DNA from: Candidatus Gastranaerophilales bacterium
GTDB taxonomy: Bacteria; Cyanobacteriota; Vampirovibrionia; Gastranaerophilales; Gastranaerophilaceae
Direction of reading: 5' to 3'
Assembly: GCA_944322785.1 (NCBI GenBank)
Contig: CALUPW010000002.1
Span: 62,001-126,000 of the forward strand
DNA length: 64,000 bases
The notes under the pieces were generated by a model. It had not been told where the DNA came from, did no database searches, and saw only the letters and a program-made list of their open reading frames with translations. Shown piece after piece: positions 1-64,000 of this stretch (positions within the stretch are counted from its first letter, which is position 1; each line of letters opens with the position of its first letter). Both the position numbers and the translations under genes were made by a program.

Positions 1-834
1 TTCATTTCAATCGGCGGGCCTATGAATACAAAAAATATGGCACGTGCGGATATGAAAAAACTTGCAAAGCGTTCAGCTGCAACAAAACCTTTGTCGGAAA
101 AACTTTTGACCCGTTCCGCAAACGGTGAGGCAAGCTGGGTTATAGCGGATGTTCCGACGCATGCTCTGGCACAGGAAGCAAAAATGTCTTTTGATGAATA
201 TTCAGACTTTTTATTTAAAGCCTGTTATCTGGATTTGGAAGATCCTGTTGCAAAGTTAAAAGAGATGGATGAAAAACAAACTAAATGGGCAAATTATCTG
301 AACGGTGTTAAAAAAATCAGAATAACGGGTGATAGAACTGATATAACTTTCGGTGTTGAAGGAAGAAAATGGATAAGCTGTTCAGGGCTTAACAATTATC
401 CTGACGGTGAAGTTTTCACTTCCCCTGTAGAAAATTATATTAACGGCGAAATCTATTTTGATTTTCCGCAGTTATACAGAGGAAACGAAGCACATGGTGT
501 GCATCTTTGGATTGAGAACGGAAAAATAGTAAATGCAAAAGCCGATAAAGGTGAAGATTTTCTTAATGCAATGCTTGATACGGATGAAGGCTCAAGAGGT
601 ATCGGCGAAATTGCAATCGGAACAAACGATTGTATTCAGGATGTAACCGGAAATATTCTTTTTGATGAAAAAATTGGCGGCTCAATTCATATGGCAGCAG
701 GTGCATCTTATCCCGAAACAGGCGGCAAAAACATCTCAGGACTTCACTGGGACATGATTAAAGGCATGAAAGAGGGAGGAAAAATTTTTGCCGACGGCAA
801 TTTGATTTATGAAAACGGAAAGTTTATAATATAA
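1..834 (+). CDS. M29-family aminopeptidase, C-terminal part (cut by window edge)
   Basis: The frame is open from base 1, so this is the C-terminal ~277 residues of a protein that usually has 370-410. Family M29 (AmpS/aminopeptidase T) enzymes are cytosolic dinuclear-metal exopeptidases. The recognisable metal-site segments are all present: PDGEVFTSP, GIGEIAIGTN, the His of GSIHMAAGASYPE, and HWDMIKG near the end. The Met at base 22 is internal, since the reading frame continues upstream with no ribosome-binding site there. A strong hairpin terminator begins at the stop codon. The family call is firm; the preferred substrate cannot be told. Confidence 0.9.
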   Translation, partial: FISIGGPMNTKNMARADMKKLAKRSAATKPLSEKLLTRSANGEASWVIADVPTHALAQEAKMSFDEYSDFLFKACYLDLEDPVAKLKEMDEKQTKWANYLNGVKKIRITGDRTDITFGVEGRKWISCSGLNNYPDGEVFTSPVENYINGEIYFDFPQLYRGNEAHGVHLWIENGKIVNAKADKGEDFLNAMLDTDEGSRGIGEIAIGTNDCIQDVTGNILFDEKIGGSIHMAAGASYPETGGKNISGLHWDMIKGMKEGGKIFADGNLIYENGKFII

Positions 835-862
835 AAACGGTTTTTAAAACCGTTTTTTTTTT
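834..862. terminator. Rho-independent terminator after the aminopeptidase
   Basis: Arms AAAACGGTTTT (834-844) and AAAACCGTTTT (846-856) are followed by a long T run. The hairpin also separates the convergent prepilin gene on the minus strand. Confidence 0.85.
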
Positions 863-1528
863 TTATTTCAAAAGCCAGCTTTGATAATAGCATGGCGGAT
901 GTTTACAAAAGGAAGATTGTGTAAAAACGTCTTTATTTTGATAAGGGCTTATTTTTCGATATTTTTGAGCGTTGTTTGCCCGGGTATTGTTTATATCAGC
1001 GAATGTAAATATCCACCTGTCTTTTCCAAATTGGTTAGGATTTGAAAATCCGTTAGTGTCAACAAGATACAAATTTTCTTCAAATGCATATGTACACCAG
1101 TTTCTGCCTGAACCGTCAATAAAACATGAACTACGACCATCATCTGCGGGTTGACCGCTGTCAAGATTTATTCCGTCACTGCTATTGCCGGTTGAACAGC
1201 TTCCGCCGCAGACTGTATCCCCCTTTTTCCAGCAGCGGTGAATGTCTTTGTTCCCGCAATCTGTTAATACTTTAAATTTGTTTTTCATCAAATTGAATTC
1301 TTCCTCTGTAGCTGCTTTTTCATACTGTGCAGTTCTGGTAAATTCCTGATTAATAAAACCGGATTGAAATGCATTCGATAAATCAGCATAAGCCTTTTTG
1401 TAAGCACTTTTAAATTGTACTTCCTGATATTTGTTTATCAGCGCCGGCAAAGTCATTGCAGCAATAATGCCAATAATTCCGAGTGTAATTAATACTTCAG
1501 CCATAGTAAATGAAGATTTATAATTCAT
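863..1528 (-). CDS. prepilin-like protein (N-terminal methylation motif)
   Basis: 221 residues. A short basic leader (MNYKSS) is followed by FTMAEVLITLGIIG and a hydrophobic helix of about 20 residues, the class III signal and N-terminal helix of type IV pilins and pseudopilins. Such proteins are cleaved and N-methylated by a prepilin peptidase and assembled at the inner membrane. The Glu at +5 of the mature helix is present (AEVL). The rest is Cys-rich (DCGNKDIHRCW, VCGGSCSTG, SSFCKHPPCYY), suggesting disulfide bonds outside the membrane. AAGGA precedes the ATG. Unlike the paralogues at 11270 and 46467, its 5' end is not interrupted by repeats. Whether it forms a pilus, a pseudopilus or another surface structure is unknown. 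Confidence 0.75.
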   Translation of the reverse strand: MNYKSSFTMAEVLITLGIIGIIAAMTLPALINKYQEVQFKSAYKKAYADLSNAFQSGFINQEFTRTAQYEKAATEEEFNLMKNKFKVLTDCGNKDIHRCWKKGDTVCGGSCSTGNSSDGINLDSGQPADDGRSSCFIDGSGRNWCTYAFEENLYLVDTNGFSNPNQFGKDRWIFTFADINNTRANNAQKYRKISPYQNKDVFTQSSFCKHPPCYYQSWLLK

Positions 1529-1598
1529 CCATAATTCCTTATATTACAATTCTATTACATATACTTTATGTCTAATAAAAGAATTATAATATATCGAT

Positions 1599-1625
1599 TT
1601 AATTTTGTCAATTCGATAAAATTAA
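1599..1625. promoter_or_regulatory. inverted repeat overlapping the -10 of the HTH gene
   Basis: TTAATTTT (1599-1606) and AAAATTAA (1618-1625) form a perfect 8-bp inverted repeat with 11 nt between. The right arm overlaps the TAAAAT -10 (1617-1622) of the XRE gene that starts at 1629. This placement suits an autoregulatory operator, which is inference. Confidence 0.4.
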
Positions 1626-1628
1626 TAA

Positions 1629-1847
1629 ATGGATAAAAATGATTTCTTGAAATTAGGCTACAAAATTAAATATGAAAGAAATAAAAGAGGGCTTTCTCAA
1701 CTTGATTTATCTTTAAAAACAGGATTAACAACACGCTCTCTGTCAAGGATTGAATGTGGTATAATTGATCCCAAATATTCTACTCTTGCTAAAATAGCAG
1801 AGGCGTTTGAGATAGATATTTGTGAGCTTTTACGATTTCAGCTATAA
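1629..1847 (+). CDS. small XRE-family HTH transcriptional regulator
   Basis: 72 residues, almost entirely one Cro/C1-type helix-turn-helix: KIKYERNKRGLSQLDLSLKTG forms helices 1-3 and TTRSLSRIECG the recognition segment, with PKYSTLAKIAEAFEID closing the fold. There is no partner domain, so it is a DNA-binding protein of the single-domain repressor or antitoxin type. No Shine-Dalgarno (SD) sequence is visible. A TAAAAT hexamer ends exactly 6 nt before the ATG, so the mRNA is probably leaderless. The inverted repeat over that -10 points to autoregulation. Its targets are unknown. Confidence 0.8.
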   Translation: MDKNDFLKLGYKIKYERNKRGLSQLDLSLKTGLTTRSLSRIECGIIDPKYSTLAKIAEAFEIDICELLRFQL

Positions 1848-1850
1848 ACA

Positions 1851-1889
1851 AAAATTCCGGTAAGTACTTGTTACCGGAATTTTGTTTTT
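1851..1889. terminator. bidirectional terminator between convergent small genes
   Basis: 13-nt perfect arms AAAATTCCGGTAA (1851-1863) and TTACCGGAATTTT (1871-1883) have a 7-nt loop, with T-rich flanks on both sides. It serves the XRE gene on plus and the small gene on minus. Confidence 0.85.
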
Positions 1890-1901
1890 ATTGAATAAAC
1901 A

Positions 1902-2090
1902 CTAAACAAGACCTAAAACTTTTTTGTACCAGGAAAATGTTTCCAACTCAAGACCGTTAAAGGTGGTTTTTAAGCATTGTTTTTTCAAGTAAGCTTCAAA
2001 TTCATCATTAAATTTTGATCTAACCTTCCTGGTTTTTACCCCTAATTTTTTTGCAGTTTCCATACAGTTAGTCTCCTTTTCTAATACCAT
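1902..2090 (-). CDS. small hypothetical protein (62 aa)
   Basis: Short, basic, soluble protein (MVLEKETNCMETAKKLG...), with no recognised domain. The ETAKKLGVKTRKVRSKF stretch looks like a helix-turn-helix half but is too short to call. The chosen ATG at 2090 follows GAGGGG with 7-nt spacing. A later ATG at 2063 follows AAGGAG with 9-nt spacing and would give 53 residues. A TATAAT lies about 25 nt upstream. A real gene is likely, given the RBS and the terminator placed just beyond it; the function is unknown. Confidence 0.5.
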   Translation of the reverse strand: MVLEKETNCMETAKKLGVKTRKVRSKFNDEFEAYLKKQCLKTTFNGLELETFSWYKKVLGLV

Positions 2091-2272
2091 TACGATACCC
2101 CTCAAATTTATTGTTATATTATAACGTATATAAATTACTTTTACTACACTCTTGAGAATTACTTCTTGCGAATCCGTCTTAAAAATACAATAATATCTTT
2201 AAATTTTTGCATGTAAATTTTTTGTAAACCTGTGGAATATTTTTGAAAATTATTTCATGTTACAATCAGCTT

Positions 2273-3193
2273 ATGATTTTTATAGGCGAAAATATTCATG
2301 TGATTTCCAAATCGGTGCGGGAAGCTCTGATAAATCATGACGAAAATTTTTTGAAAAATTTGATTAAACTTCAAACAAAAATGGATTATACTGATTTGAA
2401 TGCAGGGCCTGCATCCGGTGAATTAAAAGGAATATTATCATGGCTGTGCCCTGTTGTCGAACAAAATTCCGGCTTGAAAATTTCGCTTGATACAACAAAT
2501 TTTGAGGAAATGAAAAGCGCTTTTAATTTTATTAAAAATAAAGAAGATGTTTTTTTAAACAGTGCCTCAAACGATTTGAAAAAACTTGATTTGATGATAG
2601 AACTTGCGCTTAAATATAATTGCAATCTGGTTCTTTTAACAATGTCAAAGGAAGCCGGTATCCCGAAAACTGCGGATGAAAGACTGGAGATTGCATTTCA
2701 AATTTATGAAAGATGTATAGAAAAAGGACTTTCTTCCGAAAGACTGTTTTTTGATCCGCTCGTTCTTCCTGTTTCGGCAGCTCAATCACAGGGGGTTGAA
2801 TGTCTTAATACATTAAAAATGATTAAAGAAAGTTTTGACCCGCCTGTTAAAACAATAATCGGTCTTTCAAATATTTCAAACGGAGTTTCTCATGAAATTC
2901 GTCCGTTAATCAACAGAGTGTTCGGAGTGCTTGCATACGGTGCGGGTTTGGACGCTGTTATTATGGATGCAAAAGATGATGAACTTTATCGAATTCTTAA
3001 AATGCTTGATGTAAAAAATCCGGCAGATGAAATCGACAAATTATATTTAAACATTTCTGATATGATTGCAAATTTCGGAGAAATTGAGGATTTAATGTAC
3101 GACAGAACGGATGAATTTCAGATAAAAATAATTAAAACCTGCGAGGTTCTTTTAAACAGAAAAATTTATTCTAACAGCTTTGCACAAGTTTAA
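2273..3193 (+). CDS. pterin-binding (DHPS-like) methyltetrahydrofolate methyltransferase-type protein
   Basis: 306 residues with the TIM-barrel pattern of the dihydropteroate synthase/MeTr superfamily: MIFIGENIHVIS at strand 1, YTDLNAGPASGE, KISLDTTN, VFLNSAS, VVLL-type strand NLVLLTMSKEAGIP, LFFDPLVLPVS and TIIGLSNISNGV. This resembles the methyl-H4folate:corrinoid methyltransferases (AcsE, the MetH pterin domain) more than folate-synthesis DHPS. It would bind methyl-H4folate and pass the methyl group to a corrinoid, but no corrinoid protein lies nearby. An in-frame ATG at 2243 is rejected: TACAAT (2261-2266), an extended -10 with TG at 2258-2259, ends 6 nt before the ATG at 2273. The physiological acceptor is unknown. 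Confidence 0.75.
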   Translation: MIFIGENIHVISKSVREALINHDENFLKNLIKLQTKMDYTDLNAGPASGELKGILSWLCPVVEQNSGLKISLDTTNFEEMKSAFNFIKNKEDVFLNSASNDLKKLDLMIELALKYNCNLVLLTMSKEAGIPKTADERLEIAFQIYERCIEKGLSSERLFFDPLVLPVSAAQSQGVECLNTLKMIKESFDPPVKTIIGLSNISNGVSHEIRPLINRVFGVLAYGAGLDAVIMDAKDDELYRILKMLDVKNPADEIDKLYLNISDMIANFGEIEDLMYDRTDEFQIKIIKTCEVLLNRKIYSNSFAQV

Positions 3194-3297
3194 ATTTTAT
3201 GCTAAAATAATGTTGAGAATTAAGTAAAAATTCTAAAATATGCCCGCCAAAAATTGCGGAATAAGGTTTTAAGGTTATTAAAATTAGGAGCGGAACA

Positions 3298-5403
3298 ATT
3301 AAAAAGCAGTTATTAATAATTTCGGCAGTTTTATCACTTGTTCTAACGGCAAATATTAAGGCGGAAGCTTATATGCCGCCCGAAGCTAATGTTTTGTATC
3401 AGCAGGCATGCACCCTTGAATATCAGCACAATTACAATGATGCCATTGCAAAAGTTCTTGAGGCAATCAAGATTGCCGGTGAAGATGCTCTGCTTTACAC
3501 AAAACTCGCAGGGCTGTATTCCGATACCGACCAGTATGACAAGGCAATCGAGGCATACAACACGGTTGTAAAACTCCGGCCTGATGATGCTTTTGTTTAT
3601 ATCAGTATCGGAAATATTTATGAAACTCAGGCAAAATACATTCAGGCGCTGGAAGCTTACAATCAGGCATTAAAAATTTTTCCGCAGTACAAATATAATT
3701 ATTTGAATATTGCAAACGTTCAATATCAAATGAATGATTACAAAGCCGCAATTGAAAATTATACAAAATTTTTAGAAACTTATTCAAATCACAAAGAAGC
3801 AAGAGAAAGTCTTGCAAATGCATATCTTGCATCCAAAGAACCGGACAAAGCGGTTGAGGAATATGCAAAATTGTATGAAGCGGATTCTGTAAAGTTCAAA
3901 GATTTTGCAAATTACGGTCTTGCGCTTTTCCAGACAAAAAATTATGCAAAAGCAGTTGAATTTTTGGAAAAAGCTGTTGAAAAAGATCCTGACAGTTTGA
4001 CTTCTCACATAAGTCTTGCGCTTTCATATCAGGAACTTGAAAAAGACGAACTTGCACTGAAAGAGTATCAGACGGTTTTTGAACAGGCTCCTAATTTGCA
4101 TTCGGTAAGATTTGATTATGCAAATCTTCTTGCAGATATGGGTAAAAACGGCGAGGCAATTGCCCAGTACAAAATTTATGTTACACATTATCCGAAAGAC
4201 GTCCGTGCATACAAAAATCTCGGGTTAGTCTATAAACGGATGAACGATTTTGAAAATACGATTGCAAATTATGAAAAAGCAATTGCTCTTGACGGTGATG
4301 ATGTAAATTTGAAAAAAGAACTTGCGAACTGTTATCATATGAAAAAAGATTATATGACAGCACTCAAATATTATGATGAAGTTTTGCAGGTAAAACCTGA
4401 TGATTATGATACAAAAGTCAATAAAGCAATTGCCTTTCATGCTCTTAACAGATATGATGATGCAATTGAATTATACAAAGAAATTCTCTCTCAAAAGCCG
4501 AATCCGGTTGTTGAAGGCAATTTGACAGACGCATTGATTGCACAGGGTGAAGTTGATTTAAACGCAAACAACTTTACCAAGGCTCAAGAAGAATTTGAAC
4601 AGGCAGTTGCACGTGGAGCAAAAGACAGTTTTGCCTATTACGGGCTTGCAAAAGCTTACCGTGCAAACGGCGTAAATGACAAAGCTGCCGAGTTTTATGA
4701 AAAAGCAGTTTCAATGGCGCCTGACAAAGTTCTTTACAGTAACGAATACGCAGAGTTTATAGCGGAAACCAGCGCCGCCGCTGCAGCGGCAGCAGCAAAA
4801 GCGGAAACGGCAGCCGAAACCGCCGGTGCTGAAACAACACCTGTTACAACTCCGATTAATACTCAAAATCCTGAGGATGGCAAGCTTCCTTCAATAAGTC
4901 TTGAAAACGGGGAAGATGAAAATGTTGTAAATGTTGCAAATACTGATAAAAGTAAGGATTTAATTTTAAAAGGCGATGAAAATTACAGAAAAGATGAATT
5001 TGATGAGGCTTTAAAAAATTACAAATCCGCACTTAAAATAAACCCGAATGATGAAGTAACGCTTTTAAAAATCGGAAATATCTACAAACTTCAGGATGAC
5101 AATAATAAGGCTCTTGATTTTTACAAAAAAGCAATTTTTGTAAATCCTGATTATACCGACGGCTGGTTTAATCTCGGGCTTGTTTATGCAAACGACAACA
5201 ACATTGACAAGAGCATGGAATGTTTCAACAAAGTTATCGGATTGAATGCCGAGTATGCTTATGCATATTATGCGCTTGCAATAGCTTATGAAGGCGAAGA
5301 TAATAAAGAAGCCGCAATTAAAAATTATCAGCTTTTCTTGAAATACAACAAAGATACAAGCATGGTAAAGGTTGTTGAGGACAGGATTAACAGTTTGCAG
5401 TAA
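3298..5403 (+). CDS. secreted TPR-repeat protein, probable ATT start codon
   Basis: The first ATG is at 3373, but the open frame extends upstream into a clear signal peptide, (M)KKQLLIISAVLSLVLTANIKA. It begins at ATT 3298, 7 nt after an AGGAG Shine-Dalgarno (3286-3290). From there the protein is 701 residues. After the signal come about a dozen TPR units (A-x-L-Y-x-K-A-I-x-L-x-P type), then an Ala/Glu/Thr-rich linker around residues 490-545 (STSAAAAAAA-like), then about four more TPRs. TPR arrays are protein-interaction scaffolds; this one would act in the periplasm. It overlaps the following lipoprotein gene as TAATG, so the two are translationally coupled. The fold is certain; the partner is unknown. 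Confidence 0.85.
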   Translation: MKKQLLIISAVLSLVLTANIKAEAYMPPEANVLYQQACTLEYQHNYNDAIAKVLEAIKIAGEDALLYTKLAGLYSDTDQYDKAIEAYNTVVKLRPDDAFVYISIGNIYETQAKYIQALEAYNQALKIFPQYKYNYLNIANVQYQMNDYKAAIENYTKFLETYSNHKEARESLANAYLASKEPDKAVEEYAKLYEADSVKFKDFANYGLALFQTKNYAKAVEFLEKAVEKDPDSLTSHISLALSYQELEKDELALKEYQTVFEQAPNLHSVRFDYANLLADMGKNGEAIAQYKIYVTHYPKDVRAYKNLGLVYKRMNDFENTIANYEKAIALDGDDVNLKKELANCYHMKKDYMTALKYYDEVLQVKPDDYDTKVNKAIAFHALNRYDDAIELYKEILSQKPNPVVEGNLTDALIAQGEVDLNANNFTKAQEEFEQAVARGAKDSFAYYGLAKAYRANGVNDKAAEFYEKAVSMAPDKVLYSNEYAEFIAETSAAAAAAAAKAETAAETAGAETTPVTTPINTQNPEDGKLPSISLENGEDENVVNVANTDKSKDLILKGDENYRKDEFDEALKNYKSALKINPNDEVTLLKIGNIYKLQDDNNKALDFYKKAIFVNPDYTDGWFNLGLVYANDNNIDKSMECFNKVIGLNAEYAYAYYALAIAYEGEDNKEAAIKNYQLFLKYNKDTSMVKVVEDRINSLQ

Positions 5404-5810
5404 TGAAAAGGCTTTTGACTGTATTTGTAATATTATTTGTGATGGTTTTTACGTCTGCCTGCACGGATGAAAAGCCAGGAATTTTATTCAACAAATATCC
5501 GATAACCGAAGATACGGTAATGGGTTATCAACAGGTATTTGAGCGTGGTACAAGAATTTATTATCTTGTTGTAATGCCGGAAAAAATTCATTCACGGTAT
5601 GTTTATCTTCAAATTATCAAAAAAGACAACGATTACGGACGTATGGGGTATAAAATTTATTACGGAAAAAATATTCGTCTTAAAAACGAACACATTTACT
5701 ATTACGACGATTATATCGTAATAAACGAGGGTGGAAGCTATGTTATGCAGATTTTTTCAAGGGACAATCCGCAAAAAGTTCTCACCATGGGCGAATTTTA
5801 TGTGAAATAA
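5403..5810 (+). CDS. small lipoprotein, unknown function
   Basis: 135 residues starting MKRLLTVFVILFVMVF-TSAC. This is a lipoprotein signal peptide with the lipobox cysteine near residue 20, so the mature protein is lipid-anchored in the envelope. The remainder is a Tyr-rich, predicted mostly beta domain (YYLVVMPEKIHSRYVYLQI, YKIYYGKNIRLKNEHIYYYDDY) with no recognised family. The start codon overlaps the stop of the TPR gene by one base (TAATG), implying co-expression and perhaps a complex with that periplasmic scaffold. A terminator follows at 5838. Confidence 0.75.
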   Translation: MKRLLTVFVILFVMVFTSACTDEKPGILFNKYPITEDTVMGYQQVFERGTRIYYLVVMPEKIHSRYVYLQIIKKDNDYGRMGYKIYYGKNIRLKNEHIYYYDDYIVINEGGSYVMQIFSRDNPQKVLTMGEFYVK

Positions 5811-5837
5811 TATGATGAAACAGACACACAAAAAAAA

Positions 5838-5862
5838 ACGGGAGGATAAATCCCGTTTCTTT
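5838..5862. terminator. bidirectional terminator (lipoprotein gene / gyrA)
   Basis: ACGGGA (5838-5843) pairs with TCCCGT (5851-5856). A-runs upstream and T-rich sequence downstream allow use in both directions. A second weak hairpin AACTGA/TCAGTT at about 5870-5886 lies closer to the gyrA stop. Confidence 0.7.
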
Positions 5863-5891
5863 TGTCTTTAACTGATTTTTTCAGTTTTAAA

Positions 5892-8444
5892 TTATTCATC
5901 TCCGTCAAGCAGACTGGTTTGTTCGACATTTATATCCTGCTGAACAGACTTTTGCATATCCGCCGGAATTGCTGTTTCGTCTTCATCCGGATTTAAAATT
6001 TTATTAACAGAAACAACAGTATCATTATCCATAAGATTTTGTGCTCTTACACCTGTTGCCGGTCTGCCCTGACGGCTTATGGAACCTGCATTGATACGTG
6101 TAACGACACCGTTTGCTGTCACCATCATAATGTCATCGGATTCTTTAACTATTGTCAGTGCAACAAGTCTTGATTTAGGTGATTTGAATTTAGTTGCAAT
6201 AAGTCCCAACCCGCCTCTGTTCTGGCTTCTAAATTCGGAAAGCTTGGTGCGTTTTCCAAATCCGTCAGATGTTACAACAAGAAGGTCTGCATCATAGTTT
6301 CTCGGAACAATGTCGCAGCCGACAATTGTGTCGCCGGTTCTTAGTTTCATTGAAGTTACACCTCGTGCACTCCGTCCGAGCGGTCTTAAATCTTCAATCG
6401 GAAATCTGATTGCCATACCGCATGAGGTTCCGATAATAATTTCATCATGTGCGGTTGCAAGTTTAACCCAGCAGAGTTCATCCCCTTCTTCAAGTCCTAT
6501 TGCAATAATTCCGTTGCGGCGGATGTTTGCAAAGTTGTCAAGTTCAATCCGTTTGATGTAGCCTTTGCGGGTCAGCATAATAAGGTTCAAGTCATGAGAG
6601 AAGTTGCTGACCGGAACGACTGCCGTAATTGTTTCATTTTGTTCAATAGGAAGAACATTTACGATAGGAAGTCCTTTTGCCTGACGTCCGCCTTCGGGGA
6701 AGTCGTAAACATTAAGGCTGTAAACCGTTCCTTTTGATGAGAAGAACAGAACTTTATCATGCATCATTGCCGTAAAGAAATGCTGAATGTCATCATCCTC
6801 TTTTGTTTTAATACCTGATTTACCGCGTGTAGCACGATTTTGACGTTCAAATGTATCAAGAGAAATTCGTTTTAAATATCCCTGATGTGTGATAAATACA
6901 GCCATCGGAGTGTTCGGCGTCAAATCCTCAATAGTTACTTCTCCCTGCTCCGGCAGAATTTGTGTTTTTCTGTCATCGCCGTATTTTTCTTTATCTTCAA
7001 GAAGTTCTGTTTTGATAATTTCAAGAATTTTGTGGCGGCTTGCAAGGATGTCTTCGTATTCCGCAATTTTCTTAACAAGTTCGTCATATTCGGCTTTTAC
7101 TTTGTCCTGTTCCAATCCTGTTAATCTTCTTAATTGCATTTCAAGAATAGCGTTAGCCTGATCGGTATCAAGCCCGAATCTGCTCATCAAGCCTTCACGT
7201 GCGTCATCTGTTGTTTTTGAATTTTTGATTAATTCAATAACTTCATCAATTGAACCCAGTGCGATAATCAAACCTGCCAAAATGTGCGCTCTGATTTTTG
7301 CCTTTTTGAGGAAGAAAATTGTTCTTCTTGTTACGATTTCAACTCTGTGTTCAACAAATTCATCCAGAACCTGTTTCAAATTCATCAATCTCGGCTGTTT
7401 GCCGCAGAGTGCCAGCATATTTACACCGAATGTCGTTGCAAGCTGGGTGTATTTGAATAAATTGTTTTTAACAACATCAGGTTTGGCATCCCGTTTAAGC
7501 TCAATTACAATTCTCATCCCTTCACGGTCGGATTCGTCACGGATATCTGATATGCCTGTAATTCTCTGATCTTTTACAAGTTCCGCAATCTTTTCAATCA
7601 GCATTGATTTGTTGACCTGATAAGGGATTTCGGTCACAACAATTGCCGTTCTTGCCTGACGGCCGCCGCCGCCCGCAATTTCTTCAATTGTTGCAACAGC
7701 AGACATTTTGATAGAGCCTCTGCCGGTTTCATAAGCCTGTCTGATATCATTCAATCCTATAATAGTTGCCGCTGTCGGGAAGTCTGGCCCTTTAATATAT
7801 TCCATAAGTTCCGCAACAGTAATGTCAGGGTTGTTGATAAGAGCAATTGTTCCGTCAACGATTTCACAAACGTTGTGCGGCGGAATATTTGTTGCCATAC
7901 CTACAGCAATTCCGGAACATCCGTTCAATAAAAGCATCGGAAGTCTTACAGGCAAAACTGATGGTTCCTGCAAAGAACCGTCAAAGTTCGGTTCAAATTC
8001 AACTGTTTCGCAGTCAATATCAGCAAGCATGGACTGTGTAATTTTATGCATACGGGCTTCAGTGTACCTCATAGCAGCAGCCCCGTCACCGTCAACAGAA
8101 CCGAAGTTTCCGTGTCCGTCGACCGTCAGATATCTTGTGGAAAAGTCCTGAGCCATACGAACTAACGCTTCGTAAACCGCACTGTCGCCGTGAGGGTGGT
8201 ATTTACCTAAAACTTCACCAACAATACGGGCGCATTTCTTAAACGGTTTATCAGGTGTCATCCCGAGTTCGTTCATTGCATACAAAATACGTCTGTGAAC
8301 AGGTTTTAATCCGTCCCTTACATCCGGAAGTGCGCGCCCTACGATTACACTCATCGCATAATCTATATATGAACGTTTCATTTCTTCTCTTATATTAACC
8401 GGAACGATTTTGCCGTCCGAAAACATACTTTGTTGGTTACTCAA
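5892..8444 (-). CDS. gyrA: DNA gyrase subunit A
   Basis: 850 residues, normal for GyrA, which breaks and rejoins DNA in the A2B2 gyrase that introduces negative supercoils. The breakage-reunion domain has [17 protein letters not shown], the [17 protein letters not shown] quinolone region and the catalytic Tyr in [10 protein letters not shown]. The C-terminal six-bladed domain carries a GyrA-box QNRGGLG (canonical QRRGGKG), which supports gyrase rather than topoisomerase IV. The quinolone positions equivalent to E. coli 83 and 87 are Ser and Glu, the usual sensitive state. The start is TTG at 8444, preceded by GGAGG with 8-nt spacing. No gyrB is adjacent. Confidence 0.97.
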
Positions 8445-8597
8445 TCTCTTATCCTCCAGTGTCTGTCAATATTCTATATCCATATCATAGCATAAAAACA
8501 AGCTTTTTGGTATTTTTAAATTAATCTTTACAAATCAGTCAAAGCATAATATCCCTGAAAATTTACAACAGTATTCTTTCCATGCTATAATCGGTGT

Positions 8598-9740
8598 ATG
8601 GACAGAAAAGAATTTATAAACGCAAAACGTATTGTCGTAAAATTGGGTACAAATATTCTCCGTAATGATGAAGGTTATGTTTCTTTGCCGAGGGTGTTCT
8701 CATTTATTGAGGATATGGCATCTCTTGTAAAAGCGGGCAAAGAAGTTATTCTTATTACCTCCGGCGCTGTCGGATTAGGACGTAAAAGGCTCGGACTTGA
8801 GGGAACAACAGGAACCGCTTTAAAACAGGCATGCGCCGCAATCGGTCAGGGTAAACTAATGTCAATTTACGAAGGCGGATTTGACACTTACGGACTTGTT
8901 GCCGCACAAATTCTTTTGACGGAAGACGATTTCGGCATAAGAACAAGATATCTGAGTCTTAGAACAACTTTGAACAAGCTTCTTGAACTCGGTGTAATCC
9001 CTGTAATCAACCAGAATGACACTGTTTCAAGCATTGAAGTTGACCCCAGATACGAACACATGCAGGTTTGTTTTTCGGACAATGACAAGTTGTCAGCTCT
9101 TGTGGCAAGTGAACTTGATGCGGATTTGCTTTTGATACTTTCTGATGTGGACGGTTTGTACGACAAAAACCCGAAAGAAAATCCGGACGCAAAAATTATT
9201 CCTGTTGTGAATGAAGTAACGGATGAAATTCTTGAACTCGGAACAGACGCCTCTGCAGGCGGACGCGGCGGCATGAGAACGAAATTGATGGCAGCTCGTA
9301 TGGTGACCCGTTTTGGCGGAAAAGTTCTTATAGCAAACGGTAAAATTCCGTATGTAATCAAAAAAGTTTTTGAGGGAGAAGATATAGGCACAATGTTTCT
9401 TCCGCAAACAGCAGGTTTGTCCGACAAAAAACGCTGGATAGGCTATGCAACCAATATTATCGGTAAAATTAAGGTCAATCAGGGGGCTAAAAAAGCTCTC
9501 GTTGAAAAAGAAAAAAGTCTTTTGCCGATTGGCGTGATTGATGTGATTCATGAATTTGACAAAGGCGATGTTATTTCAATAATTGACGAAGATGAGCATG
9601 AATTTGCACGGGGAATGGTCAATTACGATTCAAAATCCTGCCGCAAGGTTATCGGCTGCCACTCGGATGACATAATTAAAGTTCTCGGTTTCAAAAATTA
9701 CGATGCAATAATAACACGTGATAATATAACAATTTTGTAA
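8598..9740 (+). CDS. proB: glutamate 5-kinase
   Basis: 380 residues. It phosphorylates glutamate to gamma-glutamyl phosphate, the first step of proline synthesis, in the cytosol. The amino-acid-kinase domain (residues ~1-260) shows VVKLGTNIL, ITSGAVGLGRKRL, the NQNDTVS stretch, FSDNDKLSALVA and GGRGGMRTKL. The C-terminal ~100 residues are the PUA domain of the long form of the enzyme. The promoter TATAAT (8586-8591) has an extended TG (8583-8584) and TTTACA at 8562-8567. It ends 6 nt before the ATG, with no SD, so the transcript should be leaderless. proA follows in the same operon. Confidence 0.96.
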   Translation: MDRKEFINAKRIVVKLGTNILRNDEGYVSLPRVFSFIEDMASLVKAGKEVILITSGAVGLGRKRLGLEGTTGTALKQACAAIGQGKLMSIYEGGFDTYGLVAAQILLTEDDFGIRTRYLSLRTTLNKLLELGVIPVINQNDTVSSIEVDPRYEHMQVCFSDNDKLSALVASELDADLLLILSDVDGLYDKNPKENPDAKIIPVVNEVTDEILELGTDASAGGRGGMRTKLMAARMVTRFGGKVLIANGKIPYVIKKVFEGEDIGTMFLPQTAGLSDKKRWIGYATNIIGKIKVNQGAKKALVEKEKSLLPIGVIDVIHEFDKGDVISIIDEDEHEFARGMVNYDSKSCRKVIGCHSDDIIKVLGFKNYDAIITRDNITIL

Positions 9741-9749
9741 GGAGCATAA

Positions 9750-11009
9750 ATGACGGATTTTATTGAGATTGCAAAGAATGCCAAAGTTTCCTCGCTGCAT
9801 GCCGCCTCGCTGGATGAAAAAGTAAAAAATTCAGCGCTTAAAAAAATGGCAGAGGCAATTGAGGCGGCAAAAGAAGAAATTTTTGAGGCAAACAAAACAG
9901 ATTTGGAACTTGCCCTGCCGCTTGTTGAAAACGGTGAACTTTCAAAGGCGACATTCAACCGTCTTAAACTTGATGAAAACAAAATGCGTGATATGGTTGC
10001 GGGCATTCGTGAAATCGCAAAACTTCCGGATCCTGTCAACAAAAAACTCCTTGTAAGGGAACTTGATGAAGGTTTAACTTTGTATAAAGTTTCCTGTCCT
10101 ATCGGCGTTCTCGGGATAATTTTTGAGGCTCGTCCGGATGTAATTTCACAGATTTCTTCACTTGCTATAAAATCCTCTAATGCAGTAATATTAAAAGGCG
10201 GAAAAGAATCTGCAAATACAAATAAAAAAATTCTTGAAGTTATTAACAGTGCACTTGATAAAGTTGACGGATTTCCGAAAAATGTTATTCAGCAGGTTTT
10301 TACACGTCAGGATGTTGGTGAAATGCTTAAATGCGACGGTTATATCAATTTGATTATTCCCCGTGGCGGAAACAGCCTTGTAAAATTTATCAAAGAAAAT
10401 ACAAAAATTCCGGTTCTCGGGCATGCCGACGGTATCTGTCACATTTTTGTCGATGAAAGTGCGGATTTGCTAACTGCAGAAAAAATTATTACAGATGCAA
10501 AAACTCAATACCCGAGTGCATGCAACAGTGTTGAAACACTTTTAATTCACGAAAATTATCCGCACGCAGACGAACTTCTTGCCGCATTACAGCTTGAGGA
10601 AATCAAACTCATTGACAAACCCGAAAGCTGGGCGCATGAATACGGAGACAAAATTCTTGCATTTAAAATTGTCAAAAATCTTGATGACGCCATAAATCAT
10701 ATAAACAAATACGGTTCAGGGCATACTGATTGTATAATTACAAAAGATATTCCGAACGCAGAAAAGTTTATGAATAATGTGGATTCTGCAGGGGTTTATT
10801 TTAACGTTTCAACAAGGTTTGCGGACGGTTTCCGCTACGGTTTCGGCGCAGAAGTCGGGATATCCACAAACAAAACCCATGCAAGAGGCCCTGTGGGATT
10901 AGAAGGCTTAACTATTTACAAATACAGACTTATTGGCAGCGGTCAGGTAGTATCTGACTACGTTGAAGGCAGAAAACAATTCCATCACAGAGATTTGACA
11001 CAGATTTAA
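9750..11009 (+). CDS. proA: glutamate-5-semialdehyde dehydrogenase (gamma-glutamyl phosphate reductase)
   Basis: 419 residues, family-typical. It reduces gamma-glutamyl phosphate with NADPH to the semialdehyde that cyclises toward proline. Diagnostic segments are IGVLGIIFEARPDVISQI, ILKGGKESANTN, IPRGGNSLVKFI, the catalytic Cys in YPSACNSVETLL, and the conserved end GPVGLEGLTIYKY. AAGGAG (9739-9744) overlaps the proB stop codon and lies 5 nt before the ATG, so the pair is a tight operon. Unlike proB, this gene uses a conventional SD, as expected for an internal operon gene. proC is not in the window. Confidence 0.97.
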   Translation: MTDFIEIAKNAKVSSLHAASLDEKVKNSALKKMAEAIEAAKEEIFEANKTDLELALPLVENGELSKATFNRLKLDENKMRDMVAGIREIAKLPDPVNKKLLVRELDEGLTLYKVSCPIGVLGIIFEARPDVISQISSLAIKSSNAVILKGGKESANTNKKILEVINSALDKVDGFPKNVIQQVFTRQDVGEMLKCDGYINLIIPRGGNSLVKFIKENTKIPVLGHADGICHIFVDESADLLTAEKIITDAKTQYPSACNSVETLLIHENYPHADELLAALQLEEIKLIDKPESWAHEYGDKILAFKIVKNLDDAINHINKYGSGHTDCIITKDIPNAEKFMNNVDSAGVYFNVSTRFADGFRYGFGAEVGISTNKTHARGPVGLEGLTIYKYRLIGSGQVVSDYVEGRKQFHHRDLTQI

Positions 11010-11024
11010 AAAATATGATATTAT
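10995..11024 (+). promoter_or_regulatory. promoter for the repeat-bearing prepilin locus
   Basis: TTGACA (10995-11000) and TATTAT (11019-11024) have an 18-nt spacer. The -35 lies inside the 3' end of proA. Two purine-rich RBS-like runs (AAAGGAG near 11035, AAAGG at 11046) follow before ATG 11060. Confidence 0.55.
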
Positions 11025-11059
11025 GATTTTGCAAAAGGAGCTTTGAAAGGATAAAAAGT

Positions 11060-11122
11060 ATGGAAACTATTGATATGACTGGATTTCAGGGGGGGGGGGC
11101 AACCCGTAAAACTGGCTCCTGA
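11060..11122 (+). pseudogene. 5' leader ORF with 11-G tract, closed by TGA upstream of the prepilin
   Basis: ATG 11060 follows RBS-like AAAGG and reads METIDMTGFQ, then an uninterrupted run of 11 G (11089-11099), then GGATRKTGS and TGA at 11120. It is in the same frame as the prepilin downstream. The second copy (46439 onward) has the same leader, with TGT where this copy has TGA. Removing one G would move the leader into another frame that stays open to about 11330. Either this is the broken natural start of the prepilin gene or a short leader peptide. The G-tract is a candidate slippage site. Confidence 0.45.
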
Positions 11123-11138
11123 TGTGGTTTACAGAAAC

Positions 11139-11449
11139 GTCATTCCGGACCTGATCCGGAATCTATCAATGCAGATAAAGACAGACTCCGGCTCGGGGGC
11201 CGGAGTGACAATGGCAACCGGACGCCACATACCAAATCCCGTCACTCTGACAAAAGTCAGAGTTTATCAATGCCGGTTAATTCAATATGTCACCCTGAAC
11301 TTGTTTCAAAATCTCAAAATAAAGAAATAGATTCCGGCTCGCAGGCCGGAATGACGAAACCGTTACCTGTGTATTTGCCATGTCATTCTGAGCTTGACTC
11401 AGAATCTATCAATGTTGATAACAGACTCCGGCTCGCAGGCCGGAGTGAC
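11139..11449. repeat. cluster of dispersed palindromic elements, copy 1
   Basis: Modules begin GTCAYTC and carry a short hairpin, then GAATCTATCAATG. They often pair head-to-head so that GTCATTCCGG at one end matches CCGGAGTGAC at the other. Units seen: 11139-11209 (complete), 11241-11263 (half, arms ACTCTGAC/GTCAGAGT), 11289-11354 (mixed) and 11382-11449 (complete). The segment 11131-11308 is identical, by eye, to 46511-46688. All three forward frames stay largely open, giving repeat-encoded peptides such as CHPELVS, HSELDSESIN and VIPDLIRNL. Confidence 0.85.
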
Positions 11450-12109
11450 CAATTAAGCCGCAAAGCCGCTTTTACCATGGCAGAGGTTTTGATAACACTT
11501 GGCATAATAGGAATAATAGCCGCAATGACGCTGCCGTCTTTAATTCACAGAGCTGAAAGAAAGATTCTGGCGCAGCAATTCAAAAAATCGTATGCAAACA
11601 TTCAAAACGCAATCAATTTGGTGCAAGCTGACTGGGGCGCGCCTTATGAATGCTACTGGCAGCAGAATGGTGGTGAAAGCAATGGTTATAATCTTGAACA
11701 ATGTTCAGAATTTTGGACAGCGTTTTTAAAGAAAATCAGATATATACAAGTTTGCAAACGTGATGACTATGAATGTCATCCGAAGTACAAAACAAAATCC
11801 GAAGTTCTGGCTGAAGGCGGTGAAGTTATTAACAATTCTTGCTCAATGAATTTTTCTTATGCAAATTTTTACATATTAAATGACGGCACGTATATAATGA
11901 TAAAAAATGATAACCCTGGAGTGTCACACCATCAGGTATATTTTCTGATAGATGTCAACGGCAAAAGAGGGCCGAACAAATGGGGATATGACCTTTATTA
12001 CCTGACACTGAACCGTGAGGATTTGAAAAAAGACGTGATAGTTGCAAATGAAGTTTGCGCAATGAAAGAAAAAGGCGGAATGTATATTAATGAAATGTTA
12101 TTAGAGTAA
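11270..12109 (+). CDS. prepilin-like protein with repeat-derived N-terminal extension
   Basis: The recognisable protein starts at KAAFTMAEVLITLGIIG (about residue 66), followed by a hydrophobic helix and a ~185-residue Cys-containing domain (ECYWQQ, EQCSEF, VCKRDDYECHPKYKTK, NEVCAMKEKGG). The first ATG in frame is 11270. It lies in repeat DNA without an SD, so the first 65 residues are translated palindromic elements. A plausible older start, ATG 11060, is cut off by TGA 11120. A normal prepilin leader has about 5-25 residues, so processing of this long form is doubtful unless cleavage is still at the A-F bond. The paralogue at 46467 has a very similar C-terminal domain. Expression state is uncertain. 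Confidence 0.65.
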   Translation: MPVNSICHPELVSKSQNKEIDSGSQAGMTKPLPVYLPCHSELDSESINVDNRLRLAGRSDQLSRKAAFTMAEVLITLGIIGIIAAMTLPSLIHRAERKILAQQFKKSYANIQNAINLVQADWGAPYECYWQQNGGESNGYNLEQCSEFWTAFLKKIRYIQVCKRDDYECHPKYKTKSEVLAEGGEVINNSCSMNFSYANFYILNDGTYIMIKNDNPGVSHHQVYFLIDVNGKRGPNKWGYDLYYLTLNREDLKKDVIVANEVCAMKEKGGMYINEMLLE

Positions 12110-12131
12110 AGGTTTGTGGATTGATTGCAAA

Positions 12132-12160
12132 ACGGGCGCCGCATTTGCGGCGCCCGTCTT
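12132..12160. terminator. strong bidirectional terminator (prepilin / metG)
   Basis: GC-rich 11-nt arms ACGGGCGCCGC (12132-12142) and GCGGCGCCCGT (12147-12157) surround an ATTT loop. It sits between convergent genes. Confidence 0.85.
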
Positions 12161-12172
12161 GTTAATCAAAAA

Positions 12173-13756
12173 TTACTTCTTGCTTTTGTCTGCAAGTTCG
12201 CTGTCCATCCTTAAAAATACGGGTTTTATATCTTCTTTTGTGATAAGTTTGCCGGTTTTAAGGTTCTTAGCGGTGAGCTTGTCAAGATTGACTGCCTGCA
12301 AATCAAACGAAAGCTGTGACGCCATTCTTTGCGCAATGTTCGGACAATACGGGTAAATCAGAGCCGAAATAATGCACATAATTTCAAGAACCGTTGTTAA
12401 TACCTGTCCGCATTCAATCATTTTTTCTTCTTTAGCAAGTGTCCACGGTGCATTGTCGGTTACATATTTATTTGTCATATCAACAAGTTGAATGATTTCA
12501 TTCCCTGCCTCTGCAATTTCAAAGTTGTCAAAATGGCTTTTTACTAAATCAATTTTGTTTTTTGCAGCCTGTAAAAGACTTTTAGAACCCGCAACCAACT
12601 CTTTTTCATTAACGTCAAATTCAGGTTTAATTTCACCGTCAAAATATTTTACAAGCATAGAAAGAGTTCTGTTTAAAAGATTTCCCATAGAATTTGCCAG
12701 ATGAGCATTGACTTTTTCTTTGAAATCTTCATCGGAGTAATTCCCGTCTTTTCCGCATGGGGCAGATACCGCCATATAATAACGGAACGGATCTGGAATA
12801 TCAAGTTCAAAGTTTTCAAGAACCGATGTCGGCGAAATTACGTTGCCCAGAGATTTTGACATTTTGCTTTCATCAATCGTAATCCAGCCGTGCGCAAAAA
12901 TGTGTTTTGGAAGCGGAACGCCCAGAGCAAGCAAAAACGCAGGCCAGTAAATACTGTGGAATTTCAAAATATCTTTTCCGATAACATGAACGTCAGCGGG
13001 CCAGTATTTTTTGAATTTCTCGGACGGATTTTCAGTGTCATAACCGAGCGCTGTTATGTAGTTTGAAAGTGCATCAATCCAAACATATATAGTCTGATCT
13101 TTATCATCAAGAACATCAATTGCCCATTGAACGTTGTCTTTTGAACGGGAAACGGAAATGTCCTGAATGTCTTCCAGCTGATTTAAAACCTCATTTGCTC
13201 TGAATTGCGGAATGATAAAATCGGGATTTTCTTTAATATGTTTGATAAGAGCATCTTTATATTTTGTAAGTTTAAAGAAATAATTTTCTTCACTTACAAT
13301 CTCCGGCTTTTTAAGGTGATCCGGACAAAGCCCGTCTTCAGTCAGGTCTTTTTCATTCAAAAAGCATTCACAGCCGGAACAGTAAAGCCCTTCATATTTG
13401 TGTTTGTAAATGTCACCCTGTTCAACAAGTTTTTTAAATATTTTTTGAACAATTGCTTCATGATCTTCATCTGTTGTCCTGATAAACCTTGTATAATCAA
13501 TATCAAGCGCCTTCCATGCATCTTTAAACGACTGTGCATTAATATCGCAGAGCTCTTTCGGTGTAATACCCTTTTCTGCTGCAGTTTTCTGAATTTTTAT
13601 GCCGTGTTCATCCGTTCCCGTCAGGAAAAACACATCATCACATCTTTGTGAATAATGGCGTGCAATTATATCGGTCAAAATCTTTTCGTAAGCATGTCCG
13701 ATGTGCGGAGCACCGTTTACGTAATCTATTGCGGTTGTTAAATAAAATTTTTCCAT
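12173..13756 (-). CDS. metG: methionyl-tRNA synthetase
   Basis: 527 residues. This class I synthetase charges tRNA-Met. The HIGH-type motif is PHIGHAYEKI near residue 18, the KMSKS loop is KMSKSLGNV near 300, and the connective peptide holds a single cysteine knuckle region (YCSGCECF, CPDHL), the short one-zinc form. The C-terminal EMAP/Trbp111-like dimerisation domain of many bacterial MetRS is absent, so this is the short form. An AGAGGG lies upstream of the ATG but with long spacing. Neighbours are unrelated. Confidence 0.96.
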   Translation of the reverse strand: MEKFYLTTAIDYVNGAPHIGHAYEKILTDIIARHYSQRCDDVFFLTGTDEHGIKIQKTAAEKGITPKELCDINAQSFKDAWKALDIDYTRFIRTTDEDHEAIVQKIFKKLVEQGDIYKHKYEGLYCSGCECFLNEKDLTEDGLCPDHLKKPEIVSEENYFFKLTKYKDALIKHIKENPDFIIPQFRANEVLNQLEDIQDISVSRSKDNVQWAIDVLDDKDQTIYVWIDALSNYITALGYDTENPSEKFKKYWPADVHVIGKDILKFHSIYWPAFLLALGVPLPKHIFAHGWITIDESKMSKSLGNVISPTSVLENFELDIPDPFRYYMAVSAPCGKDGNYSDEDFKEKVNAHLANSMGNLLNRTLSMLVKYFDGEIKPEFDVNEKELVAGSKSLLQAAKNKIDLVKSHFDNFEIAEAGNEIIQLVDMTNKYVTDNAPWTLAKEEKMIECGQVLTTVLEIMCIISALIYPYCPNIAQRMASQLSFDLQAVNLDKLTAKNLKTGKLITKEDIKPVFLRMDSELADKSKK

Positions 13757-13933
13757 ATATTCAAATTCCCTCTTTTACCTTTAATTCCTTTAAAAAAATT
13801 GTAGCATAAAATAACCGGTTGCTTAAATACATAATTTTTTATATGTATGTAAAAATTAATGAATTAAAAAAGCAGTAAAATTATTAGCAAGACAAAATTA
13901 TGATAGTTGCTGCTCGCATGTATATATCCTTGA

Positions 13934-14890
13934 TTAATTCCCGTTTAAAAAACATGCGCTCGTATGACTTTCACCGACCGTAAAATCCGGCGGAATATTT
14001 TGGCTGCACGGTTCAAAACATTTTTTGCATCTCGGATGAAATCTGCACCCTGTAATATCCTGATGAATTGTCGGCGGCTGTCCCTGAATTGTTTCAAGCA
14101 AAGTTCCACGTTTTGCCGGTATGGAGTTTAAAAGAGCATGTGAATACGGATGATTTGGTTTTTCAAAAAACTCTTTTGCAGGCGCCCGCTCAACTATTCG
14201 CCCTGCGTACATAACAGCAATTTCATCGGCATTTTCACCGACAAGCGCCAGATCATGCGTGATTAACAAGACAGATGTGCCAAGTTCGGATTTTATATCC
14301 GTCAAAAGTTTCATAATCTGAGCCTGAATCGTTACATCAAGTGCGGTCGTAGGTTCATCCGCAATCAAAATCTCAGCATGACATGCAAGAGCCATTGCAA
14401 TTATCGCTCTCTGTTTCATCCCGCCCGAAAACTCATGCGGATAGGATTTTAATCTTTCCGCTGCACAAGGAATCTGCACCATTTCAAGCGCCTCAACCGC
14501 CTTTTTTTTAGCTTCGCTCCCGTGTAAATTCTGATGAATTTTTATAACTTCCAAAAGCTGGTTTTCAATTGTATAAAGCGGATTAAGCGAGGTCATCGGA
14601 TCCTGCGGTATTAGAGCAATTTTTGCCCCGCGAATTTTTTGCATTTCACATTCGGGCAGCTCTAATAGATTTTGATTTTTATAAAAAATTTCTCCGCCCG
14701 TTATGTTTGCACTTTTGGGCAAAAGCCTTAAAATGCTCATTGCGCTCATCGTTTTTCCGCAACCGCTCTCCCCGACCAGTGCAAGAGTTTTGCCCCGATT
14801 AAGTTCAAAGTTTATGTCAAAAAGCGCCTGACGAAAGCCATTTTCTGTTTTAAATCCCAAATTTAAATTTTTGACTTCCAATATTTTCAT
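13934..14890 (-). CDS. peptide/nickel-type ABC transporter ATP-binding protein (DppD/OppD-like)
   Basis: 318 residues. Walker A is GESGCGKT near residue 40, the Q-loop is IPQDPMTSLNP, the ABC signature is FSGGMKQR near 150, and Walker B is ILIADEPTTALD. The H-loop is ITHDLAL. The C-terminal oligo_HPY segment (NHPYSHALLNSIP through GCRFHPRCKKC) is typical of the dipeptide/oligopeptide subfamily, which powers peptide uptake. No permease, second ATPase or substrate-binding gene is adjacent, so the rest of the transporter must be elsewhere or this ATPase is an orphan. TATAAT on minus (14903-14898) ends 7 nt before the ATG, close to leaderless. Confidence 0.85.
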   Translation of the reverse strand: MKILEVKNLNLGFKTENGFRQALFDINFELNRGKTLALVGESGCGKTMSAMSILRLLPKSANITGGEIFYKNQNLLELPECEMQKIRGAKIALIPQDPMTSLNPLYTIENQLLEVIKIHQNLHGSEAKKKAVEALEMVQIPCAAERLKSYPHEFSGGMKQRAIIAMALACHAEILIADEPTTALDVTIQAQIMKLLTDIKSELGTSVLLITHDLALVGENADEIAVMYAGRIVERAPAKEFFEKPNHPYSHALLNSIPAKRGTLLETIQGQPPTIHQDITGCRFHPRCKKCFEPCSQNIPPDFTVGESHTSACFLNGN

Positions 14891-15043
14891 ATATCAAATT
14901 ATACACGATAAATCAAAAAACAAATAACTCAACAGGATAACTTTAAAATGAAGATGAAACACGAAGAATCCCTATGATTTAGTTTATCACTCCGGATTTG
15001 ATTCAGCGTCAATTCTGTTCAATCAATCGCCAACCTCATCCCC

Positions 15044-15113
15044 GTCACTCCGGACTTGATCCGGAGTCTGTTTCTATCTGCATTGATAGATTCTGAGTCA
15101 AGCTCAGAATGAC
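15044..15113. repeat. palindromic element, complete head-to-head unit
   Basis: It begins GTCACTCCGGACTTGATCC and ends AGCTCAGAATGAC. The two halves have their own small hairpins (CTCCGG/CCGGAG and TTCTGA/TCAGAA) and join through the TATCTGCATTGATAGA core. It is the same family as the clusters at 11139 and 46519, here in non-coding DNA and in opposite orientation. Confidence 0.8.
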
Positions 15114-15182
15114 GGAATGGTGCCCGTCGACGCCGACACGGCTCAGTCATGAAAAAAAGTCACATGTGACAGTACCCTATAC

Positions 15183-15210
15183 GTCATTCCGGCCTCCGAG
15201 CCGGAATCTA
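15183..15210. repeat. palindromic element, single half
   Basis: GTCATTCCGG, then a loop, then CCGGAATCTA. It has the hairpin of the family without the second half. Confidence 0.7.
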
Positions 15211-15559
15211 TTTAATCAATCCGCCGCAATAGCGGAGTCAACATGAATTGCGGGCGAAGCGGACGTAAAAGGCGGGTATTCTTTGAGCGAGGCGAAGAAT
15301 CGTATTAACACCCATCTAAAATCGCAACACAATCAGTTTTCACAAAATATAATTTATTATTTAAAATGTTACAAAATATTAAGATAGTTTTAAAACAAGC
15401 AAAACCTTTATATGAAGCAGGTTTCTGTCACCTAAAAATGGTGCAAAAGCATGTAATCATGCAATTTTCGGACACAAAAATTTTTTATAAAAGCATAGGG
15501 GTAAAATAGCACACACTATTTTATGAAAAAGAAAAGGTCAAATTTGAAAGGGGAAAATT

Positions 15560-17245
15560 ATGACAGAAGCAGCAAAAGGAGTTTCTGAGCAATCTATCGG
15601 GTATGTGGACGGACAATACAGACGGTCACGACTTGAGAGAATGAAAGCAAGAGCACTGAAAACGAGCAGGGAAGCAAGAAGCGTTTTCAAGGAGGAAAAA
15701 ACAGCGGAATATAAGCAAAATATTCCCGAGCTGACCAATCGTGAAGCAAAATCTTTCGGTAAAAAGGCAATGCAGAACGAAACGGCAGCAGCAAGAGTAG
15801 ATGACAGAATGGTTTACATTGATCAAAACAAAATGAGCGCCGTTCAATCAGTAATGCCGGACAGAGATCATGTTTATATTGACAATGAAAAAGTCCGTAA
15901 AATAATTGCTGAAAATCCCGAGGATTTTTATATTGGCGGGGAATTTTCAAGCGACCAGTATAAAAGAAGGTTTGGCGGCTTTACAGGTTTTGACAACAAA
16001 GGTAATTTGGATGAAATTGCAACAGCATCCGCAGATTACGGCGTAAGCAAGAGAACAATCAGAAAAGCTATGAAATATGCAGGTTACGATGTGGAAAAAG
16101 ATTTGACATGGCTGTATAAATCACTTGCATTCCTTGGCGTTCTCGGTGTAACTACCGGAACAGGCTCGCTTTTAGGTTCAAGATTCGTAAGTAATGTCTG
16201 GGGTGTTCATCAGGATGGAACAATTGAATTTTTGGATCCAATCGAATCAACACATAATTCCACACTTGTTGGAGGATTGCGTGGTTTATTATCAGGTTTG
16301 ATTCCAGCAATAGCACTTGCGGCGGTTGTTAAAGATAACGGCGGAAAAGATATCTTTAACGGCAATACAGCTGAAGAAATTGTTGCAAAAGGCGAAAAGA
16401 ACATAGAAACCAGAATCAGAGGCAAAAAGAATCAGAAAATGATGAAAGCTTTATTAAGAATGGAAAATATTTCCGATGAAGATAAAGCATTCATTCTGAA
16501 ACTTGCCTACGGTGAATTGACGGGCAAAAAGGTTAATGACCGTGAACTTGTTGCAGCCTATGAAATCGCAAACTTCTACAATAAACATCCGGAACTTGAT
16601 CCGAAAGATTTTGACAAACTTCCGGGATTGGAGGTTAATAATGACGTTAATATTACTCCTGCAGGTGGTGATGATAACAATGACGGCGATGACGGCGATG
16701 ATGGCGGCGATAATGATGAAACCGGTTCAGAACCGGTAGGGCAACCAGCACTCTGCGATTTGAGTGTCGGTAAAACTGACGGCGTAAATGCTCATGATTA
16801 TTATGTACGTGCAGGTATAAAGGAAAAAGATAAGAACGGTAATATAGTTACAAAAGGTGACAACCCGTACAACATCGTAATGGGCAAATACAAAAGAGCC
16901 GACGGTAAACAGATGACTCATGACGACATTATGGCAGTTCGTAATCAAATCTTCGGTAAAAACAACGGTTTGAAACAGGGTAAAATTCAATTGCCAGATG
17001 AAGTCAGCGTAAACAATGTTGATTATGAATATATTGACGGCAACGTCAAACTCGGAACGGTTGCAAACGGCGGCAAGATGAACTTCTTTAAACCGGTTGT
17101 ATATCCCGGGAACAGTTACTATGTAAAAGACTGTAACAACAATGTTTTACGTGACAAGCTGCCGAGTGAAGAAAAGGCAAATGAAGAAGCAAGTAAACTT
17201 GCAAAAGAAAACCCCAATAAATATATCTTTTTACCGCAAAAATAA
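15560..17245 (+). CDS. hypothetical 561-aa protein with hydrophobic middle and Asp-rich linker
   Basis: No family is recognised. Residues ~1-70 are very basic and Arg/Lys-rich (RRSRLERMKARALK). Residues ~190-260 hold two hydrophobic, Gly-rich stretches (SLAFLGVLGVTTGTGSLLG and LRGLLSGLIPAIALAAVV) that may be membrane segments. Around 370-390 there is an acidic Asp/Gly/Asn linker of about 25 residues. The C-terminal ~160 residues form a separate globular region with repeated YYVxxGxxxKDKNGN-like and GNSYYVKD elements. AAAGGGG precedes the ATG, and a strong terminator follows. The layout suggests a membrane or surface protein with an exposed C-terminal domain, perhaps lineage-specific. Confidence 0.6.
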   Translation: MTEAAKGVSEQSIGYVDGQYRRSRLERMKARALKTSREARSVFKEEKTAEYKQNIPELTNREAKSFGKKAMQNETAAARVDDRMVYIDQNKMSAVQSVMPDRDHVYIDNEKVRKIIAENPEDFYIGGEFSSDQYKRRFGGFTGFDNKGNLDEIATASADYGVSKRTIRKAMKYAGYDVEKDLTWLYKSLAFLGVLGVTTGTGSLLGSRFVSNVWGVHQDGTIEFLDPIESTHNSTLVGGLRGLLSGLIPAIALAAVVKDNGGKDIFNGNTAEEIVAKGEKNIETRIRGKKNQKMMKALLRMENISDEDKAFILKLAYGELTGKKVNDRELVAAYEIANFYNKHPELDPKDFDKLPGLEVNNDVNITPAGGDDNNDGDDGDDGGDNDETGSEPVGQPALCDLSVGKTDGVNAHDYYVRAGIKEKDKNGNIVTKGDNPYNIVMGKYKRADGKQMTHDDIMAVRNQIFGKNNGLKQGKIQLPDEVSVNNVDYEYIDGNVKLGTVANGGKMNFFKPVVYPGNSYYVKDCNNNVLRDKLPSEEKANEEASKLAKENPNKYIFLPQK

Positions 17246-17266
17246 AATCTGTCTGTATTTATATAA

Positions 17267-17300
17267 AAAAGCGGCAGCCTTCAAGGCTGCCGCTTTTCAA
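17267..17300 (+). terminator. Rho-independent terminator
   Basis: AAAAGCGGCAGCCT (17267-17280) and AGGCTGCCGCTTTT (17284-17297) form a perfect 14-bp stem with a 3-nt loop. It can work in both directions. Confidence 0.9.
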
Positions 17301-17354
17301 TTTCTGTACGTAAATAAAAATATCTAAGGTAATAAAACCCGTCTTGTAATCATA

Positions 17355-18149
17355 TTAATCCCCGATAATTTTTACCCCATCTTTAACTGCAAAAAGTCCG
17401 TTTTTAATCCAGTAACCTTCATGCGGTAAAAATTCTTTTCCAATTAAAAAATATGTTGAACCCGAACCGGACATCATTGACTCCGGATAAAGTTCTTTAA
17501 TTTTTTGAAGTTCTTTGTAATCATCAAGGACTGCCCATTCCAGATCATTTTTGAAATTTTGGCGCCCTGCTTCATTTTTGGATTTTTTCTCCGAAAATTT
17601 AGTGTAAGCTTCTTTTGCGCTGATACCGAGATTTAAAGGTTTGATTAAAGAAAGATTAAACTCCTGAAAATCAAGTTTTTCAAGAATTTCTCCTCTGCCT
17701 TCTGTCATCTGTCTGCCGCCTTCAAGACAAAAGTTCAAATCAGAGCCGAGTTTTGCGCAAAGTGTGTGAACTTTTTCGTTGTTTAAAGGTCGTTCGAAAA
17801 ATTCGTTCATTCCTTTTAAAATTCCTGCTGCATCCGTGCTCCCGCCGGCAAGTCCGGCAGCTACCGGAATATTTTTCTCTATATATACAGAAATCTTGTG
17901 GGGCGAAAGGTTTACCGTTTCAATAAATAACAAAATCGCTTTGTAAACCAGATTTTTTTCATTGTAAGGAATTTCCGTAGTGTTTCCCGAAAGGTTAATT
18001 TCAAATTTTTTTCTAGGCTCACAGTTAAGCGTCAAATAATCATACAAACTGATAGTCTGCATAATGCTTTCAATATTATGAAAACCGTCGGGGCGTTTTG
18101 AAGTTACCTTTAAATCAAGATTAATCTTTGCGGGACACTGAATTTTCAT
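17355..18149 (-). CDS. ispE: 4-diphosphocytidyl-2-C-methyl-D-erythritol kinase
   Basis: 264 residues, GHMP kinase family. It phosphorylates CDP-ME in the MEP isoprenoid pathway. AKINLDLKVTSKRPDGFHNIES at the N-terminus is diagnostic, the ATP loop is PVAAGLAGGSTDAAG near residue 92, and GSDLNFCL and MSGSGSTYFLIG complete the family signature. It overlaps the end of rsmA by 29 nt, so the two form an operon, an arrangement common in bacteria. dxr (42642) and ispD (50437) elsewhere in the window belong to the same pathway. Confidence 0.95.
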   Translation of the reverse strand: MKIQCPAKINLDLKVTSKRPDGFHNIESIMQTISLYDYLTLNCEPRKKFEINLSGNTTEIPYNEKNLVYKAILLFIETVNLSPHKISVYIEKNIPVAAGLAGGSTDAAGILKGMNEFFERPLNNEKVHTLCAKLGSDLNFCLEGGRQMTEGRGEILEKLDFQEFNLSLIKPLNLGISAKEAYTKFSEKKSKNEAGRQNFKNDLEWAVLDDYKELQKIKELYPESMMSGSGSTYFLIGKEFLPHEGYWIKNGLFAVKDGVKIIGD

Positions 18150-18981
18150 TTTTTAAAAGTTCCTCTGATAATTTGCCGAAGGTTTCAATTGAAAGTTTTT
18201 CCCCTCTTGTATTTTCATCAATTCCAAGGGTTTGGAGGGCTTTTTGGATGTTTGATTTTGTAAATCCGCCATGTAAAAGACAATTTTTGATATTTTTTCG
18301 TCTTTGCGAAAATGCCGCCTTGACTGTTTTTCTAAAATGTGTGTAATCGGTCAAATCAAGTTTCGGTTTTTCAAGTACAGTCAGTTTTACAAGTGCGGAG
18401 TTTACTTTCGGAGCAGGATAAAATGATTTACGGCCGACAGTTTTGAAAATTTCGACATCCGCCCGGAATTGCGAAAGAATTGTCAAAAGCCCGTATTGTT
18501 TAGATGGAGAGTTTTCATCAGCCGCCATTCTCTGTGCGACTTCTTCCTGAACCATAAGAATTATATCTTTTATAAGATTGCGGTTTTTGTTGTCCAAATC
18601 ATCCACTTCACCGAGAAGGTGTGCGATAATCGGGCTTGTAATATAATATGGAATATTTGCAACTATTTTGACTTTTTCATTTACAAGTTCGGAAAAATCG
18701 GTTTTTAAAATGTCACGGTGAATTATTTCAAGATTATCAGCATTTAGTTTTTCCAATTCTTTAACAGCGTCTTCATCAAGCTCAATTGCAATAACTTTTT
18801 TTGCATATTTTATCAGCTGCTCGGTTACAAATCCGACACCGGGACCGATTTCAATTACAATATCATCTTTTGTAATTTTTGCCTCATCAATGATTGCGTT
18901 AATTACGTCCGGATTTATTAAAAAGTTTTGTCCCAGACGTTTTTTGGTTTTAAAAAATTTTGCACGTTCAAAATAGTTCAT
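18121..18981 (-). CDS. rsmA: 16S rRNA (adenine1518/1519-N6)-dimethyltransferase
   Basis: 286 residues (KsgA). It dimethylates two adjacent adenosines in the 3' hairpin of 16S rRNA late in 30S assembly, using SAM. Motifs: RLGQNFLIN at the start, EIGPGVGFVTEQL (SAM motif I), and NIPYYITSPII (the catalytic NLPY-type motif). PAPKVNSALVKL and FSQRRKNIKNCL follow in the C-terminal part. On the minus strand TATAAT (18994-18989) ends 7 nt before the ATG and no SD is visible. It is first in the operon with ispE. Confidence 0.96.
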   Translation of the reverse strand: MNYFERAKFFKTKKRLGQNFLINPDVINAIIDEAKITKDDIVIEIGPGVGFVTEQLIKYAKKVIAIELDEDAVKELEKLNADNLEIIHRDILKTDFSELVNEKVKIVANIPYYITSPIIAHLLGEVDDLDNKNRNLIKDIILMVQEEVAQRMAADENSPSKQYGLLTILSQFRADVEIFKTVGRKSFYPAPKVNSALVKLTVLEKPKLDLTDYTHFRKTVKAAFSQRRKNIKNCLLHGGFTKSNIQKALQTLGIDENTRGEKLSIETFGKLSEELLKNENSVSRKD

Positions 18982-19077
18982 CTTAACTATTATAATAGCA
19001 CAGACAGGCTAATGTTTATTCAAATAATATTTGATATTTTAACATTGGTTATAGTATATTTTTTATCGGAGGGTAAT

Positions 19078-20403
19078 GTGAGTAATTTGCAAACTAAGGA
19101 AAAGTTAGAAAAAGAAGACATTTTAAACCTTTTTAAAAATAGTTGTAAATCTGAAACAGAATTTAATGTAGGAATTGAATATGAGCGGCTTCCGGTTTCG
19201 GTTGTGACGGATAAGGCTGTTCCTTATGGAGGCGAATACGGCGTTTGCAATTTTTTACGCACATTTGCAAAATCCGAAAACTGGGATTATATAACGGATG
19301 ATTACAACATTATCGGACTTAAGCAGGGACATGATACCGTGACACTGGAGCCTGGAAGCCAGATTGAACTCAGCATAAGGCCGGAGAAAACGATTTTTGA
19401 TTTAAAAAAGAAAATTGATAACTTAAATAAACAAATGATGCCGATTCTGGACAGATTTAATATTAATCTTCTTGAATACGGAGTATCGCCTCTTTCAACA
19501 CACAAAAACATAAATCTCATACCAAAACGCCGTTACAAAATTATGGCGCATTATCTGTGGGGAATTTTGTCTGATGTAATGATGAGAGAAACGGCAGGAA
19601 TTCAGGGAACATTTGATTTTAAGGATGAAGCTGACGGTGTTCGCAAATTTACTATTGCAAACAAACTCACACCTTTTATGACGGCAATGTTTGCAAATTC
19701 ACCTATCCGTGGCGGGGTTGAAACCGGATATAAAACTTTTCGAGCTTTAAGCTGGCTTAATACGGATAATGATCGCTGCGGTTTTTGCGGCAAAATGGAT
19801 GAAGATTTTTCATTTGAAAAGTATGTTGATAATGTTCTAAACAGTCCGATAATTTTTATCAATCGTGAAGATATCCCGATTGAGGTTAAGGGGAAAATTA
19901 ATTTTTGGGAATTTATGGAAAAAGGTTTCGGGGATTTTGATGCCGAACTTGATGATTTTAAACTTCATGCAAACCTTTATTTTCCGGAAGTCCGATTGCG
20001 GAATTTTATAGAAATAAGAAATCATGATTGTGTCGGAAAAGATATGATTTATGCGGTTCTTGCGATTTACAAAGGTATTTTGTATAACGATGGTGCAATG
20101 GATGAGATTGAGGAACTGTTTTCGGGTTTTTCATATAAGGATTTTGCCGAATTAAGGTATAATGTTCCAAAGAATGCACTCGGGGCAGAGATTTGTAAAA
20201 TCAGGGCTGGAGAGATTGCAAAAGAAATTTTATATATTGCCGAAAAATCTTTAATTGAGATGAATACTTGTGAGGAAAAGTTTTTGGAACCGGTAAAAGA
20301 GCTTACATTTGCTGGGCTTTGTCCGGCGGACATAATTCTTCGCAACTGGAACGGGTTGTGGAACAAAGACGTTAAAAAACTTGTTAAATATTTAAGCAGG
20401 TAA
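19078..20403 (+). CDS. gshA: glutamate-cysteine ligase (plant/alphaproteobacterial type)
   Basis: 441 residues from GTG 19078, which follows GGAGGG (19068-19073) with 4-nt spacing. An upstream in-frame ATG at 18928 would overlap rsmA and adds an unrelated hydrophobic stretch. The enzyme joins Glu and Cys to gamma-glutamylcysteine, the first step of glutathione synthesis. Family signatures: GIEYERLPVS, IIGLKQGHDTVTLEPGSQIELS, IPKRRYKIMAHYL, QGTFDFKDEADGVRKF and MFANSPIRGG. These match the plant-type family (GCS2) rather than the gamma-proteobacterial GshA. No glutathione synthetase gene is nearby, so the end product could be gamma-glutamylcysteine itself. Confidence 0.85.
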   Translation: MSNLQTKEKLEKEDILNLFKNSCKSETEFNVGIEYERLPVSVVTDKAVPYGGEYGVCNFLRTFAKSENWDYITDDYNIIGLKQGHDTVTLEPGSQIELSIRPEKTIFDLKKKIDNLNKQMMPILDRFNINLLEYGVSPLSTHKNINLIPKRRYKIMAHYLWGILSDVMMRETAGIQGTFDFKDEADGVRKFTIANKLTPFMTAMFANSPIRGGVETGYKTFRALSWLNTDNDRCGFCGKMDEDFSFEKYVDNVLNSPIIFINREDIPIEVKGKINFWEFMEKGFGDFDAELDDFKLHANLYFPEVRLRNFIEIRNHDCVGKDMIYAVLAIYKGILYNDGAMDEIEELFSGFSYKDFAELRYNVPKNALGAEICKIRAGEIAKEILYIAEKSLIEMNTCEEKFLEPVKELTFAGLCPADIILRNWNGLWNKDVKKLVKYLSR

Positions 20404-20406
20404 GCC

Positions 20407-21069
20407 TTACATATAAAGCCACAAAACAAGACGTGCATACTTTGCAACAAGAACGGCAAAAAAGCTGAATATAAAATCATAAATAATTTTCATTCCGCTT
20501 TGTGCAAGAATCCATCCGCTTGTGAACATGAAACCTTCATGGTTTATTGCGGCAATCAGCAGCATATAAACTATTCCGGTAATATGTATTGTTAAAATTC
20601 CGATGGTAATTGCTTTAATAATATTTTTATAGGTAAACCCGTTTTTTAAAATAGTTGCAGTCAAAAATACAGCAGGGATATAGGCAATAATATATCCGAA
20701 ACCGTATTCCCCTATATATTTCCAGCCGCCGCCCAGTGCGAAAACAGGCATTACAAAAAGTCCTGTCAAAATATAGATGATGACGCTTGTCAGACCGAAC
20801 TTTCTTCCCAGAAGCGCCGCAATAAAAATTACGGCAGGCACCTGCGGGATTAGGTTGAAATTGCGGATGTAATCCTCAAATTTGACTTCACCGCCGGAGA
20901 AGAAACCTGCCGGTATCCCGAGATGACTTATGTTAAGCTGAATAAAAGTTGAAATTACCAGAAGAAACGAGCAGAATATTATCAATAAAAAACTGCTTAT
21001 GCTGAACTTTAAACCCGATTTTGAAGTTCGGACTGTCCTGACACGAGGTTGTACGGCTTCTTCTGTCAT
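20407..21069 (-). CDS. bioY: BioY-family biotin transporter
   Basis: 220 residues with about six hydrophobic helices. BioY is the substrate-binding S component of ECF-type biotin uptake systems in the inner membrane. The family's QVPAVIFIAALLGRKFGLTSV, the LTGLFVMPVFALGGG segment and YGFGYIIAYIPAVFL are recognisable. The N-terminus is basic and hydrophilic (~20 residues) before the first helix. The ATG overlaps the stop of rimI (ATGA), so it is translationally coupled to it. No ecfA or ecfT genes are adjacent, so it either shares an energising module encoded elsewhere or works alone. Confidence 0.85.
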   Translation of the reverse strand: MTEEAVQPRVRTVRTSKSGLKFSISSFLLIIFCSFLLVISTFIQLNISHLGIPAGFFSGGEVKFEDYIRNFNLIPQVPAVIFIAALLGRKFGLTSVIIYILTGLFVMPVFALGGGWKYIGEYGFGYIIAYIPAVFLTATILKNGFTYKNIIKAITIGILTIHITGIVYMLLIAAINHEGFMFTSGWILAQSGMKIIYDFIFSFFAVLVAKYARLVLWLYM

Positions 21070-21602
21070 AATGTATAAATAATCCCTGTTTTTTCGTTCA
21101 AATTTTTAAGATTTTGTTCGTATTTAACTTTAAATTTATCGTAAAAAATGTTTTCTGTCCACATTATTAAGGCATCTTCATTATTGTCCTGATAGTAGCA
21201 TTTGCGGGTTCCGAGCGACTTAAAACCGTATTTTTCATAAAGATTGATGGCCGGCGTATTTGAAATGCGGACTTCAAGCGTAATATATTTTACCATATTT
21301 TCAATGCAGGACTTTATGATTGCGGTTAAAAGCGCTTCACCAATATGTCGGCGTCTGTGTTCGGCGGAAACCGAAATGTTTGTAATATGCGCCTCCTCAA
21401 GAATTTGCCAGCAGCCTGCGTAACCCGTTAATTCGCCTTTTTCATTAAATGCACAGTAATATTTGGCAAGTTCGCTTTTAATTTCGTTAAAGAAAGATTC
21501 TTTTGACCAGTGGTGAGCCCCGTAAGATTTTTCCTCAATACGGATTACGTCATCCAGAAAATCAATTTGCATAGGTTCAATTTTGATTTGCGGTTTTGCC
21601 AT
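21066..21602 (-). CDS. rimI: ribosomal-protein-alanine N-acetyltransferase (GNAT)
   Basis: 178 residues, RimI-type GNAT that acetylates the N-terminal Ala of ribosomal protein S18. Evidence: IRIEEKSYGAHHWSKESF at the N-terminus, ITNISVSAEHRRRHIGEALL (acetyl-CoA P-loop R-x-x-x-I-G), LEVRISNTPAINLYEKYGFKSLGTRKCYY, and DALIM near the end. The C-terminal ~25 residues go beyond the usual domain. TAAAAT on minus (21614-21609) ends 6 nt before the ATG with no SD. It is the first gene of a bioY-containing pair. RimI and related GNATs are hard to separate by motif alone. Confidence 0.85.
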   Translation of the reverse strand: MAKPQIKIEPMQIDFLDDVIRIEEKSYGAHHWSKESFFNEIKSELAKYYCAFNEKGELTGYAGCWQILEEAHITNISVSAEHRRRHIGEALLTAIIKSCIENMVKYITLEVRISNTPAINLYEKYGFKSLGTRKCYYQDNNEDALIMWTENIFYDKFKVKYEQNLKNLNEKTGIIYTL

Positions 21603-21680
21603 ACAAAAATTTTACCACGGGAGAATGTCAGGGGCAATATTTAACTCATATTGTTATAGTCTTTTTTCTTATTTACACCG

Positions 21681-22589
21681 TTATGAGCGATAGCTTTTAT
21701 TTGTAAGTCTTAATAAATCTGCGATTTTTAAAATAAAATCAAACTGGTTGTACATTCTCTCAAATTGTTCTTTGTCATCTGTTCGTTTGTAGAGTCTTGC
21801 AATATTGAACGAATCCCGTCCGATATCAACAGCTATATAGATATTTTGTCCGTTTATATAAAGCGAAATATGTTTTGCACAAAATAGGATTTTCAGTGCT
21901 TTAAGTTTTTCCATAAAACCTGTTGTCAGAACGAAACGGCATTCAATTTGATTGTTTGAATAAACAGAAAACATTTTATTAAATTCGCTGTCTTCAAGAA
22001 TAACTTTTTCAAGGTTTTTGGGCGGCACAATTCCTGTATCACGAACGATTATTTCGGCAGGAAAGAGTTTATCTGCAAGAAAATAACTGATAATAATTCC
22101 TTCAAAACATTTGTCTTTGTAAATACCTAGGCCCTTTTTCAGCCGCTGTTCGCTTATTGTAACCGGAATTCCTTTGTAAATTCCCTGAAAGTTATCATCG
22201 GAATAGTTTTCGTTGAATTTCGGAAGAATTTTTATGGATTTAAGAGTTTTTTCATCAATAAGACTTTCTCCGAGCTGCCAGAGTTCAAAATCAAAATTTT
22301 CAAAACATGTAATAAATTTTTCGATAATTTTTTCCTTTATCCGCACCTCAAACTCTTTTTTTAACCGCCAGTGGATAAATATTCCAAAAAGTATTGCCAT
22401 ATAAAGGATTTTGCCTTGATATGAGTGCTCAAATGTCAAAATACCTTTTAAAAATAAATATATAATTGTGCATGCAATAAGGCATTCAAAAAATATTACA
22501 GCAGAAAGCAGTATAATTCTTAAGGTTTCATATTTTTTTAAGTCAGGTTCAATATTGCCATAAAATTTTTCAAAATAATTATCTGTCAA
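21681..22589 (-). CDS. DUF3137-like membrane protein
   Basis: 302 residues. Two hydrophobic helices near residues 25-50 and 60-77 are followed by a cytosolic domain. FQGIYKGIPVTISEQRL, and FSVYSNNQIECRFVLTTGFMEKLKAL followed by YINGQNIYIAV, match the DUF3137 pattern. That family has no assigned role. The start is TTG at 22589, placed 5 nt after a strong AAGGAG. An ATG is not available at the right distance. It stands alone between bioY-rimI and a small unknown gene. Confidence 0.7.
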   Translation of the reverse strand: MTDNYFEKFYGNIEPDLKKYETLRIILLSAVIFFECLIACTIIYLFLKGILTFEHSYQGKILYMAILFGIFIHWRLKKEFEVRIKEKIIEKFITCFENFDFELWQLGESLIDEKTLKSIKILPKFNENYSDDNFQGIYKGIPVTISEQRLKKGLGIYKDKCFEGIIISYFLADKLFPAEIIVRDTGIVPPKNLEKVILEDSEFNKMFSVYSNNQIECRFVLTTGFMEKLKALKILFCAKHISLYINGQNIYIAVDIGRDSFNIARLYKRTDDKEQFERMYNQFDFILKIADLLRLTNKSYRS

Positions 22590-22650
22590 AAGAACTCCTT
22601 TCTGTTAATTCAGATTGACTGAGCCGTTAATTTTAATCTGCAACACAGCG

Positions 22651-23046
22651 TCAGCTTTGAAAACCCGTGCGGAAATTTTGTGCAGTTTCAAAAATTTGTT
22701 TTAAAAAATCATCTTCATTTAGTCTGTCCAAAATTTCCTGTTTTGTTCCGCTTTTAAGAATAAGACTTTCTTCCTGCCCCATGAGTCCTTCGCCCGTTAG
22801 TTTCAGATGAAAAAGCGATTTTTCCATTGATATTTCAAATACTAACTCCTGTAAAACATCTTTACTGTTTACAGCAGAGGCTGATTGACGTATTGTATTA
22901 AAATCTCCTTCTTTCAGGATTTCTTTTTCCATACGTAGTTCGAGCTGTTTTACAACTCTTTTTATCCTCTCATCAAAGCTGTCGACTTTGCCTTTTGTTT
23001 TTTGAGGCATTATTTTATTAAGTTTTATATTTTTAATTTGTTCCAT
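22651..23046 (-). CDS. hypothetical protein (131 aa)
   Basis: Soluble and charged, with no recognised family. The first ~20 residues are basic (NIKLNKIMPQKTKGK). A helical part follows (ERIKRVVKQLELRMEKEIL), then a probable alpha/beta part (VFEISMEKSLFHLKLTG). AAGG precedes ATG 23046, and TATAAT lies farther upstream, so a short conventional leader is likely. It is transcribed divergently from the GGDEF gene, with 129 bp between them. No function is proposed. Confidence 0.55.
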   Translation of the reverse strand: MEQIKNIKLNKIMPQKTKGKVDSFDERIKRVVKQLELRMEKEILKEGDFNTIRQSASAVNSKDVLQELVFEISMEKSLFHLKLTGEGLMGQEESLILKSGTKQEILDRLNEDDFLKQIFETAQNFRTGFQS

Positions 23047-23175
23047 TTGTTTACCTTGTTTAATTATAACTTATTTTTATGAAATTTTAATTTGTTAAGT
23101 GATTGTTACAAATTGGATTTAGCTTGCCTGACATGATAGAATTCTTTTTAAGAGTAAGTTGATTAAGGACGGAAG

Positions 23176-24048
23176 ATGAAAAATATAATTGTTTACACCT
23201 CAAAAAAAGCATCCTCACTTGCCGATGTTTTGTCAGGAATAGAAGATGTTAATGTAAGAATTGAAGATGCCTCAAAATTAAGAGATTATGAAATGCTTAA
23301 TCCGGCTTTGATAGTTGTTGAAGATGTTCCTGATATAAAAGATGTTTTGATGGTGGTCAAATTTAAAGCGCCGGTTCTTTTTGTAGGTGATGTATTTAAA
23401 GGTTCGGTTGTAAGAGCATACACCTATGATATGATAAAAACTCCTGTTGATAATGATGAACTTTTGATACGGGCAAAATCTATGTTAAAAATCCGTGATT
23501 TACGGGAAAAGCTTTTGCAGGTATCAACAACGGATGAACTCACCGGACTTCACAACAGAAAATATCTTCATGAAAGATTAGAGCAGGAAATGTCACGTGC
23601 AAAACGTTACGGAACAAAATTGTCCTGTCTTTTGTTTGATTTAGACTTCTTTAAAGTCGTAAATGATATTTACGGATATGACTGGGGCGATGTTTTGCTT
23701 CGTTCGATTGCGGACAAGTTAAAACAGCTTATAAGAAAAGAGGATATTTTAACAAGATACGGGGATGAGGAGTTTCTTCTTATTTTGCCGAACACCTCCG
23801 AGGAAAACGCATTTCTTTTTGCGGAAAGATTCAGACGTGACATTGAAAAGATGGAATTTATTCCGGCAGGGGAAGAAGAAAGACATCCTATTACGATTTC
23901 AGGCGGAATTTCAACCTATCCGTGTCTGGAAGATACCGATGAAGACGTAAATACAATCATTCGTTATGCCGAACATGCTTTATACAATGCAAAAAAACGA
24001 GGCAAAAACAAAATTGTTCAATTCTCTCAAATCAATTTGGGTGAATAA
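23176..24048 (+). CDS. diguanylate-cyclase-like protein with receiver-like N-terminus and altered GGDEF motif
   Basis: 290 residues. Residues 1-110 have a CheY-like fold pattern ending in the switch Lys (MIKTPVDNDEL), but no clear acceptor Asp. The rest is a GGDEF domain: TTDELTGLHNRKYL, LLFDLDFFKVVNDIYGYDWGD with the metal Asp and the FKxxND motif, then the active loop. That loop reads RYGDEEFLLILP, so the signature is GDEEF instead of GG[D/E]EF. The allosteric I-site RKED is present 5 residues upstream. The changed second glycine may impair c-di-GMP synthesis, so it could be a weak cyclase or a c-di-GMP-binding effector. The leader is conventional, with AAGGA and GGAAG before ATG. Confidence 0.85.
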   Translation: MKNIIVYTSKKASSLADVLSGIEDVNVRIEDASKLRDYEMLNPALIVVEDVPDIKDVLMVVKFKAPVLFVGDVFKGSVVRAYTYDMIKTPVDNDELLIRAKSMLKIRDLREKLLQVSTTDELTGLHNRKYLHERLEQEMSRAKRYGTKLSCLLFDLDFFKVVNDIYGYDWGDVLLRSIADKLKQLIRKEDILTRYGDEEFLLILPNTSEENAFLFAERFRRDIEKMEFIPAGEEERHPITISGGISTYPCLEDTDEDVNTIIRYAEHALYNAKKRGKNKIVQFSQINLGE

Positions 24049-24117
24049 GATTTCCGGCAGTGTCCGGACAAAAAAGACTTCCTTTCTGAACACTTACATA
24101 GTGTAAATCTGGTTATC

Positions 24118-24142
24118 AGGCGATTGAAAAATCGCCTTTTTG
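24118..24142 (+). terminator. Rho-independent terminator after the GGDEF gene
   Basis: AGGCGATT (24118-24125) and AATCGCCT (24130-24137) with a GAAA loop are followed by TTTTTGCTTTTT. Confidence 0.85.
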
Positions 24143-24202
24143 CTTTTTAGAAGTGACAGGTGTAAATGAAAATTTGGCACACCGCACCGTTCATTAATCA
24201 AT

Positions 24203-25969
24203 CTAAGAAAGACGCCTTATCATTTCATGGGCTTCTTCACAATCAGGAAATATTTCGACAGCTTTTTCAAGAGCACGTAATGCCGAATCATTATCACTCA
24301 TTTTTTCAAAACATTTTGCACGGTTAAGTAAAAGATTTATGTTGCCCGGGTTGTCTTTTAAAAGATTTTCAAAAATAACGTTTGCCTGTGCAAAATTGCC
24401 GAGTTCAAAATAACAAATTCCCAGCAGGTTTTCAACATCTTCAACTTTTTCAAGTTCGTATGATTTTATCAGAAAGTCTTTTGCGCCTTCAAAATCTTTT
24501 AGTGCAAAACGGACTTTTCCGGCAATATAAAGCAAAAATCCGTTGTGGACAGAATTTGAGATTGCCTTATCAATTTGTTCTTTCGCTTTTTCCAAATCGT
24601 TGGTGTGGAGTTTGTTGAGTGCGGAAAATGCAAGTGCTTCACGATTTTCCGGTTCAAATTCAAGAGCTTTTTGATACATTTCATCTGCTTTTTGAAAATC
24701 GGTTGTTGCATGAAGATAGTTGGCATATTCAAAAACGATTTGAAAATTATCGGGTGCGATTTTGTATGCGGTTTCAAATTCGTCTTTTGCATAATCAAAA
24801 AGCCGTTTGCTTAAATAGATAACGCCTAAATCTTTATGAGCCTGCGCCTGTTCAGGATTAAGCTCAATAACTTTTTTAAGAATTTTTTCCGCTTTGTCCG
24901 TATCGTTTGTCAAAATGCACACGTGTGCGAATTCATAGTACAATTCTTCATTCACATTTCCTTGAAGAATAATTTTTTCGTAAATTTCTTTTGCCTGAGC
25001 GGGTTTTTTCACTTTTATGTATAAATTTGCAAGTTTTTGCGCCATTGTTACGGATTTTGGGTTAAGCATAACAAGATGTGACAAAATTCCGATTGCGTAG
25101 TTGTAATCCTCTTTTAGTTCATAGCAGCAGGCAAGATTATACTGATAAATATCTTTTTCGGGATGATGGCTTATCAGAGTTTTGTAATGAGCAATTGCAC
25201 TGTCATATTTTCCGCATTTTGTTTCTGACAGTGCAAGGGCAACAAGATATCCGTCCTGCGGGTCAAGTGAATATGCTTTTTCAAAATATTCGCATGCTTT
25301 TTTGTGTTTGTTTTTGAGCTGGAGAATAGATGCGATATTAAAATATGTAATTGAATTGTCAGGATCAAATTCGCTTGCTTTGACAAAATTTTTGTAAGCT
25401 TTATCAAGTTTTCCGATTGTAATGTATGAGGTTCCGAGATTGTTGTAAAGCTGTGAATGCTCGGGATTTAATTCAATTGCTTTTTCAAGATATTTTACAC
25501 TGTCATCAAAGTTTTTCATTGACATATATGCGGTGCCGATTATGTAATAAAGTGTATAATCTTCTTTTTCAAATTCAAGTGCTTTTTTAGCCAAATCAAT
25601 TGCGTTTTGCTGTTCGTCGCATCTTACGTACAAAATACAGAGGTTTTTATATGCATCAAGAAAATTCTCTCTCAACTCAATAACTTTCTGATATGCAGCT
25701 TTCGCATGAATTTTGTCATCAAGATTGTCGTAACAGTTTGCAAGGTAAAACCAGCTTGACGCATCCTCCGGTTCATATTTTACAACAGTTTCAAAATTAC
25801 TCTGTCCTTCTTTATAAAGTTCAAGATTTACATTGCAAAGTCCGAGAAGCTTTAGAGCGTCGACATCTTTTTCTTCATCCGGATTGTATTTTAAAAGTTC
25901 GTTTTTCGCTTCTTCAAATTTTTTATCAACTACAAGCTGATTTATTTCATCTAATTTCATCTTATCCAT
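24203..25969 (-). CDS. TPR-repeat protein (588 aa)
   Basis: Nearly the whole protein is tandem 34-residue TPR units, about 16 by eye, with the usual W/L-G-Y-A-F-A-P spacing (for example SWFYLANCYDNLDDKIHAKAAYQKVIEL-type units). There is no signal peptide, so it is cytosolic, unlike the TPR proteins at 3298, 57138 and 59664. An ATG at 25996 is in frame but lies upstream of the -10. TATAAT on minus (25981-25976) ends 6 nt before ATG 25969 (MDKMKLDEI), which I take as the start of a leaderless message. Partners are unknown; Gastranaerophilales-like genomes appear rich in such scaffolds. Confidence 0.85.
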   Translation of the reverse strand: MDKMKLDEINQLVVDKKFEEAKNELLKYNPDEEKDVDALKLLGLCNVNLELYKEGQSNFETVVKYEPEDASSWFYLANCYDNLDDKIHAKAAYQKVIELRENFLDAYKNLCILYVRCDEQQNAIDLAKKALEFEKEDYTLYYIIGTAYMSMKNFDDSVKYLEKAIELNPEHSQLYNNLGTSYITIGKLDKAYKNFVKASEFDPDNSITYFNIASILQLKNKHKKACEYFEKAYSLDPQDGYLVALALSETKCGKYDSAIAHYKTLISHHPEKDIYQYNLACCYELKEDYNYAIGILSHLVMLNPKSVTMAQKLANLYIKVKKPAQAKEIYEKIILQGNVNEELYYEFAHVCILTNDTDKAEKILKKVIELNPEQAQAHKDLGVIYLSKRLFDYAKDEFETAYKIAPDNFQIVFEYANYLHATTDFQKADEMYQKALEFEPENREALAFSALNKLHTNDLEKAKEQIDKAISNSVHNGFLLYIAGKVRFALKDFEGAKDFLIKSYELEKVEDVENLLGICYFELGNFAQANVIFENLLKDNPGNINLLLNRAKCFEKMSDNDSALRALEKAVEIFPDCEEAHEMIRRLS

Positions 25970-26090
25970 AACTTTATTATAGTATAAAAATTTCATACTG
26001 GACAGAATTTGAAAACGTATGTTATAATTATTTTATCGCCTTATTAAGAACTTCAAATGTTGTCCCTGAACAAACAGAAAGGGACAAAAT

Positions 26091-26735
26091 ATGGGAAAAT
26101 CGTCAAAACCCGCATACACAAACGGTGTAGTAAAAATTAACGGAGAGGAAAAAGCTTCTCAGTACAAAGACGGCAACACTGTTTATTCAAACTACAACAT
26201 GTCAGATGCCGAACAGAAAATATATGATTATGCACAGAATTCGTTTTTGGAAAATCTTCCGAAAATCAACGTGTTCTCGGAAGATACTCAAAAAGATATG
26301 CAAAATCAGCTTAATGCATACACTCAAAAAGGTCTTGAAACTATCAGTGATATCTATACCCCCATGCTTAATGACATGAAAAATGATATTGCATCACGTT
26401 TCGGCAACTTTGATAACTCAATCTTTATGAATGATTTGAAAGAAATCGAATCAAGCCGTGCGGATGCAATGAATGCCTTGACACAGGACATTCTTGCCAA
26501 ACAGGATGAAATTGTTAATAATGAACTAAACAGAAGATACAATTATCTTGATTTCTTAAACGGAGTTCAAAGTCAGACATTATCAAATGTTTTGAGTTAT
26601 CTTCAACAGGCGGCGAACAACAGTAATTCAGGCAACTCTTATAACAACAGCCAATCTTCAAGCGGTTCATCTATGGGAGATTATGCACGACTTGCTGCAA
26701 ACATTGCAACCACTTTGTTTTCAAGAAGACTGTAA
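26091..26735 (+). CDS. hypothetical protein (214 aa), Asn/Ser-rich
   Basis: The N-terminus (MGKSSKPAYTNGVVKINGE) is polar and repeat-poor. Residues ~35-160 are predicted helical with regular charged heptads (LNDMKNDIASRF, LKEIESSRADAMNALTQDILAKQDEIV). Then comes a linker of about 25 Asn/Ser/Gly residues and a short amphipathic C-terminal helix (DYARLAANIATTLF). There is no signal peptide. The pattern resembles small phage structural or secreted-tail proteins, but no phage genes surround it and I assign no function. AAAGGG precedes the ATG, and a strong terminator follows. Confidence 0.6.
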   Translation: MGKSSKPAYTNGVVKINGEEKASQYKDGNTVYSNYNMSDAEQKIYDYAQNSFLENLPKINVFSEDTQKDMQNQLNAYTQKGLETISDIYTPMLNDMKNDIASRFGNFDNSIFMNDLKEIESSRADAMNALTQDILAKQDEIVNNELNRRYNYLDFLNGVQSQTLSNVLSYLQQAANNSNSGNSYNNSQSSSGSSMGDYARLAANIATTLFSRRL

Positions 26736-26785
26736 GATTTTTAGTATCTGTGCTGTGACAGCACAAAAGATTAAAAAATCTTGTT

Positions 26786-26820
26786 TGAGCGGACTTATTT
26801 TTATGAGTCCGCTCATTTTT
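26786..26820 (+). terminator. Rho-independent terminator
   Basis: TGAGCGGACT (26786-26795) and AGTCCGCTCA (26806-26815) are followed by TTTTT. It lies immediately before the mnmE promoter. Confidence 0.88.
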
Positions 26821-26836
26821 CATGTATAATTGAGTT

Positions 26837-28171
26837 ATGAATATTTTACAGGAATTTGATACAATAACTGCGGTTGCAACCCCTCTCGGTACAGGCGGTG
26901 TCGGAGTAATACGGATTTCCGGCGACAATTGTTTTGAAATTATTGACAAAATTTTTTCAAAACACAATCTTGAAGCAGGAAAAATTGCTCACGGCTGGAT
27001 TTTGGATGACGGGAAAAAGGTTGATGAAGTTATTGTGCTTCCTTTTAAAAAACCGCACAGTTACACCGGTGAAGACGTTATTGAAATCCACTGCCACGGC
27101 GGAGTTAATGTTGTTAAAAATATTCTGGATTTGACCATAAAAAACGGTGCCCGCATGGCAGAGCGGGGAGAATTTACAAAACGGGCGTTTTTGAATAAAA
27201 AGTTAGACCTTTCGCAGGCAGAAGCTGTTGCGGATTTAATTCATGCAAAAACACGCAGTTTTGCAATCCAGTCTGCAAAAAATTTGTCCGGTGTTTTGCG
27301 GGACAAAGTTTGTGAAATTAAAGGACAGATTTTCGAAACGCTTTCAAGAATTGTTGCGGGAATTGATTTCCCCGAAGATGTTGCGGAGCCTGAGTATTCA
27401 TATCTGGTTGAAAGCTTTGAAAAATCACTTTCGGAAATTGACAGAATTCTTGCCTCTGCCCGCTCCTCGAACATTATGCGTCAGGGGATTAAGGTTGCGA
27501 TTGTCGGGCGCCCGAATGTCGGCAAATCTTCGTTGTTTAATTCCCTTTTAAATGCAAATCGTGCAATCGTAACTGATATTGCCGGAACAACAAGGGATGT
27601 AATAAAAGAAACTCTTGATCTGGATGTTGCCGTTACTCTGATTGATACGGCAGGGATAAGAGAGTCTGCGGATGTCGGAAAGGTTGAGGAAATCGGGATT
27701 GAATTTTCAAAACAATCTGCTGATGAAGCTGATCTTGTTATATTTTTGTATGATACAGCTGTAGGGTTTACCAGTGAAGACAAAGAGATTTTTGAACTTG
27801 TAAAAGACAAGCCTCATATTGAAGTCGCAAACAAATGCGACCTTATTGAAAAACGTGAGGAAGGAAAGTTTTATATTTCAACAAAGACGGGCGAAGGAAT
27901 TGACGAACTAAGAGTGCTTATAAAAAATAAGGTCTGTGATTTTTCACTTGAAGATACTGAATTTATTACAAACGAGCGTCAGGTGGATTGTCTTAAAAAA
28001 TGTCGTGAAAGTTTGATAAAGGCGCTTGATGCCGCAAAAATCGGTGAGCTTCAGGATTTAATTTCAATTGATTTAAAATCAGCGCTTCTTTTTCTGGATG
28101 AAATTACTGGTGAAGTCATAACCGATGATATTTTAAACAATATTTTTGACCATTTTTGTATTGGCAAGTAG
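26837..28171 (+). CDS. mnmE: tRNA modification GTPase MnmE
   Basis: 444 residues. With MnmG it forms the 5-carboxymethylaminomethyl group on wobble U34 of certain tRNAs. The N-terminal folate-binding domain is TPLGTGGVGVIRISG onward. The helical domain is followed by a G domain: GRPNVGKSSLFN (P-loop, ~223), DIAGTTRD (switch I), DTAGIRE and NKCD. The C-terminus is FDHFCIGK, the conserved C-I-G-K tail. TATAAT (26825-26830) ends 6 nt before the ATG with no SD. mnmG is not in the window. Confidence 0.97.
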   Translation: MNILQEFDTITAVATPLGTGGVGVIRISGDNCFEIIDKIFSKHNLEAGKIAHGWILDDGKKVDEVIVLPFKKPHSYTGEDVIEIHCHGGVNVVKNILDLTIKNGARMAERGEFTKRAFLNKKLDLSQAEAVADLIHAKTRSFAIQSAKNLSGVLRDKVCEIKGQIFETLSRIVAGIDFPEDVAEPEYSYLVESFEKSLSEIDRILASARSSNIMRQGIKVAIVGRPNVGKSSLFNSLLNANRAIVTDIAGTTRDVIKETLDLDVAVTLIDTAGIRESADVGKVEEIGIEFSKQSADEADLVIFLYDTAVGFTSEDKEIFELVKDKPHIEVANKCDLIEKREEGKFYISTKTGEGIDELRVLIKNKVCDFSLEDTEFITNERQVDCLKKCRESLIKALDAAKIGELQDLISIDLKSALLFLDEITGEVITDDILNNIFDHFCIGK

Positions 28172-28363
28172 TTAAAATAAATTAGAGATTTTGTTTAAGT
28201 GTTCCTGCTGGAGTTTTAAGAGAGTGATGAATTTTTCGTAAATACCGGAGTTCTTGTCATTATAAACCAGTATATCCTCAAAAACAGATTGCAGGATTTT
28301 GATTACATAGATTTCTTCCTGAATGATATCGAATTTTTCTTCCAGACTTAGATTGTTAACCAT
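28172..28363 (-). CDS. small hypothetical protein (63 aa)
   Basis: An acidic helical peptide (NNLSLEEKFDIIQEEIYVIKILQ...HLNKISNLF) with hydrophobic heptads, probably a coiled coil. The ATG is 6 nt after a good AAGGAG. Its stop codon abuts the mnmE stop with no gap. It is divergent from the small HTH-like gene at 28480, and the 116 bp between them carry four ATACGNTAA sites, so the two may form a regulated pair. A toxin-antitoxin-like role is possible but unsupported by homology. Confidence 0.55.
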   Translation of the reverse strand: MVNNLSLEEKFDIIQEEIYVIKILQSVFEDILVYNDKNSGIYEKFITLLKLQQEHLNKISNLF

Positions 28364-28381
28364 GAGCAGCTCCTTAACTTG

Positions 28382-28470
28382 ATACGATAAATTTAATGTT
28401 TATACGATAAAATATACGTTAATAATAACAATATTTATTTTTTCTGTCAATATATTCGAGAATACGCTAA
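28382..28470. promoter_or_regulatory. four ATACGNTAA direct repeats between divergent small genes
   Basis: ATACGATAA at 28382-28390 and 28402-28410, ATACGTTAA at 28414-28422 and ATACGCTAA at 28462-28470. The last overlaps the TAAAAT -10 (28468-28473) of the plus-strand gene. Repetition of a 9-mer in a 116-bp divergent promoter suggests an operator. Confidence 0.5.
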
Positions 28471-28479
28471 AATTAAATT

Positions 28480-28686
28480 ATGGGAATAAATGAAGATTTA
28501 AGAATTGTATTATTAAAAGAGTGTATGACATTAAAGTCATTGGCTGATAAGGCAACCAAGCATTCTAAAAAGAAAATTACGGCTGACAGTATTTCGCAAA
28601 AACTTAATAAAGGTACAATGAAATATAATGAGGCGCAATTTTTGGGAGAGATTTTGGGCTACAAACTGGAGTTTGTTAAAAAATAA
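28480..28686 (+). CDS. small HTH-like protein (68 aa)
   Basis: MGINEDLRIVLLKECMTLK then SLADKATKHSKKKITADSIS and YNEAQFLGEILGYKLEF. This is the helix arrangement of short Cro-like DNA-binding proteins with a basic loop before the recognition helix (TADSISQKLNKG). TAAAAT (28468-28473) ends 6 nt before the ATG and there is no SD, so it is probably leaderless. The ATACGNTAA repeats upstream are plausible sites for its own product. Convergent with the winged-helix gene at 28690. Confidence 0.6.
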   Translation: MGINEDLRIVLLKECMTLKSLADKATKHSKKKITADSISQKLNKGTMKYNEAQFLGEILGYKLEFVKK

Positions 28687-28689
28687 CCG

Positions 28690-29013
28690 TCAGTACTGAA
28701 AATATTTGTCAAAATCTACGTCATCAAAACTGCACAAAAGTTTAAACACTTCATCATTTTCATCCATACGCTGAAAACTGTAGTTGTCAAATTCCCAGTA
28801 TTTCGGATTAATCCCTTTTACACGAACAATGCCCGCATCTTTCAAAATCAAAAGTTTCTTTTTAACAACTTCAAGCGGAAGCTCAACCATTTTGGCAAGC
28901 TCAACCGCAGTCACGCCTTCCTCTTTTGACCCCTTTTCAGGTGTCATAAACATCAATTCCAGTCCGACCGCACGTAAATCTTTATCTTCATTTTCGGGCA
29001 TATAGTCATACAT
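28690..29013 (-). CDS. small winged-helix regulator (107 aa)
   Basis: The core VTAVELAKMVELPLEVVKKKLLILKDAGIVRVKGINPKYWEF-type pattern (helix-turn-helix followed by a two-strand wing) fits ArsR/MarR-like winged-helix folds. No metal-binding cysteines are seen, so it is not a classical metal sensor. TAGAAT on minus (29025-29020) ends 6 nt before the ATG at 29013. A second TAGAAT overlaps it 5 nt closer. Downstream of hydF on the same strand but with its own promoter. Targets are unknown. Confidence 0.65.
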   Translation of the reverse strand: MYDYMPENEDKDLRAVGLELMFMTPEKGSKEEGVTAVELAKMVELPLEVVKKKLLILKDAGIVRVKGINPKYWEFDNYSFQRMDENDEVFKLLCSFDDVDFDKYFQY

Positions 29014-29060
29014 AATTCTATTCTACCCGAAATAATTTATTTTTATATCATATTTTTGAA

Positions 29061-30263
29061 TTAGTTAAAAATCTTCACAGCCCGTGGCAAAATCCCCAGA
29101 CAGTATGAAATCACAATGCCGTAGTTTGTTATAGGAATATGTTTTTTTTGAGCCGCCAAAATTCTGGATAAAACTTCCCGTCTGTTTGTCATACATGCTC
29201 CGCAGTGGATTACAAGCGTAAAATCTGATATATCCGGAAAATCGTGTCCTGCATAATTTTCAATAATCAAATTTTTACCTGTTTTTTGTTTAAGCAGATT
29301 TGGAATTTTTACCCGCCCGATGTCATCTTCAATCGCATGGTGTGTGCAGCTTTCCAGAATAAGAATTCTGTCGTCGTCGTTTAAGTTTTCGATTGCCTTT
29401 GCACCCTCAATAAATGCCTGTAAATCACCTTTAAGCCTAGCAAAAAGAATCGAAAAAGAGGTTAGCGGAATATTTTCAGGCACGATTTCCGATACCTGCC
29501 TAAACGCCTGACTATCTGTTATAACAAGTGCCGGCGGAGTTTTTAAGTTCTCAAGTGCGGTTTTAAGTTCACTTTCTTTAACAACATATACAAGACAATT
29601 GCTGTCCAGTAAATCTCTTAAGGTCTGTACCTGCGGGAGAATTATTCTTCCCTTCGGCGCCTCTTTGTCAATCGGAATTACTAGAATTACCGTGCACCCC
29701 TGCGGAACCAAATCGCCTGCAATTTTTGGCGAATTTACAAAATCATCCGGAAGAAGTTTTACAAGTGCGTCTTTAAACCTGAAAACAATGTCTTTGTCAG
29801 TTTTGACTGATGTCTTTAAAACTCTGTTGTCATTCCGAACTTGTTTCAGAATCTCTTCATACCTGTCATCTGAAAGAGGTTGTTCGTCAGTTTTGTTCAC
29901 AACAACAAGATACGGAATTTTCAACTCCTCAAATTTTTTAATCAAATCCTTTTCATAATCGTCAATACCTTTAAAATCACACAAAATAACCGCAACATCC
30001 GTTCTGTTTACAACAGACATTGTTTTTTCAAGCCTTTTAGTGCCGAGTTCCGTGCTGTCATCAATTCCCGCCGTGTCCAGAAATGTGACAGGGCCTACAG
30101 GCAGAAGTTCCATTGATTTTTCGACAACATCCGTTGTGGTGCCTGCAATATCCGAAACAATCGAAATATGCTGTGATGTAATTCTGTTTAAAAATGAGGA
30201 TTTGCCCACATTTGTTTTCCCGAAAATTCCGATGTGCAGACGCATTGATTTTAATGTTTTCAT
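29061..30263 (-). CDS. hydF: [FeFe]-hydrogenase maturation GTPase HydF
   Basis: 400 residues. HydF is the scaffold on which the 2Fe subcluster of the H-cluster is assembled before transfer to the hydrogenase. The G domain has GKTNVGKSSFLN, DIAGTTTDVV, DTAGIDD and NKTD. The C-terminal part carries the [4Fe-4S] ligand pattern C-x-H (ESCTHHAIEDD) and H-C-x-x-C (VIHCGACMTN). GGGAG is 7 nt before the ATG. hydE and hydG are not in the window; the hydrogenases are 7 kb away on the other strand. Identification is firm. Confidence 0.95.
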   Translation of the reverse strand: MKTLKSMRLHIGIFGKTNVGKSSFLNRITSQHISIVSDIAGTTTDVVEKSMELLPVGPVTFLDTAGIDDSTELGTKRLEKTMSVVNRTDVAVILCDFKGIDDYEKDLIKKFEELKIPYLVVVNKTDEQPLSDDRYEEILKQVRNDNRVLKTSVKTDKDIVFRFKDALVKLLPDDFVNSPKIAGDLVPQGCTVILVIPIDKEAPKGRIILPQVQTLRDLLDSNCLVYVVKESELKTALENLKTPPALVITDSQAFRQVSEIVPENIPLTSFSILFARLKGDLQAFIEGAKAIENLNDDDRILILESCTHHAIEDDIGRVKIPNLLKQKTGKNLIIENYAGHDFPDISDFTLVIHCGACMTNRREVLSRILAAQKKHIPITNYGIVISYCLGILPRAVKIFN

Positions 30264-30273
30264 GAAACTTCTC

Positions 30274-30300
30274 CCTAAAACAAAAGCGCCTCAAGGGCGC
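30274..30300 (-). terminator. terminator downstream of rpsO, upstream of hydF
   Basis: On minus, GCGCC-CTTGA-GGCGC is followed by TTTTGTTTT. It separates rpsO transcription from hydF, although hydF is close behind and some read-through is possible. Confidence 0.7.
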
Positions 30301-30339
30301 CTCTGTAATCTCAATCATCCGGGCTTGCCCGAAATCTTT

Positions 30340-30609
30340 TTAACCTCTGATACCCAGCTTTTTAACCAGTGCTCTGTATTCATCAAGGTTTTGTTCTTTC
30401 AAGTAAGAAAGCAGTCTTTTTCTTTTACCTACCATCATTAAAAGACCTCTTTTGGTTGCGAAATCTTTTTTGTTATTTTTTAAGTGTTCGGTAAGTTCAG
30501 AAATTTTTTGTGTCATCAAAGCGATTTGAACAGCTGCAGAACCTGTATCTTTTTCGTTTGCACCGTATTCTTTGATTATTTCCTGCTTGTTTTTTAAGTT
30601 GATTGACAT
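30340..30609 (-). CDS. rpsO: 30S ribosomal protein S15
   Basis: 89 residues, the exact family length. S15 binds the central domain of 16S rRNA early in 30S assembly. Signatures: [27 protein letters not shown]-type core and [19 protein letters not shown]. An A-rich leader with AAAGGAA lies before the ATG. Its own terminator follows. pnp, the frequent neighbour, is absent. Confidence 0.97.
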
Positions 30610-30739
30610 AATGTTTTTTCCTTTTCTTGTTGAGTGATTATTGGCGTAAGCACTCTACATAAGGAATTTTATTATATCAAGAAAAAATTGCAACATGCAA
30701 ACTCAAGATATATTAATAAAAATTAAGAAGTAATCCCTA

Positions 30740-31264
30740 TCAAGCATCAAAATTAAGCATTTTATCCGCGAATATGCCGGTCATAAAAGCGCTTGTTGCA
30801 TTTTTTGAAGCTCTTACCATTTTTTCACCGAGCAATTCTCTGTTCAACTCAGCTCCTGAGGCTGTTCTGGTTGCATTTAAATAAGCAAGCTGAGCTTTAT
30901 TATAATCACTTTCTGCACTAAAACTGTTTTGGTTTTGATTAAATTCGACTTCCCTTTTGGAAAGTTCATTAAGAGCTTGATCTTTGGCATAATCAGCGGC
31001 AGCTTCGGCTTTTCGTGCAGCATAATATGCATCTTCAGCCTCAGCTTTTTTAACATCAGCCATTTTAGAGCGCTCCCAAATACTTTCACGAGTCAAAGTC
31101 GGCAGGGAATATAATGCATTTTTATGATTTTGTACAAATGTCATAAGAGAAGAACCGCGAAGGGAATTTGTATATGCAGTTAAATATTTTTCGTAACTGC
31201 CATACTCCCTTTTTAATTCAGGATTTTCATCAAATTTACTAGCTGATACAAATTCTATTGCCAT
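30740..31264 (-). CDS. hypothetical Ala-rich helical protein (174 aa)
   Basis: No recognised family and no signal peptide. Residues ~70-140 are a long Ala/Glu/Lys coiled coil (KKAEAEDAYYAARKAEAAADYAK onward), followed by a short hydrophobic end (SAFMTGIFADKMLNF). AAGGG is 7 nt before the ATG. It resembles, in size and helical character, the unknown protein at 26091, and both could be structural or secreted accessory proteins. This is a guess from composition only. Confidence 0.55.
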   Translation of the reverse strand: MAIEFVSASKFDENPELKREYGSYEKYLTAYTNSLRGSSLMTFVQNHKNALYSLPTLTRESIWERSKMADVKKAEAEDAYYAARKAEAAADYAKDQALNELSKREVEFNQNQNSFSAESDYNKAQLAYLNATRTASGAELNRELLGEKMVRASKNATSAFMTGIFADKMLNFDA

Positions 31265-31382
31265 AGTAATTCCCTTTTCTCTTAATAACTTATATATATA
31301 AAGTATTTATTCCCTGAAAAATTGCCTTTTTTATGAAGAAATGTTACAAATAAAATTTAATTCTTTGTGCTACAATAAACTT

Positions 31383-32675
31383 ATGATTGACAGATATTCA
31401 CGTGACGAAATGAAAAAAATATGGGAATTAAATTCCAAGTTCGACTACTATTTGAAGGTCGAAATCGCTGTCTGCGAAGCTTATTCCAAAACGGGTAAAA
31501 TTCCCAGAAAAGATTTGGATGAAATTAAAAAACGAGCAAAGTTTAATATTGAGCGGATTGATGAAATTGAAAAAGAAGTCCGCCATGATGTCATTGCTTT
31601 TTTGACCTGCGTTAATGAAAGTTTGGGTGAAGATTTAGCCCGTCATATGCATGTCGGTATGACAAGTTCTGACGTAATTGATACTGCATTTGCTCTGCAA
31701 ATTCAAGACAGCGGAAAAATTATCAAAAAAGACTTGGATGAAACAATCAAATCATTAAAAGATTTAGCCAAAAAACACAAAGATACAATTTGCATCGGAC
31801 GTTCGCACGGTGTGATTGCGGAAGTTATGACATTCGGCGTCAAACTCTGTAATTGGATTGATATTCTTGAGCGTCAGCGTGACAACTTTGAACACGCATT
31901 AGAGCAAATCCGTGTCGGGCAGATTTCCGGCCCTGTCGGAACTTACAGCAATATATCACCGGAAATTGAAAAAATAACCTGTAAAAATCTGGGGCTTAAG
32001 CCGGCACGTGTTTCAACCCAGATTATCGCACGTGATTATCATGCATATTTTATGCAGTCACTGGCTTTGATTGCAAGTGTTATTGAACAGTTTGCAACAG
32101 AAATCCGGCATCTTCAAAGAACGGAGGTTCTTGAGGTTGAAGAAGGCTTTGCCAGAGGTCAGAAAGGTTCCTCCGCAATGCCTCACAAGAAAAATCCGGT
32201 TCTCTCCGAAAACCTCTGCGGGCTTGCGAGGGTTGTGAGATGTAATTCTCTTGCGGCTATGGAAAATGTTCCCTTATGGCATGAACGTGATATTTCGCAC
32301 AGTTCCGCAGAAAGAATAATTTTCCCCGACAGTCTTATTCTTGTCGATTTTATGCTCAACCGCTTTAACGGTATAGTCCAAAATCTCGTTGTACATGAAA
32401 AAAATATGCTTAAAAATACAGACAGATTCGGCGGAATAGTTTTTTCTCAAAAAGTTCTTCTTGAACTTGTCGAAAAAGGTTTGACACGGGAAGATGCCTA
32501 CAAAATCGTTCAGAAAAATGCGCTTGATGCGTTTGAAAACGACGGGGATTTTAAAGTAAATCTTTTGAAAGACGAAGATGTTACAAAACTTCTTTCAGTT
32601 GAGGAAATCGACAGGATTTTTGATAAAAAAGAATTTTTAAAACATATAAACGAGATTTATAAGCGGGTTTTGTAA
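31383..32675 (+). CDS. purB: adenylosuccinate lyase
   Basis: 430 residues. It cleaves SAICAR and adenylosuccinate in purine synthesis, releasing fumarate. The fumarase/aspartase superfamily signature is GSSAMPHKKNPVLSEN near residue 263. MHVGMTSSDVIDTA and GRSHGVIAEVMTFG hold catalytic His residues. The correct start is MIDRYSRDEMKKIW at 31383. An in-frame ATG at 31341 adds 14 alien residues and lies upstream of the promoter. TACAAT (31371-31376), with an extended TG (31368-31369), ends 6 nt before the ATG. Confidence 0.96.
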   Translation: MIDRYSRDEMKKIWELNSKFDYYLKVEIAVCEAYSKTGKIPRKDLDEIKKRAKFNIERIDEIEKEVRHDVIAFLTCVNESLGEDLARHMHVGMTSSDVIDTAFALQIQDSGKIIKKDLDETIKSLKDLAKKHKDTICIGRSHGVIAEVMTFGVKLCNWIDILERQRDNFEHALEQIRVGQISGPVGTYSNISPEIEKITCKNLGLKPARVSTQIIARDYHAYFMQSLALIASVIEQFATEIRHLQRTEVLEVEEGFARGQKGSSAMPHKKNPVLSENLCGLARVVRCNSLAAMENVPLWHERDISHSSAERIIFPDSLILVDFMLNRFNGIVQNLVVHEKNMLKNTDRFGGIVFSQKVLLELVEKGLTREDAYKIVQKNALDAFENDGDFKVNLLKDEDVTKLLSVEEIDRIFDKKEFLKHINEIYKRVL

Positions 32676-32684
32676 AATTAAAGA

Positions 32685-33437
32685 TTAAACCACACTGAAT
32701 TTTTTGACTTTTGAAACGGCAAGCGATTTTAACTTTTCAAGCCTTGACTTGATAAACTGCGCCTGATTTGAAAGCGGGTTTTTCTGTAAAAATTTGCGGT
32801 AATATCTTTGAGCTTCGCATCGTTTTCCGAGTTTGTCGAAACATACGCCTATTCCCGCAAATGCATTTGTATCCGACGGGTTTCGTTTGACAAGTTCGTT
32901 TAAAACAAGACATGCTTCTTTATAATTTCCCATTTTCATCAAAAGTGATGATTTATGTTCGTAAGCTTTTGTAAATTCCGGTGAATTTTCAATCAATTTC
33001 TGATAAATCATTAAAGCCATATCATATTCTTCGCATGTTTCATGCGAAATACCGAGCTGTAAAATCGCATCCGGATTGTCAGGGTTTACCTGAATTGCAC
33101 GGACAAAATTTTTGATTGCACCGCACGGAATTCCCTCAAGAAGATGACAAATTCCCAGTTCATAATAAGCTTCAAAATAATTTTCATCTATTTCAACGGC
33201 TTTATCAAGATATTTGATTGCCTTTGCATAGTTTTCCGTATTTTTGTAGCACATGCCGAGTCCATAATATGATTTGGAATCTTCTCTTGATATCAAAATC
33301 GCATTCAAATAATTTGCGGCGGCTTCTTTGTAAAATTTCTTTTTCAAAAGCTCATCCGCTTTTTTAAAGTAATCATCTTCTTTATGTGCGGTTTTTGTTG
33401 TCATATATTTTGATTTGTTAAAATTATCGTTTCCCAA
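32685..33437 (-). CDS. TPR-repeat protein (250 aa)
   Basis: About six TPR units (AANYLNAILISREDSKSYYGLG, KAIKYLDKAVEIDENYFEAYYELG and so on) after a polar N-terminus; no signal peptide. Start choice: AGAGG (33448-33444) lies 6 nt before TTG 33437, with TATAAT on minus (33465-33460) about 20 nt upstream. This makes 33437 better than TTG 33515, which lies upstream of that promoter, or ATG 33404, which lacks an SD. Convergent with purB, 9 bp away, with no terminator between. Unknown partners. Confidence 0.75.
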   Translation of the reverse strand: MGNDNFNKSKYMTTKTAHKEDDYFKKADELLKKKFYKEAAANYLNAILISREDSKSYYGLGMCYKNTENYAKAIKYLDKAVEIDENYFEAYYELGICHLLEGIPCGAIKNFVRAIQVNPDNPDAILQLGISHETCEEYDMALMIYQKLIENSPEFTKAYEHKSSLLMKMGNYKEACLVLNELVKRNPSDTNAFAGIGVCFDKLGKRCEAQRYYRKFLQKNPLSNQAQFIKSRLEKLKSLAVSKVKKFSVV

Positions 33438-33556
33438 CCTCGGCCTCTTTTCTAAATCAATTATACTTTTTAGGGCAATTGCGTTTAACCACCGTTTGGT
33501 GTAGAGCAAACTCAATCATTGGATTTATTTATCTGGTTGTGGTATATAATATTGGT

Positions 33557-34372
33557 ATGAAAAAGCTGTTGTTTTTGTTGATTATATTAGCGGGTATGCC
33601 TGTATTTGCAGACAGCGGAGAAGTCACTCTCGGCAGAGTCGACAAACCGGAGATTGAACTTCCGAAATCCGAGGTTCAGATGAAAGGTTCCCTTGTAATA
33701 AGCGATGAACAGATAATGCAGGAGCTTATAAAACGCCAGAAAGAAAAAGACCTTGAAGATATTGAAAATCTCTGGAAAGGTACGGTTGAAAACAATCAGG
33801 TTATAGGTTTTGCGCTTAAAAAGCTTGCAACTCCCGAAAGCCAGCGCCGTATTCATTCGTCATTGATGGCAAAAACCTTAAATGCAGTTATTTCTGGTGC
33901 ATCGTTTGCGCCCATGATGATGGGTTCTGATTATCTTGTCCAGTCATCGGCTTTTGCGGCGGGAAGGCTCGCTCAAAACCTTATCAACCGCAAAAATATC
34001 CCGCAGGAAATTCCTTTGACCGATACGGAATTGATTGAACTTGCAGGGTTAATTGAAAATCTTCAGGACAAAATAATTGACGCCTACTACAATTACAAAA
34101 GTTCTCTGACACAATTAAAAGAAACCCGTGCAAAGCTCATTTTGTACAACAAAAATTATTCAAAAGCTCTTGAAACAAATGATTTGCTGGAAATTACGAT
34201 TTCCTCATCACTTTACGATAACATGGCGCTTGAGGAATTTTATTATATGCAGAATGCGAAAAAATATCATCTGGAACTTCAAAGAATGGCAGGCAAAAAA
34301 GTGGTCGATAAATTGAATTTGTACCAGTATAATTTTGACGCCGCTCTTGTTAAAGGAGATGAAAAAGAATGA
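33557..34372 (+). CDS. secreted helical protein, paralogue 1 of 2
   Basis: 271 residues with a clear signal peptide (MKKLLFLLIILAGMPVFADS). The mature protein is mostly helical: DIENLWKGTVENNQVIGFALKKLATPE, a Gly/Ala patch, then LIENLQDKIIDAYYNYKSSLTQLKETRAKL, which resembles the long coiled helices of TolC-type outer-membrane efflux proteins, though no beta-barrel segment is obvious. It matches the next gene in block order (LW-G, FAL-KL, IE-LQ, YYNY). TATAAT (33545-33550) ends 6 nt before ATG 33557; a 33479 start would put the promoter inside the gene. It overlaps the next gene (ATGA). Confidence 0.7.
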   Translation: MKKLLFLLIILAGMPVFADSGEVTLGRVDKPEIELPKSEVQMKGSLVISDEQIMQELIKRQKEKDLEDIENLWKGTVENNQVIGFALKKLATPESQRRIHSSLMAKTLNAVISGASFAPMMMGSDYLVQSSAFAAGRLAQNLINRKNIPQEIPLTDTELIELAGLIENLQDKIIDAYYNYKSSLTQLKETRAKLILYNKNYSKALETNDLLEITISSSLYDNMALEEFYYMQNAKKYHLELQRMAGKKVVDKLNLYQYNFDAALVKGDEKE

Positions 34373-35253
34373 AAAAATATTTGACGGTTTTATTTCTTTT
34401 AACTCTTTCAATGCCTGCGTTTGCAGTTTCTTATGAGGAAATTACAGAACCAAAACCGCCGGCATATCGTACCGGCCTTTCGGAACTTCCGGAGAAAAAA
34501 TATATTGAAGAAGCTGTGCCGGTTGAAAAAGAATATGTGCAAAAAGAAGAAAATGATTTTGACAACACGGATTTAACCTATGCGGATTTAAGTATAAAAA
34601 AGATTTCAAGCGAAGTTGCAAAAGAACTCGGCTATGACGAAAAAACAATGATGGGGGATTTGTCGCTTCTATGGCGGGGAGCAGCGTCTAAAAGCGATAC
34701 GATTGCATTTGCGCTTTACAAACTCTCAAATCCCGATGAGGACAAACCTGACGAAAAATCCGTAAAAAATGTTTTGACAACAATCGCAAGCATGTCAACG
34801 CTTGTCGGAGCCGGAATAGGCAACCCTCTTATTGCAACTGGTTCAATGCTCGGCGGAAATATCCTTGGGATTATGTCGCAGGATACAAAAGCTTTAAACT
34901 ATAAATACACCCGTGTTACTGATGCGGATATGATTATTCTTGTGCGCAAAATTGAAGAACTTCAGCAAACAACGGTAAATCTTTACTACAATTATATGAC
35001 GTCCCGCAAAATGCTCGGACTGCTGGACAGGGTGGTTGTGCAACGCAAAAAAAACTACGATATGGCACAGGATGAATCCCGTGAAGTTATTATGGTGACA
35101 GATGCCTATTACCGTTCTGCAATTGATGCACAGACAAAAGCCCGTGCGGATTTTATGGCGAAACGTGCTGCTCTTGAACAGTTTGTCGGAAACGAAACTT
35201 TCGTAGAGTTTGAAAAAATTCTTGCCGAACGGGATAAAGAAGAAGAACAGTAA
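34369..35253 (+). CDS. secreted helical protein, paralogue 2 of 2
   Basis: 294 residues with signal peptide (MKKYLTVLFLLTLSMPAFAVS), a Pro/Glu/Lys-rich spacer (~residues 25-65), then the same domain as its neighbour: SLLWRGAASKSDTIAFALYKLSNP, a Gly/Ile-rich middle (LVGAGIGNPLIATGSMLGGN), IEELQQTTVNLYYNYMTSRKML, and a Gln/Lys-rich end helix. The start overlaps the stop of paralogue 1 (ATGA) and GGAG lies 12 nt upstream, so the two proteins are made together, possibly as a heteromer in the periplasm or outer membrane. No known family is assigned. Confidence 0.7.
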   Translation: MKKYLTVLFLLTLSMPAFAVSYEEITEPKPPAYRTGLSELPEKKYIEEAVPVEKEYVQKEENDFDNTDLTYADLSIKKISSEVAKELGYDEKTMMGDLSLLWRGAASKSDTIAFALYKLSNPDEDKPDEKSVKNVLTTIASMSTLVGAGIGNPLIATGSMLGGNILGIMSQDTKALNYKYTRVTDADMIILVRKIEELQQTTVNLYYNYMTSRKMLGLLDRVVVQRKKNYDMAQDESREVIMVTDAYYRSAIDAQTKARADFMAKRAALEQFVGNETFVEFEKILAERDKEEEQ

Positions 35254-35405
35254 ATTTTTTCCGGTTAATCATAAAAAATATTTTCTATAAAGCTATCAAA
35301 AGAATAAATGTTAAAAAATGTTAAGTTTTTTTGATATAAAAAAGCAATATTCATTTCCCAAAATCCTTTATATAAATACGGGAACAATTAAGGAGATGAA
35401 TTATT

Positions 35406-36686
35406 ATGATGAATTACGGGATAACAAATTTGACTAATCCATATTTATGGTCATCATTCGGACCGTATGCATGGACATCAAATTTCGGGTATGAAATGCA
35501 AATGAATATTTTCCCGAGCAATATGCCTTATTATATGGCAGAACTGGGACACGGAGTCCTGAATCCCAATCATGTAAGCCAGTGGAATCCTTTATTTTCT
35601 ATTCCTACACAGGACTTAACAACAAATCCCGCACTATCACAACAGGGATTAAATGCTGCTTATGAATACGGACGTAATTTGATGGCTCAACTGCAGGACA
35701 ATACAAAATTCGGACAAGCCGCACAAAGCTTAAGTGCAATCAAAGGGCAGACAGAAGCTTTAATAAAAGACGAAAATCTTAACGATGAGCAGAAACAAAA
35801 GTTAAAAGATGTTCAGGAAAAAGCAAAAGCTTTGCAAAAAGAACTGGATGAATATAAAAAAGCAATGCAGCAAGAAGGTGCTGATAAAACAGCTTTAAGA
35901 GAAAAACTGAATGAAATAGCTGAATCTGCAAAAGTTCTTGAAAAAAGATTTGTTGAACTTGTAAAACAAATTAAAGAAGAACTTGAAAACGCCCAAAAGG
36001 CAGATGAAGGCGAAAAACCGGCAGAGGCTGAGAATTCAGCAGAAGCTGAAAAGCCTGAAGGTGCTTCCGAAGGAACTGAAGGGCAGGCAGCCGAGACTGA
36101 AAATAACGGACAAGCAGAAGTAGAACAAAATACTGCTGAAGGCGGTCAAAATACCGGAGCCGCAGGACAATCTTCTGCCGCCGAACAAAGTCAAACAGGT
36201 TTGACAACACAATCTGTAAACGGCAATACAGAGTTTTCACCAAAATATTCACAATCTCAATATACAACTTCCGCTGCCGCTATTCAGAACGGAAAAGATA
36301 TAGCAAAGGATTTGTATGATTCAATAGACGGTTGGGGAACCGATGAAGAAAAACTCGACAAAGCAATGAAAAGCATCACCAAAGACAACGTAATGGAAGT
36401 CCTTGATGCATGGAACAAAACTCACGGAAAAGAATTTGGCGAATCACTTCTTGAAAGTATTTACGGAGATATATACTGGAACAATGAACGTGCCGAATAT
36501 ACAAGAATGCTTATGGATGCACTTGCCCAAAAAGCAGAAGAAGCAGGAATTGATATTAGTGACGAATACGGACAATTAAATGATGAATTAAAATCCGGAT
36601 TCGGACGTGACGAAGAAAAAATCTATGAACTCATCAACACAATTCACAAAAATCTTGGCGGACGTGAATACAAAAAAGCCGCATAA
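35406..36686 (+). CDS. 426-aa protein with coiled coil, acidic linker and C-terminal annexin-like repeat
   Basis: Three parts. Residues ~1-100 are rich in Tyr, Trp, Asn and Pro (NPYLWSSFGPYAW) without a signal peptide. Residues ~110-200 are a coiled coil (KQKLKDVQEKAKALQKELDEY), and ~200-290 an Ala/Glu/Gln-rich low-complexity linker. The C-terminal ~130 residues read AKDLYDSIDGWGTDEEKLDKA and FGESLLESIYGDIYW, closely matching the annexin repeat (GxGTDE calcium loop, then a paired acidic residue ~38 further on). A second partial copy (LKSGFGRDEEKIYELI) follows. Annexins bind membranes through calcium; a surface role is inferred. AAGGAG precedes ATG with 10-nt spacing. Confidence 0.65.
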   Translation: MMNYGITNLTNPYLWSSFGPYAWTSNFGYEMQMNIFPSNMPYYMAELGHGVLNPNHVSQWNPLFSIPTQDLTTNPALSQQGLNAAYEYGRNLMAQLQDNTKFGQAAQSLSAIKGQTEALIKDENLNDEQKQKLKDVQEKAKALQKELDEYKKAMQQEGADKTALREKLNEIAESAKVLEKRFVELVKQIKEELENAQKADEGEKPAEAENSAEAEKPEGASEGTEGQAAETENNGQAEVEQNTAEGGQNTGAAGQSSAAEQSQTGLTTQSVNGNTEFSPKYSQSQYTTSAAAIQNGKDIAKDLYDSIDGWGTDEEKLDKAMKSITKDNVMEVLDAWNKTHGKEFGESLLESIYGDIYWNNERAEYTRMLMDALAQKAEEAGIDISDEYGQLNDELKSGFGRDEEKIYELINTIHKNLGGREYKKAA

Positions 36687-36734
36687 TCCGTCAGGCTCAG
36701 AACAAACAGACACACACATTTTCAGGGGAAAATA

Positions 36735-36776
36735 ATGAATAATATTGAAAAATTTAATGGGAAGAGGTTTTCATGA
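36735..36776 (+). CDS. candidate 13-aa leader peptide
   Basis: ATG 36735 follows AGGGG with 6-nt spacing and reads MNNIEKFNGKRFS. Its TGA overlaps the next ATG (ATGA). The leader GACACACACAT...CAGGGG before it resembles that of the sensory hydrogenase gene. It may be a coupling or attenuation peptide; evidence is context only. Confidence 0.3.
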   Translation: MNNIEKFNGKRFS

Positions 36777-36895
36777 AAAATAAGGCAAAAATCTTTATAA
36801 GAAAGAACGGACTGAAAAACGGGATTTCTTATAAGATTTTTTGCCCTGCATATAAAAATATGTATATTAGTGATTCCTCAGAATCGTACGGTTAA
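36773..36895 (+). CDS. candidate 40-aa small protein
   Basis: The ATG is coupled to the 13-aa ORF and follows AGAGG with 5-nt spacing. The peptide is basic (MKNKAKIFIRKNGLKNG...SSESYG) and not recognised. The long inverted repeat lies inside it, so the region may act as RNA rather than protein. Not a firm gene. Confidence 0.3.
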   Translation: MKNKAKIFIRKNGLKNGISYKIFCPAYKNMYISDSSESYG

Positions 36896-36929
36896 ACGAA
36901 GTGAAGAGCAGGTTAGTGTAAATCTCGTG

Positions 36930-36958
36930 AGCCCTTAGAATTTTCTAAGGGCTTTTTA
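36930..36958 (+). terminator. Rho-independent terminator upstream of the hydrogenase locus
   Basis: AGCCCTTAGAA (36930-36940) and TTCTAAGGGCT (36943-36953) form a perfect 11-bp stem with a 2-nt loop, followed by a T run. Confidence 0.85.
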
Positions 36959-36965
36959 AAACTAC

Positions 36966-36994
36966 TTGCTTTAAAACTGCTGTTGGGATACAAT
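36966..36994 (+). promoter_or_regulatory. promoter of the hydrogenase-linked [2Fe-2S] gene
   Basis: TTGCTT (36966-36971), a 17-nt spacer and TACAAT (36989-36994). The 5' UTR is about 30-35 nt with AGAGG before the ATG at 37034, so this gene is not leaderless. Confidence 0.55.
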
Positions 36995-37033
36995 ATTATA
37001 GGAAAAAGACAGAGATAAACAAAAAGAGGTAGT

Positions 37034-37282
37034 ATGTCAAAACTTAGTATCACCGTATGTATGGGAAGTTCATGTTTTGCACGTGGCAATGCATCAAACC
37101 TTGAGTTTATCGAAAATTATATTAAAGAAAACGGTTTGGAAGCTGAAATTGATCTTGCCGGTTCCCGCTGCGAAGGCAAATGTGTTACGGGACCGAATGT
37201 TGCAATCAACGGAGTTGAATACACAGAAGTTGATGAAGATAAGTTAAAAGAAGTTCTTGACGGACTTGTACAGGTCAAATAG
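37034..37282 (+). CDS. thioredoxin-like [2Fe-2S] protein (NuoE/HydC-type)
   Basis: 82 residues with the four-cysteine pattern C-x4-C (VCMGSSCFARG) and C-x3-C (SRCEGKCVTGP), as in NuoE C-terminal domains and small hydrogenase-linked ferredoxins. It probably binds one [2Fe-2S] cluster and shuttles electrons to or from the sensory hydrogenase just downstream (53 bp). A paralogue with the same pattern is at 40710. AGAGG precedes ATG with 5-nt spacing. Identity is good; the exact partner is inferred from position. Confidence 0.88.
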   Translation: MSKLSITVCMGSSCFARGNASNLEFIENYIKENGLEAEIDLAGSRCEGKCVTGPNVAINGVEYTEVDEDKLKEVLDGLVQVK

Positions 37283-37335
37283 TTTTCTGAATCTAAACGA
37301 CACACACATCCTTACAACTTTTTACAGGGGTTAAA

Positions 37336-39057
37336 ATGAATAGTAACAATCCGGTTTATACGCTTTCAAATGAGTGCCACGACTGCTACAAATGTATTCG
37401 TGAATGTCCGGTAAAAGCGATTAAAATAGAAAACGGACACGCATCGGTTATCGGCGACAGATGTATTGCATGCGGAAACTGTGTAAAAGCATGTCCTTCA
37501 AATGCAAAAAGAGTCCGAACGGATATTGACAGAGCCAAAAATCTTATACGTGCGCAAAAAGAGGTATATGTATCTCTTGCTCCCAGCTGGAACGGAGTTT
37601 TTGAAATAAGTGAAGAAAAAATGGTTTCCGTTTTAAAAAAACTCGGCTTTAAAGGTGTTTCCGAAACGGCTCTCGGCGCTCAGGAGGTTTCGGTGAAAAC
37701 AGCCGAAATGCTTAATAATGCTGAAAAAGGACTTTTTATTTCAAGCGCATGTCCTGTTATCGTGAGTTTTATAAGAAAATATCGTCCGGAATTTGCAAAT
37801 TGCATAACCCCCATCGGGTCGCCTGCAATGACACATGCAAAAATGCTTAAAAAAGAATTTGGCGATGATATTTCAATTGTATTTATCGGTCCATGTATAG
37901 GTAAAAAAAATGAAGCTGACGAATACAAACTATTTGATGTTGCCCTGACCTTTGAAGAATTAAAATTCTGGCTTCATGATGAGGCAATTGATATTTCGTC
38001 AGTTTCAGCCGTGCCTGATTCCAAATTTGTTCCGGAAACCGCTTATGAAGGAACGCTTTATCCTATAGACGGCGGAATGAACGAAACAATACGCAAAATA
38101 GGAATAAAAAAAGAAGTTCAGCTTATGGATATAAGCGGTCTGCTGTCTTTTGAACGAGCATTAAACAGTCTTCATCCCGAAAAAGTAGATAAAACAATTT
38201 TTGTTGAAGCTCTTTCCTGCGAAGGCGGATGTGTGGCAGGTCCCTGTATTTCGACTGAAAAAGCCGGTATAAGTATTGTATCGGATGTTCTTTCGAGCGT
38301 AAAAGAGCGTGATAATATTCCGAAATCAGCAAACACTGTTGTTGAAATGGATGTTACACCACGCAAAGTCGTAACAAGCGAGTATTCAATTGAGGATATT
38401 TTAAAAACACTTAAGAAAATCGGAAAACATACGGTTGATGATGAACTTAACTGCGGCGGATGCGGCTATGCAACCTGCAGAGATTTAGCAAAAGCGCTTC
38501 TTGACGGAGATGCTGAAACTTCTATGTGTGTTTCATACATGAGAAAAATTGCAATGCGTAAAGCTGCCGCCATGCTTAGATGTATGCCGTCCGCAACGGT
38601 TATGGTAGATAGCAACATGAATATTCTTGAGGCAAACGATGCATTTATGAAAATGTTTACAGGCGAGATGTATGACGTGTTCAAAGCACGTCCTGACGGT
38701 CTTGCAGGTGCCGCTATCGAAAGAATAGTGGATTTTGCGGACATATTTAAAACGATATTGAATACAGGAAAAGATTTGCATAAGGAACGTTATCCTGTGA
38801 AAAATCGTCTTTATGATATATCAGCGTTTACAATTGAGGAAAATGAAATTGTCGGCGCTGTAATAACAGATGTAACGCAATCCGAGGCGAACAGAGAAAA
38901 AATTTCGCAAAAAGCACATGAAGTAATTTCCAAAAACATTTCAATTGTTCAGGAGATTGCCTGTCTTCTCGGTGAGCACATGGTTGAAACAGAAACTTTA
39001 TTGAGTTCAATTGCAAACGATTTTGATGACAAAGATAATGATGAGGAAAGTAAATAA
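37336..39057 (+). CDS. sensory [FeFe]-hydrogenase (Group C-like) with PAS domain
   Basis: 573 residues. Two [4Fe-4S] ferredoxin motifs open the protein (CHDCYKCIRECP, CIACGNCVKACP). The H-cluster domain follows: L1 is SSACPVIVSF, where catalytic enzymes have TSCC, so the proton-relay Cys is Ala while the cluster ligand stays. L2 is GPCIGKKNEAD and L3 is EALSCEGGCVAG. Next is a four-Cys Fe-S domain (NCGGCGYATC...SMC) and a PAS-like domain (~residues 425-520) before a helical tail. This order fits signal-transducing Group C hydrogenases, which sense H2 rather than turn it over. AGGGG is 5 nt before the ATG. The neighbouring phosphatase is the likely output. Confidence 0.88.
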   Translation: MNSNNPVYTLSNECHDCYKCIRECPVKAIKIENGHASVIGDRCIACGNCVKACPSNAKRVRTDIDRAKNLIRAQKEVYVSLAPSWNGVFEISEEKMVSVLKKLGFKGVSETALGAQEVSVKTAEMLNNAEKGLFISSACPVIVSFIRKYRPEFANCITPIGSPAMTHAKMLKKEFGDDISIVFIGPCIGKKNEADEYKLFDVALTFEELKFWLHDEAIDISSVSAVPDSKFVPETAYEGTLYPIDGGMNETIRKIGIKKEVQLMDISGLLSFERALNSLHPEKVDKTIFVEALSCEGGCVAGPCISTEKAGISIVSDVLSSVKERDNIPKSANTVVEMDVTPRKVVTSEYSIEDILKTLKKIGKHTVDDELNCGGCGYATCRDLAKALLDGDAETSMCVSYMRKIAMRKAAAMLRCMPSATVMVDSNMNILEANDAFMKMFTGEMYDVFKARPDGLAGAAIERIVDFADIFKTILNTGKDLHKERYPVKNRLYDISAFTIEENEIVGAVITDVTQSEANREKISQKAHEVISKNISIVQEIACLLGEHMVETETLLSSIANDFDDKDNDEESK

Positions 39058-39164
39058 TCAGGCATTTGTCATGCTGAATTAAATTTGGTATATCTGCAAA
39101 AATCATTAGAAAAAGTCAAATGACAAAAACGGCAAAACGATTTTAAATAAAACAAGGATAAAAC

Positions 39165-40328
39165 ATGTTTATTGATATAGATTGCAGCCAGATGAAAAAA
39201 TATAATCAGAACGCCTACGGGGATTATTTTGTTTCAAAACGCTACCCCGATGAAGCCCGTTTGATTGCTGTTTTGTCTGACGGTTTGGGAAGCGGTATTA
39301 AAGCAAATATTTTATCCTGCATGACAGCAACAATGCTTCTCCAATTTATTGAAAACGGGCAAATTCCGATTAGAAAAGCCGCAGAAATAATTATGAACTC
39401 CCTTCCAGTCTGCAAAGTCCGCAGAATCAGTTATTCGACATTTTCTGCAATCGACTGCGACGATTACGGTAACGCAAAAATCGTTGAGGAAGGCAATCCG
39501 GAATTTCTTTGGATACGCAACAACGAAGTTATGACACCTGACTTTGAAACAATTCAGTCAAAAACATTCAAAAACAGAAAAATGAAGGTGTACAAGCTTA
39601 AATTAAAACTGGGTGACAGACTTATATTTTGTTCGGACGGAGTTACACAGGCAGGGCTTGGCGGAGGCAGATTAAAACTCGGTCTGCGCCGTGAAGGGCT
39701 GATTGTTCTTGTAAAAGATAAACTGGCTGAAGAACCTGATATATCAAGTTCCGAACTTTCGCAATATATAGTTAATCAGGCACGCAACATTGAAACAGAC
39801 AGAAAACCTAAAGACGATGTTTCCGCATGCGTTTTGTATTTTAGAGAACCGAGAGAATCTTTGATATTTACAGGCCCGCCTTATCATCAGCAAAAAGATG
39901 CAGAATATGCAAAAATGTTTGACAATTTTAAAGGTAAAAAGGCAATCTGCGGCGGTACAACCGCAAATCTGATTTCAAGAGAACTTAACCGTCCGATAAC
40001 AATGGATACTACAATCAGTATCGGTAAACTTCCTTCATGTTCATATATGGAAGGAGTTGACCTTGTAACAGAAGGCATACTTACTCTCACAAAGGCTCTG
40101 GAATATCTGGAGGCAAACACAACAGATATTGACAATGCCGCAGGGAAGTTGGTAAAATTTTTATTGGACAGCGATTGTATCAACTTTATGGTAGGTGCGA
40201 AGCTGAATCAGGCACATTATGATCCGGCGCTTCCTATAGAAATTGAAATACGCAAAAACATAATTAAAAAAATGGCAAGCGTACTGCAGGACAAATATTT
40301 CAAAAAAGTCACGGTGCAATATATGTAA
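39165..40328 (+). CDS. SpoIIE-type PP2C phosphatase
   Basis: 387 residues. The PP2C metal-site motifs are present: LIAVLSDGLGSGIKA near residue 40, IFCSDGVTQAG near 163 and KDDVSACVLYF near 220. The C-terminal ~150 residues form a second domain containing ICGGTTANLISRELNR. SpoIIE phosphatases dephosphorylate serine on anti-sigma-antagonist-type proteins. In Group C hydrogenase loci such a phosphatase is a common neighbour, so this probably relays the hydrogenase signal. AAGGA precedes the ATG. The substrate (an STAS protein or anti-sigma factor) is not in the window. Confidence 0.85.
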   Translation: MFIDIDCSQMKKYNQNAYGDYFVSKRYPDEARLIAVLSDGLGSGIKANILSCMTATMLLQFIENGQIPIRKAAEIIMNSLPVCKVRRISYSTFSAIDCDDYGNAKIVEEGNPEFLWIRNNEVMTPDFETIQSKTFKNRKMKVYKLKLKLGDRLIFCSDGVTQAGLGGGRLKLGLRREGLIVLVKDKLAEEPDISSSELSQYIVNQARNIETDRKPKDDVSACVLYFREPRESLIFTGPPYHQQKDAEYAKMFDNFKGKKAICGGTTANLISRELNRPITMDTTISIGKLPSCSYMEGVDLVTEGILTLTKALEYLEANTTDIDNAAGKLVKFLLDSDCINFMVGAKLNQAHYDPALPIEIEIRKNIIKKMASVLQDKYFKKVTVQYM

Positions 40329-40384
40329 AGGCAAGTTCAAGCTAAATTTGATAATTTCAATGGAAGTTTGACGGAAAAGATAAA

Positions 40385-40705
40385 ACGGGAACGAACGTTC
40401 TTGAAAATTCAACGGAAGTAAATAAAAATAAAAAAGTGAGTGACAGACTATATATTAATAAGTTCAACAGATGTTGACGGAAAGGGCATAAACGGGAACG
40501 AACGTTCTTGAAAATTAACGGAAGTAAATAAAAATAAAAAAAGTGAGTGACAGACTATATATTAATAAGTTCAACAAATGTTGACGGAAAGGGCATAAAC
40601 GGGAACGAACGTTCTTGAAAATTAACGGAAGTAAATAAAAATAAAAAAAGTGAGTGACAGACTATATATTAATAAGTTCAACAAATGTTGACGGAAAGGG
40701 CATAA
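40385..40705 (+). repeat. three tandem 107-bp promoter-like modules
   Basis: The unit ACGGGAACGAACGTTCTTGA... repeats at 40385, 40492 and 40599 with exact 107-bp period, after a partial lead-in at about 40360. Each unit contains GAACGAACGTTC (40389, 40496, 40603), adjacent TTGAAA, an A-rich TAAAAAT about 15 nt later, TATATATT, and GGAAAGGG just before its end. In the last unit GGAAAGGG becomes the RBS of the [2Fe-2S] gene at 40710. Copies 2 and 3 are nearly identical. No ORF runs through them. Confidence 0.92.
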
Positions 40706-40709
40706 AAAA

Positions 40710-40982
40710 ATGGACAAAAAAATTAGTGTAAAAGTATGTTTGGGAACGACATGTTTTGTAATGGGTTCTGCAAATTTGCAGGAATTAATAGAAATGGTTC
40801 CGAAAAAATACGGTGAAAAAGTAGAAGTTTCAGGCGTACCGTGCTTAGGTTTATGCTCAATCGACTGGGAATTTTCAAAAGCTCCGTATGTAAAAGTTGA
40901 TGACGATGTCGTAAAAGAAGCGACTGTTGAAAAGGTTTTGAAAGCAATAGATGACAAACTTGCAATCCAAAACAAACAGTAA
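40710..40982 (+). CDS. thioredoxin-like [2Fe-2S] protein, second copy
   Basis: 90 residues, C-x4-C (VCLGTTCFVMG) and C-x3-C (VPCLGLCSIDW), same family as 37034 but diverged. It precedes the Group B-like hydrogenase by 98 bp and is likely its electron partner. The RBS GGAAAGGG lies in the last 107-bp repeat, 9-10 nt before the ATG. Expression is probably driven by that repeated promoter region. The pairing of one small [2Fe-2S] protein with each hydrogenase suggests dedicated partners. Confidence 0.88.
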   Translation: MDKKISVKVCLGTTCFVMGSANLQELIEMVPKKYGEKVEVSGVPCLGLCSIDWEFSKAPYVKVDDDVVKEATVEKVLKAIDDKLAIQNKQ

Positions 40983-41080
40983 TTTTTAATCGTTGTCAGA
41001 AGTAGAAAAGATTTGATGTACACAATTAAAAATGAAAGGCGGCCGGAATCGGTACAAATAACCGCAGGCTGTAAAAAAGA

Positions 41081-42553
41081 ATGGCAATAAACACCCCGAA
41101 ACAAACATCCCACTTAAAAAGAGAAATTCTGGTAAGACTCATTAAATCCTTTTTGAGTGACAACTTTGAAGAAAATACAAGACTGATACCATATGATATG
41201 CGTCCGAAAGGACATGAAGTTCCATATAGATGCTGTATTTATAAAGAACGTGCAATTCTGCGTGACAGAGCGGTTGCAGGGCTGGGACATTCAATTGAGG
41301 AAACTGATGACAGTGAACTTTTGTCCAATCTTGCAGCAAAGGCGCTTGAACGCAAAGAGCCTGATGAAAAACCTCTGACAGTTCTGACAACAGCTTGCAA
41401 GGGTTGTGTTCCGGCAAGAATTTATGTAACAGACCTCTGTCAGGGCTGCGTTGCAAGACCGTGTGTAAACACATGTAAATTCGGTGCAATCAGCGTAATA
41501 AACGGTAAATCCGTTATTGATCCGGCTAAATGCAAAAATTGCGGAATGTGTGCTCAGGTCTGCCCTTATCAGGCAATACAGAAAATAATTGTTCCGTGCG
41601 AAAACGCATGTCCTGTCGGCGCAATCGCAAAAGGCGAAGACGGGCATGCAAAGATTGACTTTGACAAATGTATATCATGCGGCAAATGCGTTTCAGCATG
41701 TCCTTTCGGAGCGGTTCATGAAAAAAGCCAGATTATAGATGTTCTAAAAAATATCAAAGAAGGCAAAAAAGTTATTGCAATGGTTGCGCCGGCAATTATG
41801 GGACAACTTCCATGCACGCCGCAGCAGCTAAAAGAAGCAATTTTAGAACTCGGATTTTATGATGTTTATGAAGTTGCGCAGGGTGCAGACGTTACAACAA
41901 AAACCGAAGCCGCAGAGTTTGTGGAAAGAATGGAACACGGTGAAGAATTTATGACAACTTCATGCTGTGCGGGGTATAACGAACTTGTTGAAAAACATGT
42001 TCCTGAATTAAAACCGTTCAGATCTGATACAAAAACCCCGCTTTACTATACTGCGGAAATCGTTAAGAAAGAACATCCGGATGCAGTTACGGTATTTTTC
42101 AGCCCTTGTGTTGCCAAACGCCGTGAAGCTCTTCAAAATGATAATGTAGATTATGTTCTTAATTACGAAGAACTCGGTGCATGGTTTATTGCACTCGGAA
42201 TTCAGGTTGCAGAATGTAAAGAAAGCGAGTTTAAAACAGAAGCATCAGCAGAAGCAAGAAATTATGCGGTAACCGGAGGGGTTGCAAAAGCTGTTCAAAC
42301 GTTGCTGCCTGAAGAAATTCCGGCACATCCTGTTGTGATCAACGGACTTGACAAACAATCTATAAGAGATCTTAAAAAATATGCCAAAAACGGTATGTGT
42401 GAACTCGGCAATCTGATAGAAGTTATGGCATGTCCGGGCGGATGTTTAGGCGGTAACGCAACGGTTAATGCGTACAAACCGGCGCTTAAACAATTGACAA
42501 ATTATGTCAATTCAAGTAAACCTCTAAAAGAGAGTGATAAGATTGAGAAATAA
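41081..42553 (+). CDS. catalytic [FeFe]-hydrogenase, Group B-like
   Basis: 490 residues. The N-terminal ~90 residues precede a Cys-rich region with three or more [4Fe-4S] motifs (CKGCVPARIYVTDLCQGC, CKNCGMCAQVCP, CISCGKCVSACP). The H-cluster motifs are L1 TSCCAGYNELV (both Cys kept; the usual Pro is Ala), L2 SPCVAKRREA and L3 EVMACPGGCLGG. The TSCCAGY variant and fused ferredoxin domains point to Group B. It should reversibly make H2 from reduced ferredoxin in fermentation. It needs HydE, F and G for the cluster; only hydF is in the window. No obvious SD is near the ATG, but the 98-bp gap is translated from the [2Fe-2S] transcript. Confidence 0.9.
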   Translation: MAINTPKQTSHLKREILVRLIKSFLSDNFEENTRLIPYDMRPKGHEVPYRCCIYKERAILRDRAVAGLGHSIEETDDSELLSNLAAKALERKEPDEKPLTVLTTACKGCVPARIYVTDLCQGCVARPCVNTCKFGAISVINGKSVIDPAKCKNCGMCAQVCPYQAIQKIIVPCENACPVGAIAKGEDGHAKIDFDKCISCGKCVSACPFGAVHEKSQIIDVLKNIKEGKKVIAMVAPAIMGQLPCTPQQLKEAILELGFYDVYEVAQGADVTTKTEAAEFVERMEHGEEFMTTSCCAGYNELVEKHVPELKPFRSDTKTPLYYTAEIVKKEHPDAVTVFFSPCVAKRREALQNDNVDYVLNYEELGAWFIALGIQVAECKESEFKTEASAEARNYAVTGGVAKAVQTLLPEEIPAHPVVINGLDKQSIRDLKKYAKNGMCELGNLIEVMACPGGCLGGNATVNAYKPALKQLTNYVNSSKPLKESDKIEK

Positions 42554-42562
42554 AATATAAAT

Positions 42563-42600
42563 AAAGCCGCAGGATGTATTTACAGCCTGCGGCTTTAAAA
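42563..42600 (+). terminator. terminator of the hydrogenase operon
   Basis: AAAGCCGCAGG (42563-42573) and CCTGCGGCTTT (42586-42596) are separated by 12 nt. It ends the hydrogenase transcription unit before dxr. Confidence 0.85.
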
Positions 42601-42641
42601 AATCAGAAATTCAAATTTCTTATTTGTAATATAATAACTTT

Positions 42642-43784
42642 ATGGAAAAGAAGAGAAAAATAAGCATAATCGGCTCCACCGGTTCAATCGGTACTCAGGC
42701 GCTGGAAGTTATTGAAAAACTCCATGATAAATTTGAAATCATTGCGCTTGCCGGCGGGAGTAATGTTGAACTTTTGAAAAAACAGGCGGAAAAGTTTAGA
42801 CCAAAATACGTCTGCCACAATGCCAATGACAAAACTTCGGACGGGTTTTCCGCTAAAATTTTATACGGAGAAGAAGGTCTTGAACAAATCTGTTCAAACA
42901 AAGAAAATGACATAATTCTCATTTCATGTTCGGGCAAAATAGGGCTTAAGCCGACATTGAAAGCAATTGAAAACGGTATTAATATTGCTCTTGCCAACAA
43001 AGAAACTCTTGTTATGGCTGGCGATATTGTTATGAAAAAAGCAAAAGAACACGGTGTTAAAATTATTCCCGTTGACAGCGAGCATTGTGCGATTCATCAG
43101 TGTATAAAAGATATCAGTCAGGTTGACAAACTTATAATAACAGCAAGCGGCGGACCTTTTCTTCACAAAAGCATTGATGAAATGAAAAAAGCAACGGTAA
43201 AAGAAGCTCTTTCTCATCCCAGATGGCACATGGGTAAAAAAATTACCGTAGACAGTGCGACTTTGATGAATAAAGGATTGGAAATTATTGAAGCACATCA
43301 TCTTTTCGGAATGGATTATGATGATATAGAGGTTGTAATTCATCCTGAGAGCATTGTACATTCGGCAATCGAATATAAAGACGGAAGCGTAGTTGCACAA
43401 TTGGGGCTTCCCAGTATGCATATTCCGATACAGTATGCGATTTCTTATCCCGAAAGATTTGAGGGGATAAAATCAAAAAGTTTCAGCTTTGCGGAGGCTG
43501 CCCGTTTAAATTTTGAAAAACCGGATTTTGAAAAATTTCCGGCGCTTGGACTGGCTTACCGTGCGGGCAGGGCAGGCGGCACTGCAACAGTTTGTCTTAA
43601 TGCCGCAAATGAAGAAGCTGTTTATGCATTTCTTGAGGGGAAAATTACGCTCTGCCAGATTGTTGATATTACACAAAAAATGCTTGAAGAACATAAGATA
43701 ATTCCAAATCCGTCGATTGACGAGATTTTTGAAGTTGATGAAGAAATAAGAGAAAAGACAAAAGAATTAATCAGAAATTTATAA
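42642..43784 (+). CDS. dxr: 1-deoxy-D-xylulose 5-phosphate reductoisomerase
   Basis: 380 residues. It converts DXP to MEP with NADPH, the committed step of non-mevalonate isoprenoid synthesis. GSTGSIGTQALEVIEK is the NADPH-binding site. The substrate and metal site shows PVDSEHCAIHQC, TASGGPF, HPRWHMGKKITVDSATLMNKGLE and HPESIVHSAIEY. TATAAT (42630-42635) ends 6 nt before ATG 42642, with no SD. It runs convergently into priA, overlapping by 6 bp. ispD and ispE are elsewhere in the window, unlinked. Confidence 0.97.
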   Translation: MEKKRKISIIGSTGSIGTQALEVIEKLHDKFEIIALAGGSNVELLKKQAEKFRPKYVCHNANDKTSDGFSAKILYGEEGLEQICSNKENDIILISCSGKIGLKPTLKAIENGINIALANKETLVMAGDIVMKKAKEHGVKIIPVDSEHCAIHQCIKDISQVDKLIITASGGPFLHKSIDEMKKATVKEALSHPRWHMGKKITVDSATLMNKGLEIIEAHHLFGMDYDDIEVVIHPESIVHSAIEYKDGSVVAQLGLPSMHIPIQYAISYPERFEGIKSKSFSFAEAARLNFEKPDFEKFPALGLAYRAGRAGGTATVCLNAANEEAVYAFLEGKITLCQIVDITQKMLEEHKIIPNPSIDEIFEVDEEIREKTKELIRNL

Positions 43785-46022
43785 AATATCCAGCGGGTCA
43801 ACATCCACCGTAAGTTTCACATCTTTTGGCATCGTAATCCGCCCCAAAAAACTTGATACAAATTGATGTCCTTTTTCTGCCATTTTGTTTTTGATGATAA
43901 GCTGAAATCTGTACATTCCGTTTATTCTCTCAATTACACACGGCGTCGGGCCTAAGACTTCCAGTCGTTCGGAAATTCCGTACTTTTCAATCATTGTAGA
44001 GAGTCGTAAGGCGATTTCCTGAGCGGATTTTTCTGCACGGAAATTGTTTTGTCCGCTCAAAATCAATCGGATTATCTGGCTGAACGGCGGGTAGTCAAAT
44101 TCTTCTCTTGCAATAATTTCCGTTGCGTAAAATTCGTCATAATTCTGTGACTTTGCACTTGCAAGCGCATAATAATCGGGATTGTAGGTTTGAAAGAAAA
44201 CTTTTCCCGAAAATTCTCCTCTGCCCGCACGTCCCGCAACCTGTGTCAAAAGCTGAAATCCCCGTTCGCTTGCTCTAAAATCAGGCAGATTAAAACTTGC
44301 ATCAGCCGAAATTACACCGACGAGTGTTACGTTCGGATTGTCTAACCCTTTTGCAATCATCTGTGTTCCGACAAGAATATCAATTCCGCCGTTCTGAAAT
44401 TTTTCAAGCAGTCTTATATGTTCTCCTTTTCTTACAAGAATGTCGCTGTCAATCCGTTCGATATTTTTGTCGGGAAAAAGGTCTTTTATATACTGTTCAA
44501 TTTTTTGTGTTCCCGTCCCGCTTGTTCTAAGCGCATCTGAGCCGCACGACGGGCAAAAATCCGGAAAGTATTCTTTATGATTGCAATAGTGGCATTTTAA
44601 CAGTTGATCTTTTGTGTGCCATATCATAGGAATTGCACAATTCGGGCATTCGATTACATGACCGCAAGCTCTGCACTGGGTAAATGTCGAAAATCCGCGG
44701 CGGTTTATCAAAAGAATTACCTGTTGTTTTTTTTCAAGGGTTTCTTTGATTGCGTTTTGCAGCGGGATTGAAATTACGTTTTTGTAAGCTGCTCTGCCGT
44801 ATTCCTGCATGTTGATTACGGTGACCGGCGGAACTTTTGCATCATTATATCGTTTTTTCAGTTCGAAAAGATTTCCGGAATTTATGGTACGATAATAAAC
44901 CGAAATATCGGGAGTCGCAGAACCTAAAATCAGCGGGCAGTTGTGAAATTCCGATAACTTTTGTGCAACAACTTTTGCATCATATCTTGGAGCGGGAGAA
45001 GTTTGTTTGTATGCGCTTTCATGCTCCTCATCAATTATAATCAGTCCGATATTTTTTAAAGGTGCAAAAACTGCCGAGCGGGCGCCTGCAAGAATTTTGA
45101 TTTCGTTTTTAAAAAGTTTTTGCCAGACATCATAGCGTTCACCGTCTGAAATACTGCTATGCCAGATTGCAACATCTTCTGTTCCGAATTTTTTTGCGAG
45201 CCGTTTGGTAAGCTGTGATGCAAGCGCAATCTCTGGTGCAAGAAAAAGAACATTTTTGCCGGAGTCTATACAATCTTTAATCAGTTTAAAATAGACTTCA
45301 GTTTTGCCGGAGGCTGTGACCCCGTGGAGAAGAATAACCGGAGGTTTTTTATCGTTCACAATGTCATCTCCATCAGGGGGCGGAGATGTTAGATTTATTT
45401 TTTGTTTAATCCCTTGATAAACTTTTCCCTGTTCCTCTGAAAGTTCAAAAAGCGGTTCTTTTTCTGTTATTTTCAAAATATCAAGCGGGTTTCTGTAAAT
45501 ATTTTCTTCCGTCAATTTTAAACATCCTGTGGCCTCAAGTTTTTTTATTGTTGAACGTGTTGTTTTCGCCATTTTTTCAAACAGGATTAACGGCATTTTG
45601 CCGGAGTTTTTCAAAAGTTCGAGAACCTCACACTGCCGTTTGGTTGCACCTTCAAAACAGATAAATTCAACCGCAAATTCGGTTTTGGAAGCCTTTTCAA
45701 TCAATTTCATCGGAATTGCTGCATTCAATACCGTAACTAAATCACAGCAGTAATAATTCGCCACCCATTCAAGAAGCTTTAAATAATCAATTGAAAAAAG
45801 CGGATTTTCGTCTAAAATTCTGCTGACTTTTTTGGCTTTAATGCCGTCGGGCAGATAATCCGAAAATCCGACACAAAATGCATTAACAAGCCCCTGACGT
45901 CCGAACGGAACAAGAATTGCCTGACCTATTCGGATTTTTTCTTTCATTTCCCCGGGAATCAAATATGAAAAAGTCTTGACTCCCAATCCGGTTATATTAA
46001 CTAGCGCAAGGGCGTATTTCAT
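43779..46022 (-). CDS. priA: primosomal replication restart helicase PriA
   Basis: 747 residues. It reloads the replisome at stalled forks as a 3'-5' DNA helicase. Walker A is HGVTASGKTEVYF, Walker B is IIDEEHE, and helicase motifs include GSATPDISVY, GTQMIAKGLDNPNVTLVG and QVAGRAGRGEFSG. The zinc-binding insert has CRACGHVIECPNCAIPM and CHYCNHKEYFPDFCPSCGSD. The ATG overlaps the stop of the upstream PC4-like gene by one base (TAATG), so the two are coupled. Confidence 0.95.
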   Translation of the reverse strand: MKYALALVNITGLGVKTFSYLIPGEMKEKIRIGQAILVPFGRQGLVNAFCVGFSDYLPDGIKAKKVSRILDENPLFSIDYLKLLEWVANYYCCDLVTVLNAAIPMKLIEKASKTEFAVEFICFEGATKRQCEVLELLKNSGKMPLILFEKMAKTTRSTIKKLEATGCLKLTEENIYRNPLDILKITEKEPLFELSEEQGKVYQGIKQKINLTSPPPDGDDIVNDKKPPVILLHGVTASGKTEVYFKLIKDCIDSGKNVLFLAPEIALASQLTKRLAKKFGTEDVAIWHSSISDGERYDVWQKLFKNEIKILAGARSAVFAPLKNIGLIIIDEEHESAYKQTSPAPRYDAKVVAQKLSEFHNCPLILGSATPDISVYYRTINSGNLFELKKRYNDAKVPPVTVINMQEYGRAAYKNVISIPLQNAIKETLEKKQQVILLINRRGFSTFTQCRACGHVIECPNCAIPMIWHTKDQLLKCHYCNHKEYFPDFCPSCGSDALRTSGTGTQKIEQYIKDLFPDKNIERIDSDILVRKGEHIRLLEKFQNGGIDILVGTQMIAKGLDNPNVTLVGVISADASFNLPDFRASERGFQLLTQVAGRAGRGEFSGKVFFQTYNPDYYALASAKSQNYDEFYATEIIAREEFDYPPFSQIIRLILSGQNNFRAEKSAQEIALRLSTMIEKYGISERLEVLGPTPCVIERINGMYRFQLIIKNKMAEKGHQFVSSFLGRITMPKDVKLTVDVDPLDIL

Positions 46023-46252
46023 TATTCTTCCATAAATTCTTTTTTGGCTTCCTGAATAGCTTCTTCCAGTAAATCAAGCTGATCTGGCGTAAAAGTTACG
46101 CCTTTTTTCGTCGGAAGCCAGCTTGCGCCGTCATCTGTTGTATAAAATATTCTCATATTCAAGTAGCTGCGTCCTTTATATTCGCTTATTGAAATCTGTA
46201 ATTGTTCTGTGTCCGTTCTTTCAATAGTTGCCAAAATTTTTGCATCTGCCAT
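46022..46252 (-). CDS. PC4-like ssDNA-binding protein
   Basis: 76 residues. The stretch YKGRSYLNMRIFYTTDDG followed by WLPTKKGVTFTPDQLDLLEEAI matches the PC4/p15 transcription coactivator fold (beta-sheet plus a C-terminal helix), which binds single-stranded DNA as a dimer. Bacterial PC4-like proteins exist but are poorly studied. The gene is directly upstream of priA with a one-base overlap, so a joint role in exposed ssDNA or fork restart is a natural guess. AGGAGA precedes the ATG. Confidence 0.75.
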   Translation of the reverse strand: MADAKILATIERTDTEQLQISISEYKGRSYLNMRIFYTTDDGASWLPTKKGVTFTPDQLDLLEEAIQEAKKEFMEE

Positions 46253-46438
46253 TATTCTTCTCTCCTTATAAAAATGTTACCGGATTATAATATCATAAAA
46301 ATGTTTATCAAAAAATTACAGTTCAAATTTTTGACAAAATAGCGATAATAGAGAGATATTATTATAATATTGTAAAATTTCAAAAACTTGTTATAATAAA
46401 AAAGTAAAAATATTAAAATACAAAGGAGCTTAAAAAGT

Positions 46439-46487
46439 ATGGAAACTATTGATATGACTGGATTTCATGGGGGGAGGGGCAACCCGT
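46439..46487 (+). other. 5' leader of the second prepilin locus (frame-shifted G-tract)
   Basis: AGGAG (46424-46428) precedes ATG 46439, which reads METIDMTGFH and GGRGNP before TAA at 46487. The first 9 residues equal those of the leader at 11060. The tract here is six G, A and four G, and the leader is out of frame with the prepilin. Loss of one base in the tract would join them. ATG 46467, in the prepilin frame, lies inside the tract. Confidence 0.45.
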
Positions 46488-47396
46488 AAAACAGGCTCCT
46501 GTTGTGATTTACAGAAACGTCATTCCGGACCTGATCCGGAATCTATCAATGCAGATAAAGACAGACTCCGGCTCGGGGGCCGGAGTGACAATGGCAACCG
46601 GACGCCACATACCAAATCCCGTCACTCTGACAAAAGTCAGAGTTTATCAATGCCGGTTAATTCAATATGTCACCCTGAACTTGTTTCAGGGTCTATCAAT
46701 GCTTATAGAAACAACCTACGCAGCATAGGCCGGAGTGACCAATTAAGCCGCAAAACCGCCTTCACCATGGCAGAAGTTCTGATAACACTCGGCATAATCG
46801 GCATAGTCGCCGCCATGACATTGCCTACAGTAATCAACCGAGCGCAACGAAAAATTCTAACCCAGCAGTTCAAAAAATCCTATGCAACCGTACAAAACGC
46901 AATCAATCTCGCTCAATCAGAGTGGGGTGCGCCTTATGAATGTTATTGGTTAAAAAAAAGTGCTAATGCAGGCTATTATCTTGACCAATGTTCTGCATTC
47001 TGGGATGCATTTTTAAAGAACGTAAAAATTATTCAAAAATGTGACGGTGATGATTACGACTGCCACCCGAAGTATAAAACAAAAGCCGAGGTTCTGGCAG
47101 AAGGTGGTGAGGTGCTAAATCCGTCCTGTTCAATTGATTTTCCTTATGCTAATTTTTATATATTAAATGACGGTACATATATAATTATAAACAATAACAA
47201 CCCGGGAACGTCGCACCATCAGATATACTTTGCTATAGACATAAACGGATCTAAAGGTCCGAACAAATGGGGATATGACCTGTATTATCTGACTCTGAAT
47301 CGAGAAGATATGAAGAAAGACGTGATAATCGCCAATGAAGTATGTGCTATGAAAGAGCGTGACGGAATGTATATAAATGAAATGCTTCTGGAATAA
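46467..47396 (+). CDS. prepilin-like protein, second repeat-bearing copy
   Basis: 309 residues from ATG 46467. About the first 97 are translated palindromic elements (RHSGPDPESIN, CHPELVSGSIN). Then come KTAFTMAEVLITLGIIG and the C-terminal Cys-containing domain like 11270 (ECYWLKK, DQCSAF, KCDGDDYDCHPKYKTK, NEVCAMKERDG). The nucleotide match to copy 1 is near-perfect through 46511-46688 but clearly lower through the prepilin domain, so the 5' part was homogenised or inserted more recently. Here the frame is open through the whole 5' region, with no stop as in copy 1. Whether the long N-terminus is made and processed is unknown. Confidence 0.65.
   Translation: MGGGATRKTGSCCDLQKRHSGPDPESINADKDRLRLGGRSDNGNRTPHTKSRHSDKSQSLSMPVNSICHPELVSGSINAYRNNLRSIGRSDQLSRKTAFTMAEVLITLGIIGIVAAMTLPTVINRAQRKILTQQFKKSYATVQNAINLAQSEWGAPYECYWLKKSANAGYYLDQCSAFWDAFLKNVKIIQKCDGDDYDCHPKYKTKAEVLAEGGEVLNPSCSIDFPYANFYILNDGTYIIINNNNPGTSHHQIYFAIDINGSKGPNKWGYDLYYLTLNREDMKKDVIIANEVCAMKERDGMYINEMLLE
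46519..46739. repeat. cluster of dispersed palindromic elements, copy 2
   Basis: Units at 46519-46589 (complete head-to-head), 46621-46643 (half) and 46669-46739 (mixed, shorter than copy 1). The first part is identical to copy 1, but the 11309-11381 segment of copy 1 has no counterpart, so one module was gained or lost between copies. Confidence 0.85.
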
Positions 47397-47444
47397 ACTT
47401 TTTAACAAATTGATTATCAGATATTTATTATCTATAATTTGATT

Positions 47445-49103
47445 ATGAAAAAGTTTGATATTTTTAACCGTTTCAGGGATGCGGTGATTATTGCAAATAA
47501 TAACGGAGAAGTCGTCTATCGAAATAATAAATTCAAAAGATGGTTTCCGGAGTTTTCCGGACTAAAAAAATTCTCCCATAATGCAAATTTTGATATCTGT
47601 CCGCTTGAAACGGATGATATTCGAAACTATTCTCCCATCTATAATGCGCTGATTTCAAAAGAAGATTTTTCAGCAAGAATTTCCTGTCAGAATGAAAACG
47701 GAAAACTTCAATATTTTGATTTTTTTGCAACAAAAAGATGGCGATATACTCTTATGTTTCTCTCTGACACGAGCGCAGAAGCTGAATTAAATTCCGTTGA
47801 AATCTTAAATAAAAAATTACAGGAAAAAATAAATTTTCTTGAAAATCAAAATAATGATTTAATGAAAATTAAACAAAAAGCCCAGTCGCAGGCCATCCGT
47901 ATTGCACTGATAAACAAAGTTTCCAACATAATAAGAGGCTCAATGGATTTGTCGGTTATCCTCACTTCAGCCCTCAAAGAGTTATCAATCATGTTCGGAA
48001 CTTTTAAAGCATATTATGCATCTTATGAAAACGGTAAATTTTGCATTCAGGAAATCTATCCCTCAAAAAATTCAGACTTAAAAAAAGAATTCGTATTTGA
48101 TGAGGAAACGGCGGAAACTATTCTCTCACGCCGCATTTCAGTTCAACATTCCTTAAAAGAATATAAAGGCGCTCAATCATTCAAGCAGCCGGTTATGAGA
48201 ATTGCTGTTCCGGTTTTTCATCTTGAAAACTTAATCGGAACAATAGTTTTGCTGAGTTACCAGCGTCGTGAATTGAATGAAGAAATTGAAATTCTCGAAG
48301 CTATTTCCTCTCAATTGGGCAACGCTATTATAAGAGCAGAACTTTATAACAAAAACGTTCAAACAGTTCACCAGCTTCAAAGTGCTTTGCAGGAACTTAA
48401 AGAAACGCAGCTTCATTTGATTAATTCAGAAAAAATGGCATCTCTTGGCCAGCTTGTTGCGGGTGTTGCGCATGAAATTAATACACCCGTTGCCTCAATC
48501 AAATCAAATAATGCAATTCTTGCTAAATTCATCCCGCAAATAGATGACCCTAAAATATCTTCAATTCTTGCTGATATCAATGAAGTTGACCGTGAAGCAA
48601 TTCAAAGAATTACTCACATGGTTACCTCCCTTAAAAAATTCGTCCGTCTTGATGAAGCGGAACTTCAGGAAGCCGATATTAACAAAGAGCTGGAACTAAC
48701 GCTGGACTTGATTCGCCACGAAACTAAGAACAGAATTGAAATCGAAAAACATTACGGTGATATCCCGCTTATTAAATGCTATCCAAATATGCTAAATCAA
48801 GTATTCACCAATGTTTTGGTCAATGCCTGCCAGGCAATTGAAGGGGCCGGAAAGATAACAATAACTACTTCATATACCCCTGAAACTTTGACTGTGTCTA
48901 TAAAAGACACCGGAAAAGGAATTGAAAAATCTGAAATCGATAAAATTTTTGCAGCCGGATATACTACAAAAGGAGTAGGTGTCGGAACAGGATTAGGTTT
49001 GGCTATTTCTGCAAAAATAATCGAAAAACACAACGGCAAAATTATTGTAAACAGTGAAGTCGGCAAGGGTACAGAGTTTATTATTACTATCTCAGGTAAG
49101 TAG
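47445..49103 (+). CDS. sensor histidine kinase with PAS and GAF domains
   Basis: 552 residues, no membrane segments, so cytosolic. Residues ~1-115 are PAS-like (DAVIIANNNGEVVYRNNKF), ~120-150 coiled, ~165-300 GAF-like (SIMFGTFKAYYASYENGKF, IAVPVFHLENLIGTIVLL). The kinase has H-box VAGVAHEINTPVASI near 341, N-box NQVFTNVLVNACQAI, and G-boxes DTGKGIE and GVGTGLGLAIS. No response regulator is adjacent. TATAAT (47433-47438) ends 6 nt before ATG 47445; a TTG 6 nt earlier is in frame but would sit right after the -10. Confidence 0.88.
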   Translation: MKKFDIFNRFRDAVIIANNNGEVVYRNNKFKRWFPEFSGLKKFSHNANFDICPLETDDIRNYSPIYNALISKEDFSARISCQNENGKLQYFDFFATKRWRYTLMFLSDTSAEAELNSVEILNKKLQEKINFLENQNNDLMKIKQKAQSQAIRIALINKVSNIIRGSMDLSVILTSALKELSIMFGTFKAYYASYENGKFCIQEIYPSKNSDLKKEFVFDEETAETILSRRISVQHSLKEYKGAQSFKQPVMRIAVPVFHLENLIGTIVLLSYQRRELNEEIEILEAISSQLGNAIIRAELYNKNVQTVHQLQSALQELKETQLHLINSEKMASLGQLVAGVAHEINTPVASIKSNNAILAKFIPQIDDPKISSILADINEVDREAIQRITHMVTSLKKFVRLDEAELQEADINKELELTLDLIRHETKNRIEIEKHYGDIPLIKCYPNMLNQVFTNVLVNACQAIEGAGKITITTSYTPETLTVSIKDTGKGIEKSEIDKIFAAGYTTKGVGVGTGLGLAISAKIIEKHNGKIIVNSEVGKGTEFIITISGK

Positions 49104-49413
49104 TATATATTAAAAAATGTTACAAATTTGATTTATTTATTATTGAATTTCATCATACATTAAAAAAACAATCACTCAATTTGAGCAAATAATATAAAAG
49201 ACACATGACAGAAATTGAAAAATAGTTTATATTATAAATATAAAGTGTGAGTGTTACCCTTTATAAAAAATTTTACTAAAGACAGATATCCCGCAGTAAA
49301 AGATTTAATTGTTAATAAATTTTAATAAAAGTAGGTAAAAAAGGCAATAATATTCTAACAAAATTTTTTATAAAAATATAGTGTGTAGAATATTTTTGTA
49401 GTGTCGGAGGAAA
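49104..49413. other. AT-rich 310-bp spacer
   Basis: Very AT-rich, with scattered TATAAT-like words (TATTATAAAT near 49230, TAATATAAAAG near 49190). No ORF, no clear hairpin with a T tail, and no repeat of the palindromic family. It presumably contains the promoter of the HEAT-repeat gene; I cannot choose the -10 with confidence. Confidence 0.5.
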
Positions 49414-50274
49414 ATGATGACTATTAGTGTGAACAGCAAGAAAAAACAAGTTAAAAAGACTTTTGATGAGTTATTGATGGATTTAAAAACAAGCAATTCA
49501 GAAAAAGTTCGATATAATGCTGCGCGTGTTTTAGGCGAAATGGGCGATTCAAAAGCTGTTGAACCATTAATTGACGTTTTAAAACATGACAAAAACGGCT
49601 CCGTAAGATTGTATGCAGCACGTGCACTCGGTGAACTGGGTGATTCAAAAGCTACAACCCACTTAATTGAATCATTGCGTGAAGACAGAAATGTTGATGT
49701 TCGTGTTCGTGCAGCACGTGCATTGGGTCGTCTTGGCGGTGCAATTGTTGTTGAACCGCTTGTTGAAGCTTTGAACGATGAAAATCCGCAGGTATGTATT
49801 ACGGCAACCGATGCCTTAATTGAAATCGGTGATGTTGCAACTGATGCTTTGATTGCATCTCTTGATCATGAAAAAGTTAATGTACGCTGTGATGCAACAA
49901 GAGCTCTGGGTGAAATCGGAAACAAAAAGGCTGTTGATAAAGTTATAAATATGTTGTATGACGAATGGGTAAACGTTAGAATTTATGCGGTTACTTCTCT
50001 TGGCAAACTCAACGATACAAAAGCGGTTCCGGCATTGATTGATGTTATGAAAAACCGCAGTGAAAATGAACTTGTAAGAGCAGGTGCAGCAGCAGCTCTC
50101 GGTGTACTTCGTGATCAAAGAGCTTTGCTTCCGTTAAGAGAATTGATTATGGAAGCTGAGGAATTGGGTGAACTTGAAGATACAGCATTAAAATCATTCA
50201 AGAAAATTATGGCTGCAAACTGGCAGTCAATTCCGGGCGCAACCGCTCAAAAGAAACCTGCCAATGCTTTCTAA
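49414..50274 (+). CDS. HEAT-repeat (PBS-lyase-type) protein
   Basis: 286 residues with about seven 31-residue repeats of the form VRYNAARVLGEMGDSKAVEPLIDVLK, VRLYAARALGELGD and VRCDATRALGEIG. These E-Z type HEAT repeats are known from phycobilin lyases of cyanobacteria but also from many general scaffold proteins. There is no lyase catalytic part and no phycobiliprotein gene, so a scaffold role is more likely. GGAGG lies 3 nt before ATG 49414, with a second ATG at 49417 that fits the spacing better. Soluble, cytosolic. Confidence 0.82.
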   Translation: MMTISVNSKKKQVKKTFDELLMDLKTSNSEKVRYNAARVLGEMGDSKAVEPLIDVLKHDKNGSVRLYAARALGELGDSKATTHLIESLREDRNVDVRVRAARALGRLGGAIVVEPLVEALNDENPQVCITATDALIEIGDVATDALIASLDHEKVNVRCDATRALGEIGNKKAVDKVINMLYDEWVNVRIYAVTSLGKLNDTKAVPALIDVMKNRSENELVRAGAAAALGVLRDQRALLPLRELIMEAEELGELEDTALKSFKKIMAANWQSIPGATAQKKPANAF

Positions 50275-50312
50275 AAACTAATTTGGTATAATTCTCAAAA
50301 TCATATATGTAC

Positions 50313-50340
50313 AAAAGACCGCCTAAAGCGGTCTTTTTAT
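50313..50340. terminator. bidirectional terminator (HEAT gene / ispD)
   Basis: AAAAGACCGC (50313-50322) and GCGGTCTTTT (50328-50337) with a CTAAA loop, then TTTAT. Confidence 0.85.
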
Positions 50341-50436
50341 TATGTCTTGTCTAAAATCGTTCCTGTATTTGAAGAACCTTTTACATGAGAAATTAAAATG
50401 TTTTGCGGCAGCAGTTATAAATCCACGGTTAAATTT

Positions 50437-51090
50437 TTATTCCTGTTTCAAAAATATTTTTGCAATTTCAATATCAATCTGTGTTGTAATTTTTAAATTT
50501 TTGTAGCTTCCGTCAAGAATATACACGGTTTCCCCGAGTGTTTCAAGCATTCCCGCATCATCTGTAAAGTTTCTGTCCTTTAATTTCTCATGTGCATTTT
50601 TGATAAGTTTATATTCAAAAGCCTGAGGGGTTTGTGTGTTATAAAGTTTTGCACGGTCAATTGTGCGGACTATTTTGCCGTTTTCAACTTCTTTGATTGT
50701 ATCAATTGTTTTGGTGGCAACAGTCATTGCCTTTACATCCTTTACCATTTCAATACAGTTGTTAATTACCTCGGTCAAAATCATCGGACGTGCGCCGTCA
50801 TGAATTATTACATAATCGCATGCGTCAAATAAAAGCCCATTATAAACAGATTGCTGGCGTGTTGCACCGCCTTCTGTTATTCTGACTTTTTTATAATCTT
50901 TAAACATCTCTTTAAGTTCATCCATAATTGATATATGAGAACAGATAATTATTTTATCAACATTTGACTTTTCAAAGGCATCAACTGTATAACGAATTAT
51001 TTCTTTATCATAGACTTTTTCAAGAAGTTTGTTTTTGGCGCCGAAACGTGAGCCTGTTCCGCCTGCTGTAATTATTGCATTAACTTTCAT
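50437..51090 (-). CDS. ispD: 2-C-methyl-D-erythritol 4-phosphate cytidylyltransferase
   Basis: 217 residues. It makes CDP-ME from MEP and CTP, the step between Dxr and IspE. ITAGGTGSRFGAKNKLLEKV holds the CTP site. EGGATRQQSVYNGL and VIIHDGARPMI are the family motifs, and TPQAFEYKLIKNAHEK and TDDAGMLETLG follow. AAGGGA precedes ATG 51090. No ispF gene follows. Confidence 0.96.
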   Translation of the reverse strand: MKVNAIITAGGTGSRFGAKNKLLEKVYDKEIIRYTVDAFEKSNVDKIIICSHISIMDELKEMFKDYKKVRITEGGATRQQSVYNGLLFDACDYVIIHDGARPMILTEVINNCIEMVKDVKAMTVATKTIDTIKEVENGKIVRTIDRAKLYNTQTPQAFEYKLIKNAHEKLKDRNFTDDAGMLETLGETVYILDGSYKNLKITTQIDIEIAKIFLKQE

Positions 51091-51222
51091 ACTAAATCCC
51101 TTACAACTATCTTTAAAATTATTTTACCATAAAAATTGTAATCAAAATTAACATGCCACTTGATTTATTTGATTTTTAATATATTATAGTGTTACACGAC
51201 TAGCTAGAAAAGGAAATTAATT

Positions 51223-51414
51223 ATGTCTAAAAAATGTGATGTATGCGGTAAAACTCCGATAAAAGCAGCAAAATTAACATTCTCTCATAAACAAATCGTG
51301 CATCGTCAAATGCCGAATCTTCAGTCTGTTAAAGTTAATGTAAACGGACAGACAAAGAGAATTAACGTTTGTACTTCATGCTTAAAAGCAGGAAAAGTTC
51401 AAAAAGCTGTTTAG
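51223..51414 (+). CDS. rpmB: 50S ribosomal protein L28
   Basis: 63 residues. CDVCGKTPIKAAKLTFSHKQIVHRQMPNLQSVKV-type core with R-I-N-V-C-T-S-C-L-K near the end. It has the CxxC...CxxC zinc-binding form of L28. AAAGGAA is before the ATG. A strong hairpin follows. The gene stands alone rather than with rpmG. Confidence 0.96.
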   Translation: MSKKCDVCGKTPIKAAKLTFSHKQIVHRQMPNLQSVKVNVNGQTKRINVCTSCLKAGKVQKAV

Positions 51415-51438
51415 GTTTTTATACCCGAATTTATTTAT

Positions 51439-51470
51439 GAAAAGAGCCTTGATTATTCAAGGCTCTTTTC
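51439..51470. terminator. bidirectional terminator (rpmB / TonB-C gene)
   Basis: 14-bp perfect arms GAAAAGAGCCTTGA (51439-51452) and TCAAGGCTCTTTTC (51457-51470), loop TTAT. The stop codon of the minus-strand gene lies in the stem. Confidence 0.88.
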
Positions 51471-52010
51471 AATTTCATACGGGTTAACAAATTTTTTACC
51501 GGTTGGTTTTGTCGGGATTTGCTGTGGCGTTGTTTCTGTTTCAAACTGGTTTAATGAAGGCAAAAGTTCTTCCAAATCCATATTCATTAAATCGGAATCA
51601 AGACCGGAGAGCATCTTTATCAATTTGATAATATTCAAATCCATATTAAGTAAAACCCCGACATCTGTTGCTTCATCAAAATTCGGAGCAGGATATGGCG
51701 ATGCATTTTTGACAGCTGTCAACACTCTGTTATCATAATCGGTATTTCCGGAGCTTTGAACAATTTCACATTCTGTCAGTTTGCCTGTTTTATCAACCTT
51801 AAATATAACTAACGCCGCAAGATTTGCACCTGTATCCGGCATATTAAAATTTGCAATAATCTTTTTCCCCACAGCAAGCGAATATTGCTGCATTTGAGGT
51901 GTTCCGCCAAGAGGGCTTATCCCGATTGTTCCTTCCGGCATATCAAATGCAAAGGCATTTAATGCAAAAATTATTAGACTTCCTATAGTTAAAAATATTT
52001 TCTTAATCAT
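51453..52010 (-). CDS. secreted TonB-C-like domain protein 1
   Basis: 185 residues with signal peptide (MIKKIFLTIGSLIIFALNAFA). Residues ~65-115 (ALVIFKVDKTGKLTECEIVQSSGNTDYDNRVLTAVK-type) match the C-terminal domain of TonB/TolA energy transducers: beta strand, DKTGKL turn, SSG, then a helix. The long Pro-rich linker and N-terminal anchor of real TonB are missing; the C-terminal part is Thr/Pro-rich instead. The ATG overlaps the gene before it (ATGA). Probably a periplasmic interaction domain. Confidence 0.72.
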   Translation of the reverse strand: MIKKIFLTIGSLIIFALNAFAFDMPEGTIGISPLGGTPQMQQYSLAVGKKIIANFNMPDTGANLAALVIFKVDKTGKLTECEIVQSSGNTDYDNRVLTAVKNASPYPAPNFDEATDVGVLLNMDLNIIKLIKMLSGLDSDLMNMDLEELLPSLNQFETETTPQQIPTKPTGKKFVNPYEIEKSLE

Positions 52011-52777
52011 TTTTCCTGCTTTTTGTTAACGTCAAGTACATAATAATCAAATGTCATTAATATATTGATTTCTTTTAAATTTTTGTCTGCGGTTTCCGGA
52101 AATTTGTCAAAAGGTTCTGTTGATTTAACTGCAGCTATTGCGCTGTCATCATTTGTTTTATTCCCTGAACTCTGTTTAATTTCACAGGAGGTAAGTTTTC
52201 CATCACGGCTGATTTTAAATTGGACTTTTGCAATCCCGCCGTTATTTGTTACCGGAAGGTGCCAGTTTTCTTTAACTTTTGTTTCGACAGAAATTATATA
52301 ATCTTTCATTCCGGGATATTTTTGATTGTATTTTTGTATAAGCTCCTGATTGTTGCTTATGGCATTCTGTTTTCGTATTTGACGGGTTGCGGTAAGTTTT
52401 TGTACCATTTCATCGTCTTTTACAAACTTGTTAATATTGTTTAAAAAAGAATCTTCACTTAATTTCTTCATAAATGCAAACGGATTATCCCATACCTGCG
52501 GGGATTCGTATTTTTGAGAATCATAGGATTTGGACTTTATAATCCCGATTTTATCTTCATTAATGTCATATTTAAGATAAACAAGTTTTTCATTTTCATT
52601 TCTGTCTTTGTATCTGATTACATAAAAAAGATTGTTCTCATTCCGGGAGATGGAATCATGGTCAAGATAAATATATTTTGAGGTGTTTGTAATATTAAGC
52701 CTAATCCAGTCAGCTGCAAAAACCGCCGGATTTAAGGACAACAAAATAAAGCATAATATAGCTGATTTTTTAATCAT
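52007..52777 (-). CDS. secreted TonB-C-like domain protein 2
   Basis: 256 residues. Signal peptide (MIKKSAILCFILLSLNPAVFA), then an N-terminal domain of ~100 residues (WIRLNITNTSKYIYLDHDS) shared with protein 3, then the TonB-C part near 165-240: VKENWHLPVTNNGGIAKVQFKISRDGKLTSCEI-like, SSGNKTNDDSAIAAVK. The gene overlaps protein 1 by 4 nt, so they are coupled. A separate promoter from protein 3 is likely, as a terminator lies between. Confidence 0.72.
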   Translation of the reverse strand: MIKKSAILCFILLSLNPAVFAADWIRLNITNTSKYIYLDHDSISRNENNLFYVIRYKDRNENEKLVYLKYDINEDKIGIIKSKSYDSQKYESPQVWDNPFAFMKKLSEDSFLNNINKFVKDDEMVQKLTATRQIRKQNAISNNQELIQKYNQKYPGMKDYIISVETKVKENWHLPVTNNGGIAKVQFKISRDGKLTSCEIKQSSGNKTNDDSAIAAVKSTEPFDKFPETADKNLKEINILMTFDYYVLDVNKKQEK

Positions 52778-52808
52778 ATAATTCCCTCATAAAATTTAAC
52801 CTGAAAAA

Positions 52809-52839
52809 GCGAAATCATCGAAATTTTCGATGATTTCGC
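52809..52839 (-). terminator. terminator (perfect palindrome) after TonB-C-like protein 3
   Basis: GCGAAATCATCGAAA (52809-52823) and TTTCGATGATTTCGC (52825-52839) form a 15-bp perfect stem around one T. On the minus strand a short T run (CTTTTTC) follows. Confidence 0.8.
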
Positions 52840-52848
52840 AAGATAAAA

Positions 52849-53616
52849 TTATTTTACGGATTTTTTAAAGAATTTTTGTTCAAATGTAATAGGAATGTTA
52901 AGTGCTGTTGTAGAGGAATTTCCTTCCGGAAAAGGTGAAAACGGAGCGGAAAGATTAACAGCCGCAATTGCTCCTCTTATTGCTTTTTCATTTGAAGAAG
53001 ATTTGAGAATTCTGTATCCGTTATAGCTTCCGTCGGAATTTATGCTTACAACAAGAGTTACATCCGTGTAAACCGTACTGATTGTTGTTTTCCAGTTGTT
53101 TTTAACTGTGGATTTTACGTTATTAATATATGTAAGATATTCTTCATCCGTAAATCCGAAACGGGTGTTGCTCGGCAAATAATTGCTTACATTATGGATG
53201 TTTGTAATATCCATACTTGTAGGTGAATATTCGGCAGCTTTTTCATGATACATTGCAAGTGCAAAATTGTGTGCTGCACTCAAAATGGAATTGTATTCAA
53301 CATTCTTTAAAAACGCTCTTGAATGTTTGCTGTAATAGCCGGGATCGTAATCTTCAGGTTCAAAATCTTCAACCCTTACAATCCCTGCTGTATCTGTTGA
53401 AAAATTAGATTTTACGTAAATAACTTTTGTCGGTGCGTCGCCTTTTTTGTAAAGCAAGGCATAGGTGCAGGTATCAACCGTTCTGTATTTGACAGAATCA
53501 CTGTCAATAAACATCTGAATATCAGGATTGCCGCTGTCAAGTGCAACCCAAGTTGCTGCGTTGGCTGATAACGCACTCATTAAACACATTGCCAAAATTA
53601 CTAATTTCTTTTTCAT
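52849..53616 (-). CDS. secreted TonB-C-like domain protein 3
   Basis: 255 residues, signal peptide (MKKKLVILAMCLMSALSANA). N-terminal domain TWVALDSGNPDIQMFIDSDS as in protein 2 (W-x-L, D-DS). The C-terminal TonB/TolA-like part is VKNNWKTTISTVYTDVTLVV, SINSDGSYNGYRILKSSSN and AIRGAIAAVNLSAPF. The order and motifs show that 2 and 3 are duplicates. Three related secreted domains in a row suggest a set of periplasmic or surface adaptors; substrate unknown. Confidence 0.7.
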   Translation of the reverse strand: MKKKLVILAMCLMSALSANAATWVALDSGNPDIQMFIDSDSVKYRTVDTCTYALLYKKGDAPTKVIYVKSNFSTDTAGIVRVEDFEPEDYDPGYYSKHSRAFLKNVEYNSILSAAHNFALAMYHEKAAEYSPTSMDITNIHNVSNYLPSNTRFGFTDEEYLTYINNVKSTVKNNWKTTISTVYTDVTLVVSINSDGSYNGYRILKSSSNEKAIRGAIAAVNLSAPFSPFPEGNSSTTALNIPITFEQKFFKKSVK

Positions 53617-53788
53617 ATTAAACCCTCATCTTTTTATTACATTATAATAGTAAACATACAAGTTGTGCAAGTTTTTAACTTTATGGAAAAATTATTATTA
53701 AGGGATGTTACAACATTGTGAAATTATTTGTTTTTTTTTTCAAAATAAAATAAAATATTATTGGGAAATTTGAGGGATAAAATAAATT

Positions 53789-54301
53789 ATGTTAAAAGAA
53801 GAGGTTAGAGAAAAAACTTTATCACCGCAGCAGGTTAGAGCAATTTTGAATGCGGATAATAAAGAAATTGTTGAATTATGTAAACGGGCAGCAATTTTAC
53901 CGAAAAAAAATACAAAAGGACAAACTTATTTTTCATATGATGAAGTTCGTCATTTGAGACGTCTGCAGGCAAAGAAAAATGTAACAAATCCGATTACTTT
54001 ATCAACGGCTGCACCTGCCGCACCTCAAAAAGAAGTTGCAATGATGAAGAGTCTTCTTGGTTCCTTGAAAGAAATGGAAACAAAACTCAGCGATAAAATT
54101 GCAAAAGTTATTGATGAAAAACTTGAAGGCATGGACGAAGTTGTTGTAGAACTTATTCGCTGCAAAACAGATAACGAAACTTTGCGTCAAAAAATCATTG
54201 ATTTGAACAAAGAAATTTATCAGCTTAAAAATGACCTCAACAGCTATAAACCGATAGGTTTCGGCATGTACCGCAAAAAAGAAAGAAGTATTTGGGAATA
54301 A
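53789..54301 (+). CDS. MerR-like HTH protein with coiled coil
   Basis: 170 residues. Residues ~10-60 (LSPQQVRAILNADNKEIVELCKRAAILPKK, YFSYDEVRHLRRLQ) resemble the DNA-binding half of MerR-type proteins. Then a Thr/Ala/Pro-rich linker and a coiled coil (~80-155, including LKEMETKLSDKIAKVIDEKLEG and IDLNKEIYQLKNDL). No effector domain. GAGGG is 12 nt before the ATG, while TAAAAT ends 5 nt before it, so conventional or leaderless translation is unclear. recA is next, 109 bp downstream, but likely separate. Confidence 0.65.
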   Translation: MLKEEVREKTLSPQQVRAILNADNKEIVELCKRAAILPKKNTKGQTYFSYDEVRHLRRLQAKKNVTNPITLSTAAPAAPQKEVAMMKSLLGSLKEMETKLSDKIAKVIDEKLEGMDEVVVELIRCKTDNETLRQKIIDLNKEIYQLKNDLNSYKPIGFGMYRKKERSIWE

Positions 54302-54410
54302 TACTTTTTAATAATAAATTTCATCATGATTTTAGGTTGTTTTGGTAAATATTTACAAAATAATTTAAAATCATGTTTTTTATTAAGAATAATTTGAAAA
54401 GGGATAAAAA

Positions 54411-55436
54411 ATGGCGACAAAAGAAAAAGAAACAGAAACGACATCAAATGTTGATGAAAGAAGTAAAGCATTAAAACTTGCGATTGAAAAGATTGAAAAA
54501 GATTTCGGCAAAGGTTCAATAATGAAGCTTGGCGATAAGGCCTCCGTTAACGTGGAGGCTATCCCGACAGGTTCGCTGGCGCTTGATCTGGCGCTTGGAA
54601 TAGGCGGAGTGCCAAGAGGTCGTATTATTGAGATTTACGGTCCTGAAAGTTCCGGTAAAACAACTCTTGCGCAGCATATTGTTGCAGAATGCCAAAAAAG
54701 AGGCGGAATTGCGGCATTTGTGGATGCAGAGCATGCTCTTGATCCTGAATATGCAAGAAATCTTGGTGTAAAAGTGGATGACCTTTTAATTTCACAACCG
54801 GATACAGGCGAGCAGGCACTTGATATCACAGAAGAACTCGTTCGTTCAGGTGCGGTTGATGTTGTTGTTGTTGACTCTGTTGCGGCTCTTGTTCCGAAAG
54901 CTGAAATCGAGGGTTCAATGGAAGATCAGCAGATGGGCTTGCAGGCTCGTTTGATGAGTAAAGCATTAAGAAAATTGACAGGTGTTATCGGAAAAACAAA
55001 TACAACCGTAATTTTTATCAACCAGTTGAGAATGAAAATCGGTGTTATGTACGGAAATCCCGAAACAACAACGGGCGGAAACGCTCTTAAATATTATGCC
55101 TCCGTTCGTATGGAAATCAAACGTACAGAAGGTGTTAAAGGTGAAGACGGAGATGTCGGAAACCATGTAAGAGTTCGTGTATTGAAAAACAAAGTGGCGC
55201 CTCCTTTCCGTACTGCTGAATTTGATATTATTTTCGGCAAAGGAATTTGTAAAGTCGGTAATATTCTTGATGTTGCCGTAAATCTTGACATCGTTAAAAA
55301 GGCAGGTTCATGGTTCAGCTTTAATGATGAAAAACTGGGTCAGGGACGTGATAAAGCAAGGGATTTCTTAACGGAAAATCCTGATATATTAAATCAAATA
55401 GAAACTCTTGTACGTGAAAAACTTGCACAGCAATAG
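54411..55436 (+). CDS. recA: recombinase RecA
   Basis: 341 residues. ATP-dependent strand exchange in recombination and SOS signalling. Walker A is GPESSGKTT, the core has [38 protein letters not shown], and loop L2 region [16 protein letters not shown]. The N-terminus has the usual [30 protein letters not shown] precedes the ATG. The upstream 109 bp contain no GAAC-N4-GTTC box. Confidence 0.97.
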
Positions 55437-55457
55437 TTTTTAAATAATGGATTTTTG

Positions 55458-55495
55458 TATCCCGCCGGCGGCATAAAAACCCAGGCGGGATATTT
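55458..55495 (+). terminator. terminator after recA
   Basis: TATCCCGCC (55458-55466) pairs with GGCGGGATA (55484-55492), followed by TTTATTT; a short inner GGCGGC follows the left arm. Confidence 0.85.
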
Positions 55496-55598
55496 ATTTG
55501 AAATGATAAGATATATTAAGATAAATCAATAATTGTAGCAAAAATTTTTATTTCGGGCTTTAATATGATTACTTAAAATTTAAAAAATGGAGGCAGCG

Positions 55599-56663
55599 AT
55601 GCGTATAAATTCAATAAATGCCTATAATTCTACCCCTTTAAACTTTCAAGGAAAAGACAAAAAGAGCAGCGGACTTAAGAATGCGGCAAAGGCAACAATT
55701 CTTGCAACAGCATTATCAGCAGCGGCACCAATGTATCAAAGCTGTGATAAATTGACTCAAGATATTGTGCACAACCACTATTTGAAATTACCCACAGATA
55801 CATTTACGAAAGAAGAACTCAGACCGACGCCGGTTCCGCCGCAAATAATTTTTATTGAAACCGAAGTACCCGGAAAACCTGATACAATTATTCAGCATGA
55901 TACGACGTATTTGCCGGGAGATACAATTATAAAACCTGATACAATTTATCTGCCGGGGGATACGACAATTATAAAACCTGATACGGTTTATCTTCCGGGT
56001 GATACAATAATTAAACACGATACGACATATATTGAGAAACCGCCGGTCATACAGCGTGATACCGTATATTTGCCGGGTGATACAGTATTTATAAAAGATG
56101 AATGGAAGTCTGACGTTCCGCCGAAACAAGAAGAAATTTATGAAGATTTGGGAATTGTTCCGAACGGTGACGGTAAATTCTTTATCTCAGAATCCTATTA
56201 TGATGAAAAGAACAATCAGCTTGTACAAAGACATCTTCACGGTCAGGGAAGCTCCCGTGACGGCAAAATTCTTGTTTACAACGTAATCAAAACAGCATGG
56301 GATGATGAATCCGAAGGTGTTGTATTAGGCAAAAACGAAGAATATGAAAAGCAGCTTATCTATTTATCAGAAGACGGAAACGATCTGGGTGTAAAAATTA
56401 TGAAACCGAAAGTTGATATAAAAGCTCCGGACAATCGTGGCAAGTCAAACTGGCAGGTATTTACAACCGGAACTTTATCAACACCTGATGCCTGGAACGA
56501 CAGTGAATCATTCTTTATGCAAAGCCGTGGCGGCGTAGTTGATTTGACTAACGGTTTCAAATTGCAGCAAGGTTTGAAAAACCAATCAGTTACAACCATC
56601 AACCCGTACAACAGTCAGTGGGAATTGTCTGATTGGAATGTAGTAAAAGGAGATGCAGATTAA
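55599..56663 (+). CDS. hypothetical protein with Asp-Thr-Pro repeats (354 aa)
   Basis: The start is ATG 55599 (MRINSINAYNSTPLNFQGK), 5 nt after GGAGG; an ATG 12 nt earlier contains that SD. Residues ~28-48 are a hydrophobic Ala-rich helix ending YQSC, a possible signal or lipoprotein-like anchor. Residues ~90-165 hold five repeats of DT-(I/V/T)-YLPGD-T-I-I-K-(P/H), a stiff surface-type linker similar to those in cell-surface proteins. The C-terminal ~180 residues form an unknown domain (GKFFISESYYDEKNNQLVQ, WQVFTTGTLSTPDAW). A secreted or surface role is inferred. Confidence 0.6.
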   Translation: MRINSINAYNSTPLNFQGKDKKSSGLKNAAKATILATALSAAAPMYQSCDKLTQDIVHNHYLKLPTDTFTKEELRPTPVPPQIIFIETEVPGKPDTIIQHDTTYLPGDTIIKPDTIYLPGDTTIIKPDTVYLPGDTIIKHDTTYIEKPPVIQRDTVYLPGDTVFIKDEWKSDVPPKQEEIYEDLGIVPNGDGKFFISESYYDEKNNQLVQRHLHGQGSSRDGKILVYNVIKTAWDDESEGVVLGKNEEYEKQLIYLSEDGNDLGVKIMKPKVDIKAPDNRGKSNWQVFTTGTLSTPDAWNDSESFFMQSRGGVVDLTNGFKLQQGLKNQSVTTINPYNSQWELSDWNVVKGDAD

Positions 56664-56680
56664 TTTATAGTGATATATGG

Positions 56681-56720
56681 AACTCTCTTGAAAAAGAAAT
56701 TTTTCAGGAGAGTTTTTTTA
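56681..56720 (+). terminator. terminator before the zinc-ribbon HTH gene
   Basis: AACTCTC (56681-56687) and GAGAGTT (56708-56714) with inner TTGAAAAA/TTTTTCA, then seven T. The -10 of the next gene (56723-56728) lies just after the T tail. Confidence 0.82.
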
Positions 56721-56734
56721 TGTATAATGAAATT

Positions 56735-57136
56735 ATGAAAACTCTTGCAAGATTTGTACAGGAAAGACGTGAACAGGTCGGTTTATCAGTCAGCGGGCTG
56801 GCAAAAAGATGTAATATTACGCCGGAAATTATTGAAGAAATTGAAGGCGGCAAAGAATTGTTTCTGCCGGTTACAATACGTCAGAATTTAGCCAAAGGTT
56901 TAAAATGCCTTCCTGAAGATATCAAAAAATATGAAAAAGATTTTACAAATGATTTTGTGTCGCTTGAAGTCATAGAAAGTTTAAAAGAATTGATTTTAAA
57001 GGGTGCCGGGGGCCTTAAATGTCCTAAATGCGGGGCAAATCTTGTCACAAAAATCGAGCGGATGTATGATTTGGAAGATAATCTTGTTTTGCACCCGAAA
57101 GCTCATTGTTCCAAATGTGTTTTTCAAATTCATTAA
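56735..57136 (+). CDS. HTH (XRE-like) protein with C-terminal zinc ribbon
   Basis: 133 residues. The HTH occupies ~1-65 (MKTLARFVQERREQVGLSVSGLAKRCNITPEIIEEIEGGKE). After a helical linker, residues ~95-133 hold CPKCGANLVTKIERM and CSKCVFQIH, a four-Cys zinc ribbon. A frame starting at 56633 adds 34 spurious residues and contains the terminator and promoter. TATAAT (56723-56728) ends 6 nt before ATG 56735 with no SD. Its stop is 1 bp from that of the convergent TPR gene. Targets are unknown. Confidence 0.8.
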   Translation: MKTLARFVQERREQVGLSVSGLAKRCNITPEIIEEIEGGKELFLPVTIRQNLAKGLKCLPEDIKKYEKDFTNDFVSLEVIESLKELILKGAGGLKCPKCGANLVTKIERMYDLEDNLVLHPKAHCSKCVFQIH

Positions 57137-57137
57137 A

Positions 57138-57695
57138 TCAAAGATTTTCCTCAACAAGATTTTGTATGTGAAGTCTGACTGCCGGTGTAATCAGCAAATC
57201 CGGTTCAATATAGGTAAACTCATCAAGTGTTGTTATTGCTTGTTGAATGTTTCCCGTTTTTTCATAAAGTATTCCACGCATAATGAGATTTAAGGGATTA
57301 GAATTTGCATGTGTTTCTTTTAGTTTTTGCTCTGTAATATTTAAGGCTACATAACAGTCTGCAAGGTTTTGATAATACTTCAAATTAAGACTGTATTGCA
57401 AAATCGCTTTTTCAAAACAATCAATTGCCATATCGGGATACCCGAGTTTCATGTAAGTTTCTCCGAGATTGTTGTAATAAACTGCGGTTGCCTGAGTGTT
57501 AGGGTTTAGGCTTATTGCGATTTTAAACTCCTGAATTGCGGGGTAATAAAGGTTGTCTTTTAAATAGTTAAGTCCCTTGTTGTTATGAATATAGGCATTG
57601 CGGACAGCATCTATTACATATACATCAGGCTTTTTGTAACCTGATGTAAAAATTGATGTGATTAACAATATTGATATGATAATTGTTTTTTTCAT
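57138..57695 (-). CDS. secreted TPR protein (185 aa)
   Basis: Signal peptide (MKKTIIISILLITSIFTSG) followed by about three to four TPR units (NLGETYMKLGYPDMAIDCFEKAIL, ITTLDEFTYIEPD). Last gene of the minus-strand operon that begins with the amylase; 5 nt after the MBL stop with no SD of its own, so it depends on coupling. It would sit in the periplasm and might interact with the amylase or the TPR protein at 59664. Confidence 0.75.
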   Translation of the reverse strand: MKKTIIISILLITSIFTSGYKKPDVYVIDAVRNAYIHNNKGLNYLKDNLYYPAIQEFKIAISLNPNTQATAVYYNNLGETYMKLGYPDMAIDCFEKAILQYSLNLKYYQNLADCYVALNITEQKLKETHANSNPLNLIMRGILYEKTGNIQQAITTLDEFTYIEPDLLITPAVRLHIQNLVEENL

Positions 57696-57700
57696 AACGA

Positions 57701-58627
57701 TTAAATCAAATTGATTTCCAAACCTTCATATGCGAGTTGAACATTTTCATTTTCATAGTGTTTTTTAATGGAATTTAATTTTTTGTCATCATAACCGGGG
57801 TCAAAATGATAAAAAATTAATTTTTTTGCATTGGTTTGTTTTGCACACTCGACCGCCATATCAAATGTTGAATGACCGTAGCCCTGTTTAGGCACAAAAG
57901 TGTTCAAATAATCTTCGGTTGTATATTGGGCATCATGGATTAGAATATCACAATCTCTTGCAAAATTTGTGAGTTTTGCATCGCCTCCCAGATAACTTTC
58001 TTTATCTGTTGCATAAACCAGAACTTTATCTCTGTATCTTATTTTATAAATCAAAACACCTTCCTGCGGGTGAGCGTAGGAACGGTAAAAAGTTATCAGA
58101 ACATCATCTTTTCCGATTTTTTCGTCCTCCGGAGTTTCAATTCTTTTGATAACCGGAGCCGAATTTTTCTTTAATAAAATTCCTTCAGATTCATTTATAT
58201 CCGTAATGTTGAGGCTTCCGGCGATATCGCCTAAATCAAGCGGAAAAGATTTGCCGAACAAAAGATTTGCAAGTTCATCAGACAGACTTTCATCATAATT
58301 TGCGTTGCCGAAAACATTTAATACGGTTGACGGAACATGAAGCGGACGGAAAAAAGTAAAACCTTGAATGTGATCCTGATGTATATGCGAAATTAAGACG
58401 GTAGCCTTAATCGGTGTTCTTTCCTGCGGTGAAACTCCGGAGGTAATATATTTTTCCATAAGTTCATTCCCGCAGTCGATTAAACCTGTTCCCGCATCAA
58501 GAATTATTAAATGTCCTCCGGCATTTACTTCAATACATGAAGTGTTTCCGCCGTATTCAAGGAAGTTCTTTTTTGCGACAGGATAGCTCCCGCGCACCCC
58601 TCTGAATTTTATTTTAAATTCGCTCAT
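57701..58627 (-). CDS. metallo-beta-lactamase fold hydrolase
   Basis: 308 residues. FRGVRGSYPVAKKNFLEYGGNTSCIEV at the N-terminus and the HxHxDH motif SHIHQDHIQG near residue 82 identify an MBL-fold enzyme of the RGSxP subgroup. Two further metal ligands are in ILIHDAQYT and KKLIFYHFDPGY. Relatives include phosphodiesterases and tRNase Z-like proteins; the substrate is unclear. No signal peptide. GGAGG is 5 nt before the ATG. Member of the five-gene operon. Confidence 0.82.
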   Translation of the reverse strand: MSEFKIKFRGVRGSYPVAKKNFLEYGGNTSCIEVNAGGHLIILDAGTGLIDCGNELMEKYITSGVSPQERTPIKATVLISHIHQDHIQGFTFFRPLHVPSTVLNVFGNANYDESLSDELANLLFGKSFPLDLGDIAGSLNITDINESEGILLKKNSAPVIKRIETPEDEKIGKDDVLITFYRSYAHPQEGVLIYKIRYRDKVLVYATDKESYLGGDAKLTNFARDCDILIHDAQYTTEDYLNTFVPKQGYGHSTFDMAVECAKQTNAKKLIFYHFDPGYDDKKLNSIKKHYENENVQLAYEGLEINLI

Positions 58628-58641
58628 ATTTTCCTCCGAAG

Positions 58642-59667
58642 TTAGTTTTTGATTATTTCAAACGTTCCGTTTCTATCTTTTTCTTCTCCAGCATAAAGAT
58701 TTGATGCAAAAACCATGATTTTTGCAAGTTTTTGAATATTTTCCAAACGGGTTTCTTTAAACTCTATATTAAAAACAACTTTTTTTCTTTGATTGGTTAC
58801 AGTGATAATTCTAAAGGCATTCGGGTATGAAACAAGCGAGGGTGTGCTTATATATAAAACATTATCAAACTGTTTTATCATTGTTGCATGGTAATGCCCC
58901 TGAAAAACAGCAATCGGATTTTTGTGTTTTTCAATTATTGTTCGGACTTCGTTTGCATTTAAAAGTCTGTGGCCGGCGCTTGCAAAGGGTTCTATTACCG
59001 GAACATGCATAAATATAAGAACAGTATCGTCTTTTGCCTCATCAAGTTCTTTTTCAAACCATTTTAACTGTTCATCATCAATCTGTCCGTTACTGGTCAG
59101 CCGCTCACGTATAATTGTGTCAAGAACGATTACTTTAAATCCTTTTTTAGGGATGAATGAATAGTAAGGTTTTAGAAAATTAAAATCAGGATTTGCCTTG
59201 TTTACCATAGACAAATATACTTGAGGGGTCAAATATCCGCCGATACAGGTGTCATGATTTCCGAAAGTTATGTACCATGGATATTTGAGATTTTGCGCAT
59301 GCGGCAAAAACGCTCTCAATTCTTTTTCAAAAGATTTGTCAATCTGATCTCCGGTAAACATTACAAAATCCAATCCTGCGGTTTCATTGACCTGTGAAAC
59401 CGCATCATCAAAAAGTCTGCCGGATTCCGCTCTTAATTTATAGGTGGTGTTGTCATCTCCCGTATAAAAATGCACGTCGCTTATCTGAGCAAATTTTAAA
59501 GAGTTTGATTTGTTTGAAAAAATACTGTCTAAAAATTTTGTGTTATGTGAGGTTGCACTGTAACATTGCAAACCGTATGCCATAATTGCCGCAAGAATTA
59601 TTGTAAAAACTGCGTTGGCAAATTTTATAAAAACAGATTCTTTCTTTTTCTTACTTTTTCTACTCAT
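58642..59667 (-). CDS. membrane-anchored metallophosphoesterase
   Basis: 341 residues. A basic start and one hydrophobic helix (residues ~14-30) anchor it at the membrane with the catalytic domain probably outside. The calcineurin-like motifs are AQISDVHFYTGDD, FTGDQIDKSF, FGNHDTC and QGHYHATM, with HVP at the remaining metal site. It may hydrolyse phosphodiesters or phosphomonoesters. Coupled to the TPR gene upstream (ATGA) and 14 nt before the MBL gene. Confidence 0.85.
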   Translation of the reverse strand: MSRKSKKKKESVFIKFANAVFTIILAAIMAYGLQCYSATSHNTKFLDSIFSNKSNSLKFAQISDVHFYTGDDNTTYKLRAESGRLFDDAVSQVNETAGLDFVMFTGDQIDKSFEKELRAFLPHAQNLKYPWYITFGNHDTCIGGYLTPQVYLSMVNKANPDFNFLKPYYSFIPKKGFKVIVLDTIIRERLTSNGQIDDEQLKWFEKELDEAKDDTVLIFMHVPVIEPFASAGHRLLNANEVRTIIEKHKNPIAVFQGHYHATMIKQFDNVLYISTPSLVSYPNAFRIITVTNQRKKVVFNIEFKETRLENIQKLAKIMVFASNLYAGEEKDRNGTFEIIKN

Positions 59668-60581
59668 TTATTTTGACCCTGATTGACTAATTTTGCTTTA
59701 ATTTCATTGTATTGTGTCTGCAAAGTTTTATCATCATCAGACAACAGTATTGCTTTGTCAAGGTTTATCAGCGCATTGTTCAAATCTCCGGTTGCATAAT
59801 AGCTTAATCCCAAAAATTTATAAATATCTGAGGTTTGAATTTGGTTAGTGAGTTTTTCAAGGGTAGTCTGCGCTTTTTTGAAGTTGCCTCTTTTAAATAA
59901 AATAAGTCCTTCCAGATACCGGTACTCAATCGTATCTTCAAGAGCAATTGCTGTCACTATGTCAGTTTCTGCATCATTATATCTACCCATTTCAGTTAAA
60001 ACTCTTGCGCGCATGGCGTAGGCATAACTTTCCTGCTGATTGTGTGCGATAAATTGTGTTAAAATCGGAAAGGCTTCATTATAATTATTCATTTCAAAAT
60101 AACAAATTCCAAGATAAAGCAAAGGAGTTGAAAACTGTGTTGTGGAATTTAAAGCTTTTTCATAATAAGGAATTGCTTTTGAAAACTGTTTTGATTTGCG
60201 GAAAAAGTCCCCTGCAAACATATTTTCCCAGTATCCGCCGCTATTTGCAGCCTGAGTAAGATATTGAATTTCGGAGGATTTATTTCCTGCAAGTTTTGCC
60301 TGTTCTGCCAGAACAAGATTACGGTTCTGGCTGACTACTGGACTCGGCATATTTCCGCTCTGCATATTTTTTAATGTCATTTTAAGAGAAACTATTTCTT
60401 TGTTTGAAGGGTCAATTGACAGAATTTTGTCCAGATAATCCATTGCTGATGCATAGTTGCCCGATACCGCATAACTTGTTGCAATATCCAGATAATCCTC
60501 TATCATTTCGTTTGCAGCCGCCGCAAGCGGTGATACTATGATTAATAATGAAATTATAAAAGTTAAAATTCGTTTTTTCAT
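59664..60581 (-). CDS. secreted TPR protein (305 aa)
   Basis: Signal peptide (MKKRILTFIISLLIIVSPLAAAA) and about seven TPR units (YLDIATSYAVSGNYASAMDYLDKIL, AIPYYEKALNSTTQFSTPLLYLGICY, NALINLDKAIL). Periplasmic scaffold by inference. It starts 3 nt after the amylase stop and overlaps the phosphoesterase gene. The two TPR proteins of this operon flank the two enzymes. Confidence 0.82.
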   Translation of the reverse strand: MKKRILTFIISLLIIVSPLAAAANEMIEDYLDIATSYAVSGNYASAMDYLDKILSIDPSNKEIVSLKMTLKNMQSGNMPSPVVSQNRNLVLAEQAKLAGNKSSEIQYLTQAANSGGYWENMFAGDFFRKSKQFSKAIPYYEKALNSTTQFSTPLLYLGICYFEMNNYNEAFPILTQFIAHNQQESYAYAMRARVLTEMGRYNDAETDIVTAIALEDTIEYRYLEGLILFKRGNFKKAQTTLEKLTNQIQTSDIYKFLGLSYYATGDLNNALINLDKAILLSDDDKTLQTQYNEIKAKLVNQGQNK

Positions 60582-60584
60582 TTT

Positions 60585-62135
60585 TTAAATGCTGAATCCT
60601 TCCACATAAAGCACTGTTATTTCACCGGCTTCAAGTTTTACGTTATATTTGTTGTCTTTAAACACAGGAACACTTTTCAAATGAAGCGGGATTATCATTA
60701 AGTCTTCATTAAATTTAGGCACCTTAATTTTGCTTTCGCTTATATCTGAAAAGTTTAAATTACCGAAAACAAGAATAGTTTTGTCATTATGACTCATCGC
60801 ATATGCAAAGACTTTTGGATTTGATGATTTTAAAATGGTAAATTTACCGTTTGCACTTATTGCTTTAACAACATCTTTAAATTTTGCAGCAATTCCAAAA
60901 TCACTGTTCAAATCTTTATTTGTTCCGCCTGGTCGTCTGGAAAAGTTAAAGATATCGATTTTTCCACGGTGGACAAAATAATATTCATCATCCGTAAATG
61001 TTTGCGGGGCTTTTTTGTTTGCCCAGAAATAAACGTAATTATCTCCGGTCTGAAATCCGTCAACAAAATATGCGTTTAACGGTAATGTCGCATTAAGCCA
61101 GAGTATCATTTGACTGTATTTGTCCCCGTTAATTAAAACCGGACTCATTTCATCATGAGTTGAGAAACTTCCGATAACTGATTTTTTGTCTTTGTAATGT
61201 GACAGAAGTTTTTGATTGAATTTTATATGTTTATAAAGTTCATCAGCCGTTTCCCAGTTTTTAAGCTCAAACCAGCTTCCGTAATATCCGTCAAATCCGG
61301 CTTCAAGAAGCTTATCATACGTTGTATAAACTCCGTAATTAGAAACAGGTGTCATCCAGCTGTCTGAACTCTCCGCAAGCCACATAAACTGCGGATCTTT
61401 TTTTCTTGAATATTCAATTAATTCTTTCCAGAATTTTGCGGGTTTTAAAGGTGCAACGTCTGCTCTTATGCCGTCAACGCCGAGTTCCATTACCATATCA
61501 ACAAATCCTTTATACAAGTTATAAACATCTCTGTTGATTTTGTCCTCGCTTCCGGCATTCAAAAGTCTTACATCAGTCCAATCCGCAGGAACAACGGGCT
61601 GTCCGTTTTTATCTTTTACAAAAAGTCCGGGCTGTTCCAAATATAAATCGTATGAGCCACAGGCAGGTAAGTCCGCAATTACACGAATATTTCTTTTATG
61701 CGCTTCATAGATAAACTTTTTTGCCTGTTCTTCAATTGATAAACTTGATTTATCACTTTTTAGCTGGGGATTCAGTTTGTTAAAGGCGGATGCCGCATAT
61801 AAAGAACCTGCTGTTCCGAGCGCCTTTGTTTTGCCGACAGGTGTAAAAGGCATTACATGAATTGTGTTGATATTTAAATTCTTTAATTCGTCAAGTCTGT
61901 CTATTGCATTAATAAAATTCCCGCTTTCTTCTCCGGAATCGAAATCTATAATTCCGTTTCCGTTTGTATCATTTGCGTTAAACGTTCTTAAATTTAGTTC
62001 ATATATCGTTGCACTGTTCAATAAAAATAATCTTCTTAAATCATTTACCCACGGCTCATCTGCCGCATAAGCAGCGGATGTGACGGAAATTGTTATAAAA
62101 AGAGTAAGTAAAAATATTTTAAATCTGCTAAGCAT
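60585..62135 (-). CDS. secreted alpha-amylase-family (GH13) protein
   Basis: 516 residues with signal peptide (MLSRFKIFLLTLFITISVTSAAYA). The (beta/alpha)8 catalytic barrel shows GVDGIRADVAPL (nucleophile Asp), MWLAESSD (acid Glu) and STHDEM (transition-state Asp, here THD for the usual NHD). ANDTNGNGIIDFDSGE before the barrel may be a calcium-binding loop. A C-terminal beta-domain follows (~residues 430-516). Periplasmic or secreted starch/glycogen or maltodextrin degradation is likely; substrate is not determined. The RBS is GGGGAG/AGAGG. First gene of the operon. Confidence 0.88.
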   Translation of the reverse strand: MLSRFKIFLLTLFITISVTSAAYAADEPWVNDLRRLFLLNSATIYELNLRTFNANDTNGNGIIDFDSGEESGNFINAIDRLDELKNLNINTIHVMPFTPVGKTKALGTAGSLYAASAFNKLNPQLKSDKSSLSIEEQAKKFIYEAHKRNIRVIADLPACGSYDLYLEQPGLFVKDKNGQPVVPADWTDVRLLNAGSEDKINRDVYNLYKGFVDMVMELGVDGIRADVAPLKPAKFWKELIEYSRKKDPQFMWLAESSDSWMTPVSNYGVYTTYDKLLEAGFDGYYGSWFELKNWETADELYKHIKFNQKLLSHYKDKKSVIGSFSTHDEMSPVLINGDKYSQMILWLNATLPLNAYFVDGFQTGDNYVYFWANKKAPQTFTDDEYYFVHRGKIDIFNFSRRPGGTNKDLNSDFGIAAKFKDVVKAISANGKFTILKSSNPKVFAYAMSHNDKTILVFGNLNFSDISESKIKVPKFNEDLMIIPLHLKSVPVFKDNKYNVKLEAGEITVLYVEGFSI

Positions 62136-62373
62136 ACCTCTCTCCCCGAAATTTGCAAACTTTTTATAACAAAATTTTAACAGATTTTATTTCATATTGC
62201 AACAACGTTAATCGGTGCTAATATACAATTTCACACAGGACAAACCGAATATTATCTGCTGAACTTGTTTCATGGTGATATATCAAAGTTTTTTAGTGCA
62301 ACTTGTATCCAACTCCCTGTTAATCAAATACAGGTTTGCCAAATAAATTATTTTAATATATAATTTCATTACC

Positions 62374-63333
62374 ATGAAAAAATATTCGGCAGGAATAGAT
62401 TTAGGCGGAACAAAAATTCTGATTGCTTTTATAAACCGTGAAACGGGAGAGGTTGTTGCATCCGTAAAAAAGAAAACGAAAAAAGATAAAGGCCCCCAAA
62501 ATATTATCCGCAAAATGACCGAAGGTATTGAAGAACTTTTTGCACAAACCTCCATCTCAAAAGAAGAAATCTCGTCAATTGGTATAGGTGCTGCAGGACA
62601 GGTTGACAGAGAAAACGGAATTTTAATAGGTGCGCCAAATCTTGACTGCTATGATTTTCATATAAAAGAACTTATTTCAAGCCGTTTTGATATTCCGGTC
62701 TATCTGGGCAACGACGTTGAAATTGCAGCAATCGGCGAGATGAAGTTTGGTGCGGCAAAAGGCTGTGATGATTTTGTCTGCGTTTTTGTGGGAACCGGTG
62801 TCGGTTCTGCAATTGTTAAAAACGGTTCCGTGATTTTAGGCGCAACAGGCACCGCAGGTGAAATCGGGCACATTATAGTTGATTTAAACGGACGACCATG
62901 TGCATGCGGCGCACATGGATGCCTTGAAGCTTATGCATCACGTTCGGCTATCGAAAGACGGATTGAAGGTGCTCTTAAAAAAGGCCGCCATTCAGTTATC
63001 CTTGATTATCTTGAAAGCGGCAAATCAATTACCTCAAGTATGATTCAAAAATCAATCGAAAAAGGAGATGAACTCGTAACGGCCTGTGTTGATGAAGCAA
63101 GTGACTATTTGTCGGGCGGAATTGCAAGCATTATAAATTTTGTCAATCCGAAACTCGTCGTGCTGGGCGGCGGGCTTATTGAGGCTGTTGATTATTTTTA
63201 CAAAAATACAATTAAAAAAGCAAAAGCAAAATCGCTTCCGGTGCCTGCAAGCAAAATTGAATTTAAAAAAGCTGCACTCGGAGATTTTTCCGGTGTAATC
63301 GGAGCTGCATTTTTACAGGACAGAAAGTTGTAA
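62374..63333 (+). CDS. ROK-family kinase (glucokinase-like)
   Basis: 319 residues. AGIDLGGTKILIAFIN is the ATP site, CVFVGTGVGSAIV the phosphate-binding loop. The ROK zinc motif is CACGAHGCLEAYAS near residue 174, following HIIVD. ROK enzymes include glucokinases and repressors; without an N-terminal HTH this is a kinase, probably of glucose, which would suit products of the neighbouring amylase (opposite strand). TATAAT (62359-62364) lies 9 nt before the ATG, leaving a UTR of only 2-3 nt and no SD. The sugar specificity is inferred. Confidence 0.88.
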   Translation: MKKYSAGIDLGGTKILIAFINRETGEVVASVKKKTKKDKGPQNIIRKMTEGIEELFAQTSISKEEISSIGIGAAGQVDRENGILIGAPNLDCYDFHIKELISSRFDIPVYLGNDVEIAAIGEMKFGAAKGCDDFVCVFVGTGVGSAIVKNGSVILGATGTAGEIGHIIVDLNGRPCACGAHGCLEAYASRSAIERRIEGALKKGRHSVILDYLESGKSITSSMIQKSIEKGDELVTACVDEASDYLSGGIASIINFVNPKLVVLGGGLIEAVDYFYKNTIKKAKAKSLPVPASKIEFKKAALGDFSGVIGAAFLQDRKL

Positions 63334-63336
63334 ATT

Positions 63337-64000
63337 ATGAAAAAAGTTTTGATAGTTAGATTATCTTCAATGGGCGATATAATCTTTCACATTCCGCTTG
63401 CAAATATTTTTAAAAAGAACGGATATCAGGTTGGCTGGATTGTATCAGAAAAAGGATATGAACTTTTAAAAGACAACCCGTGTGTTGATAATGTTTATTT
63501 TGCGCCGGCAAAAAAATGGAAAAAGCGGGGCTGGTTAAATCCGAAAAATTTTTTCGAATTTATTTCTCTTTTAAGACAAATCCGCAAAGAAAAATATGAT
63601 ATTGCTATTGATTGTCAAAGAATGTTTAAAAGCATGTACTGGATGATATTGTCCGGTGCAAAGCGGAGAATTATTTCCGAAGATACAAGAGAATTTGCGC
63701 AATTAGGCGCAAATGAAATTATTCCGCAAAGTTTAAACAGCAGGTCGCAGCATGTTGTATTATCAAGTTTTGAATTTGCAAAGTATTTAGGCTTGAATAC
63801 GGATGAAATAAAATTTACACTTCCGGAAACTCCGGATGACGTTAAAAAATATATTGAAGGGCTTTTAAAAAATGCAGACAAAACCAGACCGCTTGTTATA
63901 ATTGCGCCTGCAACAACAAGAGATGTAAAACACTGGGACAGAGATAACTGGAAGGTTGTAGTAAAAGAACTTGAAAAATATTGTACACTTATTTTTACAG
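63337..64000 (+). CDS. glycosyltransferase family 9 (heptosyltransferase-like), cut by window edge
   Basis: The first ~221 residues are visible. KVLIVRLSSMGDIIFHIPLANIF at the start and the later APATTRDVKHWDRDNW (the W-x-x-x-W ADP-heptose site) are typical of ADP-heptose:LPS heptosyltransferases. These add heptose to the LPS inner core on the cytosolic face of the inner membrane. The ATG is 3 nt after the ROK stop, so the two genes are co-transcribed. The C-terminus is beyond the window. A GT9 enzyme using another sugar is possible. Confidence 0.85.
   Translation, partial: MKKVLIVRLSSMGDIIFHIPLANIFKKNGYQVGWIVSEKGYELLKDNPCVDNVYFAPAKKWKKRGWLNPKNFFEFISLLRQIRKEKYDIAIDCQRMFKSMYWMILSGAKRRIISEDTREFAQLGANEIIPQSLNSRSQHVVLSSFEFAKYLGLNTDEIKFTLPETPDDVKKYIEGLLKNADKTRPLVIIAPATTRDVKHWDRDNWKVVVKELEKYCTLIFT

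Follow-up and report, generated by a model that had tools for sequence, protein, structure and literature searches.

The pilin loci of this Gastranaerophilales genome are best read as a repertoire of type IV prepilins that is OFF by default and gated by slippage in poly-G runs, probably at replication (roughly 60% probability). At most loci the run shifts the start codon by one base relative to the prepilin frame, with a stop codon only a few codons further on (OFF), and gain or loss of one G fuses leader and pilin into a single ORF (ON). Slips in these runs, probably while DNA is being replicated, would turn on single pilins in a minority of cells, such that each cell would display none or few of ~40 variants. 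Candidatus Gastranaerophilales are non-photosynthetic relatives of Cyanobacteria found in animal guts, and the records used here are metagenome assemblies. No earlier description of pilin switching in this group was found in the open-licence literature. If the reading is true, repertoires of up to ~50 poly-G-gated pilins per genome would rank with the largest phase-variable sets made up of a single family and would explain why Gastranaerophilales pilin genes look broken to gene callers.

Poly-G runs in the leaders of a pilin family

We searched the whole genome (1.95 Mb in 18 contigs) and identified 72 matches to the prepilin motif PF07963. Among 45 runs of at least nine Gs, 37 were followed at a distance of 24-777 nt by an N_methyl motif on their own strand, against an expectation of about one; as in contingency loci, the homopolymers are far above chance in pilin genes. 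About 38 pilin loci carry such a run, typically of ~12 Gs, and they have a common architecture: behind a ribosome-binding site and start codon come 8-14 codons, then ~9-15 Gs and finally the prepilin motif. By sequence, the run belongs to the leader segment that prepilin peptidase is expected to cut off, and an alignment of 37 paralogs shows F1, T2 and E5 of the N-terminal cleavage and methylation motif to be invariant. A Shine-Dalgarno (SD) sequence and a start codon are present at nearly all tract loci, on which ground silent partial copies of the neisserial pilE/pilS type were rejected. Leader types include METIDMTGFQ, MVKKQTMIEIQ, MKTILGKW, MFKTLTTRGIQP and MAKRNNSLKITQ. The genome search for further copies that was proposed in the first-pass annotation returned 16 occurrences of the METIDMTGF leader (allowing up to three mismatches) and 23 of the sequence after the run, with none for the reversed-pattern controls. 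Prepilin genes free of a run have a plain in-frame SD and ATG (for example, MKKAFTMAE) in 20 of 24 readable cases and thus provide an internal control for assembly quality.

A model of the mature domain (pLDDT 83) consists of a long N-terminal helix at residues 3-55 followed by five to six strands forming a beta-sheet head, the arrangement expected of a pilin. A Foldseek search of the PDB with this model gave no convincing match, and sequence matches to pilins were weak (best 6gv9, E 0.055). As putative prepilins, the products would be processed by prepilin peptidase and assembled into a pilus.

Runs also occur outside the pilins. A family-8 glycosyltransferase gene (L144:1080-2000; contig C4, ~173978) starts with MTITEFNRGGGN and has a G10 run in frame, so leaders and runs of this kind extend to a second gene class. 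On contig C3 (L141:965-1876, ~164861), an acyltransferase-like ORF, whose Acyl_transf_3 match is below cut-off, contains a G12 run and, behind it, the family's CAACCCGTAAAACAGCTCCT; the leader cassette may have moved into this non-pilin gene. Surface-glycan genes of these kinds (glycosyltransferase, acyltransferase-like) are typical targets of phase variation. A 255-aa ORF without assigned function has an in-frame G13 run at its middle (L139:556-1323; contig C2, ~29529), and an orphan leader cassette, MPKKQTMIEFTGGGG with repeats, lies at ~139260 of contig C4 (L143), with no prepilin motif found downstream. A scan of viral contigs yielded no copies. Contigs in four genomes (G005, G006, G007 and G013; L229, L257, L258 and others) often end at pilin leaders, and metagenome assemblies therefore probably undercount these loci.

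Frame state and run length

The frame census covered eight genomes of the genus. Of 144 usable loci, 134 are free of stops from the run to the prepilin motif, and in these 134 the start codon was +1 relative to the prepilin frame in 106, in frame in 16 and at offset 2 in 12. The run-to-motif frame is thus largely intact and all three frame states occur, as in a one-unit toggle; in this genome, only 1 of 29 clean loci was in frame. Run lengths track their flanks, being 12 where the ON length is 11, 13 where it is 12 and 11 where it is 10. When run lengths were shuffled among clusters of similar flanks in 20,000 trials, none reached the 47 of 60 non-redundant flank clusters that have a +1 majority (permutation mean, 23.7), which rules out a constant mutational run length. 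In the +1 frame, 128 of 134 loci have a stop within six codons of the run; in the other wrong frame, 41 of 134 do. Under plain phase variation the frames would be expected to be mixed, whereas the OFF frame is nearly uniform and one of the two wrong frames is preferred; without additional selection, plain phase variation does not explain this pattern.

Poly-G is error-prone in sequencing and contigs often end at these loci (L257, L258 and L229), which might suggest that the frame offsets are sequencing or assembly artifacts. We regard this as scarcely credible: substitutions within the run conserve its total length (CA+G12, C+G13, CAA+G11 and CAT+G6AG4), and this compensation rules out a sequencing artifact; in addition, lengths follow the flanks rather than any fixed error, and independent assemblies from several studies agree.

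To cover the family, we used a pattern combining a ribosome-binding site, a run of at least 10 Gs and a prepilin motif, with a short leader required. Of 383 family genomes, 69 carried it, spread over 12 of 41 genera, and the reversed-pattern control gave no match; with its short leader, the pattern undercounts this genome (2 matches versus 38 loci). When 386 genomes were sampled throughout the Cyanobacteriota, every match belonged to this family. The modal wrong frame was +1 in genera g1 and g11 (38 of 46 loci in g11) and offset 2 in g7 and g22, with mixed frames in g10 and g38; the offset is thus conserved within genera and, these two aside, opposite in sign between them. In genome G210, 46 of 47 loci were exactly G10 at offset 2, and in G034 offset 2 was found at 23 of 28 loci; in both, a stop falls within four codons in the offset-2 frame throughout. 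The cut-off of at least 10 Gs hides shorter runs, but two genomes rescanned at seven or more had almost none, so the offset-2 mode in G210 and G034 is real. Together with g11, these counts reveal that well-sampled genomes each have one modal wrong frame, one base off ON and promptly stopped.

Sequence lying 10-15 nt beyond the run complements the ribosome-binding site (for example, AGGAGCU with AGCUCC, and GGAGGUUAA with UUAACCUCC). Pairing with the locus's own site scored 11.74, above the maximum of 2000 permutations (11.59 overall and 11.44 within genus), as expected if SD and anti-SD covary, although pairing was weak in g10, g41 and g3. Among six folds, a single one stood out as stable, and energies were otherwise unremarkable. 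The pairing is probably an accessory feature, which in some genera would tighten the OFF state. In g10 (G022, G130 and G111), the sequence that follows the run folds on itself as a small perfect hairpin (GTGCCTTAACAGGCAC, CCGGCTGAGCCGG) in place of an anti-SD.

Two loci of the window and their shared 5' block

Two of the pilin loci, copy 1 and copy 2, lie in the window, the whole 64,000-nt stretch that was analysed. Their parts, all on the forward (+) strand, are as follows.

Copy 1:
11052-11308, +, homogenised 5' block (alignment)
11060-11122, +, leader ORF METIDMTGFQGGGATRKTGS from ATG 11060, ending in TGA (sequence)
11089-11099, +, uninterrupted G-run, G11 (sequence)
11139-11163, +, palindromic repeat in the leader (repeat search)
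11184-11209, +, palindromic repeat in the leader (repeat search)
11330-11355, +, palindromic repeat in the leader, absent from copy 2 (repeat search)
11424-11449, +, palindromic repeat in the leader, absent from copy 2 (repeat search)
11471-12106, +, mature prepilin, beginning FTMAEVLITLGIIGIIAAMTLP (N_methyl match, alignment)

Copy 2:
46422-46429, +, Shine-Dalgarno AAAGGAGC, complementary to GGCTCC at 46494 (sequence)
46431-46688, +, homogenised 5' block, 98.1% identical to 11052-11308, with 46508-46688 identical
46439-46489, +, short leader ORF METIDMTGFHGGRGNP from ATG 46439, with its stop directly after the G-run (sequence)
46467-47396, +, prepilin-frame ORF of 309 aa, its start an ATG that arose at the run (ORF)
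46469-46479, +, interrupted G-run GGGGGGAGGGG, G6AG4 (sequence)
46494-46499, +, putative anti-Shine-Dalgarno GGCUCC (complementarity to the SD)
46519-46543, +, palindromic repeat GTCATTCCGGACCTGATCCGGAATC in the leader (chance expectation 0.00)
46564-46589, +, palindromic repeat GACTCCGGCTCGGGGGCCGGAGTGAC in the leader (chance expectation 0.00)
46761-47393, +, mature prepilin, beginning FTMAEVLITLGIIGIVAAMTLP (N_methyl match, alignment A1, pilin-like model)

Aligning the two loci gave 98.1% identity over 258 columns between the 5' blocks (11052-11308 and 46431-46688), and in both copies the near-identical block begins upstream of the ATG. The longest exact match is 181 nt (11128-11308 and 46508-46688), in good agreement with the ~178 nt noted by eye in the first-pass annotation (11131-11308 and 46511-46688). 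Across the prepilin parts (11380-12097 and 46667-47384), identity falls to 76.8% in DNA and 77% in protein, and 29 of 53 comparable fourfold-degenerate sites differ. The prepilin domains are therefore as clearly different as that annotation had stated, and the similar identity throughout that would have indicated a simple recent duplication was not seen. The contrast between 98% in the 5' part and 77% in the prepilin part also bears out its view that the 5' part was homogenised: with so many fourfold sites changed in the domain, the leader cannot be a mere inheritance from the same duplication, and the 5' part of this pair was copied or homogenised afterward.

A second pair behaves in the same way. 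The leaders of C2:52149 and C2:176386 are 100% identical over 341 nt, with ~60 nt of shared 5' sequence and near-identical upstream bases, whereas the mature proteins are ~73-76% identical and identity drops along the coding sequence. At many other loci, leaders match in mosaic blocks while the domains are different or unrelated. Leader identity combined with diverged domains in several pairs supports the view that the 5' block behaves as a homogenised cassette while mature domains diverge. Simple duplication of the window pair with a faster-evolving mature domain and no 5' exchange would fit the homology of both loci, which extends throughout, but it is very improbable: the 181 identical leader nucleotides stand against the changed fourfold sites, a synonymous divergence that rules it out, and the second pair has a fully identical leader beside a diverged domain. 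Of the cassette-like exchange that had been suggested, the homogenisation thus stands, with the second pair in support, but the two-locus picture does not, as there are ~38 loci.

The homogenised block contains the ribosome-binding site, leader, run, repeats and sometimes the first pilin helix. Palindromic repeats lie in frame within leaders of this genome, lengthening them and supplying part of the shared leader sequence; in this they may resemble Rickettsia-type palindromic elements. The same repeat types were also observed between ORFs, outside pilin leaders, at positions 15044-15208 of the window.

The frame states of the two copies were as previously described: copy 1 is stopped by a TGA, and copy 2 has an interrupted run with an ATG in the prepilin frame. 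Compared with the rest of the genus, these odd states are exceptions to the general pattern, and the G-run is the main feature of these loci rather than an incidental frameshift. Copy 1 has a run at ON length yet a TGA in the leader frame, and is therefore probably defective or differently started. In copy 2, the frame from the ATG at 46467 is unbroken to 47396; having lost the uninterrupted run and regained a prepilin-frame ATG, this copy is probably no longer switchable. Only one other locus in this genome, C7:24601 (G5AG4), has an interrupted run, and there a single open frame leads from MQTMIEIQ via the repeats into the pilin; the METID start of copy 2 is out of frame, with a new in-frame ATG at the run. 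These two cases, although few, fit the idea that an out-of-frame state would persist only where slippage can correct it.

Alternative readings and known systems

An alternative to a DNA switch is programmed slippage at the RNA level, in which RNA polymerase stuttering on the G-run or ribosomal frameshifting yields some full-length prepilin from the out-of-frame gene in every cell and the one-base offset is the designed state. This is a serious competitor, though in our judgment the less likely reading. It is favoured because the offset is uniform and tuned: the offset is conserved and adjusted to the flanks, the wrong frame that prevails (+1 in g1, offset 2 in g7 and g22) is exactly the one with a prompt stop, run length in G210 is nearly invariant and out-of-frame genes keep long intact ORFs. 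Against a single ribosomal mechanism, the direction varies by genus, with +1 in g1 and g11 but offset 2 in g7 and g22, and frames are mixed in g10 and g38. Runs of 11-13 Gs are also expected to be unstable in DNA, as is established for other bacteria, and G-runs occur in surface-glycan genes as well. Slippage in DNA is favoured because of these glycan-gene runs, the in-frame variants and the precedent of Bifidobacterium pili, and both kinds of slippage may act. The uniform one-base offset permits a clean discrimination between the two. Equally tentative is a broader proposal, that the family keeps dozens of pilin genes deliberately out of frame, masked by a prompt stop and a sequestered ribosome-binding site, and that programmed RNA slippage or rare, tuned DNA slips release about one variant per cell; this would amount to a numbers-based, one-at-a-time pilin display.

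Pilins might instead be translated from starts downstream of the run or from prepilin-frame starts before it (TTG in ATGATTGAA), leaving the run and short ORF as a leader peptide or relic with no gating role. A prepilin-frame TTG does precede the run in 64 of 106 +1 loci, and copy 2 has its ATG at the run. However, 37 of the 106 have no such start, METID leaders included, the conserved ribosome-binding site is that of the 0-frame start, and this explanation gives no reason for the tuning of run length to frame; we consider it improbable.

Replication slippage in poly-G thus remains our preferred reading, and its closest parallel is the sortase pilus of Bifidobacterium breve, another gut commensal, where pilin genes with G11 or G12 runs near the 5' end are out of frame by default and switched by replication slippage (PMC9187656). 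There, the first pilin gene is split by default into two out-of-frame ORFs, which single-base slippage restores (PMC9187656). Those are actinobacterial sortase pili at one or two loci per genome, whereas here the genes encode predicted type IV prepilins at up to ~50 loci per genome, the run lies in the cleaved leader and the switch is proposed from sequence. Contingency loci of Campylobacter jejuni and Neisseria likewise place poly-G runs of comparable length within the coding sequence of surface genes; C. jejuni NCTC11168 has 29 poly-G/C runs of at least 7 (PMC4965091). Those loci span many unrelated genes, in contrast to the single dominant gene class and single uniform OFF frame found here. 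As in pilE/pilS of Neisseria gonorrhoeae, there are many pilin variants per genome with gene conversion among them, but every locus here has its own start and ribosome-binding site, and it is the 5' part that is homogenised, whereas pilE/pilS exchanges the variable 3' part into one expression site. Finally, in the leader-peptide attenuation of Pil1 of Streptococcus gallolyticus, slippage in an upstream short ORF also sets how far ribosomes reach before a structured element that governs the pilus genes (PMC3894217). In that system a GCAGA repeat and a transcription terminator precede a separate pilA ORF (PMC3894217), whereas the short ORF of the present loci forms the leader of the pilin itself, and their element would pair with the ribosome-binding site.
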